Positions 1 to 64,000 of a DNA stretch of 64,000 nt are shown piece after piece. Each line of letters starts with the position of its first letter. The stretch's first letter is position 1. This DNA comes from Gemmatimonadota bacterium (GTDB taxonomy: Bacteria > Gemmatimonadota > Gemmatimonadetes > Gemmatimonadales > Gemmatimonadaceae): the NCBI GenBank assembly GCA_027622655.1, contig JAQBYI010000003.1, forward strand, positions 1 to 64,000, given 5' to 3'. The translations under genes and the position numbers were made by a program. The notes under the pieces were generated by a model that was given only the letters and a program-made list of their open reading frames with translations, ran no database searches and was not told where the DNA came from.

Positions 1-350
1 GTGGTCGCGGCAGCCGAGGTGGCCGAGGTGGCCGAGGTGGCCGAGGCGGCGCAGGGGGCCGAGCCGGCGCAGGCGCAGGGCAGAATGCGACCTCGACACT
101 CCGTTCGGGCTTGGTGTTCGTGAAAAAGGGCACCACTTGGGAGCCGCGTGTGTTGAGGCTTGGGATTGCCAACTACGACTACACCGAGGTGATGTCGGGC
201 CTTGAGGAAGGCGAGGAAGTCGCCCTCATGAGCGCCGCAATCATGCAGTTGCGGCGCCAGGAACAGATCGATCGCACGAAGAAGATGGCCAGCCCCCTTG
301 GGGGTGGTACCACGGGCGGACGCGGTGGCGGCGGGCGCGGCGGCTTCTAA
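1..350 (+). CDS. RND efflux periplasmic adaptor, C-terminal part (5' end outside window)
   Basis: The reading frame is open from base 3 and ends with TAA at 348-350. The visible part reads as the last section of an HlyD/MacA-type membrane-fusion protein: 'GLVFVKKGTTWEPRVLRLG' followed by 'GLEEGEEVALMSA' is the usual C-terminal barrel pattern of adaptors that link inner-membrane efflux pumps to an outer-membrane channel. Two Gly/Arg-rich tracts are unusual: one inside the barrel region (bases 3-70) and one at the extreme C-terminus (GGRGGGGRGGF). The gene ends 13 bp before the start of a MacB-type permease, so the two are very likely co-transcribed. A partner ATPase is not seen and may lie upstream. 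Family assignment is by motif only. Confidence 0.72.
   Translation, partial: GRGSRGGRGGRGGRGGAGGRAGAGAGQNATSTLRSGLVFVKKGTTWEPRVLRLGIANYDYTEVMSGLEEGEEVALMSAAIMQLRRQEQIDRTKKMASPLGGGTTGGRGGGGRGGF
15..50 (+). repeat. 9-bp tandem repeat encoding Arg-Gly-Gly
   Basis: The unit CGAGGTGGC occurs four times in a row (15-23, 24-32, 33-41, 42-50), the last with one substitution (T to C). It is in frame with the adaptor gene and encodes four Arg-Gly-Gly triplets. Changes in copy number would keep the frame. Confidence 0.85.
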
Positions 351-363
351 CCGGAATCCATCC

Positions 364-1584
<1,221 letters not shown>

Positions 1585-1620
1585 CAGAGCGACCTGCGAC
1601 AGGCCGTTCACGACACAAAA

Positions 1621-1656
1621 GCGGCCCGGAGAAAGTTCTCCGGGCCGCTTCGCATT
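1621..1656. terminator. Hairpin terminator between convergent genes
   Basis: GCGGCCCGGAGAA (1621-1633) pairs perfectly with TTCTCCGGGCCGC (1636-1648). It is preceded by AAAA and followed by a short T-containing stretch. It sits between the ends of the MacB-type permease (+) and the TonB-like gene (-), so it may serve both directions. Confidence 0.75.
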
Positions 1657-1694
1657 TCCGCCTGCTCGGGCGCTACCGCTTCGGATTGATTTCC

Positions 1695-2396
1695 TTAGCT
1701 CGTGGGCGGGGGCGTGTTGATCTCGAACTTGTAAGGTTGCTCCACCAGTTGGCGAACCGCATCGGCTCCGCGCATAGCCGGCTTGAAGCGCATACGCGGC
1801 ATGGCCTCGCGCACCGCACGTGCGAACTCCTGATGCGTGGCAGTCATCATCCGAATCGTGGAAAGATCCACGAGGCCGGTGGAATCGATAACGAAGCGGA
1901 ACGTCGCGGATCCCTCGATGTTCCTCTCGAGCAGTTCCCTGGGGTACGCAGGCGCGGCGCTCAGCGGATCGCGCTCAGCCACTGAGTCCAGGCTGATCAG
2001 CGTAAACGCGCCGAACGACCGCGCGGCAACGGCCAGCTGCATCGTGCCGTCGAGCTCGACAGCCTGGGAGATCTTGCGCGGCACTACGGCCTCGCCCGCA
2101 AACTGGTCTTCGCTGACCTCCACTGGTGCACCAATGGCCTGGCCATCGGGTGACCCCTGTTCGGAGAGGCCAATGAACGCCACATGCTCGCCGCCAAGGG
2201 TTGGTTGTGCGTCGGGCGGCAGGATCATTCTCGCAATCATATCCCAGTATTGCTGCCCTTCGTCGCTGACGGCCACAACCGTCGTTCCGCCAACAAGCGC
2301 CACGAACAGCGCCGCGTGAAAAGCGGCGCTCAGCGCTGTCGCGACCACGGGTCGCGGCGGACGAACATGTCTGGACTCGAGCAGGATGTCGAACAT
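1695..2396 (-). CDS. TonB-like energy transducer / TonB C-terminal domain protein
   Basis: The 233-residue protein has a short cytoplasmic head, one membrane helix at about residues 17-40 (VVATALSAAFHAALFVALVG) and a C-terminal TonB domain from about residue 145. The domain shows 'AYPRELLERNIEGSATFRF', then 'VDSTGLVDLSTIRMM'-type spacing and a final 'MRFKPAMRGADAVRQLVEQP' segment, the usual TonB C-terminal pattern. The middle lacks the long Pro-rich spacer of classical TonB, so it may span the periplasm differently. No exbB or exbD is adjacent. It converges with the MacB-type permease and shares a hairpin with it. Role: energising outer-membrane receptors, or a TonB-domain protein of related function. 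Confidence 0.82.
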   Translation of the reverse strand: MFDILLESRHVRPPRPVVATALSAAFHAALFVALVGGTTVVAVSDEGQQYWDMIARMILPPDAQPTLGGEHVAFIGLSEQGSPDGQAIGAPVEVSEDQFAGEAVVPRKISQAVELDGTMQLAVAARSFGAFTLISLDSVAERDPLSAAPAYPRELLERNIEGSATFRFVIDSTGLVDLSTIRMMTATHQEFARAVREAMPRMRFKPAMRGADAVRQLVEQPYKFEINTPPPTS

Positions 2397-2563
2397 GTTT
2401 TCCAGTCAGGCGCCAAATGAGCGAATACCTGCAATTACAACTACCCATCGGAACCGCGAAAGAGTCAAATCAAACGGCATCACCGGGCAACTGGGTTACG
2501 GCTGCCACGAACCCTACGCGCCGCGAACAGAGCGAGTGCCACTTGACTGACAACATAGTATCG

Positions 2564-2606
2564 GCGATATATCGCTAAGCTATATCTACGCTATATCTCT
2601 AAGGAG
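2564..2606 (+). promoter_or_regulatory. Operator-like repeats and ribosome-binding site upstream of padR
   Basis: An AT-rich island stands out in GC-rich DNA. GCGATATATCGC (2564-2575) is a perfect 12-bp palindrome. It is followed by two direct copies of CTATATCT (2580-2587 and 2591-2598) spaced 11 bp apart, about one helical turn. AAGGAG at 2601-2606 is a strong Shine-Dalgarno sequence 7 bp before the padR ATG. PadR-family repressors commonly bind inverted or direct repeats in their own promoters, so this is a candidate autoregulatory operator (inference). Confidence 0.6.
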
Positions 2607-2613
2607 CCTGTTT

Positions 2614-3219
2614 ATGAGGCCGCGAGGATGCTGGGACCAACACCGTGCGGGCGCCGGCCGCTCGTGGGATTGGAAAATGGGCCATGACTTCGGTCCGATG
2701 TTCTTCGGCATGGGACGCGGCGGTCGGGGCGGCCGCGGTAGCCGCGGCGGACGCATGTTCGATCAGGGCGACCTCAAGTTCGTCATTCTGCAGCTGCTCG
2801 AGGCCAAGCCGCGCCACGGCTACGAGATCATCAAGGAACTCGAGGAGCGCTCGGGCGGCCGTTACACGCCGTCGCCCGGCACCGTGTATCCGACGTTGAC
2901 CATGCTCGAGGACATGGGTTACGCGACGATCGAAGCAGAAGCGGGCGGGAAAAAGGTCTATTCGATCACCGACGAAGGTCGTGCGTATCTCACTGAAAAC
3001 AAGCAGACCGCCGACGACGTGTTTGAGCGGCTGTCTGAACTCGGCGCGTCGATTTTCGGCGACGGCATTCGTCCGGCGCATGAAGCAATGGGATCGCTTG
3101 GCCGCGCCTACTGGCGGGCAACCATGCGCCAGCCAGCGAGCGGGGAGACAATTTCGAAGGTAATCGACATTCTCAAGCGCGCCGCAGGCGAAATCGAGGA
3201 GCTGGCGACCACCAGGTGA
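2614..3219 (+). CDS. PadR-family transcriptional regulator
   Basis: The 201-residue protein carries a PadR winged-helix domain at about residues 48-125: 'KFVILQLLEAKPRHGYEIIK', 'GGRYTPSPGTVYPTLTMLE' and 'AGGKKVYSITDEGRAYL' are the diagnostic blocks. The C-terminal part (residues 125-195) should form the dimerising helix. The first 47 residues contain a Gly/Arg-rich run (GRGGRGGRGSRGGRM), which is common in one branch of PadR proteins. An AAGGAG ribosome site precedes the ATG, and operator-like repeats lie immediately upstream, pointing to autoregulation. A strong terminator follows, so it is transcribed alone. The inducer and target genes cannot be read from the sequence. Confidence 0.92.
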   Translation: MRPRGCWDQHRAGAGRSWDWKMGHDFGPMFFGMGRGGRGGRGSRGGRMFDQGDLKFVILQLLEAKPRHGYEIIKELEERSGGRYTPSPGTVYPTLTMLEDMGYATIEAEAGGKKVYSITDEGRAYLTENKQTADDVFERLSELGASIFGDGIRPAHEAMGSLGRAYWRATMRQPASGETISKVIDILKRAAGEIEELATTR

Positions 3220-3262
3220 CGCGCGTCGCTTTACGGACGGGGTCCCCCCGCTAGATTCCCCG

Positions 3263-3297
3263 ACGGGTCGCGAATCGCCGCGACCCGTTTTTCGTTT
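3263..3297 (+). terminator. Rho-independent terminator after padR
   Basis: ACGGGTCGCG (3263-3272) pairs with CGCGACCCGT (3279-3288), a perfect 10-bp stem with a 6-nt loop, followed by a T-rich tail (TTTTTCGTTTT). It lies 44 bp after the padR stop and only a few bases before the kup start. The kup promoter must therefore overlap it, or this hairpin may attenuate read-through into kup. Confidence 0.88.
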
Positions 3298-3305
3298 TCG
3301 CCCCG

Positions 3306-5378
3306 ATGGGCACCGAACCAGGCTCGCCTACCCCACCCGCCGACCAACCGTCGGCCGATCCGCCGAATCCGCCAGCACAGTCTGCGGCCGGCGCCGGTGC
3401 CGCGCACTCGGTATCGGCACCGCCCACGCCGGCGGGAGGCGTCGCAGCCGCGTATTCAGCGCCTGAGCCAGCACCGCACGTCGAGTCCAATCCGACGGGC
3501 AAGCGCCTTCGCATCCTCATGCTCACGGCGCTCGGCGTCGTGTACGGCGACATCGGCACGAGCCCGCTATACGCACTCCGCGAGTGCTTCAAGCCGGAGT
3601 ACGGCCTCGACGCCACGCCTGAGCATGTCTACGGTGTGCTCTCGCTCATCGTCTGGTCGCTGATGCTCGTCGTCACGGTGAAGTACATCATTTTCGTGAT
3701 GCAGGCCGACAATCGCGGCGAAGGCGGTATTCTCGCGTTGCTGGCGCTTGTCGTTCGCCGAGAAACGACGCACAAGCACCGACGTGCAGTGCTCGTTGCC
3801 GTCGCGCTCGTCGGCGCGGCTCTGCTCTACGGCGATGGCACGATCACGCCGGCCATGTCCGTGCTTGGCGCAGTCGAGGGACTCAAGGTCGTGTCACCGG
3901 GGTTTTCGCGGGTCATCGTGCCGCTCAGCATCGTCATCATCGTCGGGCTCTTCTTTTTTCAGCGCTTCGGCACGGCCCGCGTGGGCGCGTTCTTCGGACC
4001 GGTGATGGTCGTTTGGTTCGGCACGCTCGCGGTGCTCGGTGTGCGGGAAATGCTTCTCGCGCCCGAGGTGCTGCTCGCGCTGAACCCGATGCATGGCGTT
4101 CGCCTTATTGCAGAGCGTGGCCCCGCGGCGCTCGTCCTGATGGGCGCAGTCGTGCTCGCCGTGACTGGCGCCGAAGCGCTCGTGGCAGATATGGGCCATT
4201 TCGGCAAGAAGCCGATCCGACTCGCGTGGCTATGGATCGTGTTCCCGTGCCTCCTGCTCAACTATCTCGGCCAGGGCGCGCTGGTACTGCGCGACCCGAG
4301 TGCGATTTCCAATCCGTTCTATCTGCTCGCACCGCGCGCGATGCTCTATCCGATGATCGGCCTCGCCACCGCCGCCGCCGTCATTGCCTCTCAGGCCATG
4401 ATTTCGGGCGCGTTCTCGATCACCCAGCAGTGCGTGCAACTTGGGTACAGCCCCCGCGTCACGATCGTACACACGTCGGCGCGCGAAGCCGGGCAGATCT
4501 ATATCCCCGAGGTGAACTGGGCGCTCGCGCTGGGATGCGTGCTGATCGTGCTCGGATTCCGCGACTCGAGCTCGCTTGGAGCCGCATACGGGATTGCCGT
4601 GACCGGAACCTTTACGTGCACGACGGTGCTCTTCGTGGCCATCGCGGCGGCCCGATGGAACTGGCCACGCTGGCAGGTGCTCGTGCTCGCGATCGCGTTC
4701 CTGTCGCTCGACCTTCCGTTTTTCGCGTCGAACCTGGTGAAGGTGGCAGCGGGTGGCTGGGTTCCGCTGGCGATTGGCGCCGCTCTTTTCACGTTGATGA
4801 CTACGTGGAAGCGCGGGCGCGACATCCTGCGCGAACGCCTGCGCGACATCACGATGCCGCTGCCGGCGTTTCTGGAGAGCATCAAGACCAGTTCCATTCC
4901 GCGTGTGCCCGGAACGGCCGTCTTCATGACTTCTGAGGCCGGTGGAGCGCCGGTGGTCTTGCTGCACCATCTCAAGCACAACAAGGTGCTGCACGAGCAG
5001 ATCATCCTGCTCTCCATTCAGACCGCCAACGTACCCGAGAAGCCACCAACCGAACGCATCAAGACGCTTGAGCGGCTCGAATTGGGCTTTATTCGCGTCG
5101 TCGCGCGCTACGGTTTCATGCAGTCGCCGGACGTCAAGGAAGTACTCGGCATACTCAGGACCAAGGGCGTCAAGACACGCCCGCTCGACACGAGTTACTA
5201 CCTCGGTCGTGAAGAGCTCATTCCGGCCGACAAGCCGTGGAAGAAGGGCGGCCTGTCGATGAACATCTGGCGGAAGCGCCTCTTCGCCGTGATGGCCAAG
5301 AACGCACGCAGCGCAGCGGCGTTCTTCAACCTTCCGCCCAACCGAGTGGTCGAACTCGGGACTCAGATCGAGTTCTAG
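3306..5378 (+). CDS. kup: Kup-family potassium uptake transporter
   Basis: The 690-residue protein matches the Kup/HAK/KT family, inner-membrane K+ importers thought to be proton-coupled. The signature 'LGVVYGDIGTSPLYALRECF' begins near residue 75, followed by about 12 membrane helices up to residue ~500 and a soluble C-terminal domain of ~190 residues. Other conserved blocks are 'YGDGTITPAMSVLGAVEGL' and 'GALVLRDPSAISNPFYLLAP'. The first ~65 residues are Pro/Ala-rich and probably disordered, longer than in most Kup proteins. The annotated ATG could be too far upstream, but the next in-frame ATG (near residue 71) would start at the first helix. It ends at a bidirectional hairpin. Confidence 0.94.
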   Translation: MGTEPGSPTPPADQPSADPPNPPAQSAAGAGAAHSVSAPPTPAGGVAAAYSAPEPAPHVESNPTGKRLRILMLTALGVVYGDIGTSPLYALRECFKPEYGLDATPEHVYGVLSLIVWSLMLVVTVKYIIFVMQADNRGEGGILALLALVVRRETTHKHRRAVLVAVALVGAALLYGDGTITPAMSVLGAVEGLKVVSPGFSRVIVPLSIVIIVGLFFFQRFGTARVGAFFGPVMVVWFGTLAVLGVREMLLAPEVLLALNPMHGVRLIAERGPAALVLMGAVVLAVTGAEALVADMGHFGKKPIRLAWLWIVFPCLLLNYLGQGALVLRDPSAISNPFYLLAPRAMLYPMIGLATAAAVIASQAMISGAFSITQQCVQLGYSPRVTIVHTSAREAGQIYIPEVNWALALGCVLIVLGFRDSSSLGAAYGIAVTGTFTCTTVLFVAIAAARWNWPRWQVLVLAIAFLSLDLPFFASNLVKVAAGGWVPLAIGAALFTLMTTWKRGRDILRERLRDITMPLPAFLESIKTSSIPRVPGTAVFMTSEAGGAPVVLLHHLKHNKVLHEQIILLSIQTANVPEKPPTERIKTLERLELGFIRVVARYGFMQSPDVKEVLGILRTKGVKTRPLDTSYYLGREELIPADKPWKKGGLSMNIWRKRLFAVMAKNARSAAAFFNLPPNRVVELGTQIEF

Positions 5379-5388
5379 CGGGCAAAGT

Positions 5389-5418
5389 GCGGCGCCGGAG
5401 CCAAAGTCCCGGCGCCGC
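5389..5418. terminator. Bidirectional hairpin between kup and the PDZ gene
   Basis: GCGGCGCCGG (5389-5398) pairs with CCGGCGCCGC (5409-5418) around a 10-nt loop. It lies between the convergent stops of kup (5378) and the PDZ protein (5427). There is no clear T-run, so intrinsic termination is likely but not certain. Confidence 0.65.
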
Positions 5419-5426
5419 GTGTTCAA

Positions 5427-6380
5427 TCAGAGCATGCTGATCCGGCCGGCCGTGCGCACCGTTACCCTCGGCCGGATGATGACCCGACGGCCGCCTTCGG
5501 GCAGGTTGAACTCGCGCAGCATTCCGTTGCCGGTGTCGAGATTGAATTCGAACCCACCGTCGTGAAGGTCCGACGCGCGTTCAGTCGTAACCTTCACCGT
5601 CCGTGAACGGCCACCGGACACCACCACGAGTTCCGCCGCTTCACCCGGCTTGAGCTTGCCGACTTCGCGCTGGAGCCGGTCGACTCGAGCCGACGCGGCT
5701 CGTGAGTCACCAGCATCTTCGCGTGCGACCCGCACGTCCACTCCGTTGATACTCGCGATGCGGTCACCTTCCACGATCCCGGCCTTTTCGGCGGGCCCGC
5801 CCTCAGTCACCTGCTGCACGAACACACCGGCTGTGTCGCGGCGTGTGCCAGTGGGAGAGACGACGATTCCAACGACGGCGCGGTCGCTCTCGCGTCTCAC
5901 CACCGTGCCCATCGTGGACCGCGACGGGGCCAGCGACTCGGCGGCCACCGTTTTCACGCGCACAGAGCGCGTCCGGCCGCCGCCCCAGACCTCGAGTGTG
6001 ACCTCGTCGCCGGCTTTCACTTTGCGCATCTCGCGGGTCAGCCGGTTCTGGTTGATGCCCTGCATGAAGTCGTCGGCGGCGTCTTCAGGCGTCAGCTTCA
6101 GGTTGATCCCGTTGATCGACTGAAGACGGTTCCCCTCTTCGAGCCCGGCGCGTTCGGCCGGACTTCCGACCGTTACCGATTCGACGAGCAGCCCGAGTGT
6201 GTCGCGCCTGCCCCCTGCCGACGTGGTGATGCCCAGCATGGCGCGGTCTGGATCTGCGGAACCGAACGTGAACGATTGCAGCGATGGTACGCGGATCGAC
6301 GTCTGGGCGGCTACTGGCGTGGCGCCGAGTGCCACCGCGCCGGCGCCGGCCAGCAGCAGTGCGACTGTGGTGTTACGCAT
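5427..6380 (-). CDS. Exported protein with two PDZ domains
   Basis: The chosen ATG at 6380 gives 317 residues starting with a clean signal peptide (MRNTTVALLLAGAGAVALGA, cleavage after ...PVAAQ). Two PDZ domains follow: 'GLLVESVTVGSPAERAGLEE' and 'GVFVQQVTEGGPAEKAGIVE', each with the downstream 'GDRIASINGVDV'-type strand. No protease domain is fused, so it is more likely a periplasmic scaffold or chaperone helper than a DegP/HtrA-type protease. An upstream in-frame ATG (6533) would add 51 residues without signal-like character and is rejected. It is transcribed divergently from the VIT1-type iron transporter. Confidence 0.85.
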   Translation of the reverse strand: MRNTTVALLLAGAGAVALGATPVAAQTSIRVPSLQSFTFGSADPDRAMLGITTSAGGRRDTLGLLVESVTVGSPAERAGLEEGNRLQSINGINLKLTPEDAADDFMQGINQNRLTREMRKVKAGDEVTLEVWGGGRTRSVRVKTVAAESLAPSRSTMGTVVRRESDRAVVGIVVSPTGTRRDTAGVFVQQVTEGGPAEKAGIVEGDRIASINGVDVRVAREDAGDSRAASARVDRLQREVGKLKPGEAAELVVVSGGRSRTVKVTTERASDLHDGGFEFNLDTGNGMLREFNLPEGGRRVIIRPRVTVRTAGRISML

Positions 6381-6514
6381 TGATGAAATCCTCGAGTAGG
6401 CGTGCACCATCTCTGTCACGCCGCCGTAGGCCGAGGGTTGCTGGCAGAGATTATCCCCTGCTCCGAGCCAGCCACTTCCCCGCATCGCTAGCTTTCGGCA
6501 TCTACTCACATGAC

Positions 6515-7627
6515 ATGAATTCTCTCGAAACATTTCGGCATCATTGGCAGGACGAGGCGGACGCAGCGTACCTCTACCGCCTCCTGTCCACGCTCGAGCA
6601 CGATCCGACGCGGCGGAGCGTGTACGAGCGACTCGCCGATGTCGAAGACAAGCACACGGTCATCTGGGCCGGCCTGATTCGCGAGAACGGCGGCACCGTT
6701 GGGCGCTTCAAGCCGACGGGGCGGACGCGGCTTCTCGCATTCCTCGGGCGTCGCTTTGGCCCCACGTTCCTGCTTCCGATGTTGCTCGCCGAAGAAGGGC
6801 GTGAGGTGAAGGGCTACCTCGACATGCATCGGGATACGCCGAAAGGCTCGGCGGGTGCGTCCGAGTCGTTGCTGTTGGCGAAGGAGTCTAAGGCCCACGC
6901 GCTCGAGATCGGCGCGCTGGCCGGTCGTGAGGGTGAGCCATGGCATATGGCCGATTCGGGCGGGTTCCTCCGGAACGTCGTGTACGGATTCAACGACGGA
7001 CTCACGGCCAACTTCGGACTCGTGGCGGGTGTCCTGGGCGCAACGGTGACCTCGCAGCACGAGATGGTGATAGTCGCCGGCGTCGCGGGGGTTATCGCCG
7101 ACGCGCTCTCGATGGCATCCTCCGGCTATCTCGCGGCCAAGAGCGAGCAGGAAGTGTACGCCAACGAGATCGCGATGGAGCGCGAGGAAATCGCGCTGAT
7201 GCCCGAGTTGGAGCGCGACGAGTTGGCGCTGATCTACGAAGCCAAAGGAATGGCGCCCGACGTAGCCCGGGTGCGCGCGACAGAACTCATGAAGGACCCG
7301 GAGCGGATGCTCGCCGAGAAGGTGAAGGAGGAACTCAAGATTGGCGGACAGGAACAGTCGCCGCTGCGCGAAGCGTGGGTGACCGGGCTCGCGACGGCGA
7401 TAGGCGCGGTGATCCCGGTAGCCCCGTTTTTCTTCACAAGCGGAACGCGCGCAATCGTTTTGTCATTTGTACTCGCCATGGCCAGCCATTTCCTCGTCGG
7501 CGCCGCACGCAGTGTGTTCACCGGCCGCAGCGTCTTCCGCTCCGGGCTCGACATGTTTGTCGTTGGCCTGGGCGTGGCGGTGGTCGGCTACTACGTGGGA
7601 GACTGGTTGGGGAAGCTTCTGGCCTGA
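6515..7627 (+). CDS. Ferritin-like / VIT1 (CCC1) fusion, membrane iron or manganese transporter
   Basis: The 370-residue protein begins with a ferritin-like diiron domain (residues ~1-140) whose helices carry the Glu/His pattern 'DEADAAYLYRLLSTLE' and 'LADVEDKHTVIWAGLI', then continues as a VIT1/CCC1 membrane domain with five helices: 'VVYGFNDGLTANFGLVAGVL' is the family signature and 'LMPELERDELALIYEAKGM' the cytosolic metal-binding loop. This architecture is the erythrin-VIT type, known from MbfA in alpha-proteobacteria, where it exports iron. The ATG at 6515 is preferred over an upstream in-frame start that would overlap the divergent PDZ gene. Likely role: protection from iron overload or peroxide stress. 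Confidence 0.9.
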   Translation: MNSLETFRHHWQDEADAAYLYRLLSTLEHDPTRRSVYERLADVEDKHTVIWAGLIRENGGTVGRFKPTGRTRLLAFLGRRFGPTFLLPMLLAEEGREVKGYLDMHRDTPKGSAGASESLLLAKESKAHALEIGALAGREGEPWHMADSGGFLRNVVYGFNDGLTANFGLVAGVLGATVTSQHEMVIVAGVAGVIADALSMASSGYLAAKSEQEVYANEIAMEREEIALMPELERDELALIYEAKGMAPDVARVRATELMKDPERMLAEKVKEELKIGGQEQSPLREAWVTGLATAIGAVIPVAPFFFTSGTRAIVLSFVLAMASHFLVGAARSVFTGRSVFRSGLDMFVVGLGVAVVGYYVGDWLGKLLA

Positions 7628-7689
7628 CCGCCGGACGTTTGAGCGCCGTCTGAGCGCCGGAAGCGCCCTGCGTGGGGAACTTCCCGCAC

Positions 7690-7705
7690 ATGGTGTCAGG
7701 CACCA
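7690..7705. repeat. Possible REP-like palindrome
   Basis: TGGTGTCAGGCACCA (7691-7705) is a short imperfect palindrome (TGGTG/CACCA). A second small palindrome, GGGAACTTCCC, lies just before it (around 7675). Similar GGTGCCTGACACC elements recur in many bacterial genomes as extragenic repeats. Only one copy was noticed here, so this is tentative. Confidence 0.35.
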
Positions 7706-7765
7706 CCCGATACGGACCGGGCGTCACCGGTATGAGGGTTCACCCACACCCTTCGACCCTTCGAC

Positions 7766-8851
<1,086 letters not shown>

Positions 8852-8869
8852 CATGGCGCGCGAGTCGGG

Positions 8870-11386
8870 CTACCCGACGAAGCTGATGAGCCGGCCCGGC
8901 ACGTAGATCACCTTCTTCGGCAGTTCGGGCAGGAACTTCGCGATTGACGGATCGGCGCGTACGGCGGCCACGACGTCGGCCTCAGCCGCGCCCTTTGTGA
9001 CCACCACGGATCCGCGGGTTTTGCCGTTCACCTGCGCCGCGATTGTCATGGTCTCGCCTTCGGCAAGCGCCGCGTCGAATGCCGGCCAGCCGCTATCGAA
9101 GACGCTTTCCGTGTGGCTGAGCCATTCGCCCTGCCACAGTTCCTCGGCAATGTGCGGTGCGAACGGCGCAATGAGCTGAACCAACGGCTCCACCTCGGCC
9201 CGCCGGGGCACGCGCTCGCTACGACGCAACACGTTCACATACTCCATCATTGCGGCGATTGCCGTGTTGTATTGCAACCGCGGAATGTCGTCACCGACCT
9301 TCTTGATCGTCTGCTGGAGTTTGCGCATGACGTCAGGATCGGGCTCATCCGTCGCGCTCGCGTCGCGTACCGACGCCCAGACACGATCGAGAAACCGTTT
9401 GACGCCGCTGATACCCGCGTCGCGAAAGTCACCGCCCTCCTCGAACGGGCCGAGGAACATCAGGTACGTGCGAAACGTGTCGGCTCCCCACTGCTCAATG
9501 AACGCGTCCGGATTCACGACGTTGCCCTTCGACTTCGACATCTTGGCACCGTCGCGAATGATGAGCCCGTGGGCGCGGAATTTCGTGAATGGTTCTTCGA
9601 AGCCGAGATGCCCGGCGTCGTGCAGCACCATTGTGAGGAAGCGCGAGTACAGCAGGTGGAGAACGGCGTGTTCGTTGCCGCCGATGTACGAGTTCACCGG
9701 TAGCCACTTCTTGGTGATCGCCGGATCGAACGGCACGTCGTCAACGCCAACGCTCGGATAGCGGAGGAAATACCAGCCGCTGTCGAGAAAAGTGTCGCTC
9801 ACGTCAGTTTCGCGGCGTGCCTGAGCCCCGCAACTCGGGCACGGCACGCGGTACCACTCTTCGTGGCGCGCGAGGGGCGACACACCGGAATCATCCGGCT
9901 TGAAGTCCGGAATGTTCGGGAGCACGACGGGAAGGTCCTTCTCCGGCACCGGCACCGCGCCACACGCGTCGCAGTGAATGATCGGGATCGGCGGACCCCA
10001 GTAGCGCTGCCGCGAAATGCACCAGTCGTGGAGGCGGAAGTTCACGATCGCCTTGCCCGCGTGCTTCTCCTCGAGCCACGCCGTGATCGCCCGTTTCGCC
10101 TCGTCAACCGGGTAGTCGTTGAACTGCTCGCTGTTTACGAGATGTGCGCCGGCGTCTTCAGTGAACGCGACGGCGAGTGGCGTGCGCCCCGTCTCGCCTT
10201 CAGCCGCAATGACTCGTTCGATCGGAAGGCCGAACCTGGTGGCAAACTCGAAGTCGCGTTCGTCGTGTGCGGGCACGGCCATGATGGCGCCGGTTCCGTA
10301 CTCCATCAGGACGTAGTCCGCGGTCCAGACCGGAATCATCTCGCCTGTCGCCGGATTAACGGCGTACGACCCGGTGAATACGCCGCTCTTTTCCTTGTCG
10401 AGCTTGCGCGACACCACGTCCTGTCGCGCCGAGCGAGCGCGATACTCCGCGACAGCGGCGCTCTGGTCGGAGCTGGTGATGCGGTCGAGCAGCGGGTGTT
10501 CCGGCGCGAGCACAACGTATGTGGCGCCGAAGATCGTGTCCGGACGCGTCGTGAACACTTTCACTTCGTTCTGGCCAGACGCCACTTCTGCGGTAACGTG
10601 AACGGCCGCGCTGCCGGCATCCTCAAGCGGATTCAGGATCCGAAAGCGAAGTTCGGCGCCTTCGGAGCGGCCAATCCACGTGCGCTGCGCCGCCTTGGTC
10701 GACTCCGACCAGTCGAGCGCCCCCAGATTGGCCAGCAGGCGCTCGGCGTAATCCGTGATACGGAAGAACCACTGCTCCAGAAAACGCTGCTCAACCTGGG
10801 CACCGCAGCGCTCGCAAACGCCGCCTTCGACCTGCTCGTTCGCGAGCACGGTCTTGTCATTCGGGCACCAGTTGACCGCCGCCTTCTTCCTGTACGCGAG
10901 CCCGCGGCTGAAAAGTTGGAGAAAGACCCATTGGGTCCACTTGTAGTACGATGGATCGGTGGTGTCCACGACGCGCGTCCAATCCACCATCAGCCCGGCG
11001 TTTGTGAGCTGCCGGGTGAAATTCGCGACGTTTCTGGGGATCAGGTCGAGCGGATGGGCACCGACCTTGAGCGCGTGATTCTCGGAATGAATGCCGAACG
11101 CGTCAAATCCCATCGGCTCGAAAACCGTGAATCCACGTAGCCGCTGGAAGCGGGCGAAGATATCATTGCCAGTGAAGGCAAAGAGGTTCCCGACGTGCAA
11201 TCCCTCAGCCGAAGGGTACGGGAACATCATCAGGGCATAGAACGGGCGTCCGCCGCCGGCGATGTCGGTACGGTTCGCTCCGCTGGCCGCCCACCGTTCG
11301 CGCCATGTACGTTCGACAAGTGAAGGGTCGTACGCACGCGGTTCGTCCGGCGTCGGGGCAGAGTCGGTCTGGTTTGGTGGGGTCAT
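8870..11386 (-). CDS. leuS: Leucyl-tRNA synthetase
   Basis: The 838-residue class I aminoacyl-tRNA synthetase charges tRNA-Leu. The HIGH-type motif appears as '[12 protein letters not shown]' near residue 55, and the KMSKS loop as '[14 protein letters not shown]' in the last third. Between them are the zinc-type insertion ('[17 protein letters not shown]' and '[11 protein letters not shown]') and the CP1 editing domain with '[19 protein letters not shown]'. A second Cys pair (CDACG...CPSCG) follows. The C-terminal anticodon-binding domain and '[13 protein letters not shown]' segment are complete, so length is normal. It is divergent from the methyl-accepting protein with 81 bp between starts. 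Confidence 0.97.
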
Positions 11387-11467
11387 GGTACACGAACGGG
11401 GCGCCAGGGGCTCGAAGAACGCCGCCCAGGTCGCCCCAGTTGGTCCAACAGGAATTTCGGGGTCGGA

Positions 11468-12817
11468 ATGAGTCAGCCAGTTCGAAGCAATCTAGCCGAC
11501 ACGCCCTTCCGTACAAGCGTGTCGATCGAGCGACAGCCGACTCCCTCGGCCCATGGGATCGACCGAATCGCGGTGTGGACCGCGGTCGCGTCGGGGGCAG
11601 CAACGGTTGGGCTGATCTGGATCGCACGTAGCGCGATCACGCGGATTGTTGGCCGCGGTGACTTCACAGTAATAGCGCTGCTCTCGATCGCGTTCGCGGT
11701 GCTGGTGGCATCGCTCATCGTGCGCCTGGTGGTCTCGCCGCGGATTGAGCGCGAAATCAGCGAACTCGCCGACGCAGCGGAAGCGGTCGCGGTCGGCGAC
11801 CTGACGCGCCGCTCGGGCTCAACCGGCGCAGGCGGTGAGACCGGCCGTCTCGGGGCGGCGATGGCGGCTGTGACGCGCGAACTGCGTGAACTCGCAACGC
11901 TGCTCCGGCAGACCACAACCGACACGACGCAACTGGCGTCCGAGATAACCACGCATTCCGCTCAGGCCGCTGGATCCAGCGGAGCGGCGGCGGGCGCCGC
12001 GGCAGCTCTTTCCACGCAGGCCAGCGACATGGCACGCAACATTGGGCAACTCAATAACGATGCTGCGCGGCTCGACGAGCTCGCTCGCCGCGTCACCGAC
12101 CAGGCGCAGAGCGAGATCGCGCGAAGTGGCCGGGTACGCGTCCTGACTACAGACAGTTACTCCCGTCTTGACGTCAGCGTCGGAAAGCTCGGTGTACTCT
12201 CCTCGGACCTCGGCGACAGCGTCGCCGCAACGGAGTCGCTCGCCAAGGCCATGGATGAGGTGCGCGAGTTCGTGACGCTCGTGCAGCAGATCGCGAGGCA
12301 GTCCAAGTTGCTCGCGCTCAACGCAGCCATGGAAGCCGCACGGGCCGGCGAGCACGGCGAAGGGTTCGCTGTGGTGGCCAACGAAGTGCGCCGCCTCGCC
12401 GCGACGGCGGCCGATGCCGCCGAGCGGACCGCCGTGTTGATGGCCGGGGTGCAGGCCAGTGTCTCGGGGGCCCGCGCGTCGAGTGCCAAAACGCTCGCCG
12501 CCCTCGACGGCGTACGAGAGGCAACCACCCATGGCCGCGGATCACTCTCAGAAGTGGATGCTGCGCTGATTGAGGGCGAACGGATGACCGCAGCCGTTGC
12601 CGAATCGGCGGGAGCGGGCAGTGCGCTGGCCGCCGACGTTCGCAACCGGGTGGAGGCACTGGAGTCGCTTATGCAGGAGTTCGCCGTGGCAATGCAGCAT
12701 GTGGCCACATCGAGCACGGAACAAAACACCGCGACCCGCGAATTGGCGTCAACGGCCGACCGACTCACTGCGGCCGCCAAACAGGTTGCGATGGCGGCCG
12801 ATTCGTTTCGCGTATAG
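11468..12817 (+). CDS. Methyl-accepting chemotaxis-like signalling protein
   Basis: The 449-residue protein has two closely spaced N-terminal membrane helices (about residues 37-58 and 64-85), a HAMP-like segment ([17 protein letters not shown]) and a long coiled-coil signalling domain. The hairpin tip '[20 protein letters not shown]' followed by '[20 protein letters not shown]' is the invariant CheA/CheW-contacting signature. There is almost no periplasmic loop, so it lacks a classical extracellular ligand-binding domain and may sense membrane or cytoplasmic cues. No other chemotaxis gene is nearby, and the protein could act in a non-motility pathway. Confidence 0.9.
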
Positions 12818-12958
12818 CCGGCGGCGGGCAGTTTGACCGGCGCCGTTCACATTCGGTGTACCTCGGGTGTCTAATAGCGTGACGGGGTGGCGCGATGCCC
12901 GCCGTGACGCCTTGAACGCCTGATCGAAGGCCTGATCGAACGCCAGCAGACGGAAGCC

Positions 12959-14839
12959 ATGTCGGACCACGCGCAATCCACAGACGAAATCAAGACGGCA
13001 TTCGCGGCCGGATACGACATCGAGCGGGAGCTACTCGGTGGCGGGATGAGCCGCGTGTTCCTGGCCAACGAGCGAGCGCTCAATCGCCAGGTCGTGATCA
13101 AGGTGCTGCCTCCCGAGCTCGCCGCGGGAGTCAACCGAGAGCGGTTCAGGCGCGAAGTGCAGCTAGCCGCGCAGTTGCAGCACCCGCACATCGTTCCGCT
13201 CTATGCGGCCGGCGCGCAGGTCGACCTGCTCTACTACACAATGCCCTTCATCGAGGGCGAATCGCTCAAGCAGGCGCTGCAGGCCAGGACGCCGTTCACG
13301 CCGCGCGAAGTGCTCGGGATCCTGCACGACGTCGTTGACGCGCTCGGGTACGCGCACGCCCGCGGCGTGATTCATCGCGATATCAAGCCGGGGAACGTGC
13401 TCAGGAGCGGCAAGCACGCCGTGGTCACCGATTTCGGCGTGGCCAAGGCCATATCGGCCGCCATGCCCGCGGCGGGCATGACCACGAGCGGCATGGCTAT
13501 TGGCACGCCCGCCTACATGGCGCCGGAGCAGCTGGCCGGCGACCCGGCTGCCGACCACCGCATTGATCTCTACGCCGTCGGGTTGCTCGCGTACGAACTG
13601 CTCGCCGGCGAGACGCCTTTCACCGGCGACTCGCCCCAGGAGGCGTTGGCGGCCCAACTCACGCGCGCGCCGGCTCCGCTCGACAAGGTCCGGAGAGACG
13701 TGCCACCGGCTTTCTCGGCGCTAATCATGCGCTGCCTCGCCAAACGCCCCGAGGACCGGCCGCAGACGGCCGCTGAGCTGCTCGAAGCGCTCGATGCGCT
13801 GGAGGTTTCGTCGGGCGAGTTCGCGGCCGCAGCGGGGAGCAGGCGCCCGTGGGCCCTCCTTGGCGCCGCCGCCCTCGCGCTCACCGCGATAGCGGTTTGG
13901 CAGAGAACGCCATCGACGCCAACGCAGGTGGCCGTGGTCCGCGACACCGTAACCGTGTCGCCGGGGGCTATGGTACTGACTCGCGCCGAGTCACTCGCGA
14001 TCGCACAAGCTGTGGACGCGCGTCTTGGGCAGCAACGTGCCGCCCGTAACAGCGACTCCGGCGGTAGGGGCCGCGGTCGTGGTGCCGTTTCGAGCGGCGC
14101 GATCCCGAGCGACGTGCTCGCGCGAATGGTCGATTCGCTCCGCGAAGAAATCCAACGAGCGGTGTTCGACTCACTCGCGCGCGTTCAGCAGGCTCCTCGC
14201 GCGGGGCGTGGCGGTCGGGCGAACGCCGAAGGCACGAGGATATTCATCGATCGGCCAGGAGCGCCACCGAGTCGCTTCAGCGGCCTCTCGCCAGCGCTCG
14301 ATTCCGTCATGCGCGTCATGGAGCTTTCTGGCCAGTCGGCGACAGTCGCTCCTTCGAATATCGAGGCGACGCGACGGCGCCTTGAGTCCATGGGACCCGC
14401 CCGCCGCGTGGCAGTCACTGAGGCGCGCACCACGAGCCGAGCGTTGGCAGAGGCGGCAACCTACGGTGCCATGCTCGCTGACACGCTGAGGCGAACGATC
14501 GGCGCCTCAGCACGTTTCGTGCTCGTCAACGCTGACTCTGTCGCCGCCGCACTTCAGAAGACTCGAACGATCGACGACTTGTCGACGATCCTGGGCGCCG
14601 ACATGTTCGCGTCAATCACCACCTTCCGCACGCCGAGCGACAGCGTGGTGTGGCAGGTGACGGTTCGCGACCTCACAGCGGGCCGCGGCGGAATCCGGTC
14701 GTGGGTCTCGGGGGCCACCGCAGTGGGCGGCCCCATCGTTGGCCTCGACTCGCTGCTCGCCGTCACGGCGGCGCAGCTTACGCAAATGGATCGCGCTCCT
14801 CGCCGGCGCGAGCCGTCGGCACCGCGGGAGCCGCAGTAG
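12959..14839 (+). CDS. Membrane-anchored Ser/Thr protein kinase (PknB type)
   Basis: The 626-residue protein starts with a full Hanks-type kinase domain (residues ~18-280): Gly-rich loop 'LLGGGMSRVF', Lys48 in 'QVVIKVL', catalytic Asp141 in 'VIHRDIKPGNVL', DFG Asp158, and 'GTPAYMAPEQL' in the activation segment. A single membrane helix follows at about residues 295-315 (WALLGAAALALTAIAVW). The remaining ~310 residues are outside the membrane, rich in Arg/Gly and Ser and without PASTA repeats; part resembles no domain I recognise. It is flanked by a methyl-accepting protein but not clearly in an operon. The ATG at 12959 is preceded by a purine-rich GACGGAAG. Confidence 0.92.
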   Translation: MSDHAQSTDEIKTAFAAGYDIERELLGGGMSRVFLANERALNRQVVIKVLPPELAAGVNRERFRREVQLAAQLQHPHIVPLYAAGAQVDLLYYTMPFIEGESLKQALQARTPFTPREVLGILHDVVDALGYAHARGVIHRDIKPGNVLRSGKHAVVTDFGVAKAISAAMPAAGMTTSGMAIGTPAYMAPEQLAGDPAADHRIDLYAVGLLAYELLAGETPFTGDSPQEALAAQLTRAPAPLDKVRRDVPPAFSALIMRCLAKRPEDRPQTAAELLEALDALEVSSGEFAAAAGSRRPWALLGAAALALTAIAVWQRTPSTPTQVAVVRDTVTVSPGAMVLTRAESLAIAQAVDARLGQQRAARNSDSGGRGRGRGAVSSGAIPSDVLARMVDSLREEIQRAVFDSLARVQQAPRAGRGGRANAEGTRIFIDRPGAPPSRFSGLSPALDSVMRVMELSGQSATVAPSNIEATRRRLESMGPARRVAVTEARTTSRALAEAATYGAMLADTLRRTIGASARFVLVNADSVAAALQKTRTIDDLSTILGADMFASITTFRTPSDSVVWQVTVRDLTAGRGGIRSWVSGATAVGGPIVGLDSLLAVTAAQLTQMDRAPRRREPSAPREPQ

Positions 14840-14905
14840 CAGTAGCAGCGCGCCGCGCCGCGCAACGCTTCAGGTCGGTGAACTTCGTCCAGTCGCGCTC
14901 TGGAA

Positions 14906-16039
14906 TCAGAACTGCGGCTGCTCCGATCTCTTGAACAGGTACGCGCACTTCTCCAGACGTGGGCCCTTTTCGTCGCAGACGGCGTAGCTCGTCCCTTCGT
15001 ACGCGCACGCACCGGCGTACCGGCCATCCTTCGTGAGCGCGTAGAACGTGAGGCCGAAGCGCGGCCGGCCGCGCTCATCGAGCAGGCGATCTTCGGTATG
15101 CTCGATGACCCGTTCCATCACCTTGATGAGCGCGGCCTCCGGCGCCATTCCCTGGCGCATGTACTCCACGGCGAGGAAGGCGCCACAGACCATGATGTTC
15201 GATTCGCCGCGCCCGGTAGAACCGGCCGCACCAACTGTGTTATCCGTGTACTGGCCAGCCCCGATGACCGGCGAATCGCCAACCCGCCCGGGAACCTTCC
15301 AGGATACGCCGCTCGTCGTCGTGCACGAACTGACATCACCCGCAGCGTTGACGGCGTTCATGTTGATCGTTCCGTGCGTCCACGGAATGCCGCGTTCGGC
15401 GTAGTAGGCCTCTTCCTCGAAACCGCCGCTGGGCGGCATACGTCCCGGGAGAGGTTTCACCCACGGGGAGTAACCCTTCGGATCGGCTTTCCACCTTTCG
15501 AATGCCGCCCTCGACCGAGGCGTCGTCAGATCCTGCTCTTTGAAACCCATCGCGAGTGCAAAGCGCTTCGCATCCTCTCCAACGAGGAAGATGTGGTCGG
15601 TATAGTCCATCACGGCTTTCGCAACGAGCGACGGCGTCGCGAAGCCTTCGAGGGCTCCGACAGCGCCAGCCCGCTTGGTCGGTCCGTGCATGCAGCTCGA
15701 ATCGAGCTGTACCACACCCTCGGCGTTGGGCAGGCCAGCGAGGCCGACCGACATGTCGTCCGGATCGAGTTCCTGTGTGTTCACGCCGGCTATGATCGCA
15801 TCGAGCGTGTCGTCGCCGTTCACGATCCGGTCGTATGCGATTTTCACGCCCGCCGGCCGGTCAGCATGAAACCCGTTTCCGGAGCCGACGACGCACGGGC
15901 GCCCGCGGGCAACCAACGGGGCCGCGCCCGATCGCGCGCGTTCAGCCTCCCACTCGTCGAAGCTGATCGAACGCGGCGAGAATCCCATGGCCGCGAGCAT
16001 TGCGCTCCGTTCCAGAAAATCGCGTCGGGTGCTGCTCAT
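14906..16039 (-). CDS. Exported N4-glycosylasparaginase / asparaginase-2 family enzyme
   Basis: The 377-residue protein begins with a twin-arginine-type leader (STRRDFLERSAMLAAMGF) and belongs to the Ntn-hydrolase asparaginase-2 family. The expected autocleavage site is the Thr in 'WTHGTINMNAVNAAGDVSS', and substrate-binding residues lie in 'GRVGDSPVIGAGQYTDN' and 'GAAGSTGRGESNIM'. Members hydrolyse the GlcNAc-Asn bond of glycoasparagine or beta-aspartyl peptides. Secretion by Tat suggests a folded periplasmic enzyme for scavenging. The gene converges with the Ser/Thr kinase, with 66 bp between them, and is separated by about 60 bp from the DUF2334 gene upstream on the same strand. It may join that operon. 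Confidence 0.9.
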   Translation of the reverse strand: MSSTRRDFLERSAMLAAMGFSPRSISFDEWEAERARSGAAPLVARGRPCVVGSGNGFHADRPAGVKIAYDRIVNGDDTLDAIIAGVNTQELDPDDMSVGLAGLPNAEGVVQLDSSCMHGPTKRAGAVGALEGFATPSLVAKAVMDYTDHIFLVGEDAKRFALAMGFKEQDLTTPRSRAAFERWKADPKGYSPWVKPLPGRMPPSGGFEEEAYYAERGIPWTHGTINMNAVNAAGDVSSCTTTSGVSWKVPGRVGDSPVIGAGQYTDNTVGAAGSTGRGESNIMVCGAFLAVEYMRQGMAPEAALIKVMERVIEHTEDRLLDERGRPRFGLTFYALTKDGRYAGACAYEGTSYAVCDEKGPRLEKCAYLFKRSEQPQF

Positions 16040-16100
16040 GTTTCCTCCTGGGGCATCGCCGGTTCGCTCACGTCGAATCTACGCCAGTGAGCGGAGCCCG

Positions 16101-16817
16101 CTACAGGGACCCGTACGTCACGCCCGGATACACGCTGAGCCAGAGGTCCAGTGTGCGCTCGACCGATCCCGCCGTGGCCGGGTGATCCAGATCGGCGGGA
16201 TGCAGCGCGATGCGCACACAACTCGCACCGCGCTGCAGCATCCACCTAAGTTGTGCCTGCGCGAGCGAACCGTACGTGCGTAGCACGCCGCGCGAGCTCC
16301 AGCGAACCACCGGGGACGCGATCGCACGTTCCGCGCGAAACGCGAACACGGTACCGTCGTCCTCACTCACGGCGAGCCCCGCATCGCGCGCGGCACGGTG
16401 GGTGTCTTCGCGCGCGAGCCACGCGGGCGGCACGAAGCCCAGGGGAGAAAGTCCCAACCCCCGCAGCCGCGCAAGGCCGCGATCGATTCGGGCGCGCGCG
16501 GCGGCGTAGTCCAGTGTGAGGAACTCGGCCTCGTGGTTCGTGCGCCCGACTGCGCGCAGTGCGTCGCTCCACCCGCGGGGCGACCCGACCTCGTCGTGCC
16601 GCTCTCCATGCAGGAGGATTTCGGCACCTTGCGCTGCACGCGCCTTGACCCAGGCCACGCAATCTGCGTTACGGTCAATCGGCGCTTCGCCGTGCCAATC
16701 GGGAACGACGAGAAGACCCGGCTTCACGCCCCGCTGTTCACACAGTTCCCAGAGGCGCTCCACCTTGGGCATCAGCGGCGGTGCCACGTCGTGAATCGTG
16801 ACGAGCACGGACGGCAC
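16101..16817 (-). CDS. DUF2334 polysaccharide deacetylase-like protein
   Basis: The 238-residue protein has the NodB-like fold markers of DUF2334: 'LVTIHDVAPPLMPKVERL' with the metal-site Asp at the N-terminus, 'EILLHGERHDEVG' in the middle, 'LGFVPPAWLARED', and 'CVRIALHPADLDHP' with the late His. These match the metal ligands of carbohydrate esterase 4 enzymes, which remove N-acetyl groups from glycans. It has no signal peptide. The glycosyltransferase gene upstream ends 3 bp before this start, so they are translationally linked and probably act on the same glycan. Substrate unknown. Confidence 0.85.
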   Translation of the reverse strand: MPSVLVTIHDVAPPLMPKVERLWELCEQRGVKPGLLVVPDWHGEAPIDRNADCVAWVKARAAQGAEILLHGERHDEVGSPRGWSDALRAVGRTNHEAEFLTLDYAAARARIDRGLARLRGLGLSPLGFVPPAWLAREDTHRAARDAGLAVSEDDGTVFAFRAERAIASPVVRWSSRGVLRTYGSLAQAQLRWMLQRGASCVRIALHPADLDHPATAGSVERTLDLWLSVYPGVTYGSL

Positions 16818-16820
16818 GGC

Positions 16821-18116
16821 CTAGCGTCCGGAAGAGCCGTCGCGCACCACGTCGCCGTACAGCGCGAAGATCTGGTCAAAGACGGCCTTCCAGCTGTGGT
16901 GCGCTTCGGCGTGAGCCCTGCCGTGCGCGCCAAGGTCTGCAAGGTCGGCGCCAAAGAGCCGAATGGCTGCTGCGCTCAGCGCACTCGCCTTCCCCGACTC
17001 GAATCTCTCACCGGCACCCGATGCTTCGACCTGCTCGCTGATTCCACCCCGGTCCGCGCACAGAACGGGAGTACCGCACGCCATCGCCTCGAGCGGTGCC
17101 AGCCCGAACGTTTCGTTTGAACTCGGGGCGGCAAACACGTCAAACGACGCGAGCAGGTCGGCCAGCCGTTCGCTGTCCGCCTCGTACGGCATCACATGAA
17201 GCCACGGTGTTTCCGCCGCGCGCCGCTCCAGAGACGGCCGAAGTGGTCCATCGCCCACGAGCACGAGCGCCGCACCGGTTTTCTTGAAAACCGGACGCCA
17301 ACCCGCAATCAGAACTTCCAGTTCCTTTTCCGGTGCGAATCGCCCGACGAATCCGGCGATCAACCCCGCGGGGAGGTTGTAGCGCGCACGAACTTCGAGG
17401 CGGTCGACGCGGCGGCGTGGGTGGAAGCGCTCAAGATCCACGCCCAGCGGTATCTGCGTCACGCGATCGATACCGGCACGCCTCAGGTCATCGCCGACAA
17501 ACCGCGAGCAGACGATGGTGTGTGCGAAATGTTTGTCGATGGTTCGCGCGTACTTCCAGCCGATCTCGTGCATCGCGCGGCGCCCCCACGGCTCGCGCTC
17601 CGGCCACGGCGAGAAAACGCGGGGAAAGTTGCTGTGATAGAACGCGACCACCGGAATTTTCAGTCCGCGCGTCGCCAGTCGAACGATCCACGGCACGAGA
17701 CCCGGACTCCCAACCTCGATCACGTCCGGCTGTTCGTGCATGATGATGCGCCGATTGCCTCGCGCCGACAGCATGAACCGGTATGGCGCCCGTTTCGGCA
17801 CTTTGGGGCCGCGCAGCCTGTACACCCGCACGCCGTCTGACTCGGTGATCGCGTCACGCGACCCCGGGAGCGCCAGCGCCTGCCGGAAGCGCGGATTGAC
17901 GTTCACATAGGCAGCCTTCTCCCGCAGGTACGTGCGGATGCCGCCGGTTGTGTCGCCGTAGAACTCGGTGATGTCCAGCACACCCAGTTCGGCCCCCGGC
18001 CGGAGCCGCGGCCGCAGCACTACCCGCGAAAGGTCGAGAGGAGACACCTGCAACTGGGCGTCGGTGCGGAACAACGCGTCGGCGAGCGACGGTGTTTCGT
18101 TCGTTGATTCGGTCAA
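16821..18116 (-). CDS. Glycosyltransferase family 4
   Basis: The 431-residue protein has the two-Rossmann GT-B layout. The donor-binding half shows 'GLIAGFVGRFAPEKELEVLI', 'LVLVGDGPLRPSLERRA' and the E-x7-E motif in 'SSNETFGLAPLEAMACGTPV', all typical of retaining GT4 enzymes that use nucleotide sugars. The N-terminal half contains 'DITEFYGDTTGGIRTYLREK'. It forms a tight pair with the DUF2334 deacetylase-like gene (3-bp gap), suggesting synthesis of a deacetylated exopolysaccharide or glycolipid, similar in logic to mannosyltransferase/deacetylase pairs elsewhere. Transcription starts from a short region shared with the divergent aspartase fusion. Confidence 0.9.
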   Translation of the reverse strand: MTESTNETPSLADALFRTDAQLQVSPLDLSRVVLRPRLRPGAELGVLDITEFYGDTTGGIRTYLREKAAYVNVNPRFRQALALPGSRDAITESDGVRVYRLRGPKVPKRAPYRFMLSARGNRRIIMHEQPDVIEVGSPGLVPWIVRLATRGLKIPVVAFYHSNFPRVFSPWPEREPWGRRAMHEIGWKYARTIDKHFAHTIVCSRFVGDDLRRAGIDRVTQIPLGVDLERFHPRRRVDRLEVRARYNLPAGLIAGFVGRFAPEKELEVLIAGWRPVFKKTGAALVLVGDGPLRPSLERRAAETPWLHVMPYEADSERLADLLASFDVFAAPSSNETFGLAPLEAMACGTPVLCADRGGISEQVEASGAGERFESGKASALSAAAIRLFGADLADLGAHGRAHAEAHHSWKAVFDQIFALYGDVVRDGSSGR

Positions 18117-18208
18117 TTAGTCATGGCGGTTTCGATGCGACAACGTAGCCGCCGCCATCGCGCGTCCGCTACCCGCCGCCGCCGCAAGCTCTATAGTTTA
18201 CTCCGCAT

Positions 18209-19982
18209 ATGTCACCCCTCAGCGTTGCGGACGAGCTGCGCGGCAATGCGTTCTTCGACGGACTTCCGGAAGCCCTGCTTTGGCATCTCGCACGAGTCGG
18301 AGAGCGAGTCGCGTATGGAGCCGACGAACTGCTCTTCCGCGAAGGCGACGCTCGCGCCTTCTTCTGGGTCGTCGTCGAAGGCAGCGTCGCCATTGAGCGC
18401 ACCGACGCCGAGGGAGACGGCACCGCCGTGCGCCTGGCGGTCTTTTCGCCCGGTAGCATGCTCGCCGAGGGTTCGCTGCTCGATGACACCCCGCACGGAT
18501 CCTCCGCGCGGGCAACGCAGCCCACAACGGTCATCCGCTTCGCGACGAGCAAGCTCAAGCCGCTGTTTCGCGACAGGCCCCCGCTCCACGCTGCCCTCAT
18601 TTCGCGCGCGGCCAAGGCCATCTCGGAGCGCTTGCGCAGCGCCGACGCGATGCTTGCCGGCGGCAGACGCGGGCCGGGCTTTGGCGGCGCGACACGCATC
18701 GAACATGACTTTCTCGGTGAACGTGCGGTGCCGGAAGCAGCGCTCTACGGCGTGCAGACAATGCGCGCGATGGAGAACTTTCCGATCACCGGTGTTCCGC
18801 TCGCCGATTTTCCCGAACTGATCGTCGCGCTGGCCCAGGTAAAGGAAGCCGCGGTTCGCGCCAACGTGGCGCTCGGACTGCTCGACACGAGTGTTGGTGA
18901 CGCCATCGTGAACGCAGCGCGCGAAATCCAGCAGGGCCGCCATCATGAACATTTCCGGGTGGACATGATTCAGGGCGGCGCGGGCACGTCAACCTCTCTC
19001 AAAGCACTAACGACGTCTATCCAACGGCATTGAAGATTGCGCTGCACCGCGGAATCGCTTCGCTGAAGGACTCGATGTCCGCACTGGTCGGCTCGTTGCT
19101 CCGCAAGGGCGAGGCGTTCGCCCCGCACCTGAAGATGGGTCGCACTCAGCTGCAAGACGCCGTACCGATGACGCTTGGCCAGGAATTCTCGGCGTTCGCC
19201 CACACGATGCAGGAGGACATCGACCGACTCAACGAGGCGCAGGCACTGATCCGCGAGATCAACATGGGCGCGCCACGGCCATCGGCACCGGGATAACCGC
19301 GCCGGCCGGCTATGGAGAACTCGTGCGGGCCAATCTGTCGGAGATCACAGGACTCGCGCTCATTACGGCACCCGATCTGGTAGAGGCTACCTCCGACACC
19401 GGGGCGTTCGTTCAGCTCTCCGGCGTACTCAAGCGCTGCGCGGTAAAGCTGTCCAAGATTTGCAACGACCTCCGGTTGCTGTCCTCCGGACCGCGTGCGG
19501 GGTTTGGCGAGATCAATCTTCCCGCCGTTCAGCCCGGGTCGAGCATCATGCCCGGCAAGGTTAATCCGGTTATTCCCGAAGTCGTGAATCAGGTCTGCTT
19601 CGACGTGATCGGTGGCGACGTAACTGTGACGATGGCGGCTGAGGCGGGTCAACTCCAACTGAACGTCTTTGAGCCGATCATCGCATTTCGCCTGCTCCGC
19701 AACATTTCCTCAATGCGGAACGCCTGCACCGTACTACGCGAGCGGTGCGTGGACGGGATTACTGCCAATCCCGACCGCATGCGCCAGCTCGTTGAACAGT
19801 CGATCGGCATCGTAACCGCGCTCGTGCCCGTGCTGGGATACGAACGGTGTACCGACGTCGCAATGGAAGCGCTCGAGTCCGGGCGCGGAGTGTACGAACT
19901 CGTGCTTGAACGCGGATGGATGAGTCGTGACGACCTCGACCGCGCCCTTAATCCGGCCTCAATGACCGGCGGAGCAAGCTGA
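18209..19982 (+). pseudogene. Cyclic-nucleotide-binding / aspartate ammonia-lyase fusion, broken by two frameshifts
   Basis: Three frames together encode one protein. Frame A (18209 to ~18993) has a cNMP-binding domain at residues ~10-140 (LLFREGDARAFFWVVVEGSV; FSPGSMLAEGSLLDD) followed by the aspartase/fumarase N-terminus (RIEHDFLGERAVPEAALYG; HFRVDMIQGGAGTST). Frame B (~18988-19270) continues at 'VNLSQSTNDVYPTALKI' and holds 'MGRTQLQDAVPMTLGQEF'. Frame C (~19275-19982) resumes at 'TAIGTG' and holds the signature 'GSSIMPGKVNPVIPE'. About 31 residues that normally sit between GTST and VNLSQ are absent. Aspartase converts aspartate to fumarate and ammonia; the fused domain suggests cAMP/cGMP control. 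As sequenced it cannot make the enzyme without correction. Confidence 0.88.
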
Positions 19983-20359
19983 TGGCCGCAACAAAACTCG
20001 ATGGCGCCGGCGCACAGAAAATGAAGACGCTTGAGGAAGTCCAGCTCACGCTCACAAAAATTCACGGAATGGTGGAGCGAGCCGCCGTCGAAATGAAGAA
20101 TCAGAAGCCTATCGGCGTCCTGCCGCAGCAGATCAAGCGCATCGCCGTCCCGATGCAGGGCCAGCTCAAGGGCCAGTTCGGGATGATTGCCGATCAGGTG
20201 GCAGGCTTCATTCTGGCCATGACGCGCGGCGGGGGCGGTGAGCAAAACAAGATTCGCGCGATGCGCGAGGGCGTCGCGATGCTCCGTCAGTCCATGGAGT
20301 TTGCCGTGTCCAAGGTCAAGGATCAGCACTCCGTGGCCATCGAAGTCGCGCCGGACTGA
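19982..20359 (+). CDS. Small alpha-helical protein of unknown function
   Basis: The 125-residue product is not one I recognise. Its ATG overlaps the stop of the aspartase fusion by one base (TGATG), so it was translationally coupled to it. The sequence is Met/Lys/Gln-rich, soluble and probably all-helical: 'EEVQLTLTKIHGMVERAAVE' looks like a coiled-coil helix, followed by 'IKRIAVPMQGQLKGQFGMIA' and a Gly run (TRGGGGEQNK) before a last helix. No signal peptide, membrane helix or Cys motif is seen. Coupling to the lyase suggests a partner or regulator, but this is inference. Confidence 0.7.
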   Translation: MAATKLDGAGAQKMKTLEEVQLTLTKIHGMVERAAVEMKNQKPIGVLPQQIKRIAVPMQGQLKGQFGMIADQVAGFILAMTRGGGGEQNKIRAMREGVAMLRQSMEFAVSKVKDQHSVAIEVAPD

Positions 20360-20420
20360 GACTATCCGGTCCTACCTTGGACCCGGCACTTCCGTAGACA
20401 CCGTCACGGACTGTAATTTT

Positions 20421-20447
20421 GTCGGGTTGTCGGTCATATTGCCCGAC
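20421..20447 (+). promoter_or_regulatory. Inverted repeat upstream of the cox operon
   Basis: GTCGGG (20421-20426) and CCCGAC (20442-20447) flank an AT-richer 15-bp centre. The element lies about 60 bp before the coxB start, in the only gap that could hold the operon promoter. It could be an operator or a leader hairpin; there is no stronger support. Confidence 0.3.
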
Positions 20448-20504
20448 GATTCCACGCACGGCCTGCGCCACCTTCCCGTCATCCCCACGGACAGGACTTC
20501 GTAC

Positions 20505-21803
20505 ATGAAACGAACACCCCGCCGCCGGCTCGCGTCCGCACTCGTTGTCGCGGCCGCCGGGCTGACGCTCGCCGCCTGTGGCCAGGAATATCCCAACTCC
20601 ACGTTCCTCCACAACAGCGAAATCAATACGGACATCATCGCGCTTTGGGACCGCATCCTCTTCATGGGGACGCTCGTCTTCATCGTGGTCGAGGCGCTGC
20701 TGATCTTCACGATCTTTCGGTTCCGGGCCAAGCCTGGCGCACCGATGCCGAAGCAGGTCCACGGGAACCACACACTGGAAATCGTGTGGACGCTTATCCC
20801 CGTGCTGATTCTGATTCCGATCGCCGTACCAACCGTCAAGACGATCTTCAAGACTCAGGCACCCGCGGTCAGTGACGCGCTGCAGGTGGAAGTGTACGGG
20901 CACCAGTGGTGGTGGGAGTTCCGCTACCCGGAGTACGGGGTGACGACGGCGAATGAGCTGTACCTGCCGGCCGGCCGAACGGTGAATTTTACGCTCCGAA
21001 CTGTAGACGTGATCCACTCGTTCTGGGCGCCGGGACTCGCGGGCAAGCGCGACCTGATTTCGAACAAGACCAACCACATGTGGTACACGCCCGACGCGAA
21101 ACTGGTCGAGTCGGCATTCAACGGTTTCTGCACGGAATACTGCGGCGAATCGCACGCGAACATGCGCTTCCGCGTCTTCACCACGACGCCGGAGAACTTC
21201 GAAAGCTGGGCGGCGCACCAGAACGGTCCGGCCGCGCTTTCACCGGGAGCGATGGCCGCACAGGCTGCTGCCGACAGCGCCACGGTGCGAGCGGTTTCCC
21301 GCGCGTCCGTCGTACCGGCGCCGGCACCGGCGCCGGCGCCAACGATGAACGCCGGCTACGTCTTCCCAGCCGACAAGTTGCCAGCACACACGGTGCCGAA
21401 AACGCCGATCCCTGCGCGGATCACCTTCGACGACAACCTGTTGGCGCAGGGCGATGCCAGCCGCGGCCACGACCTCATGACCAACCTGGCCAACCTCGGA
21501 AAGGCGCCTTGTATGACGTGTCACGTAATCCGTGGCGAAATGGCGTTGATCACCGACGCTCAAGCCACGGGGCCGAGCCTGACGCACTTCGGATCGCGCC
21601 ACACGTTCGGCGGCGGCCTCTTTCCGACGAACGCGTCGAACCTCGCTCGCTGGGTCAAGAACGCACAGATCATGAAGCCCGGCACCACAATGAACACCTT
21701 CGGCATCGGCGAATACAGCCCGCTGATGAAGGGCAACGTGACAGCCGGCCTCAGCGACGCGGAAATCGCCGACATCGTCGCCTACCTGTTGTCACTCAAG
21801 TAA
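20505..21803 (+). CDS. coxB: caa3-type cytochrome c oxidase subunit II with fused cytochrome c
   Basis: The ATG at 20505 gives 432 residues and a lipoprotein leader with lipobox LAAC. Two membrane helices follow (residues ~45-70 and ~85-110), then the cupredoxin domain: 'VEVYGHQWWWEFRYPE' and the CuA site 'CTEYCGESHANM'. A Pro/Ala linker (VVPAPAPAPAPT) joins a C-terminal cytochrome c domain with heme motif CMTCH and the likely Met ligand in 'MKPGTTMNTFG'. This makes it the caa3 type, able to pass electrons within subunit II. It opens a coxBACD operon; a GGA-type ribosome site precedes the start. An earlier in-frame ATG (20238) overlaps the upstream gene and is rejected. Confidence 0.95.
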   Translation: MKRTPRRRLASALVVAAAGLTLAACGQEYPNSTFLHNSEINTDIIALWDRILFMGTLVFIVVEALLIFTIFRFRAKPGAPMPKQVHGNHTLEIVWTLIPVLILIPIAVPTVKTIFKTQAPAVSDALQVEVYGHQWWWEFRYPEYGVTTANELYLPAGRTVNFTLRTVDVIHSFWAPGLAGKRDLISNKTNHMWYTPDAKLVESAFNGFCTEYCGESHANMRFRVFTTTPENFESWAAHQNGPAALSPGAMAAQAAADSATVRAVSRASVVPAPAPAPAPTMNAGYVFPADKLPAHTVPKTPIPARITFDDNLLAQGDASRGHDLMTNLANLGKAPCMTCHVIRGEMALITDAQATGPSLTHFGSRHTFGGGLFPTNASNLARWVKNAQIMKPGTTMNTFGIGEYSPLMKGNVTAGLSDAEIADIVAYLLSLK

Positions 21804-21822
21804 CGGCCGGAGACACATACAA

Positions 21823-23751
21823 ATGGCAACCACCGCCGCCCCCGCCCCGATTGGAACACACGCCGGCGCCAGCTACGGGCACGGCGAACCAACGGGCATC
21901 TGGAGCTGGCTCACGACGGTCGATCACAAACGGATCGGCACGCTCTACCTCTGGACCGCACTCACGTTTTTCCTCGTTGGCGGCATCGAAGCGCTGATCA
22001 TGCGTATGCAGCTGATGGGACCGAATGGACAGTTGGTGTCGGCAGAGGTGTTCAACCAGCTCTTCACGATGCACGGCACGACGATGGTGTTCCTGGCCAT
22101 CATGCCGCTCTCAGCCGCCTTCTTCAACTACCTGATTCCGCTCCAGATCGGTGCCCGCGACGTCGCGTTCCCGCGGCTCAACGCGTTCAGCTACTGGGTG
22201 TACTTGTTCGGCGGCATCTTCATGACGGTGCCGATTTTCTTCAGCGCCGCGCCCAACGCTGGCTGGTTTGGCTACGCCCCGCTGACGACGATGCAGTTCT
22301 CAGGCGGCCTGAACATCGATTTCTGGGTGATTGGCCTCCAGATCCTCGGTATCAGCTCGCTCGCCGCGGCGTTCAATTTCATCACGACGATCATCAACAT
22401 GCGCGCGCCGGGGATGACCCTGATGCGCATGCCAATATTCACGTGGATGTCGTTCGTCGTGCAGTTCCTGCTGATCCTCGCGTTTCCGGCAATTACGGTG
22501 GCGCTGGTGTTCCTCCTGTTCGATCGTTTCTTCGGCACGCAGTTCTACGAACTCGCCGCCGGCGCCGATCCTCTCCTCTGGCAGCACCTGTTCTGGGTGT
22601 TCGGCCATCCCGAGGTGTACATCCTCATCCTGCCGGCGTTCGGCCTAGCGTCGGAGATCCTCCCGACGTTCTCCAAGAAGCCGCTCTTCGGCTACAACGT
22701 GATGGTGTACTCCGGCATCATGATCGGCTTCCTGGGCTTCGGCGTGTGGGCCCACCACATGTTTGCGGTCGGAATGGGCGCAACTGCCGATACGATATTC
22801 GCGATGGCAACACTGCTGATCGGCATTCCGACCGGCGTGAAGATTTTCAACTGGATCGCGACTATGTGGGGCGGTCAGCTTCGCTTCGTCACGGCGATGA
22901 AGTTCGCCGTCGCCATGGTCGCGTTGTTCACCATTGGCGGCATTTCCGGCGTGATGCACGCATCGCCACCCACCGATCTCCAGCAGACCGACACGTACTT
23001 CATTGTGGCGCACTTCCACTACGTGCTGTTCGGCGGGTCGATCATGGGCATCATGGGAGGCATCTACTTCTACTTCCCGAAGATGACCGGCCGCTACCTG
23101 AGTGAAAAACTCGGCAGCTTGCACTTCTGGTTCTTCTTCATCGGCATGAACGTCACGTTCTTCCCGATGCACTACAGCGGAATGCTCGGCATGCCGCGCC
23201 GCATCTACACGTACGACGCCGGCCAGGGTTGGGATCAGTTCAACTGGTGGTCGACGATCGGAACGATCCTCATGTTCGTCGGCGCAATCTTCTTCATCAT
23301 CAACTTCTTCAAGAGCCGAAAAGCCGGCGCCATCGCCCCTAACGACGCGTGGGGCGCAGGCACGCTGGAGTGGTCCATCCCGTCCCCGCCGCCCGACTAC
23401 AACTTCGCCCAGCTCCCGGTCGTGACGTCACGCTACCCGCTCTGGGATCTCAAGCATCCCGAGATGACTGCTGACATCGCACACTCGGCGCCCGATGAAA
23501 TGACCATCACCGACTCGCACGCCGTTCCCATGCACGAGGAAACGGAGTACAAGACAGCGAAGGAACTCGGCATCCCGATGCCGTTCCCGACCATCAAGCC
23601 GTTGTTCGCGGCGCTCTTTCTGGTCGTGATGTTCTCGGGCCTGATCTTCATTCATGTTGGCATGTTTGCGCTCGCCATGACCATCACCATTGGCGGCGCA
23701 GCGCTGTTCGTCGGGACACTCTACGGCTGGCTCACCAGCCCCTTGGAATAG
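21823..23751 (+). CDS. ctaD: Cytochrome c oxidase subunit I
   Basis: The 642-residue protein is the catalytic heme-copper subunit that reduces O2 and pumps protons. Heme a and heme a3/CuB ligands are present in 'FTMHGTTMVF', 'FGHPEVYILILPAFG', 'WAHHMFAVGMG' and 'VAHFHYVLFGG'. The GHPEV glutamate and 'IGIPTGVKIFNW' lysine mark an A1-type oxidase with D and K proton channels; the D-channel entry Asp sits in 'IGARDVAFPRLN'. Beyond the usual 12 helices the C-terminus adds a hydrophilic loop and two more helices (residues ~585-640), as in some oxidases where a subunit III part is attached. It follows coxB by 19 bp with a GGAG ribosome site. Confidence 0.97.
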   Translation: MATTAAPAPIGTHAGASYGHGEPTGIWSWLTTVDHKRIGTLYLWTALTFFLVGGIEALIMRMQLMGPNGQLVSAEVFNQLFTMHGTTMVFLAIMPLSAAFFNYLIPLQIGARDVAFPRLNAFSYWVYLFGGIFMTVPIFFSAAPNAGWFGYAPLTTMQFSGGLNIDFWVIGLQILGISSLAAAFNFITTIINMRAPGMTLMRMPIFTWMSFVVQFLLILAFPAITVALVFLLFDRFFGTQFYELAAGADPLLWQHLFWVFGHPEVYILILPAFGLASEILPTFSKKPLFGYNVMVYSGIMIGFLGFGVWAHHMFAVGMGATADTIFAMATLLIGIPTGVKIFNWIATMWGGQLRFVTAMKFAVAMVALFTIGGISGVMHASPPTDLQQTDTYFIVAHFHYVLFGGSIMGIMGGIYFYFPKMTGRYLSEKLGSLHFWFFFIGMNVTFFPMHYSGMLGMPRRIYTYDAGQGWDQFNWWSTIGTILMFVGAIFFIINFFKSRKAGAIAPNDAWGAGTLEWSIPSPPPDYNFAQLPVVTSRYPLWDLKHPEMTADIAHSAPDEMTITDSHAVPMHEETEYKTAKELGIPMPFPTIKPLFAALFLVVMFSGLIFIHVGMFALAMTITIGGAALFVGTLYGWLTSPLE

Positions 23752-23760
23752 ACGGAGACC

Positions 23761-24507
23761 ATGACTGTGGCCACCGCTGTCGCACACGCATCAGACGGAC
23801 ACGCCGGAGACTCCGGGCACGGCGAGCACGCGCACTACACGACTACCGGGCTCGAGCATCGCAAGATTGCGATCTGGGCGTTCATCGGGTCGGAGTGCAT
23901 GCTCTTCGCGTCGCTCATCTCGACGTATCTGATCTACAAGGGTCGGTCGAAGGTCGGCCCCATGCCGCACGAGTTCTCGTGCAAAGTTTCGAATGTCGTC
24001 GCCAGCACCGCAGACGGTGTCGCCGCTCTTGGCTGCGCGGCCGCCGACGTGATGAAGCCGATTCTCGACATCCCAGTCACTTCGCAGTCGACCTTCGTGC
24101 TCCTGATGTCGTCGCTGGCGATGGTGCTCGCCCTCGAAGGCGTCGAAAACCACGGCAAGCCCGGCTACGACCGCTGGTTCAAGGGCTCCAAGTTCTGGCT
24201 CGCCATGACGGCGCTGATGGGCGCTGCGTTCCTCGGCTATCAGGCGTATGAGTTCACAGCGTTCGTGCACGAAGGCCTCACGATCAAGACGAATCTCTTT
24301 GGGTCGTCGTTCTTCACGCTGACCGGATTCCACGGTGCACACGTGTCGGCCGGCGTACTCTGGCTGCTTACGCTGCTGGCGATTGACATGAAGCGCGGAC
24401 TCAAGGGCAAGAACGACGTCCTGGTGGTCGACATCTGCGCGCTGTACTGGCACTTTGTTGACGTCGTCTGGATAGCGATCTTCACGCTCATTTACCTCAT
24501 CCAATAA
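23761..24507 (+). CDS. ctaE: Cytochrome c oxidase subunit III
   Basis: The 248-residue membrane protein has about five helices and the subunit III pattern: 'KIAIWAFIGSECMLFASLIS' in the first helix, 'AFLGYQAYEFTAFVHEGLT' and 'TGFHGAHVSAGVLWLLTL' near the end, and a final 'ALYWHFVDVVWIAIFTLIYL'. The N-terminus is His-rich (HASDGHAGDSGHGEHAHY). A loop of ~50 residues between helices 1 and 2 contains two Cys. It starts 9 bp after ctaD in the same operon, with a GGAGA ribosome site. Subunit III stabilises proton uptake by the oxidase. Confidence 0.95.
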   Translation: MTVATAVAHASDGHAGDSGHGEHAHYTTTGLEHRKIAIWAFIGSECMLFASLISTYLIYKGRSKVGPMPHEFSCKVSNVVASTADGVAALGCAAADVMKPILDIPVTSQSTFVLLMSSLAMVLALEGVENHGKPGYDRWFKGSKFWLAMTALMGAAFLGYQAYEFTAFVHEGLTIKTNLFGSSFFTLTGFHGAHVSAGVLWLLTLLAIDMKRGLKGKNDVLVVDICALYWHFVDVVWIAIFTLIYLIQ

Positions 24508-24512
24508 CCGCC

Positions 24513-24863
24513 ATGAGCGACCAGAACACCCAGGCCGCGCACCCACCCGCGCCCGCGCACGCCACTGCCGATCATCACGAACACCCCACCTGGAAGCAGT
24601 ACAAGTGGGTGGCGTTCTGGCTGACCTTGATCACGGCCGTTGAAGTCTGGGTCTACTACACGCCGTTCAAGGAATCGTCGCTGTTTGCGCCCACGCTCCT
24701 GGTGATGTCGGCCGTGAAGTTCACGATGGTCGTGGCGTACTACATGCACATCAAGTACGACCACTGGATTTTCAAGCGCCTCTTTCTGCTGGGGCTGTCC
24801 ATCGCGACCGTCACGATACTTGCGTTGCTGTTCCTGTTCGGCAAGCTGAAGATCGGCGGCTGA
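24513..24863 (+). CDS. Cytochrome c oxidase subunit IV
   Basis: The 116-residue protein has three short membrane helices (YKWVAFWLTLITAVEVWVYY; FAPTLLVMSAVKFTMVVAYY; FLLGLSIATVTILALLFLF) after a His/Ala/Pro-rich head, matching the bacterial subunit IV family of caa3 and bo3 oxidases. The sequence 'MVVAYYMHIKYDHWIFK' is typical. It starts 5 bp after ctaE and closes the coxBACD operon. No assembly genes (SCO, CtaA, CtaB, CtaG) are in the window. Confidence 0.92.
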   Translation: MSDQNTQAAHPPAPAHATADHHEHPTWKQYKWVAFWLTLITAVEVWVYYTPFKESSLFAPTLLVMSAVKFTMVVAYYMHIKYDHWIFKRLFLLGLSIATVTILALLFLFGKLKIGG

Positions 24864-24869
24864 CCGAGC

Positions 24870-25169
24870 GTCCCTATCACGTCGAACTGCGACAGCGACA
24901 GCGCGCCGAAATAGAAGCCGAGCTCGAACACACGAAAAAGAGCAGGTATTCACGAAGGCACCCTGGTCGTTCCCTCCCAGGATGCTGAGCATGATTCCGC
25001 CGAGCGTGTTCGGCGTGCGGAACGCTTCGCCTGCCAGAACGTCCACGCCAAGAAACCAGACCGCGACCCCCGTCGCGCCGAGCAGGCCAGCAACCGTTCC
25101 CTCGCGCCAAACCGTATTGCCGATCGCTTTCATGAGAGCCTCCCGAGCCGCCCGGCCGAAATTGGCCAC
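24870..25169 (-). pseudogene. Damaged small membrane-protein gene
   Basis: An ATG at 25169 opens a reading frame with a plausible membrane helix (GTVAGLLGATGVAVWFLGVD, then LAGEAFRTPNTLGGIMLSIL), the style of short 4-helix hypothetical proteins. After about 65 residues the frame loses membrane character. Typical membrane sequence reappears in other frames: 'YLLFFV' in one and 'VFELGFYFGALSLSQFDVIG' in the next, before the stretch runs into the end of the cox subunit IV gene on the other strand. This pattern needs at least two frame changes, probably a deletion of the middle part and a lost 3' end. Function of the intact family is not known to me. Confidence 0.5.
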
Positions 25170-25290
25170 TTCTCAATGGATGCCGAATCTCGGGGTCCGG
25201 CGCCACCGGCGCGCCACCCGCAGTTCGCCGGCTCGCGATAGATTCTGCCGATACATGCCACCACGCAGCGCCACCAAGTAGTCCCGGCGA

Positions 25291-26553
25291 ATGCTTCCCG
25301 GAACCACGCCGGTCGCCGCCGCAGGGGCGAGCACCCGATCCGCCCCCGCGCTCGATCCCGCGCTCGATCCCGCGCTCGATCCCGCGCTCGATCCGGCGTA
25401 CTTGGCCGCGCCGCCCGCGCAGCGGGAACGGCTCGTTTCGCTCGACGTGTTCCGTGGGCTCAGTGTGGCCGGGATGCTCCTGGTGAACAATCCCGGGAGC
25501 TGGAGCGCGATCTATCCGCCGCTCGGCCACGCCGCATGGCACGGCTGGACGCCGACTGACCTGATCTTTCCGTTCTTCCTCTTCATCGTCGGGATCACGA
25601 CACACCTTTCGCTCACCACTCGAAGGGCGCGTGGCGACGACGACGCGGCGCTCCGACGGCAGATCGTCCGACGAGGCGCGCTGATCGTACTCTTCGGCTT
25701 CCTCGTTGCAACGTTTCCGTACACCCCGCTCAGCCGTTTCGCCAACGTCAGGATTCCGGGCGTACTCCAACGCATCGGCATCGTGTATGCATGCGCGGCT
25801 CTCCTCACGCTGCGCACGACACTCAAACAGCAGGTCGTGATCGTCGTCGTACTCCTGTACGGCTACTGGTTCGCGATGACGCTAATCCCGGTTCCCGGCG
25901 CCGGCGGCGGAATCGGAGCGAATCTCCTCGATGAACCGTCGCGCACGCTCGCGGCCTGGGTCGATCGCGCACTGCTGAACGGCCACCTCTGGTCCGGCTC
26001 CAGGACGTGGGACCCGGAAGGGCCGCTCTCGACCATTCCCGCGATTGGAACGGCGATGCTCGGCGTTCTCGCCGGCCGATGGATCGGCACCGACCGCCCG
26101 CTCCACGCGCGGCTCTCCGGGCTCTTTGCAGCGGGTGCCCTCGCGCTGGTGGCAGGGTTGATGTGGCATTGGTCGTTCCCCATCAACAAGGGACTCTGGA
26201 CGAGCTCCTACGTCCTCTTTTCCGCTGGCATGGCCGCTGTCACCCTTGCGACAGTTACCTGGATCATTGATGCGAACGGCGTTACCTGGTGGACCCGTCC
26301 GCTCGTCATATATGGTATGAACCCGATGGTCGCATTCGTCGGGTCCGGAATCATGGCACGGATTATTTATTCCCTCTGGAAGGTCGAGTATGCCGGTAGC
26401 TCTGTTCCGGTACAGGCTGTGCTCTACCAGTCGGCCTTTGCCTCGTGGCTCGATCCGCGCAACGCTTCGCTCGCTTTCGCCCTCGCCTTCGTGTTACTCT
26501 GGTACGGGATACTCTGGGCCCTATGGCGACAAAAACTCTTCCTGAAAATCTGA
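25291..26553 (+). CDS. NagX / HGSNAT-like membrane acyltransferase
   Basis: The 420-residue polytopic protein carries the COG4299 signature: 'RLVSLDVFRGLSVAGMLLVN', 'WTPTDLIFPFFLFIVGITTH' and 'RIPGVLQRIGIVYACAALL'. These proteins are relatives of human heparan-alpha-glucosaminide N-acetyltransferase and are predicted to move acetyl groups across the membrane onto sugars. About ten helices follow the N-terminal ~55 residues, which include an (LDPA)n repeat encoded by a 12-bp tandem repeat. Its end overlaps the dacB start by 31 bp, so the two are translated together and both probably act on cell-wall sugars. Substrate not determined. Confidence 0.85.
   Translation: MLPGTTPVAAAGASTRSAPALDPALDPALDPALDPAYLAAPPAQRERLVSLDVFRGLSVAGMLLVNNPGSWSAIYPPLGHAAWHGWTPTDLIFPFFLFIVGITTHLSLTTRRARGDDDAALRRQIVRRGALIVLFGFLVATFPYTPLSRFANVRIPGVLQRIGIVYACAALLTLRTTLKQQVVIVVVLLYGYWFAMTLIPVPGAGGGIGANLLDEPSRTLAAWVDRALLNGHLWSGSRTWDPEGPLSTIPAIGTAMLGVLAGRWIGTDRPLHARLSGLFAAGALALVAGLMWHWSFPINKGLWTSSYVLFSAGMAAVTLATVTWIIDANGVTWWTRPLVIYGMNPMVAFVGSGIMARIIYSLWKVEYAGSSVPVQAVLYQSAFASWLDPRNASLAFALAFVLLWYGILWALWRQKLFLKI
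25348..25395 (+). repeat. 12-bp tandem repeat in coding sequence
   Basis: The unit GCGCTCGATCCC is repeated four times without gaps (25348-25359, 25360-25371, 25372-25383, 25384-25395, the last ending in G). It encodes Ala-Leu-Asp-Pro four times in the N-terminus of the membrane acyltransferase, ahead of its first helix. Copy-number changes would preserve the frame. Confidence 0.92.
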
Positions 26554-28058
26554 CAACACTGGTTCGCGGCGCGGCGCGGCGTGCAATCGTCGCGGCGATG
26601 CTCACGTTCGTCGCGGCCGGTGTTTCCGGCGCTCAGGCCAGTACCTACTTCGAACTCGCCTCCTCGCCGGCGGCAGCGGCCAGCAGGCGCGCAGCAGCAG
26701 ACCTGCTCGCCACGGACGTCAAGGCGGCCATGAACCGCGTGCGGGGCAGTGGAACGTGGGGCGTCATGGTGGTTTCGCTGAGCAACGGGGACACGCTCTT
26801 CGACCACAACGCGGAACGGATGCTCCTTCCGGCATCCACAATGAAGCTCTTCACCTCGGCGCTCGCGCTGGACCGGTTTGGTCCGAACGGGCGGTTTGAA
26901 ACACAGCTGCTCCATACCGGATCAATCACGAACGGCGTGCTGCACGGCGATCTGATCCTGCGCGGCGCTGGCGACCCGACACTCGGTGGCTCACCGGCCG
27001 TCGGTGACGTGTCGCCGCCGATGGCGGTGCTCGCACGCGCGGTGGCGAACGCCGGCGTCACGCGAGTCACGGGATCGATCATCGGGGATGCATCGGAGTT
27101 CGACGACGGAAAGGTCCCGGAAGGCTGGAAGCGGCGCTATCTCCACGCCTCATACGCAGCCAGGGTATCGGCCTTGTCGTTCAATGAGAACCGGATCGGG
27201 ATTTTGGTGAAGCCGACGGGGAAAGCGGCTGCCGTCAGGTTCCGCCCCGCCATCAGCGGCGTGGGGATCACGAACACGGTACGCATCGTTGCCAATAGCC
27301 GCAGCGCGCGAATCGTCGTCACGCAGGACTCGGTGAAAGGCACCATCAAGGTCAGCGGCTGGATCGGCGCGCTCAGCGCGGAGCGGAACTACCAGCTGGT
27401 GGTCGAGAATCCTGCGCTCTTTGCCGTCGGAGCGCTCAAGGCCGCGCTCGAGAAGCAGGGCGTCCAGGTCGACGGACCGATTCGCCGCGGTGAAGGACTG
27501 GGAATCGTGGCGCCGGTCGCGACAATCGAATCGCCGACGCTCGAGCAAATGATCATGCAGATGAACGGCAAGAGCAACAATCACTTCGCCGAGTTGCTGT
27601 TCCGGAGCGTCGGCCGCAGCATCGGCGAGCGCGGTTCGGCAACGATGTCCAACACCATGCTCGGCCAGTTTCTGGTCAACAAGGTGCGCGTAGATTCCGA
27701 GACGGTATTTGCGGCCGACGGAAGCGGACTCTCGACGCTCGACCGCGTGACTCCGCGCGCGTTGGTACAACTGCTCAACTACGCCAAGACCGCATCGTGG
27801 TGGTCGTCACTCGAGCAGTCGCTCCCGATCGCGGGCAAGACCGAGACGCTGGCCCGCCGCATGCGCCGAACACCCGCCATGGGCAACCTCCGCGCCAAGA
27901 CGGGCAGCACGAACGACATAGCGTCGCTCGGCGGGTACGTCACGGCTGGGAATGGCGAGGATCTCGCCTTCGCCATCATCTACAACGGAACGGATCTCTG
28001 GCGTGCGCGTGAAGCGATCGACCGCATTGGCGTAACGCTCGCGAGTTTTTCCAGGTAG
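26523..28058 (+). CDS. dacB: D-alanyl-D-alanine carboxypeptidase/endopeptidase (PBP4, S13 family)
   Basis: The ATG at 26523 gives 511 residues with a signal peptide (cleavage near AGVSGAQA). The three penicillin-binding motifs are visible: Ser105-x-x-Lys108 in 'LPASTMKLF', Ser351-Asn-Asn in 'GKSNNHFAEL' and Lys459-Thr-Gly in 'AKTGSTND'. A long insertion between the first two motifs ('GDLILRGAGDPTLGG', 'GSIIGDASEFDDG') is characteristic of S13 enzymes. They trim or cleave peptidoglycan cross-links in the periplasm. The start overlaps the preceding acyltransferase gene by 31 bp, indicating co-translation. Confidence 0.93.
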   Translation: MATKTLPENLTTLVRGAARRAIVAAMLTFVAAGVSGAQASTYFELASSPAAAASRRAAADLLATDVKAAMNRVRGSGTWGVMVVSLSNGDTLFDHNAERMLLPASTMKLFTSALALDRFGPNGRFETQLLHTGSITNGVLHGDLILRGAGDPTLGGSPAVGDVSPPMAVLARAVANAGVTRVTGSIIGDASEFDDGKVPEGWKRRYLHASYAARVSALSFNENRIGILVKPTGKAAAVRFRPAISGVGITNTVRIVANSRSARIVVTQDSVKGTIKVSGWIGALSAERNYQLVVENPALFAVGALKAALEKQGVQVDGPIRRGEGLGIVAPVATIESPTLEQMIMQMNGKSNNHFAELLFRSVGRSIGERGSATMSNTMLGQFLVNKVRVDSETVFAADGSGLSTLDRVTPRALVQLLNYAKTASWWSSLEQSLPIAGKTETLARRMRRTPAMGNLRAKTGSTNDIASLGGYVTAGNGEDLAFAIIYNGTDLWRAREAIDRIGVTLASFSR

Positions 28059-28118
28059 CTGCGCGGGCGCGACAGGCTACTACTACGGAACCGTGAATCT
28101 CCGCGGCTAAGCAGTAGA

Positions 28119-29270
28119 TCAGCCGGCCTGATACCCGATGTTTACGCCCCGCTTCGCGAGTTCGGCCACGTAGGCGTCGCCAGGCACGCACTCGTCGGGC
28201 GTGCGCACGCCGGCCGGCGAGACGCCGCCCGCCGCCTGCATCAACCCGGTGATGGCCAGCGAGTACCCGGTTGTCCGCTCCATCGCGCTGATGCCGCGCT
28301 TATCGTCATACTGATCGATGAGCTCCCACGTGTGGCGCACCGGCTTCCCGCCGGTCGTGCCTTCGACGACCACGCGCAGAGCCACGAGATCGTGTCCGTC
28401 CGGCTTGGTCAGGCGTGGGGTCATCAAGGCAATCGCTACGTCGCGAGGCACAACGCTCTGCCCCTTCACGTCGACTGGTTTGTCGCCGAGGAATCCGAGC
28501 TCACGGATCGCCGCCATGATGTGTGCGTGCCCCGGATAGCGGAGCGTCTTGTACTCCATCACGGGAATCTTGCCTTCGTACCGAACCGCCATCGTCGACA
28601 GCCCGCCGGCGGTGTGAAACGCCTCGAGGGTGCCAACCGGCGCGCCGAACGCCACCGGCTCGACCTCGGAAAGTGCCTGCACGTTTGCGCGCTTTCCGTC
28701 TCGCACGACCCACGAAAGCGTCGTGTAGTAGTCGAGCACTCCTTCGAGCGAATAGACGATCTGGTACTTCAGCGCGCCTTGAGGCTTCTGCGGGAGGCCA
28801 CCCACGTAGATCCGCACGCTCGCCGTAGTGTCGCACTTGGTAATTCCGAGCTGCGAAAGAATGTTGACCATGCCGGGCGCGAGTCCGCAGTCGGGCACGA
28901 CGGTCACGCCCTTGGCGCGGGCGTCGGCGTCGAGCGCCTTCTGCTTCTCGACGATTTCGGTGTTTCCGCCCAGATCGGCAAAGTGCGCGCCGGACTCGAT
29001 GGCCAGGCGCGTCATGTCGAGATTGAAGTAGTACGGAAGAGCGCACATCACCGCCTTCGCGCCCTTCATTGCGCCTCGCACCGCATCGTGGTCAGTCGCG
29101 TCGAGCGTCAAGAGCTCAAGCTTCGGGTGGTCGCGAATGGCCGAGAGAAACGCTGGAATGTGCGTCAGCACGCGGTCGCCGACGACGACCCGGGACACCT
29201 GTTCCTGCTGCAGCAGATCATATGCGCACGCGGCGCCCTGAAGGCCGCCGCCGAGTACGAGCATTCTCAT
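28119..29270 (-). CDS. Saccharopine dehydrogenase-like oxidoreductase
   Basis: The 383-residue protein begins with a Rossmann nucleotide-binding site (MRMLVLGGGLQGAACAYDLL) and shows the family blocks 'VMCALPYYFNLDMTRLAIES', 'GAHFADLGGNTEIV' and 'VTVVPDCGLAPGMVNILSQL'. Relatives include lysine 6-dehydrogenase and saccharopine reductase, which act on lysine or related amino acids with NAD(P). The downstream substrate domain shows 'VYSLEGVLDYYTTLSWVVRD'. Complete in length, converging with dacB. Exact substrate cannot be assigned. Confidence 0.87.
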   Translation of the reverse strand: MRMLVLGGGLQGAACAYDLLQQEQVSRVVVGDRVLTHIPAFLSAIRDHPKLELLTLDATDHDAVRGAMKGAKAVMCALPYYFNLDMTRLAIESGAHFADLGGNTEIVEKQKALDADARAKGVTVVPDCGLAPGMVNILSQLGITKCDTTASVRIYVGGLPQKPQGALKYQIVYSLEGVLDYYTTLSWVVRDGKRANVQALSEVEPVAFGAPVGTLEAFHTAGGLSTMAVRYEGKIPVMEYKTLRYPGHAHIMAAIRELGFLGDKPVDVKGQSVVPRDVAIALMTPRLTKPDGHDLVALRVVVEGTTGGKPVRHTWELIDQYDDKRGISAMERTTGYSLAITGLMQAAGGVSPAGVRTPDECVPGDAYVAELAKRGVNIGYQAG

Positions 29271-29382
29271 TGGAACACGATGCGGTAGGTGGGGAAATGG
29301 CGGTTATGAGAGTACGTCAATTTAGCCGACGTGCACCACCGAACGGGCGCATCAGCACGCCCGGGTAACCCCGTCTGCCGTG

Positions 29383-30357
29383 CTACCGCTCGATCACAAT
29401 CGCCCCGCCCGGAACGTCGAGCGTCCAGCGCGTGCCCCGTAGCGCGGCGCGGCCCGCGGCAGTATGCAGTAGAACGGATCCACTCCGCGAGCCCGGAAAG
29501 AACGAGACGCCCGGGAACGTGAGCAGAAGCGGCAGGCGGCGTCCCTGCGGCTCGTACGCTGCTGTGCGCACCGTAAGCGTGGCTTCGCCGGAATCGAACG
29601 TTGGCCGGAGCAGACTCAACACATCGAACCCAATCCGCGCAACACGCAGACCCGGCGCGAGCGTAACCGGGATTGGTCCGAGCTTCACCGCGCCAATCGC
29701 AACGGACCGCGCTACGCCGTACGTGGTGTCGCCGCGCGCCCCAACAAGCTCCAGCGCGCTGAAGAGCGCCATAGTCGACGGCATCTGGAGTCCGGTCATC
29801 AGCGGCTGAATGTCGGCTTCGATCTGCTCTGTTCCGACCGTGATCGTGATGCGACCAAGCCCAAACAGCTCGTTCGGCTGCAGGGCAACGGTATCAACCG
29901 CCGCGCCGCCGACGGCGGTTTCTGCGGCACGCTGCATCGATTCACGAACCTCGCGGGGCAGACGCGCGCGGGTGAGCGCGGCCGCCCGATCGTACTGTCC
30001 CGTCCAGCGAAAAACTTCGAGGAGCCGCGCCTCGATGCTGATCGAGTCTCCGCCGAAAAACCGGGCCTCCTCGAGCAGTGTCGCCCCGACCAGAAACTTC
30101 CCGCGCGCGGCCAGATACGCCCCCAGCGATCCGCGCGACGACGGATCGCGCGGTGTCCGGCGGACCTGCTCGTGCAGCGCCGCCTCAGCGGCGTCGAGCT
30201 CGCCGACGGCGATCGAGAGTTCGGCCGCCGACGGATCAACCCGCCGCGAACCCTGTGCGCCAAGTGGTGTCGCGCCGCAAATGGCGACGGCAGTCAACGC
30301 GACGGCAGTCAACGCAGCGGCCGACACCCGACGCCTACCGTTCGGTGATACGCGCAA
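29383..30357 (-). CDS. Exported retropepsin-fold protein lacking the catalytic Asp
   Basis: I place the start at TTG 30357, which gives a good signal peptide (RVSPNGRRRVSAAALTAVAL..., cleavage after LGAQG) and 324 residues; GTG at 30327 or ATG at 30417 are alternatives. Residues ~30-150 look like helical repeats (tetratricopeptide style, e.g. 'AEAALHEQVRRTPRDPSSRG'). The second half follows the order of bacterial retropepsin-like aspartyl proteases: 'LGRITITVGTEQIEADI' and a terminal 'RIGFDVLSLLRPTFDSGEAT'. The D-T-G triad expected after the first strand reads 'PLMTGLQMPS', so the catalytic Asp is missing. It overlaps the M1 peptidase stop by 23 bp. Probably an inactive, binding-type member; moderate certainty. 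Confidence 0.62.
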   Translation of the reverse strand: MRVSPNGRRRVSAAALTAVALTAVAICGATPLGAQGSRRVDPSAAELSIAVGELDAAEAALHEQVRRTPRDPSSRGSLGAYLAARGKFLVGATLLEEARFFGGDSISIEARLLEVFRWTGQYDRAAALTRARLPREVRESMQRAAETAVGGAAVDTVALQPNELFGLGRITITVGTEQIEADIQPLMTGLQMPSTMALFSALELVGARGDTTYGVARSVAIGAVKLGPIPVTLAPGLRVARIGFDVLSLLRPTFDSGEATLTVRTAAYEPQGRRLPLLLTFPGVSFFPGSRSGSVLLHTAAGRAALRGTRWTLDVPGGAIVIER

Positions 30358-31966
30358 GGAGGGCGATGTCGGGATCGATGCGCATGCCGGTCGGCGCCGC
30401 ACGCAATCCGCTGGCAACGGTAAACGCGGTTGTGCCCTGCGCCGACACGGAGACCCGTTCGCGATGCGCTGTTCCGCCAGCGTCCAGGTACTCGACCGTC
30501 AGCGGGAATGCGAACATGCCGAATCGCTCCGATTGCACGACCGTGAGCGCGAGCGTTCCCGCCGCGCGATCGTATTTCCAGGACGTCTCCACTTCCGGAA
30601 AGCCGGGCCGGGTGAGCCACTGCGTGAAGAACGGCTTGAGGTCCCTTCCCGCGGCCGCTTCCATTGCCGAGCGAAGATCATCGGTCAGCGCGGTACCGTG
30701 TCGGTGGCGTTCCAGATACGTCCGCGCTCCACGAAAGAACGCGTCATCGCCGATCTCGTCGCGGAGCATGTGCAGCACCCAACCACCTTTCTGGTAGCTA
30801 TTCGCGTTGAGCAGGTTGGTCAGCGTGGCCTCTATCGTGTCGATCACCGGACGTCGCGTCACGACCGCCGCTCCGAGCACCGTCGAGCGGATTCGATCCA
30901 TGTCAGCGCGAAACGCCGAGTCGCCGCGCGAATGCTGTGTATAGAGCGCGGCGAGGTACGTCGCAAAACCTTCCGATAGCCAAAGGTGCGGCCACTCGCG
31001 TTCAGTGACCACATCGCCGAACCACTGGTGCGCGGTTTCGTGGGCGAGCAATCCGTAGCTCACGCCTCTCGTGCGAAACGCGCGGTCGGAATAGAAGATC
31101 GCGCTCGCGTTCTCCATTCCCCCAAAACGCGTCAGGCTCTGCACGTGCGCGAGCTTCTCGTAGCCGAACGGTCCAAACGTCCGTGCGAAGAACGTCACCA
31201 CCGAATCGGCTTCCGCGAAATCGCCGGGCAGTATGCTTCCCTGCTCAGGAAGCGTGTACACCATCTGCGGTACGCATCCGCCGTCCTCTGCGAATCCACA
31301 GGCGGTGTTTCCGAGCGGGTACTCCACGAGCGGCGCCGCGGCGATCACCATGAGGTACGTGGGAATCGGCTTCGACTCGCGCCACTTCGTTCTCCGCATC
31401 TCAATGGGCGCGCCCGCATGGCCGTCGGGGTCCTCGGGCTGCGGGATCAACGCCTCCTCAACACGCGCCCCGTTTGCGACGACTTTCCGTTCAGCCGGCG
31501 CAATGACGGTCCACGTGACCGTTGCCTTGTCGGAAGGATGGTCAACCGACGGAATCCAGTGCCGGGCCCGATTGGGCCAGTTGTCCCCGAAGCCCATCCA
31601 ACGGCCAGCGCTGTCGGTGGAAATAATGAGCCCGTCCTTCACTGACCCGGTGTACGTCACCGCGACGCGCACGGTATCGGCCGTCGTGCCAAACGGGATG
31701 CGGACAACGCCACCCGCGTGCGTGAACGCCGCATTGAGATCGTTTACCCGCACCGACTTGACGGTGAGGTCGAGAAGGTCGAGGACGAGCGTATCGGCGG
31801 CGCCACCGCGCGCGACGCGGCGCACCGTGAGCAAGGCCACGCCATCGATTGTGCTCCCAACGTCCGGAAGCGTAATCGTCAGATCGTAATCGACGACGTC
31901 TACAGCGGGCCGGCGTTGCGCACCGAGTGAGGCGGTGGCGAGCAGAAGGGCTAAGGCAACACGCAT
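30335..31966 (-). CDS. Exported M1-family metallo-aminopeptidase
   Basis: The ATG at 31966 gives 543 residues with a signal peptide (MRVALALLLATASLGAQ). The zinc site is complete: 'LLAHETAHQWFGDVV' (HExxH) and the downstream Glu in 'LWLSEGFATYLAAL'. The substrate-recognition loop appears as 'RFGGMENASAIFY'. M1 enzymes remove N-terminal residues from peptides; the leader sends this one out of the cytoplasm, where it would help use external protein. The N-terminal beta domain and C-terminal barrel region are present, while the large helical domain of longer family members is missing. It overlaps the next gene downstream. Confidence 0.93.
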   Translation of the reverse strand: MRVALALLLATASLGAQRRPAVDVVDYDLTITLPDVGSTIDGVALLTVRRVARGGAADTLVLDLLDLTVKSVRVNDLNAAFTHAGGVVRIPFGTTADTVRVAVTYTGSVKDGLIISTDSAGRWMGFGDNWPNRARHWIPSVDHPSDKATVTWTVIAPAERKVVANGARVEEALIPQPEDPDGHAGAPIEMRRTKWRESKPIPTYLMVIAAAPLVEYPLGNTACGFAEDGGCVPQMVYTLPEQGSILPGDFAEADSVVTFFARTFGPFGYEKLAHVQSLTRFGGMENASAIFYSDRAFRTRGVSYGLLAHETAHQWFGDVVTEREWPHLWLSEGFATYLAALYTQHSRGDSAFRADMDRIRSTVLGAAVVTRRPVIDTIEATLTNLLNANSYQKGGWVLHMLRDEIGDDAFFRGARTYLERHRHGTALTDDLRSAMEAAAGRDLKPFFTQWLTRPGFPEVETSWKYDRAAGTLALTVVQSERFGMFAFPLTVEYLDAGGTAHRERVSVSAQGTTAFTVASGLRAAPTGMRIDPDIALLARITER

Positions 31967-32003
31967 AGGTCCGGGGTAACGGTAGTGGGTGACGACCACA
32001 CAC

Positions 32004-32128
32004 GTAGAAAGTACACAGTAGGCGGTCTACGGTAGCGTAGAACTGCAACTGCGCGCTGTCCGCGCGATCTGTCGGCGGCTGCCGTTAGCCGTCGGCCGTC
32101 AACCGCGTGCCGTCCACCGGTGTTGCCG
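32004..32128. repeat. Degenerate 7-bp-periodic tract
   Basis: The gap between the M1 peptidase start and the next gene reads in steps of seven: GTAGAAA, GTACACA, GTAGGCG, GTCTACG, GTAGCGT (32004-32038), a degraded middle, then GCCGTTA, GCCGTCG, GCCGTCA, ACCGCGT, GCCGTCC, ACCGGTG (32081-32122). About 17 units keep one phase. No coding potential was seen. It resembles heptamer repeat tracts known from some bacterial intergenic regions. Confidence 0.55.
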
Positions 32129-33283
32129 TTACTTGGCGCTGACCCGGTAGATCCCGCCACCAAGGTCCTCTGACACGAGGACTGACGCATCCTTCCACAC
32201 GATAACGTCGGTTGGCCGGCCCCAGCGCGAGCCGTCCTGCCGCTGGAAGCCCCAGAGAAAGTCCGCGTAGCTCACCGGACGTTCATTCTCGTTGCGAACG
32301 AGGACGACCTTCGCCCCGGTCGGCGTACGGCGGTTCCACGAGCCGTGGAACGCGACGAGCAGGTCGCCACGCATCGACGCGGGAAGCTGCGTCGCACCGG
32401 AGAGGAAGGTGATGCCAAGCGGCGCCGAGTGGGCCTGCATCGCGAGGGCGGGAGGCAGCGTGCTGTCGCAGCGGGCCTGGTCGCGATACTCCGGATTCGG
32501 CACCCGATCAGAGTGACAGTATGGCCATCCGTAGTCACCACCATCCTGCAGGATGTTCAACTCCTCCGGTGGGAGGTCCTCGTGGTTTGGCGCGATGTTG
32601 TCTCGCTCGTGCACTGACACCCAGATCGCGCCTGTCGTGGGATGCACAGCCATGCCGACTGCGTTTCGGAGTCCCGTGGCAAACAACTGACCATTCCTGC
32701 CGTCGAGGTCGTAGCGCATCACGGCTGCGCGATCAGCCGTCGACTCTTCACACAGATTGCACGACGACCCGATCGAGATGTACATCATGCTGTCTGGCGC
32801 AAGCACGATGCTGCGCGTGAAGTGACCGCCGCCAGCGCTGTACGTCGCGAGCTGCTCCGGCGAGCCAACCACCTGCCCGGCCTGCACGCGGACTCTCACC
32901 ACGGCGCGAGTGTTCGCTATGTAGAGCCAGTCGCCACGCCACGCGAGCCCGTGCGGACTGTCGAGGTTGCGAATCAACACCGTTAGCGAATCGGCATCAC
33001 CGTCGCCGTCGGAATCCACGACGCGGGTGATCTGGTCACGGTCGGTTTGCGTCACGTAGAGCGCACCGTCGGGGCCGACGCTCAGCACGCGCGCACCGGG
33101 TACCTGTGCGAACAGGCTGACCTTCAAGCCGCTCGCCACGTGCAGCGATTCCGCGGCCGTGCCCGACGTGATGATTCGCTCGGCGCCGGCCGCATCGTTC
33201 CCCGTGGTACATCCCACGGTTGCTGCGGTTGATGCGGTTGATGCGCAGACCAAGGCAACGGTCAGGAGCGAACGGGGCATCAT
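32129..33283 (-). CDS. Sorbosone dehydrogenase-like / PQQ-type sugar dehydrogenase lipoprotein
   Basis: Starting at ATG 33283 the protein has 384 residues and a leader that ends at a plausible lipobox (ATVGC). The rest is a six-bladed propeller of the soluble glucose/sorbosone dehydrogenase family: 'GLKVSLFAQVPGARVLSVGP', 'LDSPHGLAWRGDWLYIAN', 'GLRNAVGMAVHPTTGAIWV' and 'FLSGATQLPASMRGDLLVAF'. Members oxidise sugars with PQQ in the periplasm, though many bacterial homologues have no proven activity. A Cys pair (CNLCEES) and a later Cys pair (CHSD...RCDST) may form disulfides. A longer in-frame start (33427) would overlap the kinase gene and is rejected. Confidence 0.84.
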   Translation of the reverse strand: MMPRSLLTVALVCASTASTAATVGCTTGNDAAGAERIITSGTAAESLHVASGLKVSLFAQVPGARVLSVGPDGALYVTQTDRDQITRVVDSDGDGDADSLTVLIRNLDSPHGLAWRGDWLYIANTRAVVRVRVQAGQVVGSPEQLATYSAGGGHFTRSIVLAPDSMMYISIGSSCNLCEESTADRAAVMRYDLDGRNGQLFATGLRNAVGMAVHPTTGAIWVSVHERDNIAPNHEDLPPEELNILQDGGDYGWPYCHSDRVPNPEYRDQARCDSTLPPALAMQAHSAPLGITFLSGATQLPASMRGDLLVAFHGSWNRRTPTGAKVVLVRNENERPVSYADFLWGFQRQDGSRWGRPTDVIVWKDASVLVSEDLGGGIYRVSAK

Positions 33284-33341
33284 CGGCTCAGCGGCAGAGG
33301 CAACGCGAAGCGCTCCGAGCCTGCGCACGTTGGAAGCCCAC

Positions 33342-34430
<1,089 letters not shown>

Positions 34431-34437
34431 CGAATGC

Positions 34438-35907
34438 TCACTGGCACACCAGGTTGCGTCCCCCGGACTTGGCGCGATAGAGCGCCTCATCGGCGCGTGC
34501 GAACAGATCATCCACCGTGTGAACGTCGCCCAAAGGATAACTCGCGACGCCGATACTCGCCGTGATGCGTACGCTGCCGCGATCGCTCACGAATGCCGTG
34601 GCCGCGATTCGCTCGCGCATACGTTCGGCGAACTTGACCGCGCCCGGCGCCTCCGTTTCGGGAAGCACAACGACGAATTCCTCGCCTCCATAGCGCGCCA
34701 CAAAGTCGACGCTACGAACGGATTCCTGCAGGAGATGTGCGACTTCGCGAAGCACATCGTCACCTACCAGATGGCCGTGCGTATCGTTGACCGATTTGAA
34801 GTGATCCAGATCAACCATCAGCATGGAGAGGTCGGCGTTGTAGCGGCGGGCGCGGTCCATTTCCGATACGAGCCGTACGGTCAGCGCGCGCCGATTGAGC
34901 GCCTGAGTGAGCGGGTCGGTATGCGCGAGCACTTCGAGCCGCGTGTTCTCGGCTCGCGTGGTTTCGAGCAACTGCGCGCGCACGATCGCGGCGACGGCGG
35001 CCTTGACGACTGCATCGGCGAACTCGACATCCACCTGCGTCAACGCCGGCTCGTCGGTCAGGCGTCTCAGGAAGAAGACGCCCGCCTGTTCGGCGCCAAG
35101 CGAAAACGGCAGCACGATCACCGAGCGAATCGGCACTTTAGTGCCGCTGGCCTTCCACTCCAGGCGAATGTTTGCGTGCAAGTCGCTGCTCTCGAGATCT
35201 TCCACCAGGACGGGCAGTCCGGTTTCGAGCGCCGAGCTGATTTCCGGGTAGCGGTCGAGGTGAATCTCGAAATGCCGGAGGGCGGGATCGTCGAAGGCCG
35301 TCGCTACGATGCCAGTCTTGTCGCCGGGCTTCGCCAGGATGACCGAGCAACGGGACAGCTTCAGCGCTCGCGCAACGCGGCGCGCCAGGATGTGATAGAT
35401 CTCGTCGCTCACGAGGTCGCCGGTGACCTCGTGGAGTATGTCGACGACTTTCTTGCGGCTTTCAGCGTCGTCGCGCGCACGGCGAAGCGCGTCTTCAGCG
35501 GACCGGAGCGCATCGCGTGTGGACGAGAGCGCGGCATGCGACCGCAGTTGCGCCTGCACACGAGCAATGAGTTCGCGCGGGCGGAACGGCTTGCGAATGA
35601 AGTCGGCGGCGCCAAGCCCGAACGTCTTCTCGGTCATCTCGTCCGGCGAGAGCGACGAGACCATCAGCACAGGAATGTCGCGCCAGCGCGAGTCCGCCTT
35701 GAGTTCCTGGAGCACCTGCACGCCGTCTACGCCAGGCATAATGACGTCGAGCAGCAGGAGATCGGGTGTGCCGTTCCCCAGCGCGCGCATCAACGAGTCG
35801 CGCCCGTCGGCAGCCGACACCTCGAACCCCGAATCGCGAAGCACACCAGTGAGCGATTCGAGAATGCTCGGATCGTCGTCTGCGATCATGATGTGGGCGC
35901 TAGCCAT
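34438..35907 (-). CDS. Response regulator with GAF and GGDEF (diguanylate cyclase) domains
   Basis: The 489-residue protein starts at ATG 35907. Residues 1-120 are a receiver domain with acidic pocket 'IADDD' and phospho-acceptor Asp54 in 'LLLLDVIMPG'. A coiled linker and a GAF-type sensor (residues ~160-310) lead to a C-terminal GGDEF domain with the active GGEEF signature in 'ARYGGEEFVVVLPE' and an RxxD product-inhibition site (RSVD) five residues before it. It should make cyclic-di-GMP when phosphorylated, with feedback control. Its start overlaps the dehydratase stop by 8 bp and it precedes a Ser/Thr kinase by 7 bp. No histidine kinase partner is adjacent. Confidence 0.94.
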   Translation of the reverse strand: MASAHIMIADDDPSILESLTGVLRDSGFEVSAADGRDSLMRALGNGTPDLLLLDVIMPGVDGVQVLQELKADSRWRDIPVLMVSSLSPDEMTEKTFGLGAADFIRKPFRPRELIARVQAQLRSHAALSSTRDALRSAEDALRRARDDAESRKKVVDILHEVTGDLVSDEIYHILARRVARALKLSRCSVILAKPGDKTGIVATAFDDPALRHFEIHLDRYPEISSALETGLPVLVEDLESSDLHANIRLEWKASGTKVPIRSVIVLPFSLGAEQAGVFFLRRLTDEPALTQVDVEFADAVVKAAVAAIVRAQLLETTRAENTRLEVLAHTDPLTQALNRRALTVRLVSEMDRARRYNADLSMLMVDLDHFKSVNDTHGHLVGDDVLREVAHLLQESVRSVDFVARYGGEEFVVVLPETEAPGAVKFAERMRERIAATAFVSDRGSVRITASIGVASYPLGDVHTVDDLFARADEALYRAKSGGRNLVCQ

Positions 35908-36910
35908 TGGCGGCCGCCCCCGGCAGAGCGAAGAGTTCCTGAAGGCCTTCCCACTCTGTGTTGCCGCCGGAGAGAACGCAGACAACCGGCCCGGCAAGCT
36001 TCACCGCGCCGCCCGTGAGCGCCGCAACTGTAATCGCACCACTCGGCTCGGCTACGAGCTTGTGCCGGTCGAGCAGAAAGCGCATCGCCGGAGGAAGCGC
36101 GGCATCCTCCACCGTCACGACGTCGTCCATGTACGCTTGGAGATGTTCGAACGTGAGGTCGCCAATGCGCACGGCGACGAGTCCGTCGGCGAGCCCACCA
36201 GGATTTGCGGCAATCGTGATCGGCTGACCCGCCACACGCGCCGTCGTGAGTTTGGCCGACTTGGCCGGCTCGACGCCGACCACCCGCGCCGCTGGACTCG
36301 CGAGCTTGACTGCAGTGGAAACGCCCGCCGACAGCCCGCCGCCCCCGACCGGTACGAGCACCGTGTAGTCGGTCGTTCCAAGTACCGCGAGGTCCTCGGC
36401 GATTTCGAGACCTGCGGTCCCCTGCCCGGCGATGATTGCGGGATGGTCGTAAGGCGGGACCAGCGTCGCCTGCTCGGCGTCGACGATTTCCAGCGCCTTC
36501 GCCATCCGATCGGCGGTCGTGGTGCCCGCAAAGATGACGCGAGCGCCCAATCGCTCAACACCGGCAACTTTTGCACGCAGCGCGGTCGTCGGCATGACGA
36601 TCGTCGCCTTGACACCGTAGATGCGCGCCGCGAGGGCTGCGGCTTGGCCGTGATTTCCGCTCGACGGAGCCACGAGGCCGCGAACTCGCTCGTCGTCAGC
36701 CAGCTGCGAAATAAAGTTGTACGCCCCGCGGAACTTGAAGGCTCCTATCCGCTGGAGCATCTCAGGCTTGAGATACACCGGCACCCCTACCTCGTGCTCA
36801 AGCTCGTACGAGCGCAGCAACGGCGTCCGCACGGCGACCGGCCGCAATGCCGTAGCGGCACGGCGGATGTCGTTGAGCGACACGAGGGTGGAAGTAGCGG
36901 ATGGGGTCAT
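35900..36910 (-). CDS. Threonine/serine dehydratase
   Basis: The 336-residue fold-type II PLP enzyme carries the Schiff-base lysine in 'IGAFKFRGAYNFISQL', substrate loop 'APSSGNHGQAAALAAR' and the Gly-rich phosphate loop 'VPVGGGGLSAGVS'. It has no C-terminal ACT regulatory domain, so it resembles the catabolic type rather than IlvA. It converts threonine to 2-oxobutyrate (or serine to pyruvate) and ammonia. It is the first gene of an overlapping set with a c-di-GMP synthase and a Ser/Thr kinase. A serine racemase-like activity is an alternative. Confidence 0.9.
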   Translation of the reverse strand: MTPSATSTLVSLNDIRRAATALRPVAVRTPLLRSYELEHEVGVPVYLKPEMLQRIGAFKFRGAYNFISQLADDERVRGLVAPSSGNHGQAAALAARIYGVKATIVMPTTALRAKVAGVERLGARVIFAGTTTADRMAKALEIVDAEQATLVPPYDHPAIIAGQGTAGLEIAEDLAVLGTTDYTVLVPVGGGGLSAGVSTAVKLASPAARVVGVEPAKSAKLTTARVAGQPITIAANPGGLADGLVAVRIGDLTFEHLQAYMDDVVTVEDAALPPAMRFLLDRHKLVAEPSGAITVAALTGGAVKLAGPVVCVLSGGNTEWEGLQELFALPGAAANG

Positions 36911-37059
36911 GGGCTCTCGCTAACGCCCCGCGAGCCGGCCGGTGCCGGAGGACGGGGTACAACTATTAACTACGATGCCCGAAAAGGTACTCCTGCCCGG
37001 GCCGGTCCCGCCAGTGTGAGGGGCCCTCTGGCCGGAATCAGGCCGGGCCGGAGCCCCCG

Positions 37060-40000
37060 CTAGGGAACCGGGGCTGCCAGCAGCTCCAGAGGCCGTTCGG
37101 GGGGCAGGCGCTTCGGGCGGCGGCGGCGCCAACGCATCACGAGCGACGGAAGGACCAGGAGCGCCCCGAGCGTTCCGGCCACAGTTCCGCCGGCCGTGGC
37201 CAGCGCGATCGCGCCAAAAAGCGTTGTCGCCGATGTCCCAACGGCCAGCGGAATCAAGCTGGCCATCGTCGTGAGCGTGATCAGGACGATCATGCCCGAT
37301 CGGTCGAGCGCGGAACGCAGCACGGCGGCGCCCGTGAGGCCGCGGGAGGGTCCCGCGCCTTCGGCCAGGCCACGCCGCCGCCGTTCAAGCGCCGCGTCCA
37401 CCAAGAGCACGCACTGGTTCACCGCGAGCCCGATCACCAGAATCACTCCAACTGCCGCTTCGCGGGTGAACGCGGCGCCGGTCCACCAGAACGCGGCCAT
37501 GACTCCGCCCAGCGCAATCGGCAGGTCGAGGAATACCATCACGGTGGCCCAGACTGAGTCGAACACGAGCGCAACCGCGAGGAAAACCAGCGCCAGTCCG
37601 ATCCCGAACACGAGCCAGAGGCCCTTCTCCGAGTTGTCGCTCACGAACCCGCTGGAGTTCACATCCTCGACCGCGTATCCCACCGGCACCGAAATGCTCT
37701 CCATGAACGACTTGTGCGTGCGGTCGCCGAGCTTTGTGGGGCCACGAAATTCGTATCCGACCATCCGGATGTACTGCTGGTCCTCGCGGGTGATCGTGCC
37801 GGGAACCTCGCGTTCACCAACCAGCGAGAGGTCGCCAATCTTCACCGGCGATCCTGACGCAGTCGGCACGATTGCCACCGACAGTTCGTCGAGACTCCGT
37901 TCACGCGAACCTTTCGATTTCACCGAAACCGGAATCTCCTCGCCATCAATCTCGAGTCGTTGGCCGCCAGTCTGTCCGCGCACCTCGCGCCGTACCGCGG
38001 CCGCAAGATCATTCGAAGTGAGCTGATGGCGCGCCAGCGCGGCACGGTCTGGTTCGAGCGTTACCGCGAAGGCCCGGTCGGATCCAAAGAACGAACCGGC
38101 GTTGAGATTCACGTTCCGCACCCGCGCGATCTTCTCGAGGCGTTCCTTGAGGTCGATCGCCAGTTGGGTCACTCCGTCGTACGAGTACCCCTTCACGCGA
38201 ACTCGATAGTTGCCGCTCGAGGAGCTACCACCACCCGACGAAAACGCCGGCCCCTGCCCGCTCACGAAGACGCTGGCGCCGCCGATGAAGACCGCCCGCT
38301 GCGTGAGGTCATCCTGCATCTGGAGCGGAAGCGCGGTGCGACCGGCTTCGAGGGTGTACATCACCACCATCTGCGCCGCCGCGTATCCGCGCGACTGCGT
38401 AATCACCTGTTCCACCCCCTCAGCGGCCACCGCGATTGCCTCGAGTTCCTGCATTGCGCGGTCGAGGCTCTCCGGGTCGGAGCCACGCGGGAACGTGAGA
38501 CTCGCAGATACCGACGTCCGCTGCTGGCCGCCGAACCCCCCGAACGCGAACCGACGCACCTTATTCGTGAAGCCCCAACTGAGGACGGCGAGCGCCAGCA
38601 CCGTGAACAGGAGCGTGGCCCACCGCCAGCGAAGAGTGCGTTTTACGATGGCGCCGTAGAACTTTCGGGCTCGCCCCCATTTCGCCGCCTGGCCATGACC
38701 TGCCGCGAGAGCCGGCACCATCACGAGCGCGGCAACCACCGACCACGCCATCCCCATCACGAACGCGCTGGCAAACGGCGCAAACGCGGCGCGAGCGTCA
38801 CCCTGCAGGTAAAGAAACGGGAAGAGCACCACTGCCGTCGTGAGTGTCGCCCCGACCACGGCAGCGGTCATTCGCTGGCCCCCGCGGGCGCGCCCTTCAG
38901 GAGTGTCCGGCTCAGTGCGAAGTCGCTCGACGACAATGATTCCGTTCTGAACAAGAATGCCGATCCCCATTCCGAGGCCGGCGAGCGTGAGCATGTTGGC
39001 GGGAATGTCCAGCAGGTAGAGGCCGAGCGCGGTGCCGGCGATGGATACGGCCGCCGTGCCCATCACCAGGGCCACGGAGCGCACGTTGCGCGTCGCGACG
39101 CCAATCACGAGCATGACCGCCAAAAAGGCGATCGCGCCACGCTTCATCAGATCCTTGAGCTGACGGTCGAGTTCCACGCTGTCGTTGCTCACAACGCGAT
39201 ACCCCACACCGGTCGGCAGCGAAGGCTTTAGCTCGTCCAGCACCTTGAGCACCGCCGCGGCCGTGCGAATCGCATCGGCCTGCGGGCTTCGCGTGACGTC
39301 GAACGCGATTGCCGGCTGCCCGTTGATGCGGAAGAACTGCCCGCGCGCATCTTCGTCACCGCGAACGGTCGCGAGTTCTCCGAGCCTGAACACGCGGCCG
39401 CCCCGGCCGCGTACGGCAAGATTCTCGAGTTCCGAGAGCGCTTCGGGCTGGTCCTTGAGAACCACTGCTCGCCGCGACGTGCCGAACCGTTCCTCGCCAA
39501 GCGCGCGCACCACGCGTGCGTCGCGAATAACCGCGGTCAGTTGCGCCGGGGCAATGCCGAGCTGTCTGAGCAGGGCAGGATCGTACGAAACGCTGGCGCC
39601 GAACTCCGTGCCACCGCGGGTCTGCATACCCGCCACGCCGCTCACGGCAGATACGCGCGGGCTGATGACGTCGGTCGCGAGCTTCTGCAGCGCGCCCCTC
39701 GTGTACGGCCCGGTCATCGTGAGCCTAAGCAACGGCGGCTCCTGCAGGTCGTCGGGTACGAAGTTCGACACCACCGGCGGCCCCGCGCCGGCGGGAAACT
39801 CGTTGCGCAGCACCTCGAGCCGCTCCAGAATCGCGAGCCGCGTAATCTGCGGATCAACGTTCGGCTGGAGTTCGATCGAGAGCGACGACCCATTCTCCTG
39901 CGACCGGCTGTTCACGCGCTTCACCCCGCGGACGCTCTGCACTGCGCCCTCCACCGGCGATGTGAGATACGTCTCCATCAGCTCGGCGGACGCACCGTTC

Positions 40001-40146
40001 CAGCTGAGCGACACCTGCAGGCGCGGCAGCTCCACAGAGGTCTTGGTGGCGAGCGAGAGTTTGGTAAACGCGACCCCGCCAGAGAGGAGGATCGTCGTCA
40101 CCGTTGCCCAGACCACGGCCGGCCGCGAAACAGCCCAGCGAATCAA
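37060..40146 (-). CDS. RND efflux subunit B, lacking canonical proton-relay residues
   Basis: The 1028-residue protein has the full RND layout of 12 helices and two large periplasmic loops. It shares general HAE1-like features, but helix 4 reads 'GMGIGILVQNGIIVVERL', so the paired Asp of AcrB-type pumps are Gln400-Asn401, and helix 10 reads 'VIGLAVNQCVLLVDAAL' with no Lys. A Gly/Ser-rich stretch (SSGGGSSSSGNYR) lies in the second periplasmic loop. Its start overlaps the previous RND gene by 4 bp (ATGA), so the two are made together. It may be a non-energised partner in a mixed trimer, as discussed for MdtBC (inference). Confidence 0.85.
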   Translation of the reverse strand: MIRWAVSRPAVVWATVTTILLSGGVAFTKLSLATKTSVELPRLQVSLSWNGASAELMETYLTSPVEGAVQSVRGVKRVNSRSQENGSSLSIELQPNVDPQITRLAILERLEVLRNEFPAGAGPPVVSNFVPDDLQEPPLLRLTMTGPYTRGALQKLATDVISPRVSAVSGVAGMQTRGGTEFGASVSYDPALLRQLGIAPAQLTAVIRDARVVRALGEERFGTSRRAVVLKDQPEALSELENLAVRGRGGRVFRLGELATVRGDEDARGQFFRINGQPAIAFDVTRSPQADAIRTAAAVLKVLDELKPSLPTGVGYRVVSNDSVELDRQLKDLMKRGAIAFLAVMLVIGVATRNVRSVALVMGTAAVSIAGTALGLYLLDIPANMLTLAGLGMGIGILVQNGIIVVERLRTEPDTPEGRARGGQRMTAAVVGATLTTAVVLFPFLYLQGDARAAFAPFASAFVMGMAWSVVAALVMVPALAAGHGQAAKWGRARKFYGAIVKRTLRWRWATLLFTVLALAVLSWGFTNKVRRFAFGGFGGQQRTSVSASLTFPRGSDPESLDRAMQELEAIAVAAEGVEQVITQSRGYAAAQMVVMYTLEAGRTALPLQMQDDLTQRAVFIGGASVFVSGQGPAFSSGGGSSSSGNYRVRVKGYSYDGVTQLAIDLKERLEKIARVRNVNLNAGSFFGSDRAFAVTLEPDRAALARHQLTSNDLAAAVRREVRGQTGGQRLEIDGEEIPVSVKSKGSRERSLDELSVAIVPTASGSPVKIGDLSLVGEREVPGTITREDQQYIRMVGYEFRGPTKLGDRTHKSFMESISVPVGYAVEDVNSSGFVSDNSEKGLWLVFGIGLALVFLAVALVFDSVWATVMVFLDLPIALGGVMAAFWWTGAAFTREAAVGVILVIGLAVNQCVLLVDAALERRRRGLAEGAGPSRGLTGAAVLRSALDRSGMIVLITLTTMASLIPLAVGTSATTLFGAIALATAGGTVAGTLGALLVLPSLVMRWRRRRPKRLPPERPLELLAAPVP

Positions 40147-43100
40147 CTCGTCTCTCCTGCACGCGCAGCCTTGGCGTCGGAGCGGCGCTCGAGAATCTCG
40201 TACGCAACCGGAAGCACGAAAAACGTCGCCGCGAGCGAGGTCACCGAGCCACCGATCACTCCCGCGGCGAGCGGCTGGTACAACGCACCGCCGGCACCCC
40301 AGTTGAAGAGCAGCGGAAGCACGCCAGTGACGGTCGTGATTGAAGTCATTGCAATCGCGCGGAGGCGCACACGGCCGCCCATGAGAATCGCGTCGCGCAG
40401 CGGGTGACCTGCCTCACGATACCGCCGAATAGCGTCGAGCTTCACCACCGCTTCGTTGTCGGCCATGCCGATCATCACGACGATGCCGATGAGCGCAACA
40501 GCGTTGATGCTCTGTCCGGTCACGAACAGGAACACGATGCCGCCAATCGCCGCCAGCGGCACTGTCAGCATCACCACGATAGGAATCGTGAACGACGCGA
40601 ACTCTCCGGCGAGAACGAGGAACATCAGCGCTGCCGAGAGCAACGCCACGAACGACAGCTGCTCCGTGGTGCGTCGCTGCTCAGCGTTTGCGCCGGTGAT
40701 CTTCGCCGTTACGCCAGCGGGAAACACGAGATCCGCCATCGCCAATTCGACGTCGCGCTCCGCGCGCTCGGTGCCACCCTCAGCAATAAGACCTTCGACG
40801 ATGCTCACCGGTCGCTGACCCACGCGCACGACTTCAATCGGCGCGCGCGTTTCGGTCACCGTCACGAACTGTCCCACCGGCACGCCGTTGATTGGCGTTG
40901 CCAGCGCGGCCTCGAGGTTCTCGTTCGCGGCGCCGGCGAAGCGTACCGTGATCGGCGTGCGCCGGTCTGTCTCACGGAGTTCGCTTGCCTTCACGCCGCC
41001 AAGCGCCCCCTGTAGCGCACTCGAGATCTGGTCGATGGAAACGCCGCGCATTGCGATGCGATCACGCTGCAGCGAAATCTCGATGATCGGCTGCGTGCTC
41101 GCATACGCGTCACGCACGTCTGTCAGCGTTGGAATCGTCTTGAGCAGCCCGCGGGCACGCTCGGCCCACACACCGGATTCGGCGAGCGTGCGCGCCGTGA
41201 CCTCGACGCGGACGAGTCGCCCTTCACGGCCGATGAGAGACCCGAACTCCGACTGACCCGCCAGGTCGAGCGCCAGCGAACCCTCGGCAAGATCGGGAAC
41301 CAACAGGCGCAGTTTTTCTGCAAAGTCGGCGGCGCTTTCGCCATCGGGAACCGGCACGAGCAGCTGTGCGGTGGCCGACGTTCCCGGATCGGCTCCCGCG
41401 AGAATTTCCTCGTCCGTGGCCAACCCGACGCGGGAGTAGATACCGCTCGCACCCATCGCTTTGGCCGCGTCTTCGATTCGGCCGACCTGTCTCGCCGTTT
41501 CCTCGATCGCTGTGCCTTCAGGAAGCTTCACGGCGGCGACGACGATTCCTTCCTCAACCGCAGGCAGGATTTCCTTCGGAATCACCGTCCACACCCAGAC
41601 CGTGAGCGCGACCGACATGAGCGACACGCCGATTACGAACGGCTTATGGTCGAGCGACCAGATGACGCCGGACTCGTACGCGTGGGCCAGCCGCGCGCCC
41701 AATGCGTCAACAAACGCGAAGAACGCGCTCTTGCGCCTGGAAGATTCTACTGCCGAACCGCGGAGATTCGCGGTTCGGCGGTAAGAGCCAGCTCTACGCC
41801 GACCTATGATCATGACCGGCATGAGCGTCAGCGCGAGAATTAGCGACGCACCCACGCTCGTCACCACCGAGAGCGAGAGATCGCGGAACAGCGCCGCCGC
41901 CAATCCTTTCACGAAGACGATCGGCCCGAACACCAGGAGCGTCGTCAACGTTCCCGCGATGAGTGGCCCGCTCACTTCCTTCGTCGCGGCAATCGTCGCC
42001 GCCACAAGCTCCATCCCTTCTTCGCGTTTGCTCGCCGTGGCCTCGGCCACAACGATGGCATTGTCCACGAGGAGCCCCACACCGAGTGCGAGACCGCCAA
42101 GCGACAGGATGTTGATCGTCACGTCCATGAGCTGCAGCAGGACGAGCGCCACGAGCACCGACAGCGGAACCATCAGCGTGATCGCGAGCGAGAGCCGCCA
42201 GTCGCGCAGGAAGAGCAGAATCACGAGCACGGAAAGAATCGCGCCCGCGACAATCTCCTGGCCGAGGTTCGAGAGCGCGTCGGAGACGAACTGCGCCTGT
42301 GCTGCTACGAGCGTGAGCGTGATGCCCGGAAAATCCACGCGCAACTGTTCCACCGACTCGAGGAGTGTTTCAGTCACCTGAACCGTGTTCGAGCCCGCGT
42401 CTTTGTAAACAACGAGTCCCACGCCCGGCGCGCCGTCGAGCCGCGTCATTGTTCGAGGCTCGGCTGTCGTAACCGAGATCGTCGCCACATCGCGCAACCG
42501 GTACGCCGACGTCGGGGGTCCTATTGGCGTTTCGGCGATTTCGTCGGGCGAGGTGAACTCCGTCATCGCGCGCACGGAGAAACGGAACTGGCCTCGCCGA
42601 ATGGTCCCACCCGCGCCGTCGGCGTTGGCGTTCTGCACGGCCTTGGCGATGTCGTCGGGAGTCAGGCCAAGCGAACGCATTCGTTCCGGATCAACCTCGA
42701 TGCGGATCTCGTCCTCGGGAGACCCAACCACGGCCACGCTCGCAATGCCCGCGATCTGTTCGAGGCGCCGTGCATGCACTTCGCGCGCGCTGCGGGCGAT
42801 GGACGAGATGTCGCCGGCGCCGGTGAGCGCGAGCACCGCAATCGGTCGTTCACCCGGATCGCTCGTGAGCAACGTTGGGCGGTCGGCCGCCGTTGGAAGC
42901 CGGCTGCGCGCATTGTCGAGCCGCTCGCGCACGTTGAGCACCGTGGTCTGCATGTCCGTGCCCCACGCGAACTGCAGATGTGTCGTCACGGAGCCGTTGC
43001 GGCTCACGCTGCGCAACTCCAACAACCCAGGCGTGGCCGCGACGGATTCCTCGATCGGCTCGGCCACGAGTCGTGACACTTCTTCGGCAGCCGCTCCGGA

Positions 43101-43253
43101 CCAGTTCGTACGCACCGTAAGTACCGGCAGCGTCACGTCGGGGAGGAGCGTCACCGGCAGCTTGGCCAGCGACACGCTGCCGAGCAGCACGACCGCGAGC
43201 ACGCTGGCCACGGTGGTGACCGGCCGGCGAATTGCCGCTTCGATCCAGCTCAT
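40143..43253 (-). CDS. RND efflux subunit A
   Basis: The 1036-residue inner-membrane pump subunit starts at ATG 43253 (an ATG 14 codons upstream would overlap the adaptor stop). It begins 'MSWIEAAIRRPVTTVASVLA' and has helix 4 'LALGVGLLVDNAIVVAEATA' with Asp397 at the first proton-relay position and Asn398 at the second, a common variant. Helix 10 reads 'IGMADNEAVVKLDAI', unusual for the family. It is downstream of the lipoprotein adaptor (10-bp gap) and overlaps the second RND subunit, forming an adaptor-RND-RND operon. No TolC-type channel is encoded nearby. The substrate may be drugs or lipids. Confidence 0.9.
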   Translation of the reverse strand: MSWIEAAIRRPVTTVASVLAVVLLGSVSLAKLPVTLLPDVTLPVLTVRTNWSGAAAEEVSRLVAEPIEESVAATPGLLELRSVSRNGSVTTHLQFAWGTDMQTTVLNVRERLDNARSRLPTAADRPTLLTSDPGERPIAVLALTGAGDISSIARSAREVHARRLEQIAGIASVAVVGSPEDEIRIEVDPERMRSLGLTPDDIAKAVQNANADGAGGTIRRGQFRFSVRAMTEFTSPDEIAETPIGPPTSAYRLRDVATISVTTAEPRTMTRLDGAPGVGLVVYKDAGSNTVQVTETLLESVEQLRVDFPGITLTLVAAQAQFVSDALSNLGQEIVAGAILSVLVILLFLRDWRLSLAITLMVPLSVLVALVLLQLMDVTINILSLGGLALGVGLLVDNAIVVAEATASKREEGMELVAATIAATKEVSGPLIAGTLTTLLVFGPIVFVKGLAAALFRDLSLSVVTSVGASLILALTLMPVMIIGRRRAGSYRRTANLRGSAVESSRRKSAFFAFVDALGARLAHAYESGVIWSLDHKPFVIGVSLMSVALTVWVWTVIPKEILPAVEEGIVVAAVKLPEGTAIEETARQVGRIEDAAKAMGASGIYSRVGLATDEEILAGADPGTSATAQLLVPVPDGESAADFAEKLRLLVPDLAEGSLALDLAGQSEFGSLIGREGRLVRVEVTARTLAESGVWAERARGLLKTIPTLTDVRDAYASTQPIIEISLQRDRIAMRGVSIDQISSALQGALGGVKASELRETDRRTPITVRFAGAANENLEAALATPINGVPVGQFVTVTETRAPIEVVRVGQRPVSIVEGLIAEGGTERAERDVELAMADLVFPAGVTAKITGANAEQRRTTEQLSFVALLSAALMFLVLAGEFASFTIPIVVMLTVPLAAIGGIVFLFVTGQSINAVALIGIVVMIGMADNEAVVKLDAIRRYREAGHPLRDAILMGGRVRLRAIAMTSITTVTGVLPLLFNWGAGGALYQPLAAGVIGGSVTSLAATFFVLPVAYEILERRSDAKAARAGETS

Positions 43254-43263
43254 ACGAAAGCCC

Positions 43264-44436
43264 TTACGGGCGGCCGGTCTCGCGCACGGATACAACGCGC
43301 ACCGGCGCGTCGTGCGTCAGCGTGAGATGCCCTTCCGTGATCACCATGTCGCCGGCTGCGATCGGAATCTGCCCCGTTGTTGAGTCGGCGAGAATCTCGC
43401 GCTCGCGTCCGTTGGAGCGGCCCGGGTTCACGTACACCCACTGCGCGCGGCCGTTGCGGACAACAAACACGAGGGGCCGGCCGTCGCGTTCAATCACAGC
43501 ACGGTCGGGCACGATGGTGCGGCCCGCGAGGCGCGTCGCTTCGAGCCGAAGGTCGGCATACATCCCCGGACGCAGCACGCCGTTGCCGGTGAGCCGGATG
43601 TACGCGCGGCCCGCACGGGTGGTGCTGTCTACCAATGGAAGCACTGCGATCACCCGGCCGCTGGCAACCACGTTCGGCGACGCGGCCGACGACACGCTCG
43701 CCTGTCCGCCGACCTTTACGAGCGGCAGATCGTGCTCGAGCACGGCCGCTTCGATTCTGAGCCGCTGCACGTCCACGATCACGGCAATGTCACCGCCGCC
43801 CGTGAGCCGTTCGCCCGCGGCCACGCTCACCTTGTCCACCACACCATTGAATGGCGCGATGATTACCGATCGTTCGCGGTCGAGCTTCGCCTGATCAAGC
43901 CGAACCCGATTGGCGTCAACGCCGTTCCTGAGTTCGGCGTTCCTGCGACGCTCCGGCGTCGGCGCCTGACCGGAGACAATCGAGTCTGGCACGTAGTTGT
44001 CTTGCGCGCGGAGCATCGACTCCTGAAGCGCAATCTCCGCCGTACGCACGGCGAGATCGAACGGACGCTGGTCAAACGTGATGATCGGCTGCCCTGCGCT
44101 CACGCGGTCGCCCGGGCGCACGTGCACCGTCTGCACGGTGCCCGTGACCTCGGCTTTTAGCTTAGCTTCGGCGTCGGACCGAACCTGGCCGGTAGTGTTC
44201 ACGGTGAGAACCAGATCGCCAACGCGCACTTCCTCGGCTACGACCGGAAGGTTGACGCGAGACTCGGCTGCTGGCTCTGAGGCGGTGTCACCGCCTGCTC
44301 CGGCAGCAGAGTTTGTAGCTGCCGATGAGTCATCGCTGCCTGTGGCGGCGGTATCGGCCTTTGAGCAGGCCGCACCGATCAGCGCGGCGGCAACTACTAC
44401 TCCGATGGCTCGGCGGGGGAGTTTGAGTGTTTTCAC
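43264..44436 (-). CDS. RND efflux periplasmic adaptor lipoprotein
   Basis: The GTG at 44436 gives 390 residues with a lipoprotein leader (LPRRAIGVVVAAALIGAAC). A low-complexity Ala/Ser/Thr/Asp stretch of ~40 residues follows the Cys. Then come the membrane-fusion domains: lipoyl half 'VTGTVQTVHVRPGDRVSAGQ', hairpin region, second lipoyl half 'SVIIAPFNGVVDKVSVAAGE', and barrel 'GVLRPGMYADLRLEATRLAG'. The hairpin is short. It is the first gene of the adaptor-RND-RND operon. The open frame extends upstream to 45531, but that part is the antisense of the CitMHS gene and is rejected. Confidence 0.92.
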   Translation of the reverse strand: MKTLKLPRRAIGVVVAAALIGAACSKADTAATGSDDSSAATNSAAGAGGDTASEPAAESRVNLPVVAEEVRVGDLVLTVNTTGQVRSDAEAKLKAEVTGTVQTVHVRPGDRVSAGQPIITFDQRPFDLAVRTAEIALQESMLRAQDNYVPDSIVSGQAPTPERRRNAELRNGVDANRVRLDQAKLDRERSVIIAPFNGVVDKVSVAAGERLTGGGDIAVIVDVQRLRIEAAVLEHDLPLVKVGGQASVSSAASPNVVASGRVIAVLPLVDSTTRAGRAYIRLTGNGVLRPGMYADLRLEATRLAGRTIVPDRAVIERDGRPLVFVVRNGRAQWVYVNPGRSNGREREILADSTTGQIPIAAGDMVITEGHLTLTHDAPVRVVSVRETGRP

Positions 44437-44457
44437 AGATATAATCGTGGTGGCAAC

Positions 44458-44482
44458 CCACGGCGCGGGGCAACTGCCGTGG
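44458..44482. promoter_or_regulatory. Inverted repeat upstream of the RND operon
   Basis: CCACGGC (44458-44464) and GCCGTGG (44476-44482) are perfect 7-bp arms around an 11-nt centre, 22 bp before the adaptor start on the minus strand. It could be a repressor operator or a leader hairpin. No regulator gene is adjacent. The rest of the 182-bp gap shows nothing clear. Confidence 0.35.
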
Positions 44483-44618
44483 CCGGATTGAGGACAACTG
44501 TTTGTATCCCCGGCGCGGTCAATGGTTGCCGGGCGAAGCACGACACGCTCCGCGCTGAAGGCACAGCCGAATCTGTAAGTCGTAGTCCGCCGATCGAGCG
44601 TGTTCACGCAGGCTGACT

Positions 44619-45950
44619 TCAGGGAACGACGCTGCCCACGAGCGGCACTACCGCCGTCAACAGGGCCACTGCGAGCAGGACGCAGACGCTCATCAACGCC
44701 CACTTCATCGTGTAACGCTGATGATCGTCGAAGTCCACGCCCACGAGTCCCACCAGGAGGTAGGTGGACGGCACCAGCGGACTGAGCAGATGCACCGGCT
44801 GTCCGATAAGCGACGCGCGCGCCATCTCGGCGGCCGTGATCCCGTACGCGTCGCCGGCGGCGGCGAGGATGGGCAGGATGCCAAAGTAGAACGCGTCGTT
44901 GGAGACGAAGAAGGTGAATGGCGCGCTGAGCACGGCCGTCACGACCGCCAGGTAAGGACCCAGAGCCGTCGGCACGGCTCCCACCACGCTGTTCGCCATC
45001 GCGTCCACCATCTCGGTGCCGCTGAGAATGCCGGTGAAGACGCCGGCCGCGAAGATGAGGCCCACCACCGCAAGCACGTTGCCGGCATGCCTCGATAGCA
45101 ATGACTTCTGCTCGTCGATGCTCGGGTAGTTGAGCATCATCGCGATGGCAAATCCAAGCATGAAGAGCGCGGGCAGCGGCAGCACGGCGCTCACGAGCCC
45201 CACCAGCAACACGGCAGTGAGGAGCGCATTGATGACCAATCGGTCGGGACGACGATGCTCCTCGTCCTCGTGGAAGCTCGGGTTCGCCAACTCCTCCTCG
45301 AGTACGGGCGGGAGCCCGTCGGCGGGCGTCGGCTCGGTCGCCAGGCGCGCGCGCTCCCGGAGGCCGAGACGATACGCCACGAACAGCACCCATACGGCAC
45401 CAGCCACCATCGCCGGAATCATCGGCACGAAGACGTCGTTCATCTCCAGGCCAAGTGCGCTGACCGCGCGCGCTGTCGGACCGCCCCAGGGGAGGATATT
45501 CATCACACCTCCGGCGAGCATCACCACGCACGCGAGGTTGAGGAGCCGCATCCCCATGCGTCGGTAGAGCGGCAGCATCGCCGCGGTGGTGATCATGTAC
45601 GTGGTCGATCCATCACCGTCGAGCGAGACGACGAGCGCGAGGGCCGCCGTGCCGACGATGACCTTGAGCGGGTCGCCATGCACGAGCACGACGATCCGCT
45701 TCACGAAGGGCTCAAACAGCCCGGCGTCCATCATGATCGCGAAGTAGAGGATCGCGAACATCAGCATCACGCCGGTTGGGGCGAGGTTGCGGATGCCGGT
45801 AAGCATCATCTCGCCGAGCTCCAGAGAGAATCCGGCGAGGAGACCGAAGACGATCGGCACGAGGATCAGCGCTACGAGCGGTGAGAGCCGTTTGGTCATG
45901 ATCAGCGTCATGAAGACGATGACCATCCCGAAGGCGAGCAGGGTCAGCAT
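44619..45950 (-). CDS. CitMHS-family citrate (divalent metal-citrate) transporter
   Basis: The 443-residue protein has 11-12 membrane helices and opens with the typical 'MTKRLSPLVALILVPIVFGL'. Further blocks are 'MLMFAILYFAIMMDAGLFEP', 'VSLDGDGSTTYMITTAAMLP' and 'FFVSNDAFYFGILPILA'. The family takes up citrate complexed with Mg2+ or Ca2+ with protons. A hydrophilic loop with Glu/Asp/His (residues ~225-245) lies in the middle. It starts only 28 bp after the CocE-type hydrolase ends on the same strand, so they may be co-transcribed. Substrate specificity is predicted by family only. Confidence 0.9.
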   Translation of the reverse strand: MLTLLAFGMVIVFMTLIMTKRLSPLVALILVPIVFGLLAGFSLELGEMMLTGIRNLAPTGVMLMFAILYFAIMMDAGLFEPFVKRIVVLVHGDPLKVIVGTAALALVVSLDGDGSTTYMITTAAMLPLYRRMGMRLLNLACVVMLAGGVMNILPWGGPTARAVSALGLEMNDVFVPMIPAMVAGAVWVLFVAYRLGLRERARLATEPTPADGLPPVLEEELANPSFHEDEEHRRPDRLVINALLTAVLLVGLVSAVLPLPALFMLGFAIAMMLNYPSIDEQKSLLSRHAGNVLAVVGLIFAAGVFTGILSGTEMVDAMANSVVGAVPTALGPYLAVVTAVLSAPFTFFVSNDAFYFGILPILAAAGDAYGITAAEMARASLIGQPVHLLSPLVPSTYLLVGLVGVDFDDHQRYTMKWALMSVCVLLAVALLTAVVPLVGSVVP

Positions 45951-45978
45951 GAGGGCGGCTCCACTACGATCTCTCTTC

Positions 45979-47976
45979 TCAGGGACGCGCCGGGGCCAAC
46001 GGCAACACGATGTGCGAGGGCCAGGTGGCGCTGTGCTGCACCGCGATGTCGGTCGTGACCATACGCCGGTTCTTGCCCAACGGGTCGCCGGTGTTGGGAT
46101 TCACGTCGAACCGCGGGAAGTTGCTGCTCGAGATGTCCACGCGGATCCGATGCCCCTTCTTGAACACGTTCGCGGTTGGGAAAGGGTCGATGGTGAACTC
46201 GTACACGCGCCCCGGTTCGAGGAGCACCTCGTGGTCTCGCGTTGCGCGATAGCGACCGCGGATAATCGCGTCGGTGATGTTCAGATCGAATCCACCCGGC
46301 CACGCGTCGCTCGGCGGATAGACGTCGACGAGCTTCGCGGTGAAGTCGGCGTCCACCGTCGAGGCCGACGCGTAGAGCACGACCTTGATCGGGCCAATCA
46401 CGGTCATGTCCTCGGCGAGCGGTTCAGTCTGGAAGACGACGACGTCCGCGCGCGTGCGCAGCGGCAGGAATGGCGCCTTGGAGGGCGGGAAACGCGGATC
46501 CTCGCGCTGGTCGTACGCGCCATCCTTGAGGCGCGCGGAGGCGCCACCACCAATGGTGGGAACCGGACTGCGAGGATCGAAGGTGTAGGTCGTGGACGAG
46601 GCGGACGTGGTCGGCTTCGTGGCGGAGAGCGATCCGTCGGCGTGAAAGTAGTACGGCACATTCCGCGTGCCGGCGATCGGCCACTCGCCCGCATTCAGCC
46701 AGTAACCGCCATGGAAGAGTCGGCCGTTCTCGTCCCTGTGTCCGTCGCCCGTCCCCATCACGAAGACGCGCACCGCGGCGTCCTTCTCGGCGCCACTCGC
46801 TCCGCCCTTCAGGAAGTGATCGAACCACTTGAGATGGAAGTCGGTCGCGAAATCCACGATCGCCGCATCGGGCCCGTACGCAACATCGCCCGCGTACGTG
46901 AGGTGATTGCCGCCATGCGTCCAGGGGCCAACGAGGATGCGCTGCGGTGATTTCTTGAGGCGGCTCAACTCGACGTAGTTCTTGAAGGTGCCGGCGAGGA
47001 AGATGTCGTACCATCCACCCACCTGCAGCATCGGGATGTCCGCGGTCTCGGGGTAATGCTCGTCCCAGGCGAGCATCGGGTCCTTCCAGAACGCGTCGTA
47101 GTCGGCGCGTTCAAAGAAATCCATGTACCAGCCTTCGTACTCCGGCACAACCGAGAGCGGATTGAGGCCCCGACGGAACGGCTGCACGCTGTACCAGTCC
47201 TCGACCTTCTCTTTCTCCATCAACGCTTTCACCGCGGGCGATCGCGCGTCGGCGAGCATCTGCGACCAGGCCCAGGTGAGCTGGCGACCCATCTCGTAAG
47301 TGCCGCGGAAGCGCACGCCGTGGTCCCAGCCGTTGGACATGCCGCCCATGTTGAGCACGAGCGACTTGAGCGAAGGTGGAGAAAGTTGCGCGGCCCCTGC
47401 CTCCATGTGGGCGGAGAACGATGTACCCCACATCCCGACGGCGCCGTTCGACCAGGGCTGGCGCGCGAGCCACTCGACCGCGTCGAAGCTGTCGGTGGCG
47501 TCCACGGGCTGCACCTTGAGGAAGATCCCTTCCGACTTGTAGCGCCCGCGCGTGTCCTGGACTGCGACCACGTAGCCACGCTCAGCGAACCACTGCGCCT
47601 GCGAGTGCAGCTGCGACTTCCCGTACGGCGAACGGTTGAGCAACACCGGGAAGCGCTCGTTCAACGGGACCCCGTTGCGCGCGGGACGGAAGATGTCTGT
47701 CGCCATCCGCTTGCCGTCGCGGGTGGGCATCATCAGGTCGCGCTCCACCAGCACGGCGTCGTAGCGCTTCGGCGATCCGACCCAGTCGGCAGGCGGCATG
47801 CGGTGCTGCTGTGCGTGCACGGCGACCGGCGCTACGCCGATAACGAGCGTGACACCGATCGCGACACCGATCGCGACACCGATCGCGACACCGATCGCGA
47901 AGAGAACCGGCGCGGCGACGGCGATGAGCGCCGGGGAGCGGCGGGGAGCGCAGTGACTCAACGTTGCTGGAAGCAT
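45979..47976 (-). CDS. Exported CocE/NonD-type hydrolase (X-Pro dipeptidyl-peptidase family)
   Basis: The 665-residue protein has an alpha/beta-hydrolase core: 'MMPTRDGKRMATDIFRPA' near the N-terminus, nucleophile Ser in 'VGMWGTSFSAHMEAGA', oxyanion region 'VLLNRSPYGKSQLHSQAQ', and catalytic Asp/His later ('GPWTHGGNHLTYAG'). A C-terminal jelly-roll domain (X-Pro dipeptidyl-peptidase C-terminal type) follows. Members act as aminopeptidases, cocaine esterase-like esterases or acylases. The export signal is odd: its hydrophobic core is a repeated AIGV block and is over 30 residues long, so the protein may stay membrane-anchored. It ends 28 bp from the CitMHS gene. Confidence 0.9.
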   Translation of the reverse strand: MLPATLSHCAPRRSPALIAVAAPVLFAIGVAIGVAIGVAIGVTLVIGVAPVAVHAQQHRMPPADWVGSPKRYDAVLVERDLMMPTRDGKRMATDIFRPARNGVPLNERFPVLLNRSPYGKSQLHSQAQWFAERGYVVAVQDTRGRYKSEGIFLKVQPVDATDSFDAVEWLARQPWSNGAVGMWGTSFSAHMEAGAAQLSPPSLKSLVLNMGGMSNGWDHGVRFRGTYEMGRQLTWAWSQMLADARSPAVKALMEKEKVEDWYSVQPFRRGLNPLSVVPEYEGWYMDFFERADYDAFWKDPMLAWDEHYPETADIPMLQVGGWYDIFLAGTFKNYVELSRLKKSPQRILVGPWTHGGNHLTYAGDVAYGPDAAIVDFATDFHLKWFDHFLKGGASGAEKDAAVRVFVMGTGDGHRDENGRLFHGGYWLNAGEWPIAGTRNVPYYFHADGSLSATKPTTSASSTTYTFDPRSPVPTIGGGASARLKDGAYDQREDPRFPPSKAPFLPLRTRADVVVFQTEPLAEDMTVIGPIKVVLYASASTVDADFTAKLVDVYPPSDAWPGGFDLNITDAIIRGRYRATRDHEVLLEPGRVYEFTIDPFPTANVFKKGHRIRVDISSSNFPRFDVNPNTGDPLGKNRRMVTTDIAVQHSATWPSHIVLPLAPARP
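47851..47898 (-). repeat. 12-bp tandem repeat inside the signal peptide
   Basis: On the plus strand the unit GACACCGATCGC is repeated four times (47851-47862, 47863-47874, 47875-47886, 47887-47898). On the coding strand it encodes repeated Ala-Ile-Gly-Val in the hydrophobic core of the hydrolase leader. Each unit adds four hydrophobic residues and keeps the frame. Confidence 0.93.
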
Positions 47977-48135
47977 GGCGGTCCTTCCCTGAGACGACGA
48001 GAGCGAAACGGACGGCTGGCGTCAGACGCCACTCAAAGTATCGGCCGGAAGGGCATCGCGCTCCCGCACGCGGTTCCAACTATTCGCCTGTCCCCTGAGT
48101 GCGGGCTCGGGATCTGTTCGACCGCTCGTGCCATC

Positions 48136-48255
48136 CTAGGACGACTGCTGCTCTTTCTCCGCGCCCATCAGGGGACGGTAGAAGATCAGTGCGTTGCGAT
48201 CCAGGTCGCAGGGAGCAAACTCGCGTGTTTCCCATGGCATATCGCGAATGCCGTT
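48136..48255 (-). pseudogene. 3' stub of a VOC/glyoxalase-family gene
   Basis: The last ~39 codons before the TAG at 48136 read 'GIRDMPWETREFAPCDLDRN' and 'ALIFYRPL', which is the standard C-terminal strand-turn of bleomycin-resistance/glyoxalase (VOC) proteins (compare xxPWGxREFxxxDPDGNxLxF). The expected ~80-100 upstream residues are absent; the DNA before it shows no coding sense in any frame. The stub lies next to GNAT, DUF1028, TfoX and DinB-type genes, a common small-protein neighbourhood. Confidence 0.6.
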
Positions 48256-48478
48256 AGGGCTGCACTCCGGAGTTCTTTGGGAGGGTAAGAAACGTCCAAG
48301 AGCCGGCCTTCGGGGTCGCCGCCGGCCGGAACAGTTTCGCTCTAAAACCAATCTCAGACGCGGGTTTGGTCATTATCGCACGGTATCGTTGATCGGCGTT
48401 TGATTACTGCACTGCGCGGTCGCACAACGATGTCGGCTTCCCCACTCGCGCGGCAAGTCTGCCTAGCAACCGCTCGAA
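48256..48478. other. Non-coding stretch
   Basis: No gene, repeat family or structured RNA is recognisable here. It contains a GC-rich imperfect inverted repeat (GCCGGC...GCCGGC around 48303-48327). Together with the VOC stub and the 159 bp upstream of the hydrolase start, this makes a ~500-bp region without an intact gene. Confidence 0.5.
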
Positions 48479-48907
48479 TCAGAATCGTTTCTGAAGAAAT
48501 GCACGCGAGCGGCCGATGGGATAATCGTCCTGTACTCCGAAAACCGTGTAGCTGAGTTTTTCGTAGAACGGTCGAGCCTGAAAGTCGAGCGTATCGAGGA
48601 AGGCTCCTATGCAGCCACGCTGGAGCGCCTCCTCTTCGGCGCGAGCGACGAGGTCTCGACCAACTCCGTTGCGCCGTTTTGACTCGGCGACCCAAAGCAG
48701 ATCAATGAACAGCCAACCCCACGCGGTTTCGCCCACCAGACCGCCGATGAGGCGTTCGTCGGCGTCCTTCGCCGCGACGAGGAGCGGCCGCCGTTCGGAA
48801 TCACCGGCGTGCTCCTCGTTGAAAGCTCGCAGGCCAGCAAAGACTGCCGAGCGAACAGCCCCCTCGGATTCAGCCGGTACGATGTCGATACGCGGAGAAA
48901 ATGTCAT
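48479..48907 (-). CDS. GNAT-family N-acetyltransferase
   Basis: The 142-residue cytoplasmic protein has the GNAT acetyl-CoA loop 'VAESKRRNGVGRDLVARAEE' (motif A), preceded by the beta-4 strand 'WGWLFIDLLWV' and followed by 'FLDTLDFQARPFYEKLSYTV' (motif B), which is typical of small-molecule or antibiotic acetyltransferases. Length is complete. It stands alone on the minus strand, about 100 bp from a DUF1028 gene. The acceptor cannot be predicted. Confidence 0.9.
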   Translation of the reverse strand: MTFSPRIDIVPAESEGAVRSAVFAGLRAFNEEHAGDSERRPLLVAAKDADERLIGGLVGETAWGWLFIDLLWVAESKRRNGVGRDLVARAEEEALQRGCIGAFLDTLDFQARPFYEKLSYTVFGVQDDYPIGRSRAFLQKRF

Positions 48908-49009
48908 CTGGCCTGTCAGTGGTCAGTCCGATCGGCGAAACTCGTCGAGGCCTTCGAGGAAAAAGTCAACGATTCGAGCTGAGTCACGGGAATGAATGAG
49001 TTTGCGGGC

Positions 49010-49897
49010 CTAGTATCCGCCCGGTCTGTACAACGTCGCCCCAGGTGCCGCAGTGCGCCCGCTCCCGGCCGTCTTCCAGGCGTCGTAGCGCATCTGGAGC
49101 GTCTTCACCGGGTTGGCGCTCTCCCCTCTCGTGATGTCGTTGTCCGTGGCGCTGATGTAGGCGAAGTACTTCCCGTCGTTGTGCGTCACGCCGATCGCAT
49201 CGTCCTTGTTGGCGATCGCTATGTACGCTACGTGCGAAGTCCTGTTGTCGCACGGCACGAACTCGAGCGGGTTGTTCGCGCAGTTGCAGCGCTTGTCGCC
49301 GCCGTTTTCATCCGCCGCCGTCATCGCCGCCATCACGTGATCGGCCATCGTGCCCGTCGCGCGCGTGAACGCCAGCGCGGCCTTGTGCACCACGTCGTAT
49401 CCAAGAAGCGTGTTGCCCTGCACCTGATAGAAGAAGTCGCCAACCTGCCCGCCGAAGAAGAGCGATGATTCCGAGTTGCCGCTGCCGTTGAACCCGGCCG
49501 CGTTGTTGCGCGCTGTAATCGTGGTCCCATTCGGGATGGCGAGAATTCCGAACTGGCGCCGCTCGATGTTCGGATCCTGTTTGAGCATTTCGAGGATCTG
49601 TTGTGGCGGCGTGCCTTTCCTCAGCTCGTTGTACACGAGCATCTGGTTCGCGCGCGTATTGTCGGCGCCGGCTTGGCAAGCAGCAACGCCGAAGCCCGGG
49701 ACGATGACGGCCTGCACGTCCATCAGGTCGCGCGCCGCGTTCGGTTGCCGGTTGGGAAACGCCGACTGACGCACGCAGGTCGCCGAAGCGATGATGACCT
49801 GACCCGTCCTGATGTCGATGGCGATGACCGACCAGGTGGCGAGTGCGGCCGAAGGCGCCAGCATTAGCGAGAGTATTGCGAGCACGAGTTTTCTCAT
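49010..49897 (-). CDS. Exported DUF1028-family protein
   Basis: From ATG 49897 the protein has 295 residues and a signal peptide (MRKLVLAILSLMLAPSAALA). The mature part begins 'TWSVIAIDIRTGQVIIASAT' and contains 'VPGFGVAACQAGADNTRANQ', the hallmark blocks of DUF1028, an Ntn-hydrolase-like fold often linked to peptidoglycan or peptide metabolism but without proven activity. Near the C-terminus four Cys occur (KRCNCANNPLEFVPCDN), perhaps forming disulfides. The upstream in-frame ATG (49915) adds only six residues. Followed by GNAT, preceded by a TfoX gene on the same strand. Confidence 0.9.
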   Translation of the reverse strand: MRKLVLAILSLMLAPSAALATWSVIAIDIRTGQVIIASATCVRQSAFPNRQPNAARDLMDVQAVIVPGFGVAACQAGADNTRANQMLVYNELRKGTPPQQILEMLKQDPNIERRQFGILAIPNGTTITARNNAAGFNGSGNSESSLFFGGQVGDFFYQVQGNTLLGYDVVHKAALAFTRATGTMADHVMAAMTAADENGGDKRCNCANNPLEFVPCDNRTSHVAYIAIANKDDAIGVTHNDGKYFAYISATDNDITRGESANPVKTLQMRYDAWKTAGSGRTAAPGATLYRPGGY

Positions 49898-49974
49898 CCC
49901 GGAATCTGGCAGCAACTGCCGCCGAGCGTCAGGGAGTGCTGTGAGTCGTCAAGCCGGCACAGCAGCTCCGTCCG

Positions 49975-50325
49975 TTACGCGGACGGGGAACCTCTGACGT
50001 AATCGATACTCATCGTCAACCAGCGTTTCAGGGCGATTGGATTCTCGACGATCGCCCGACTCAAGACGACGTACTCCTTTTTCACGGGTCCGTTGCGGAA
50101 GTAGCGGAGCCTCCGCGCTCGGCGCGCCTTGAGCAGAGCGGCTCGCTCTTCGTCGGGCAGCTTCACGGCGAAACCTGCGGGGGTCAGCGACGCGCATATC
50201 ATGCCGTTCACGTATAGAGCGGCGCCGCTGAAGAAGTGCTTGCACTCCGGCTTGGGATTTCCGCGTGCGCCAGTGGTCGCTTGGCCCACCGCATTCGACA
50301 GCCGTTCCAGATACGGACTCGCCAC
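49975..50325 (-). CDS. TfoX N-terminal domain protein
   Basis: The 116-residue protein matches the TfoX/Sxy N-terminal domain: 'PECKHFFSGAALYVNGMICA', then 'LTPAGFAVKLPDEERAALL' and the ending 'RYFRNGPVKKEYVVLSRAI'. In gamma-proteobacteria Sxy promotes competence, but stand-alone TfoX-N proteins are widespread and uncharacterised. It has no DNA-binding domain. Between its start and the PBP gene on the opposite strand lies only a DinB stub. Confidence 0.85.
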   Translation of the reverse strand: MASPYLERLSNAVGQATTGARGNPKPECKHFFSGAALYVNGMICASLTPAGFAVKLPDEERAALLKARRARRLRYFRNGPVKKEYVVLSRAIVENPIALKRWLTMSIDYVRGSPSA

Positions 50326-50473
50326 GTGCTACCTCCTCACTGTCGAGCCGGCTGAGAAGGGCTGGCACCTGATGCCGGCCGTTCAGTCGATCAGTTCGAG
50401 GGATGCAATAATGCGGCGGCTCGGCGGCGGCCACCATTGACACGGGCTGTCCTGCCGAGAATCAGCATCGCCG

Positions 50474-50599
50474 AGATCTGCTGGTTCATGCTCCACGACA
50501 CGATCCACCATCGCGGGCAGCTCTCCGTATACCTCCGCGCCATGGGCGCAAAGGTGCCTAGCATCTACGGACCGTCGGCGGACGAGCCCTGGATGTAGG
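50474..50599 (+). pseudogene. 3' stub of a DinB-like (DUF664) gene
   Basis: Forty codons ending in TAG (50597-50599) read 'WFMLHDTIHHRGQLSVYLRA' and 'MGAKVPSIYGPSADEPWM', the invariant C-terminal helix of the DinB/YfiT four-helix metal-binding family, including two of the usual His ligands. The N-terminal ~110 residues are absent; upstream DNA in this frame has no DinB features and leads into the divergent TfoX gene. No ribosome site or start is evident. The 350-bp gap between TfoX and the PBP gene holds nothing else that I can recognise. Confidence 0.7.
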
Positions 50600-50676
50600 C
50601 GCTCACGGCGCGCGAGCCGCGAAACCGTAATCCATCTGCCTCCGTAGGGTGTCTCAAGTCGAGGAGGGTCGTCGCC

Positions 50677-52794
50677 TTGAACCTTACTGGCATCAAATAT
50701 CGCGCGTCTGCCGCCATCTCGTGGCTCCGCGCACACGTCACGAGTCGCCGAGTCCTTCGCACGCTTTTCGCTGCGGCGGCGCTGGGAACGCTCGGCGTCA
50801 CGGGCGAGGCGATCGTGCGCGGACATCTCGTCCCGCCCGCCGAGCGCGCACCGAGTGCCATGTACACGCGGCCCGTTGCATGGGGCGGCGATGGCCGCGA
50901 TGGCCCGGTGGTCATCGGCTCCCTCAGTGCCGGCCTGAACGAGAGACGCGTTCCCGTCGCGCTGCGCGACGTCCCGCAACACCTGATCGACGCCGTGCTT
51001 GCTGTCGAAGACCAGCGCTTCTACGAACACCACGGACTCGACCCGCTCCGCATCGCGGGCGCGCTGGCCGCGAACGTCAGGGCTGGAGGCGTTTCCGAGG
51101 GCGGCAGCACGATCACGCAGCAGATCGCAAAGAACCTCTTCCTGTCGGCGAGCCGCACTCCGCTCCGCAAGGTTCGCGACGCGGCGCTCGCGACAGCGCT
51201 GGAGCTGCGCCACACGAAGGGGGAGATCCTCGAGGCGTATCTCAACGAGATCTACCTCGGCCGGGAAGGCGCGGCGGCGATCCACGGCGTGGGCGCAGCA
51301 TCGCGCTATTACTTCGGGAAACCGGTGGGCCGCATATCGCTCGCCGAATCGGCGCTGCTCGCCGGAATGATTCGAGCGCCCAACCGGTTGGCGCCCACTC
51401 GTCACGCCGCCGGCGCACGCACGCGACGTGACCTCGTGCTCGGGCTGATGCTCGCGCAGCAGCGCATCGATTCGGCCGAGGCGGCGCGCGCCAAGCGCGT
51501 GCGCGTCTCGACGCGCAGCCATCCCGCGACGTCCATCGACGCGCGGTACTTCCGCGACTTCGTTGCAAGGTCCGGGGGCAACGGAGTTCCTGCGCGCGGC
51601 GCGGCGGTCTACACGACGCTCGATGCTGCGTTGCAGCGGAGTGCCTAACGGGCGGTCGTGCGCGGGCTCGGCCGCCTCGGGCGTCCCGGGGCACAGGCGG
51701 CGCTCGTCGCGATCGACCCGCGCACGGGCGACGTGATCGCGATGGTAGGCGGCGGGAACTACGGCAAGTCGCAGTTCAATCGCGCAACCGACGCCCGTCG
51801 GCAGCCGGGCAGCGCGTTCAAGCCGCTGGTCGCGCTCGCAGCGCTCGAAGCCGACGATCGCGAAGCGCCCGCGTTTACGCTCGCGTCCATCGTTCGCGAC
51901 GAGCCGCTGAGCGTGACGACTCCGCAGGGTATCTGGCAGCCGGTGGATTATGATGGCAACTACCGCGGTCAGGTGACATTCCGCGAGGCGCTCGAGCAGT
52001 CGCTCAATGTCCCGTTCGCGCGCATCGGGCTCGCGATCGGGCCCGAGCGCGTCGTCTCCACGGCGCGGCGGCTCGGCATCACGGGCACCCTTCACGCAGT
52101 GCCGAGCATCGCGCTCGGCAGCAGTGAGGTGACGTTGCTCGAGCTGGCGCGCGCGTACGGCGTCCTTGCGACCGCGGGCAAACTCGCCGCGACTCGCACC
52201 GTCGTCGGGCTGCGCGACGCCGGTGGCGCCACGCACGACACGTCCGTGCCGAACGTCACGCAGGTCGCCAATCCGGCCGCCACGTTCCTCGTCACGTCGG
52301 CGCTGATGGGCGCGGTGCAGCACGGCACCGGCCGCGCGCTTGGCGCGGAGGGGCTGTACGGCGACATCGCCGGAAAGACCGGAACGTCCAACGACTGGCG
52401 CGATGCGTGGTTTATTGCGTATTCGCCGGAGATCGTCGTCGGCGCGTGGGTCGGCTACGACGACGGGACGTCGCTGCGCATGAGCGGCGCCTCGGCGGCG
52501 CTGCCGATCGTGGCCGAGTTCTTTTCCAGCGCCAGCGTCTCCGGAGAGCGGTTCGATGTTCCGGACGGAATCGAGCGCGGCTACACGTCGACCGGCGGCT
52601 GGGGAGGGTGCGGCGAGAGCGAGTACTTCCTCGCGGGCACGGCGCCGGCGTCGGGCGGGTGCGGGTTTCGCGCGTTTGCGGGCAGCGCGTTCGAGGGACT
52701 CAGTGAGTTCAAGGACGCGCTCCGCCGAATGATCGTTGACCGCATGCGCGAGGAACGCGAGTCACGACGCCCTCGGCGCGGGGGACGGCGCTAG
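50677..52794 (+). pseudogene. Class A penicillin-binding protein with an internal stop codon
   Basis: One frame holds a complete bifunctional PBP interrupted by TAA at 51646-51648 (codon 324). The first part starts at TTG 50677 with a GAGGAGG ribosome site, has an N-terminal helix, and the GT51 glycosyltransferase domain with Glu111 in 'AVEDQRFYEHHG' and 'GGSTITQQIAKNLF'. The second part has the transpeptidase motifs Ser379-x-x-Lys in 'QPGSAFKPL', 'EQSLNVPFAR' (SxN) and Lys567-Thr-Gly in 'GKTGTSND'. The stop sits in the linker; a G-to-T change of GAA would explain it. It could also be a sequencing error. With the stop, only a glycosyltransferase fragment is made. Confidence 0.88.
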
Positions 52795-52988
52795 ACGTCC
52801 TGCGACCTAACGGAGTTGCGTTTCTGCAACGCGCCGTGCCATGGCATCCTCGGGCCGGGAGGCACCGGCCGACCGATCGCCTGGACATAACGGCCACATA
52901 ACGGCGCCGAACGCGACGGTTGCTTGAGTCCGCGCTGACGCCAGTGCCACGCCGGTGCCGGCGCGTCGAACCCAATCCCAACGCCCCC

Positions 52989-54191
52989 GTGTCCAACATC
53001 ACTCGCGCCCTCCGGCTGTCGCTCGCTTCCATCTTCGTGATAAGCATTGCCGCGTGCAGTGGCGGTGGCGCGGCCGACTCACCGACCGGGCCATCAGGCA
53101 ACAACGACAACGGAAGTGGAGGTTCGCTCACCATCGCATCGGTGACGGTCTCGCCGAACGCGGGCTCGGTCCTCGCCGGAAGCACGAGGCAGTTCACGGC
53201 GACGGCGCGCGACGCGTCAGGAAACACGCTCGCGGGGCAGGCGTACACGTGGTCAGTATCGCCGGCCAGCGTGGCCACCGTGAGCTCGGCGGGTCTCGTG
53301 ACCGGAGTTTCTGCGGGCGCGGCTACGCTCACGGTGAAGTCGGCCGCCGATCCGACGAAGTCGAGCACCGCCACGCTGATCGTCTCCACTCCGCCGTCCG
53401 GCAGTGGTACCGTCCTCGTCAGCGGCGTCACCGTGTCGGGAATCTCCGGGGCATTGGGCCAGACGCGGCTGTACCGCGTTGATGTGCCGACTGGTGCGAC
53501 CAAGCTCGACGTTCAGACGACCGGAGGCACGGGCGACATCGACATCTACGTGCGGGCGGGTCAGTCACCGACGACCACGACGTACGACTGCATTTCAGGA
53601 AACGTCGACTCGAACGAACGATGCGAGATGGCGAATCCATCGGCGGGCACGTGGTATATCCTCATGAACGGATTCACGACCTACAGCGGCGTGACAGTCA
53701 CGGCAACGGTAACAGTCCCGTCCACCTCGGCTACCTATGTCGGCGCGTTCACGACGCCGCCGTACCGCGTGTTCGGCACTTCGTCGCTGACGGGCGCCGT
53801 GTGCAACTTCGATGTCACCTGGTCCGCCGCGACGGTTCGCCTGACCTACTCGGCAACATCTCCGGGCGGAGCGGCCACAATCCAGGTTACGGGGCGGCGG
53901 ATCTCAACGCCGGTGACGTCCACCGCCACCGGCCCTGGCGGCACGTCGAACTGCACGCCGGGCGACGACACGCAGGGCGGGACGGCGTCGTTTGCATCAT
54001 CGCTCCCCCAGGTGAACACGTCGGTCGCGTACAGTGTCTACGGCAACTCGGCGGTCACGGAGACCGCCGCGCTCGTCGGCACCGCCGACGCCGGGCAGAC
54101 AACAATCAACGGTACGCTCACCTTCACCTACACGGGATCCGGTCGAGGCGGCGTGATTGGTTCAACGACCGTCACGCTTACGCGCCAGTAG
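52989..54191 (+). CDS. Surface lipoprotein with Ig-like (BIG2) and pre-peptidase C-terminal domains
   Basis: A GTG at 52989 gives 400 residues with a lipoprotein leader (LRLSLASIFVISIAAC). After a Gly/Asn/Ser linker, residues ~50-130 form a bacterial Ig-like domain ('VTVSPNAGSVLAGSTRQFTA', 'WSVSPASVATVSSAGLVTGV'). Residues ~150-240 form a pre-peptidase C-terminal domain ('GQTRLYRVDVPTGATKLDVQ', 'DIDIYVRAGQSP', 'AGTWYILMNGF'). The last ~150 residues are beta-rich and unassigned. Likely an outer-membrane or surface protein for adhesion or carbohydrate binding. No enzyme domain is fused. A TTG at 52920 is an alternative start but lacks the leader position. Confidence 0.8.
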   Translation: MSNITRALRLSLASIFVISIAACSGGGAADSPTGPSGNNDNGSGGSLTIASVTVSPNAGSVLAGSTRQFTATARDASGNTLAGQAYTWSVSPASVATVSSAGLVTGVSAGAATLTVKSAADPTKSSTATLIVSTPPSGSGTVLVSGVTVSGISGALGQTRLYRVDVPTGATKLDVQTTGGTGDIDIYVRAGQSPTTTTYDCISGNVDSNERCEMANPSAGTWYILMNGFTTYSGVTVTATVTVPSTSATYVGAFTTPPYRVFGTSSLTGAVCNFDVTWSAATVRLTYSATSPGGAATIQVTGRRISTPVTSTATGPGGTSNCTPGDDTQGGTASFASSLPQVNTSVAYSVYGNSAVTETAALVGTADAGQTTINGTLTFTYTGSGRGGVIGSTTVTLTRQ

Positions 54192-54256
54192 TGGCGGGCT
54201 GAATGAACGCGCTATCGGTCCATGACGGGGAGACATGCCGCCATCGTGCGACTCAA

Positions 54257-57200
54257 TCACGGAATCCCCGCCGCCGTGTTCGGCCGGTTCGCCGTTCCGG
54301 CCACCGGCTCCGTCTTTCGCTGGCGCGGGTACGTCTCGTCCATCGTATCGCCGTCGTAGAGCCGCCCGTTCTTCATCACCATCCGCACCGTGTTCGTGTT
54401 GCGGATGTTCTCGAGTGGATTCCCGTCGAGCACCACGAAGTCGGCGAGCTTCCCGGCTTCGAGCGACCCGAGATCCATTGAAAGGCCGATCGCCTGCGCA
54501 CCGAAGATCGTCGCGCATCGGAGCACGTCGAGGTTCGACATCCCGCCGCTCGCCAGCATCCACATCTCCCAGTGGTAGCCGAGCCCCTGCAACTGTCCGT
54601 GGCTGCCCACGCCGACAAGTCCGCCCGCCTTCACGATGTCGTTCGCACCTTTGGCGATCTTGTCGAATGAATACTCGTCCTTCGCGTACCAGCCGGCATC
54701 ATTGCCGCCGCCCCGCTGGCCACGAACGCGCCGTCTGGACTTGCCCGCCAGCTCCTGATACGGCGTGAAGCGTTGTAGCTTCGCGTCGCCATACACGTTC
54801 TCCGTGGCGTACCAGTAGTTCTCGCCGAACGGCCCATTGTATGCAACGATCAGCGTCGGTGTATACGCGATGCCGCTCTGCGCGAAGAGCGCGGTGACGT
54901 CCTTGTAGAACGGGAACAACGGAATCGAGTGTTCCTGCCCCGGATACCCGTCGATCGCCATCGTCATGTCATAGCGAGTGTCGAGTGCGCCCTCAGTAGT
55001 CGGCATGATGTTCTGCTCGCGCGCAGCCGTAAGTATCCACTGCCGCTGCTGCCGGTTTCCGCCGATGTACATCTTGAGCGTCTTCGTGTCGTAGTACTCG
55101 CTGTAGCGCTTCATCACGCGGCGCGCGTGCTCCTGATCCTTGATCTCGTCGCCGATGGCGGGCTGGTAGACGCCGGAGAAGAGGCCGGGACCGGTCGAAT
55201 AAATGCGCGGACCGATCGCCTGCCCTGCGGTGACGAGGTCTTCATAGGACAGGACATCGGTAGATCCCGTCTGCGGATCACGCGTGGTGGTCACCCCGTA
55301 CGCCATGTTCGCCAGGTAGCTCCAAGGCTGCTGGTGTATTCCGCTCCGGAGTCCCAGGTGCGCGTGCGTGTCGATGAATCCGGGGACGATCGTCTTGCCG
55401 CGTACGTCGAATACCTTGGCCCCCGACGGAATCTGGACTGAGCCGCGCCGGCCAACCGCTACGATGCGATTGTTGCGCACCACGATGTCGCCGTTCTGGA
55501 TGACCTCGTCGCCCTTCATCGTCACGATACGCGCCCCGCGGAACACTGCAGTGCCCTGCGGAATGTCCCGCTGCGCGCGCAGGATAATTCGCGTTTCCAC
55601 CGGCTCGTACCGCGATGTCCGTCGTGCCGCCGTGTCACCGGCTGCTGGTGCTGGAGTTGGCGCAGCCGCTGGCGCAGCCGCTGGCGCAGCAGCCAGAGCC
55701 GCGGCCACGGAGTCATCCACCTGGCGCGCACGGTCGAGGTCGTACACGAAGTGCGAGTTGCCGATTGAGAAATGCACGCGCCTTCCATCGGCGCTCCATG
55801 CCGGAAACTGGCCACCTACCTCGGTGATCCGTCGCGTCGGCACTTCCGCGGCCTCCGGCGTGGCGAGATTGATCGTCGGTGCATCGCCCGTCTCGATCAA
55901 CGGCACCACGAAGAGGTCGTTGGCGACCTGTACGAGGATGTTGTTGCCCGTCGGTGCAAGCTTTGCGGCCAGCGCCGACGATGCCGCAGTTGCCTCGGGC
56001 CCGCGGGCACCGGTGATCTTCAGGTGCGTCCGTTCATCTGTGCCGTCCCAGCGAATCGAAACCAGCCCCGTACCGCCACCATACATATAGATGCGATTCG
56101 AGTCCGTTGCGAAATGCGGATTCGAACGCCCGTTCGACGGCGCGATCAGCGTTGCCGCCCCGCCCGTCGCGGGCACCCACACCAGCTCGGCGGCACCGTT
56201 GAAGCCACCTTCCTCCAGCGCAGGTTGCGCTGGCGCGCGAACGAGCACGATGCGGCGGTCGTCGATCGACCAGGCCGGCTGCGTGTACATCGCGCGGGAC
56301 TGGGTCACGCGCACCGGAGTGCCACCAGTCGCAGGCACCGTGTAGAGCTGGCCGCCTTCCTTCGTCCACGAGACGAACGCAATGGAGCTTCCACTGTGCG
56401 ACCACGCCGGCTGCGCTTCCGTCGCGTCGGCCGTACTCACGCGCCGCGGCGTGCCAGACGGGTAGTCCATCACGTAGAGCTTGTCCATTGATACGAACGC
56501 GACCTGCAGCCCGTTCGGCGACGGCACGGCGTCGCGAATCTGCCGCACGACGAACTCGGCGGAGTCGCTCACGCGATAGTTGAACGCGAGCTTGGGGCCG
56601 AGTTCCACCTGCGTCTGCACGCGGAACGGGATCTGGGTCTGCGCCGTGCCATCCACCGGCACGCGCCAGATCTTGCCACCGTACGACATGATCAGCGCGC
56701 GCGAGTCCGGCATGAACGAGTAGCCGGGCAGCGCATCGAGCGACGCAACCGACTCTTGCTCATCGCGCTGCACCGGGAAGGCGAGCCAACGCTCGTCGGT
56801 GGTTTCGAGGTCTCGGATACGGATTCCGGTCTGCGCTTCGTACCTGGATCCGTACGCGAGATACTTGCCATCGGGCGAGAGCGCTGGACGAATCGCTCCA
56901 CCTAGCACGTTGGCGCGTGTCTCGCGCCGCGCAGTCTGCCGGTCGAACGTCACCAGCGTGTATTGCGGCAAAGCCGCGTTGTATTCCCACGCGCCGAACC
57001 GCTGGGCGAACCAGATGTAGCGGTCGTCCTTGCCGAAGGCCGCGCCGATCAGGCTAAGCGGGTCGGCCCCGTTGAGAGGCGACGGATCGCGAACCAGTTG
57101 GACGCCGCTGCCCCCGTCCTTGTGGTAAATCCACGGCTTTGACGGGCCGATCGGCGCGGCCGCGCGCGATGCCACGATATAGAGACCGTCCGGCGTCCAC

Positions 57201-57631
57201 TCGGGCGACCGGTATCGCGCTGTTTTCCCCTTCGTAATCAGCTTGGTGGCCTTCGTCGCGACGTCGATCGTCCAGACGTTGTCGCCGCCGTCGCGGTCGG
57301 ACGTGAACACAACGAGCTTGCCGTCAGGCGAAAAGCGCGGCTGCGCGTCGTAGGCCATTCCCTTGGTGAGCTGCGCGGCCGTACCGCCCTCGATGGGCAT
57401 CGTGTAGAGGTCGCCGAGCAGGTCGAAGACGATCGTGCGTCCGTCGGGGCTAACGTCAAGTGAAATCCACGACCCTTCGTCGGTGTCGAGATCGATCGTG
57501 CGGGTGGGCACGATCGGAAGATCCGGCTTGGCGGCGGCGTTCTGGGCTGGCGCGGCCGGCGCAACCTGCGCTCGCACGGAAGTAGCGGCAAGCGTGAGCG
57601 CGAAGGCGGCGAGAACTGGCTTTAGACGCAT
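54257..57631 (-). CDS. Exported TolB-type propeller / amidohydrolase fusion
   Basis: The 1124-residue protein has a signal peptide (MRLKPVLAAFALTLAATSVR). Residues ~40-630 are a WD40/TolB-like propeller with repeated 'SPDGRTIVF' and 'QPAWSHSGSSIAFVSW' strands. After an Ala/Pro linker containing a 12-bp repeat, residues ~690-1100 form an amidohydrolase: metal ligands in 'GFIDTHAHLGLRSG', the subgroup block 'GVGSHGQLQGLGYHWEMWML', and the C-terminal 'LADFVVLDGNPLENI'. This architecture is frequent in Gemmatimonadota and Bacteroidota. It probably hydrolyses peptides or cyclic amides in the periplasm. The final Asp position of the family differs, so metal chemistry may vary. Confidence 0.93.
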   Translation of the reverse strand: MRLKPVLAAFALTLAATSVRAQVAPAAPAQNAAAKPDLPIVPTRTIDLDTDEGSWISLDVSPDGRTIVFDLLGDLYTMPIEGGTAAQLTKGMAYDAQPRFSPDGKLVVFTSDRDGGDNVWTIDVATKATKLITKGKTARYRSPEWTPDGLYIVASRAAAPIGPSKPWIYHKDGGSGVQLVRDPSPLNGADPLSLIGAAFGKDDRYIWFAQRFGAWEYNAALPQYTLVTFDRQTARRETRANVLGGAIRPALSPDGKYLAYGSRYEAQTGIRIRDLETTDERWLAFPVQRDEQESVASLDALPGYSFMPDSRALIMSYGGKIWRVPVDGTAQTQIPFRVQTQVELGPKLAFNYRVSDSAEFVVRQIRDAVPSPNGLQVAFVSMDKLYVMDYPSGTPRRVSTADATEAQPAWSHSGSSIAFVSWTKEGGQLYTVPATGGTPVRVTQSRAMYTQPAWSIDDRRIVLVRAPAQPALEEGGFNGAAELVWVPATGGAATLIAPSNGRSNPHFATDSNRIYMYGGGTGLVSIRWDGTDERTHLKITGARGPEATAASSALAAKLAPTGNNILVQVANDLFVVPLIETGDAPTINLATPEAAEVPTRRITEVGGQFPAWSADGRRVHFSIGNSHFVYDLDRARQVDDSVAAALAAAPAAAPAAAPTPAPAAGDTAARRTSRYEPVETRIILRAQRDIPQGTAVFRGARIVTMKGDEVIQNGDIVVRNNRIVAVGRRGSVQIPSGAKVFDVRGKTIVPGFIDTHAHLGLRSGIHQQPWSYLANMAYGVTTTRDPQTGSTDVLSYEDLVTAGQAIGPRIYSTGPGLFSGVYQPAIGDEIKDQEHARRVMKRYSEYYDTKTLKMYIGGNRQQRQWILTAAREQNIMPTTEGALDTRYDMTMAIDGYPGQEHSIPLFPFYKDVTALFAQSGIAYTPTLIVAYNGPFGENYWYATENVYGDAKLQRFTPYQELAGKSRRRVRGQRGGGNDAGWYAKDEYSFDKIAKGANDIVKAGGLVGVGSHGQLQGLGYHWEMWMLASGGMSNLDVLRCATIFGAQAIGLSMDLGSLEAGKLADFVVLDGNPLENIRNTNTVRMVMKNGRLYDGDTMDETYPRQRKTEPVAGTANRPNTAAGIP
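55657..55692 (-). repeat. 12-bp tandem repeat in the linker of the propeller/amidohydrolase
   Basis: Three near-identical units (TTGGCGCAGCCG, CTGGCGCAGCCG, CTGGCGCAGCAG) lie at 55657-55668, 55669-55680 and 55681-55692. On the coding strand they encode an Ala-Ala-Ala-Pro repeat that forms the flexible linker between the two domains. Confidence 0.85.
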
Positions 57632-57699
57632 ATGTGTTGGGAAGGTGAGACCAACAATATGCTATGTGCCGTCGCGGCCCACCCGGGTTGGCCCGACTC

Positions 57700-58857
57700 T
57701 CAAGGCCCGCCGGCAACCGGCTTGAGCCAGCCGTATTCCCATGTCCAGGGCATCGCTGTCTCGCCGAGTATGGCTCGGGTCAGGTCTCGGTAGATGCGCT
57801 CGGCCCGCCCGTCGTTCGAGAGCAGGACCAGGCAGCGCTTCTGACTCTCGACACAGATTACCATGTTCCCGGTCCAGTCGTTGTGCCCGCCCTTGAACCA
57901 CATCGCACCGCGCGCATCCTGAAACGTGACCAATCCCAGACCGGCCGCCAGACCGATGGTCGTGTTTGCAGGATTGGTGTCGGGCACGAGTGTCGGGAAC
58001 TGATGGACCGACGTGATCGCGACCTGCGGGCGCATCATCTCTGCGCGCGAACCGGAGGTCAGCCCGTCGCCCCGCACGACGCCGGCCCAAAGCCGCGCCT
58101 GATCATCGATATCCGTGTCCATGGAGCCGGCCGCGCTCACGCCCGACCGCTCATCGTGCGGTTCGGGAGTGCCGTCGATCCGGAACCCGTCAGCCAGATT
58201 AGCCCGGAAGTCCGGCCGCCATTGCATGCTCGTTCGGGTCATGCCGAACCGATCGAACACGCGGGTCTGCATCTCGCGCCCGACATCGAGGCCCAGGGCT
58301 TCCTCAAGTACCAGTTGGGCGATGTAGAAGCCCTCTCCGGAATAGCCGTAGCGTGTGCCGGGATCATAGTGAAAGCGCAGCTTTCCGTCGTCCTCAAGCC
58401 ACCGGAAGTTAGCGAACCCAGTTGTGTGAGTGAGCAGGATCCGCATCGTCAGCGCTCTCCATCGCGCTTCGCCTGCCAGATCGTGATAGTCGTCGTACTC
58501 CGGCAGAGGGCCCGGGAGCAGGTCCGCGATTGACGCGTCGAGATTCAGTCGCCCTTCATCCACCAGTTGCATGACCAGGTACGTGAAAGCGGTCTTGGTC
58601 AGCGACGCGCCGTACATAATGGTCTGCGTTGTAAGCGGATCGCGCGCGGCGTTTCGAATCCCGTACGCCGCCACATGAACCACCGCGCCGCCATCGATAA
58701 CGGCGAGAGCTAATCCTTCGACGTTCTCGTTTTGCATCAGAGCGCGAACTGTGCTGTCGATGGCGGTGGCAGCTGGCACGGGATCGACGACGGATCGCGT
58801 TTCGCAGCCGCCAAGCAGAAGGACCGCGAGGGACACACCGAGGAGAGGTCGGAGCAT
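57700..58857 (-). CDS. Class C beta-lactamase-like serine hydrolase, lipoprotein
   Basis: From ATG 58857 the protein has 385 residues with a lipoprotein leader (MLRPLLGVSLAVLLLGGC). It belongs to the beta-lactamase/PBP-related serine hydrolases: catalytic Ser-x-x-Lys in 'GASLTKTAFTYLV' and the Tyr motif in 'YGYSGEGFYIAQLV', with the third-motif region around 'WFKGGHNDWTGNMVI' (His-Asn instead of Lys-Thr-Gly). Such proteins act as esterases, D-aminopeptidases or weak beta-lactamases. It starts 11 bp after the methyltransferase gene ends and is probably co-transcribed with it. Substrate unknown. Confidence 0.9.
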   Translation of the reverse strand: MLRPLLGVSLAVLLLGGCETRSVVDPVPAATAIDSTVRALMQNENVEGLALAVIDGGAVVHVAAYGIRNAARDPLTTQTIMYGASLTKTAFTYLVMQLVDEGRLNLDASIADLLPGPLPEYDDYHDLAGEARWRALTMRILLTHTTGFANFRWLEDDGKLRFHYDPGTRYGYSGEGFYIAQLVLEEALGLDVGREMQTRVFDRFGMTRTSMQWRPDFRANLADGFRIDGTPEPHDERSGVSAAGSMDTDIDDQARLWAGVVRGDGLTSGSRAEMMRPQVAITSVHQFPTLVPDTNPANTTIGLAAGLGLVTFQDARGAMWFKGGHNDWTGNMVICVESQKRCLVLLSNDGRAERIYRDLTRAILGETAMPWTWEYGWLKPVAGGP

Positions 58858-58868
58858 CGTCCTACCCG

Positions 58869-59516
58869 TCACTGAGCACCGCGAACTTCGCGCCTGCAGA
58901 GGCAATAAGTGAACGCCTGAATCGCTCCGGTCGGCGTGCGATGTTCCTCGCGGTGCGCCGCGACATATGCAAACCCAGAACCAAACTCCGCATGAAGCGT
59001 CGATGGCGAATACCGAACGACATCAAGGCCGCTACAACGAGTTGGCCCGTCTTCAGCAAACGTCGCCACAAGTACATAACCGGACGGGACCACCGCGTGC
59101 CGAACTTGCGTGACGTACGCTGCGCGCGCGTCGGGGTCGGTCAAGAAATGAAAGACTGCGCGATCGTGCCAGAAACTGTAGGCGGCGTGAGGCAGGACGG
59201 CCTCAAGGATATCGGCTTCAATCCAACGGATGTCGGCCGACTGGGACTCGAGTCGTGACTGCGCCGCCGCAATTGCAGACGCCGCCAGGTCGAGCACAGT
59301 GATACTTGAATAGCCGGTGGCGCTGAGCTGTGACGCCAACACGGACGCTCCGCCGCCGACATCGATGATCGGGGCAGTGCGATCGGGAACCACCTCTTGA
59401 ATGAGTCGCACCGACAGCTCGGCCTCGGCTTGATACCAACTCACCTCGGTCGGCCGTTTGCTGCGGTAAACCGTCTCCCAGTGTTCTTTGCGATTCAAGC
59501 GTGCGTCGGCGGTCAT
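58869..59516 (-). CDS. Class I SAM-dependent methyltransferase
   Basis: The 215-residue protein opens with 'NRKEHWETVYRSKRPTEVSW' and carries SAM motif I as 'PIIDVGGGASVLASQL' and motif II around 'ITVLDLAASAIAAAQSRL'. A later block 'YSFWHDRAVFHFLTDPDARA' is characteristic of a small bacterial subgroup that methylates small molecules (thiopurine- or NodS-like). The fold is Rossmann and cytoplasmic. It lies 11 bp from both neighbours, between the HpcH/HpaI-like gene and the serine hydrolase on the same strand, forming a likely operon. Acceptor not known. Confidence 0.88.
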   Translation of the reverse strand: MTADARLNRKEHWETVYRSKRPTEVSWYQAEAELSVRLIQEVVPDRTAPIIDVGGGASVLASQLSATGYSSITVLDLAASAIAAAQSRLESQSADIRWIEADILEAVLPHAAYSFWHDRAVFHFLTDPDARAAYVTQVRHAVVPSGYVLVATFAEDGPTRCSGLDVVRYSPSTLHAEFGSGFAYVAAHREEHRTPTGAIQAFTYCLCRREVRGAQ

Positions 59517-59527
59517 GATACGCAGCC

Positions 59528-60592
59528 TTACGGCGTCAGCGGCCTCTCCGATAGCCGACGGCCCGTCAGGACCGCGTCGAACGCCGCCTGGTCACGACGC
59601 TGCATGATGAGGAAGTCCCACCCGTCTTTCATCAGCTTCTCAACTTCGGCCGGATTGTTGGCGGGATAGCCGCAGGACTTCTTGGCTTCCTTGCAGGCTG
59701 CGAGTATCGACGCGACCGCCGCGTCGAACCCCACCTGATCACGGACGCGCTGGCCCTCTGCGTTCGTGCTCGTGAACACGCCGCCGAGCGTTCCCGCGCC
59801 CACCGTGACGACGGCGGCGGCGGGGTGCGCAGACAGCGCGCGCGCATTGGCGACGCCTTCCCTGCTCTCGATGATGATGTTGATGAGAAGCTCACCATTC
59901 CGATTGAGTGGCCAGACGTCGGCCTTCTGCATGTACTGCGCAGGAGTCATTCCCCAGTACGCCGCAGCGCGCTCGAACCCGCTCTCGGGGCGGCTTCCGC
60001 CCTTCGACGTAAAGCGCATGCCCGCAATCGCCTGGTCGATTTCCTCGGTCGTCTCGACTTCCTGCATCACCACCATGACCTGCCCGTCGTTCAGCTGGTC
60101 GATCATGCGCTGCGTCGTCGACGCGACATTGTCGTGCATGATCGGGATCTTGGCGGCGAACGGGTGCGTGCGCGCCGATCCGCCCGCTGCGACGATGGCC
60201 ATCATGTAGGTGCGATACTGCTCCACCGAGGCCGGTGAGTACGTGTTGAGCACATAGTCGCCGAGCATGTAGCCCGCCGTCTCGCGGGCGACGGCGTCGA
60301 TGTCGGGCGCTGGAGTCGGAGCCGCCGCTGCAGAGGCTGCGCCGTCCGCGGCCCCAGCTCCTCGTCCGCCTCGTCCGCCTCGGCCACCTCCGGCTCCCTG
60401 GCCACGACCACCTCGGCCGGCCGCGTAGGCTGGGTTGTTGAGTCCGAGAATGGGAAGCCCCTGTTCGATGAGCGGGATCATCCGATTCATTCGGTCGGTG
60501 GTCGTGCGGCTCGCCGCGCTTTGAGCGTGTCCGGCCCCAGCACTCGCAATCACGGCAAACCCGACTGCGCCAATCACAACGCTCCAACGCAT
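59528..60592 (-). CDS. Exported HpcH/HpaI aldolase-like protein with Gly/Arg-rich insert
   Basis: The ATG at 60592 gives 354 residues with a signal peptide (MRWSVVIGAVGFAVIASAGA, cleavage after GHAQ). Residues ~45-85 are Gly/Arg-rich (GRGGRGQGAGGGRGGRGGRG) and Ala/Pro-rich. The rest is an HpcH/HpaI-type barrel: 'VMVVMQEVETTEEIDQAIAG' holds the metal Glu, 'LLINIIIESREGVANARALS' follows, and 'VVTVGAGTLGGVF' occupies the place where active aldolases have the metal Asp (GPxDLS). Export and the missing Asp argue for a changed function. Four upstream codons of the ORF are shadow. It is first in the operon with the methyltransferase and serine hydrolase. Confidence 0.8.
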   Translation of the reverse strand: MRWSVVIGAVGFAVIASAGAGHAQSAASRTTTDRMNRMIPLIEQGLPILGLNNPAYAAGRGGRGQGAGGGRGGRGGRGAGAADGAASAAAAPTPAPDIDAVARETAGYMLGDYVLNTYSPASVEQYRTYMMAIVAAGGSARTHPFAAKIPIMHDNVASTTQRMIDQLNDGQVMVVMQEVETTEEIDQAIAGMRFTSKGGSRPESGFERAAAYWGMTPAQYMQKADVWPLNRNGELLINIIIESREGVANARALSAHPAAAVVTVGAGTLGGVFTSTNAEGQRVRDQVGFDAAVASILAACKEAKKSCGYPANNPAEVEKLMKDGWDFLIMQRRDQAAFDAVLTGRRLSERPLTP

Positions 60593-60640
60593 ACGACCTC
60601 CGATTCTGTAAACAAACACGTGCCGCCCCCGGCCGAGACA

Positions 60641-60664
60641 GGCTCCAGCGCCAAGGCTGGAGCC
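60641..60664. terminator. Hairpin between histidine-kinase stub and HpcH/HpaI-like gene
   Basis: GGCTCCAGC (60641-60649) pairs with GCTGGAGCC (60656-60664), a perfect 9-bp stem with a 6-nt loop. It lies downstream of the kinase stub on the minus strand. There is no T-run, so termination is only possible, not certain. Confidence 0.4.
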
Positions 60665-60768
60665 TCACATCAAGATGACGCGGTCCGGACGGCCGGGCAA
60701 TCGGGGTGGCGCACGGGGGCAACGAGGCCGGCACGCCAGATTTGCCTATTCTGCATGCCGGCGCGTGT

Positions 60769-60935
60769 TCATATCAGCCCGTACGCCAGTAGAGCCACGC
60801 GGAACTCGGTACGGTCCGGAACCGAAGTCAGAGTCACCGTCCCCCGGTGGTTGCGGACTACAGTCCGCACGATGTCGAGTCCGAGCCCGCGCCCCTCCCC
60901 GACATCCTTCGCGGTGAAGAAGGCCTCGGCGCGCT
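60769..60935 (-). pseudogene. 3' stub of a histidine kinase gene
   Basis: The last ~54 codons before TGA (60769-60771) read 'AFFTAKDVGEGRGLGLDIVR' then 'VVRNHRGTVTLTSVPDRTEF', the G1/G2 boxes and final strand of a HATPase domain (compare PFFTTKxxGxGTGLGLxIV). The H, N and sensor regions are missing. Directly upstream (19 bp) is the stop of a small 4-helix membrane protein in another frame. The two could be the ends of one membrane histidine kinase whose centre was deleted, or unrelated neighbours. Confidence 0.7.
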
Positions 60936-60953
60936 GTCCACCATATTGCCCGG

Positions 60954-61322
60954 TCAGCGCACGTCGGGGCGCGAAGCCCTGACGAGCATGCTCGCGACGG
61001 CGACACAAAGGCCAAGGACGACTGCTACCGCCCACACGCCCGGGGCGGCCGACGCTCCGAGTAAGAACCCGGCGCCGGCGGCAAACAGCGTGCAGACCAC
61101 GAAGATAACAGTGGCCTGCACGCGCACTTCGCGCCGTGAGCGCCGGCGTCCGATGGCAGCGGCCATCACGCCCGCCGCGAACACCACGGACGCGACGGCC
61201 ATCCAAAACAGCCGAGAGTCGCCGTCCGCGCTGATCGCGCGGAAAAGCCCGAAGCCGAGCGGCGCGGTGCCAAAGAGCACGGCGCCGATCAGGCTGACCT
61301 TCTGAGGGAACGTTCGATTCAC
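60954..61322 (-). CDS. Small membrane protein, four helices
   Basis: A GTG at 61322 gives 122 residues with four hydrophobic segments: 'VSLIGAVLFGTAPLGFGLFR', 'FWMAVASVVFAAGVMAAAIG', 'VQATVIFVVCTLFAAGAGFL' and 'GVWAVAVVLGLCVAVASMLV'. A cytoplasmic Arg-rich loop (RRRSRREVR) separates helices 2 and 3. I do not recognise a family. It could be a complete small membrane protein or the sensor part of the histidine kinase whose 3' end survives just downstream. It is divergent from the PHP gene. Confidence 0.6.
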   Translation of the reverse strand: MNRTFPQKVSLIGAVLFGTAPLGFGLFRAISADGDSRLFWMAVASVVFAAGVMAAAIGRRRSRREVRVQATVIFVVCTLFAAGAGFLLGASAAPGVWAVAVVLGLCVAVASMLVRASRPDVR

Positions 61323-61536
61323 TGGTCGGGTGCTCCAGACAAATGCGGATGGACATGTCGCGGTTCGAACTTGCGCACGCGCAGATTCGCTACGCTCGCC
61401 CGCGTACACAACGAGAATATCGAGTCGCGAGCCGCTGGCCGCAAACTACTATTACCGGCTTCGGCGCGAGTCCTCCGCTTGCGCACACGCGCCGGGTCAC
61501 GCATCGTCGGGAATACTCCTCTATCCGCACCAGCCC

Positions 61537-62613
61537 ATGACCAGTTCGCATTGTCAGAGCTCCCGCGCGCAACTGCTCGCGATCATCTGTGCCGCCGCGA
61601 CGGCGGCGCTCGTCCCGATCGCTGCCTCGGCTCAGCAACCCGCGGCCCGCTGGTACAAGGGCAACACTCACGCACACACGACCAACTCCGACGGCGACAG
61701 CCCGCCGGTTGACGTCGTGCGCTGGTACCGCACACACGGCTACCACTTCACGTTCATCACCGACCACGAATACATAACGGACGCGTCTGCCCTCAACGCG
61801 ATCTACGGCCGCGCCGAACGGTTTCAGGTGTTCTCCGGCCAGGAGGTGAGTCAGCGCACGGCCGACCCCGCTCACCCTGACGGCGTCCGCCAGGCGCACG
61901 TCAACGCGCTCGGCGTCACGCGAATGATCCGTCCGGAAGGTGAGCGCTACATCGCGCAGCCACCTATGGCGCCGGTATACGAGCGGAATCTCGCAGCCAT
62001 CCGGGCCGCGGGCGGCGTACCACAGGTGAACCACCCGAATTTCCGCTGGTCGGTGCCGCTCGACGTAATGGCCGCACTCCCCGACTCCACGCTGTTCGAA
62101 CTTTGGAACGGCCACCCGATTGTCTACAACCTTGGCGGCGCCGACTCGCTAGGCAACGCAATGCCTTCCACCGAGTCTCTCTGGGATTCGTTGCTCACGC
62201 GGGGCAAGCTGCTCTTTGCCGTCGCCGACGACGACAGTCACAGCTTCAAGCCGGAAGAAGCCGACAATCCCGACGTTCCCCGCCCCGGCCGTGGATGGGT
62301 GATGGTCCGCGCCGATACGCTGACGACCGAAGCGATTCTCGCGTCGCTGCGCCGCGGCGATTTTTACGCGTCCACCGGTGTCACGCTCCGCCGGTACGAC
62401 TCGAGCGCACACCACGTCGAGCTCGAGATCACGCCATCGAACGATATCCGCTACCGGATTGACTTCATTGGAAGCGGCGGCCGCGTGCTCGCGACGTCAA
62501 CGAAGCTTCACGCGCGCTACGACATCACCGGCACGGAAGGATACGTGCGGGCACGTGTGACCGATTCGCACGGTCGGCGCGCGTGGACGCAACCGGTGAT
62601 GGTGAAGCGGTAG
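61537..62613 (+). CDS. Exported PHP-domain metallohydrolase
   Basis: The ATG at 61537 gives 358 residues with a signal peptide (AIICAAATAALVPIAASAQ). The PHP metal site is clear: 'WYKGNTHAHTTNSDGDSPP' (HxH), 'HFTFITDHEYITD', 'GGVPQVNHPNFRWSV' and 'LFAVADDDSHSFKPEEAD'. PHP enzymes cleave phosphoesters; exported members are mostly uncharacterised and may release phosphate from sugars or nucleotides outside the cytoplasm. A C-terminal beta domain (residues ~270-358) resembles an Ig-like strand set. An earlier in-frame ATG (61330) lies over the divergent gene and adds no leader, so it is rejected. Confidence 0.88.
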   Translation: MTSSHCQSSRAQLLAIICAAATAALVPIAASAQQPAARWYKGNTHAHTTNSDGDSPPVDVVRWYRTHGYHFTFITDHEYITDASALNAIYGRAERFQVFSGQEVSQRTADPAHPDGVRQAHVNALGVTRMIRPEGERYIAQPPMAPVYERNLAAIRAAGGVPQVNHPNFRWSVPLDVMAALPDSTLFELWNGHPIVYNLGGADSLGNAMPSTESLWDSLLTRGKLLFAVADDDSHSFKPEEADNPDVPRPGRGWVMVRADTLTTEAILASLRRGDFYASTGVTLRRYDSSAHHVELEITPSNDIRYRIDFIGSGGRVLATSTKLHARYDITGTEGYVRARVTDSHGRRAWTQPVMVKR

Positions 62614-62639
62614 CAGTCACCGCTGTGACCGTGCGCGAC

Positions 62640-63235
62640 TCATGTAACCTGAATGAGACGCTGGGAGCGCAGTGCATCACCCAGCGCTTCCCACACCTCC
62701 TTGTCCGATTCGGCCTTGATCAGGCGTTCGCGCGCGGGCCTTGGGTGGAGTCCACCCGCAAGCCCGGCGAGGATCTGGAGCTGGAGCCCTGTGTTCTCCT
62801 CTGGTGTGAGGATCAGGAAGATCAGATGCACCGGTAACCCGTCCGGCGCGTCCCAGTCTATCCCGCCCGGCGAGCGCCCCAGCACGAGGACCGGCCTGGT
62901 GAGACCGGGGAGCCGGGCGTGTGGCACGGCCAACCCGTGCCCCGTGCCGGTGCCGGCCTGCTCCTCCCGTTCCCGAACCGCGGCGGCGCATTCGTCGGCT
63001 CCGATGGAGTTCGTTTCCAGACGGACGCCACCACACAACTCCTCCAACGCTTCCCACTTGCTCCTGCTGGTGAGATTTGGAATCGTCGCGCTGCGATCAA
63101 AGAAGGAGAGGATATTGACTGCGGCCCGTCGCCGAATGGACCAGGTCAACCAAGGCGCCACGACCAGCGACGACACGATGGTCGAAACGACGATGCCGAC
63201 AAACACCGGTGTGGTAAGAATGCCGGCGTCGAGCG
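62640..63235 (-). pseudogene. C-terminal part of a cation:proton antiporter fused to a PTS EIIA domain
   Basis: The frame from ~63235 reads 'LDAGILTTPVFVGIVVSTIV' and 'SSLVVAPWLTWSIRRR', the last membrane helix of a CPA2-type antiporter, then a PTS EIIA (Ntr-type) domain: active His in 'GTGHGLAVPHARLPG' and 'PVHLIFLILTPEENTGLQLQ'. Antiporter-EIIA fusions are known, with the EIIA part regulating transport. Here the ~400 N-terminal antiporter residues are missing: just upstream, the same DNA becomes the interior of an aminotransferase gene in another frame. A new ATG exists at 63260 but would give an anchor of one helix only. Confidence 0.75.
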
Positions 63236-63714
63236 ACGGCCGCGACGCCGGCCACGTCATTCGCTACACCCGTCGATGTGTCGCCGTACGTCAGCGCGAC
63301 CGCGCGAATCGAGTCGTCCTCGGCGAGCAGGGCGCCTACTTCAGCCGGATCGACGTTGCGTTCCCAATCGGTCGCCACGCGATGGACCACGAGCCCGTAC
63401 GACTCCGCGAAGTGCGCCCACATCTCGCCGAACTTGCCGTTGCAACACGCGATGACCGCATCGCCCGGTGAAAAGAGATTGCAGATCGCCCCTTCGAGCG
63501 CGCCCCGGCCTGTCGTGTGAATCGGCAGGACTGGCTGCTGAGTTCCGAAAAACGGACGCATCAGATCGATCATCTCACTGAGTTCGCGCGAAAACTCGGG
63601 TGTGCGATGATGGATCATCGGGCGCGCGCCGGCCTGCAGTACCCGATCCGGCACGCGGGTCGGCCCCGGTGTCATCAACAGGAGTGGGGTCCCCACGTCG
63701 GTCGAGGCCGTCAT
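63220..63714 (-). pseudogene. N-terminal part of a class V aminotransferase (alanine-glyoxylate/serine-pyruvate type)
   Basis: From ATG 63714 about 160 codons read as a class V aminotransferase: 'MTPGPTRVPDRVLQAGARPM', 'IHHRTPEFSREL', 'TTGRGALEGAICNLFSPGDA' and 'LTYGDTSTGVANDVAGVAAV'. The homology stops near 63220, before the PLP-binding Lys (expected ~35 residues on). From there the DNA reads as an antiporter tail in a different frame. The enzyme would have no Lys and no C-terminal domain, so it is inactive. Upstream on the same strand is an RraA-family gene (52-bp gap), suggesting a former glyoxylate or keto-acid operon. Confidence 0.8.
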
Positions 63715-63766
63715 CGGCGTACGCCGAATCCGGGTGGCACTACGGTCGAACAGCCCGGCGCGCGCG

Positions 63767-64000
63767 TCAATCTATTACGCCTTTCGTGCGCAACGTCGCG
63801 TCGATATCCGCCTTGAACAGCCGCCCGCCCCGTATCTCCGCTATCCGGTTCGCCTCACGCGCGACGAGCGCATGCACCTCCTCCAGAACCACCGCGGCGT
63901 GCGCCCTGGGAACGACGGCCACGCCGTCTTCGTCTCCAACGATGATGTCGCCAGGCATGACGACGACACCGCCACAGCTCACCGGAACATTGATTTCGCC
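63767..64000 (-). CDS. RraA-like family protein, C-terminal part (5' end outside window)
   Basis: The frame enters from the window edge and ends at TAA 63767-63769. '[20 protein letters not shown]' and '[17 protein letters not shown]' are the standard blocks of the RraA/HMG-aldolase family, whose members cleave 4-hydroxy-4-methyl-2-oxoglutarate or oxaloacetate, or inhibit RNase E. The final helix is rich in Ala/Arg/Glu. It lies 52 bp before the aminotransferase fragment on the same strand, which suggests a keto-acid or photorespiration-like pathway. Only the last 77 residues are visible. Confidence 0.85.

Follow-up and report, generated by a model that had tools for sequence, protein, structure and literature searches.

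The export leader of a CocE/NonD family hydrolase in a Gemmatimonadota genome contains a perfect tandem array of a 12-bp unit, and we consider it fairly probable that this array is a recent, species-specific coding minisatellite born by slippage in the signal-peptide core, one of many in the same genome. The array, its reading frame, its absence from the orthologs, the many similar arrays elsewhere in the genome and the purifying selection on the enzyme were all observed directly, and the origin and consequences of the array are discussed below in conditional terms. The window is the whole stretch of DNA that was analysed, 64,000 nucleotides in length, and the features at the locus are as follows.

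45979..47976, minus strand: coding sequence of a 665-aa hydrolase of the CocE/NonD family (Peptidase_S15 + PepX_C), from Pfam and NCBIfam matches
47982..47990, minus strand: Shine-Dalgarno-like AGGGAAGGA, 5 nt before the ATG, read from the sequence
47812..47976, minus strand: leader, residues 1-55, ending VHA before QQH (putative cleavage site)
47818..47937, minus strand: nonpolar run of 40 residues (residues 14-53) containing the array, read from the translation
47851..47900, minus strand: perfect 12-bp tandem array, 4.2 copies of GCGATCGGTGTC, giving Ala-Ile-Gly-Val x4 at residues 27-42

Results

Structure of the array

Tandem Repeats Finder (TRF), run on the window, reported period 12, 4.2 copies and 100% matches at 47851-47900, with the four full units occupying 47851-47898; the minus-strand unit GCG ATC GGT GTC encodes Ala-Ile-Gly-Val in frame, and the copies are identical at synonymous positions too. 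TRF, the translation and the placement at residues 27-42 thus confirm the first-pass annotation, which had described four 12-bp Ala-Ile-Gly-Val units in the hydrophobic core of the hydrolase leader. The longest perfect periodic run is 50 bp in the array and at most 20 bp in 20 dinucleotide-preserving shuffles of the window, and the array is therefore not a chance match. When unit pairs were searched as 24-mers with up to 3 mismatches, no second site was found in the genome itself, and a search of the same genome with the 33-aa core gave no further match. Among 179 genomes of the family, the exact 24-mer is confined to this one, all other matches having 2-3 mismatches. A DNA hairpin favouring slippage was considered and rejected, as the predicted folding of the array is barely stronger than that of shuffled versions (z -1.03 and -1.16). 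An open frame on the opposite strand (47056-48288, plus) reads the array as Asp-Thr-Asp-Arg repeats, and is probably spurious because it overlaps the conserved hydrolase.

The array shares one property with slipped-strand phase-variable contingency loci, a tandem repeat within the gene. The on/off frameshift that a change of unit number causes at such loci does not arise here, since 12 bp make four codons; the earlier proposal that gain or loss of whole units keeps the frame is borne out.

The host enzyme and its orthologs

Both Pfam PF02129 (Peptidase_S15) and PF08530 (PepX_C) scored above cut-off in the 665-aa protein, and the score for NCBIfam TIGR00976 (CocE/NonD) was 382.2 bits, where the cut-off is 66.3. 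Among solved sequences, cocaine esterase is the closest (230.8 bits for the best domain, hydrolase residues 78-661), and this match settles the fold class of the hydrolase. S186, D324 and H354 fall opposite the Ser, Asp and His stretches of CocE, do not vary across alignments of 14 and 15 sequences, and form what we take to be the CocE catalytic triad; the protein has Ser, Asp and His conserved at the CocE triad places, as is characteristic of S15 hydrolases. The nearest ortholog is 85% identical (86% over the 610 codons compared), with dN 0.089 and dS 0.70, indicating that the enzyme is kept by purifying selection.

The search of the 179 family genomes returned 26 matches at E <= 1e-250 in 25 genomes, the own genome included. 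The array is absent from all 25 other ortholog copies found in this search, and it was also missing from the leaders at 22 of 24 loci of a second ortholog set, which partly overlaps the first and left out L025, whose match begins at residue 293, and L031, a relative with 36% identity. The array is thus specific to the species. The leader of the nearest ortholog is of the ordinary kind, and the mature sequence of that ortholog starts AQPHRMPPADW, which matches AQQHRMPPADW here.

Anatomy of the leader

The leader has the hallmarks of a Sec signal peptide, namely RR at 12-13, the nonpolar run at 14-53 and V-H-A before Q56; the putative cleavage site is placed from an A-x-A-like motif and an AQ common to the nearest ortholog. 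The core of a cleavable Sec signal peptide is short, about 7-15 residues. The uncharged nonpolar run here spans 40 residues in all and 26 (24-49) between prolines 23 and 50, and the longest such run in the leaders of the 25 other ortholog copies is 8-22 residues. The description of the core in the first-pass annotation as over 30 residues long accordingly holds if the prolines are counted (40) and fails for the stretch between them (26). As judged from sequence features, both the length and the hydrophobicity of the leader fit a long inserting segment such as a signal anchor.

A different explanation is that the leader has been converted to a stable signal anchor which remains uncleaved, holds the enzyme in the inner membrane and pairs enzymes through a glycine zipper. 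Its glycines at 29, 33, 37 and 41 do form a GxxxGxxxGxxxG pattern between beta-branched residues, and the core is long and highly hydrophobic, where the nonpolar runs are short in 25 of 25 other ortholog copies. However, the c-region APVAVHA before QQ contains a helix-breaking proline and looks cleavable, with the AQ shared by the nearest ortholog, and a GxxxG motif alone is no proof of pairing, according to an excerpt of PMC8307134. Nor does the AlphaFold2 model of the whole protein lend support: its mean pLDDT is 64.1 and the mature part is partly confident, but residues 1-58 lie below 50 and the model is uninformative for the leader. We regard a glycine-zipper anchor as unlikely, although less so than the other alternatives considered here. 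The regular glycine spacing would be an interesting by-product of the expansion, one that could allow uncleaved leaders to pair.

Hydrophobicity and copy number

The first-pass annotation had proposed that repeat gain or loss could switch the hydrolase between secreted and membrane-anchored forms, so that a low copy number would give a cleaved and released enzyme and a high copy number a membrane-anchored one. We modelled leaders with 0-6 units, for which the nonpolar run is 24, 28, 32, 36, 40, 44 and 48 residues and the core between the prolines 10, 14, 18, 22, 26, 30 and 34 residues. On the Kyte-Doolittle and Hessa scales, which are not a cleavage predictor, the best Hessa sum over the same series is -0.37, -1.08, -1.70, -2.30, -2.36, -1.91 and -1.91, and the Kyte-Doolittle maximum stays within 2.48-2.78. 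On these scales, then, adding units up to about 3-4 copies raises hydrophobicity, and further units up to 6 leave it roughly level. The leader as it stands has a Kyte-Doolittle maximum of 2.69 and a best Hessa sum of -2.36; for the 17 ortholog leaders, out of 25, with a plainly readable start, the corresponding ranges are 1.17-2.01 and +0.88 to +6.72. The leader is therefore probably anchor-like at every copy number and more so with the array, to judge from these scales.

According to an excerpt of PMC11579918, segments of 14 and of 17 leucines are told apart by the signal peptidase complex of yeast, and a longer h-region is a general feature of signal anchors. The between-proline core of 10, 14, 18, 22 and 26 residues for 0-4 copies straddles these two yeast lengths, which speaks in favour of a switch, but with 4 copies present, losing or gaining one unit (22 or 30 residues) would leave the core on the anchor side; by this count any switch point would fall between 1 and 3 units and would not adjoin 4. 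The cited cleavage figures moreover come from a eukaryotic peptidase and may not hold for bacterial LepB. The Hessa sums at 3, 4 and 5 copies also argue against a switch, as does the value already reached without any unit. Because hydrophobicity stays roughly level between 3 and 6 copies, gaining or losing a single copy at 4 probably causes no change of localisation, and the c-region and putative cleavage site are identical at any copy number.

Arrays across the genome

We surveyed 641,520 of 3,144,997 bases (20%) of the genome, which is in 115 contigs, for perfect arrays with a minimum of 30 bp and 2.5 copies; the sample consists mostly of contig starts, which are themselves array-rich, and it contained 46 such arrays, whose period is 12 in 17 cases, 9 in 10, 15 in 8 and 6, 10, 11 or 18 in the rest. 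Period-12 arrays occur at 2.7 per 100 kb in this sample and at 1.0 in eight relatives (7 in 715,319 bases). By rough gene calls, 8 of the 46 arrays lie among the first 60 codons of a gene, 12 among the last 60 and 14 in between, with 12 unclear; the genes concerned are of all kinds. This Gemmatimonadota genome is thus rich in coding arrays with units of 9-15 bp. At L037 1914-1992, an array of 6.6 perfect copies is the longest with period 12 in the first sample. Loss of mismatch repair as the cause of the many arrays was ruled out by the presence of MutS1, which was found above cut-off in this genome.

Among 498 rough genes, 161 have a leader- or anchor-like start, whose nonpolar runs make up 1.41% of the sample; with these rough gene calls there is no excess of arrays in leader nonpolar runs, as 0.65 would be expected by chance and 1 was seen. 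That arrays in leaders are no commoner than expected is a further point against the switch.

Contig ends point the other way in part. Within 200 bp of 61 contig ends we found 10 arrays, where 0.68 were expected from the interior density, and 3 of the 17 period-12 arrays lie at contig ends; arrays in this genome therefore disrupt assembly, whether through their length or through variation, and long or variable arrays would be expected to coincide with contig ends in this way. Two of the ten end arrays (contigs C19 and C100; L135 3-68 and L051 1-69) have one common 11-bp unit on opposite strands, so at least one of them broke assembly, and the contigs ending there are probably neighbours, as their shared unit suggests. 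A partner contig end was sought for two other end arrays and not found. The array at 47851-47900, however, was assembled through rather than broken, and the enrichment at contig ends therefore gives nothing direct on it.

Taken with the constant c-region, the flat hydrophobicity from 3-4 copies and the lack of an array excess in leaders, these results leave the proposed secreted/anchored switch unsupported; it is possible, with some evidence against it, and we rate it as quite improbable. A combined version, in which the array turned a cleavable signal into a glycine-zipper anchor and the slipping unit number sets how much hydrolase is released and how much is held and paired, seems to us equally improbable.

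An assembly artefact has also to be weighed, in which the assembler collapsed or expanded the repeat or the real number of units is a different one. The fragmentation into 115 contigs, a contamination value of 4.2 and the array-rich contig ends would be compatible with it. Nevertheless, the array of 50 bp is shorter than usual short reads, its flanks continue one open frame without a stop, and the contig continues 41 kb beyond the window's array (89,603 bases in all), so that an artefact is the least probable of the alternatives, and very improbable indeed.

A second array in the window

The window holds two equally long 12-bp arrays, 47851-47900 and the following one.

25345..25394, plus strand: second perfect 12-bp array, 4.2 copies, Ala-Leu-Asp-Pro, in another gene and near the protein start

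The protein with this second array has 420 aa, is membrane-protein-like and is without a Pfam match, and its orthologs are present in 18 of 18 genomes of the genus, the own genome included. No repeat was shown before the conserved DVFRG motif in the 17 other genus orthologs, some of whose stretches (such as L154, L157 and L162) are cut, ambiguous or in two frames. In four relatives (L149-L152), LDPAL or LDPVL occurs once at the matching place, and a single unit kept once in relatives indicates that a resident unit was amplified in this lineage. The Ala-Ile-Gly-Val array likely grew from a resident unit in the same way; the neighbouring codons ATCGGCGTAGCG, just downstream of it, already resemble the unit.

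Discussion

We propose that replication slippage, the presumed cause, amplified a 12-bp stretch within the low-complexity codons of the signal-peptide core, and that comparable slippage took place at many other sites in this genome. Units of whole codons would leave the reading frame of the hydrolase intact, and extra Ala-Ile-Gly-Val may be tolerated in the leader because the sole requirement on it would be hydrophobicity. The export leader would in this way have come to 55 residues instead of about 20-33, with a gain in hydrophobicity and in anchor character; it may be cleaved slowly or not at all, which may leave part of the enzyme tethered to the inner membrane. We infer both Sec export and the near-neutrality of the array. 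Against a near-neutral reading, the copies are perfect and their position coincides exactly with the core, a pattern that could equally be favoured by selection. A minisatellite born by slippage at this place would show how export signals can be lengthened without cost to the reading frame.

The hydrolase belongs to the same enzyme family as the known CocE/NonD hydrolases, such as cocaine esterase and the alpha-amino acid ester hydrolases, and it differs from them in its unusually long leader. The array itself resembles bacterial in-frame coding minisatellites and VNTRs in its short, perfect, whole-codon units, its restriction to one species and its place in a poorly constrained part of the protein. 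Unlike these, it sits in a signal-peptide core and is known from one copy number. Our search of the open-access literature found no tandem repeat in a bacterial signal peptide comparable to this array.

Two more distant parallels are instructive. Promoter tandem repeats of Mycobacterium tuberculosis cause phase variation by copy number, measured within populations, according to an excerpt of PMC12817950; the likeness lies in tandem-repeat copy number as the variable, which is a candidate only in our case, and the array here differs from those described there in being coding and known from one genome. The human CNDP1 leucine repeat, as described in part of PMC6271292, is likewise a tandem repeat within a signal peptide, and fewer leucines (5-Leu) go with low secretion. 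CNDP1 is a human gene with a leucine repeat and known alleles, whereas the units here are of 12 bp and one allele is known. If unit number did tune cleavage, the array would be a case of graded localisation control by a bacterial coding minisatellite, and thus a counterpart of human CNDP1.
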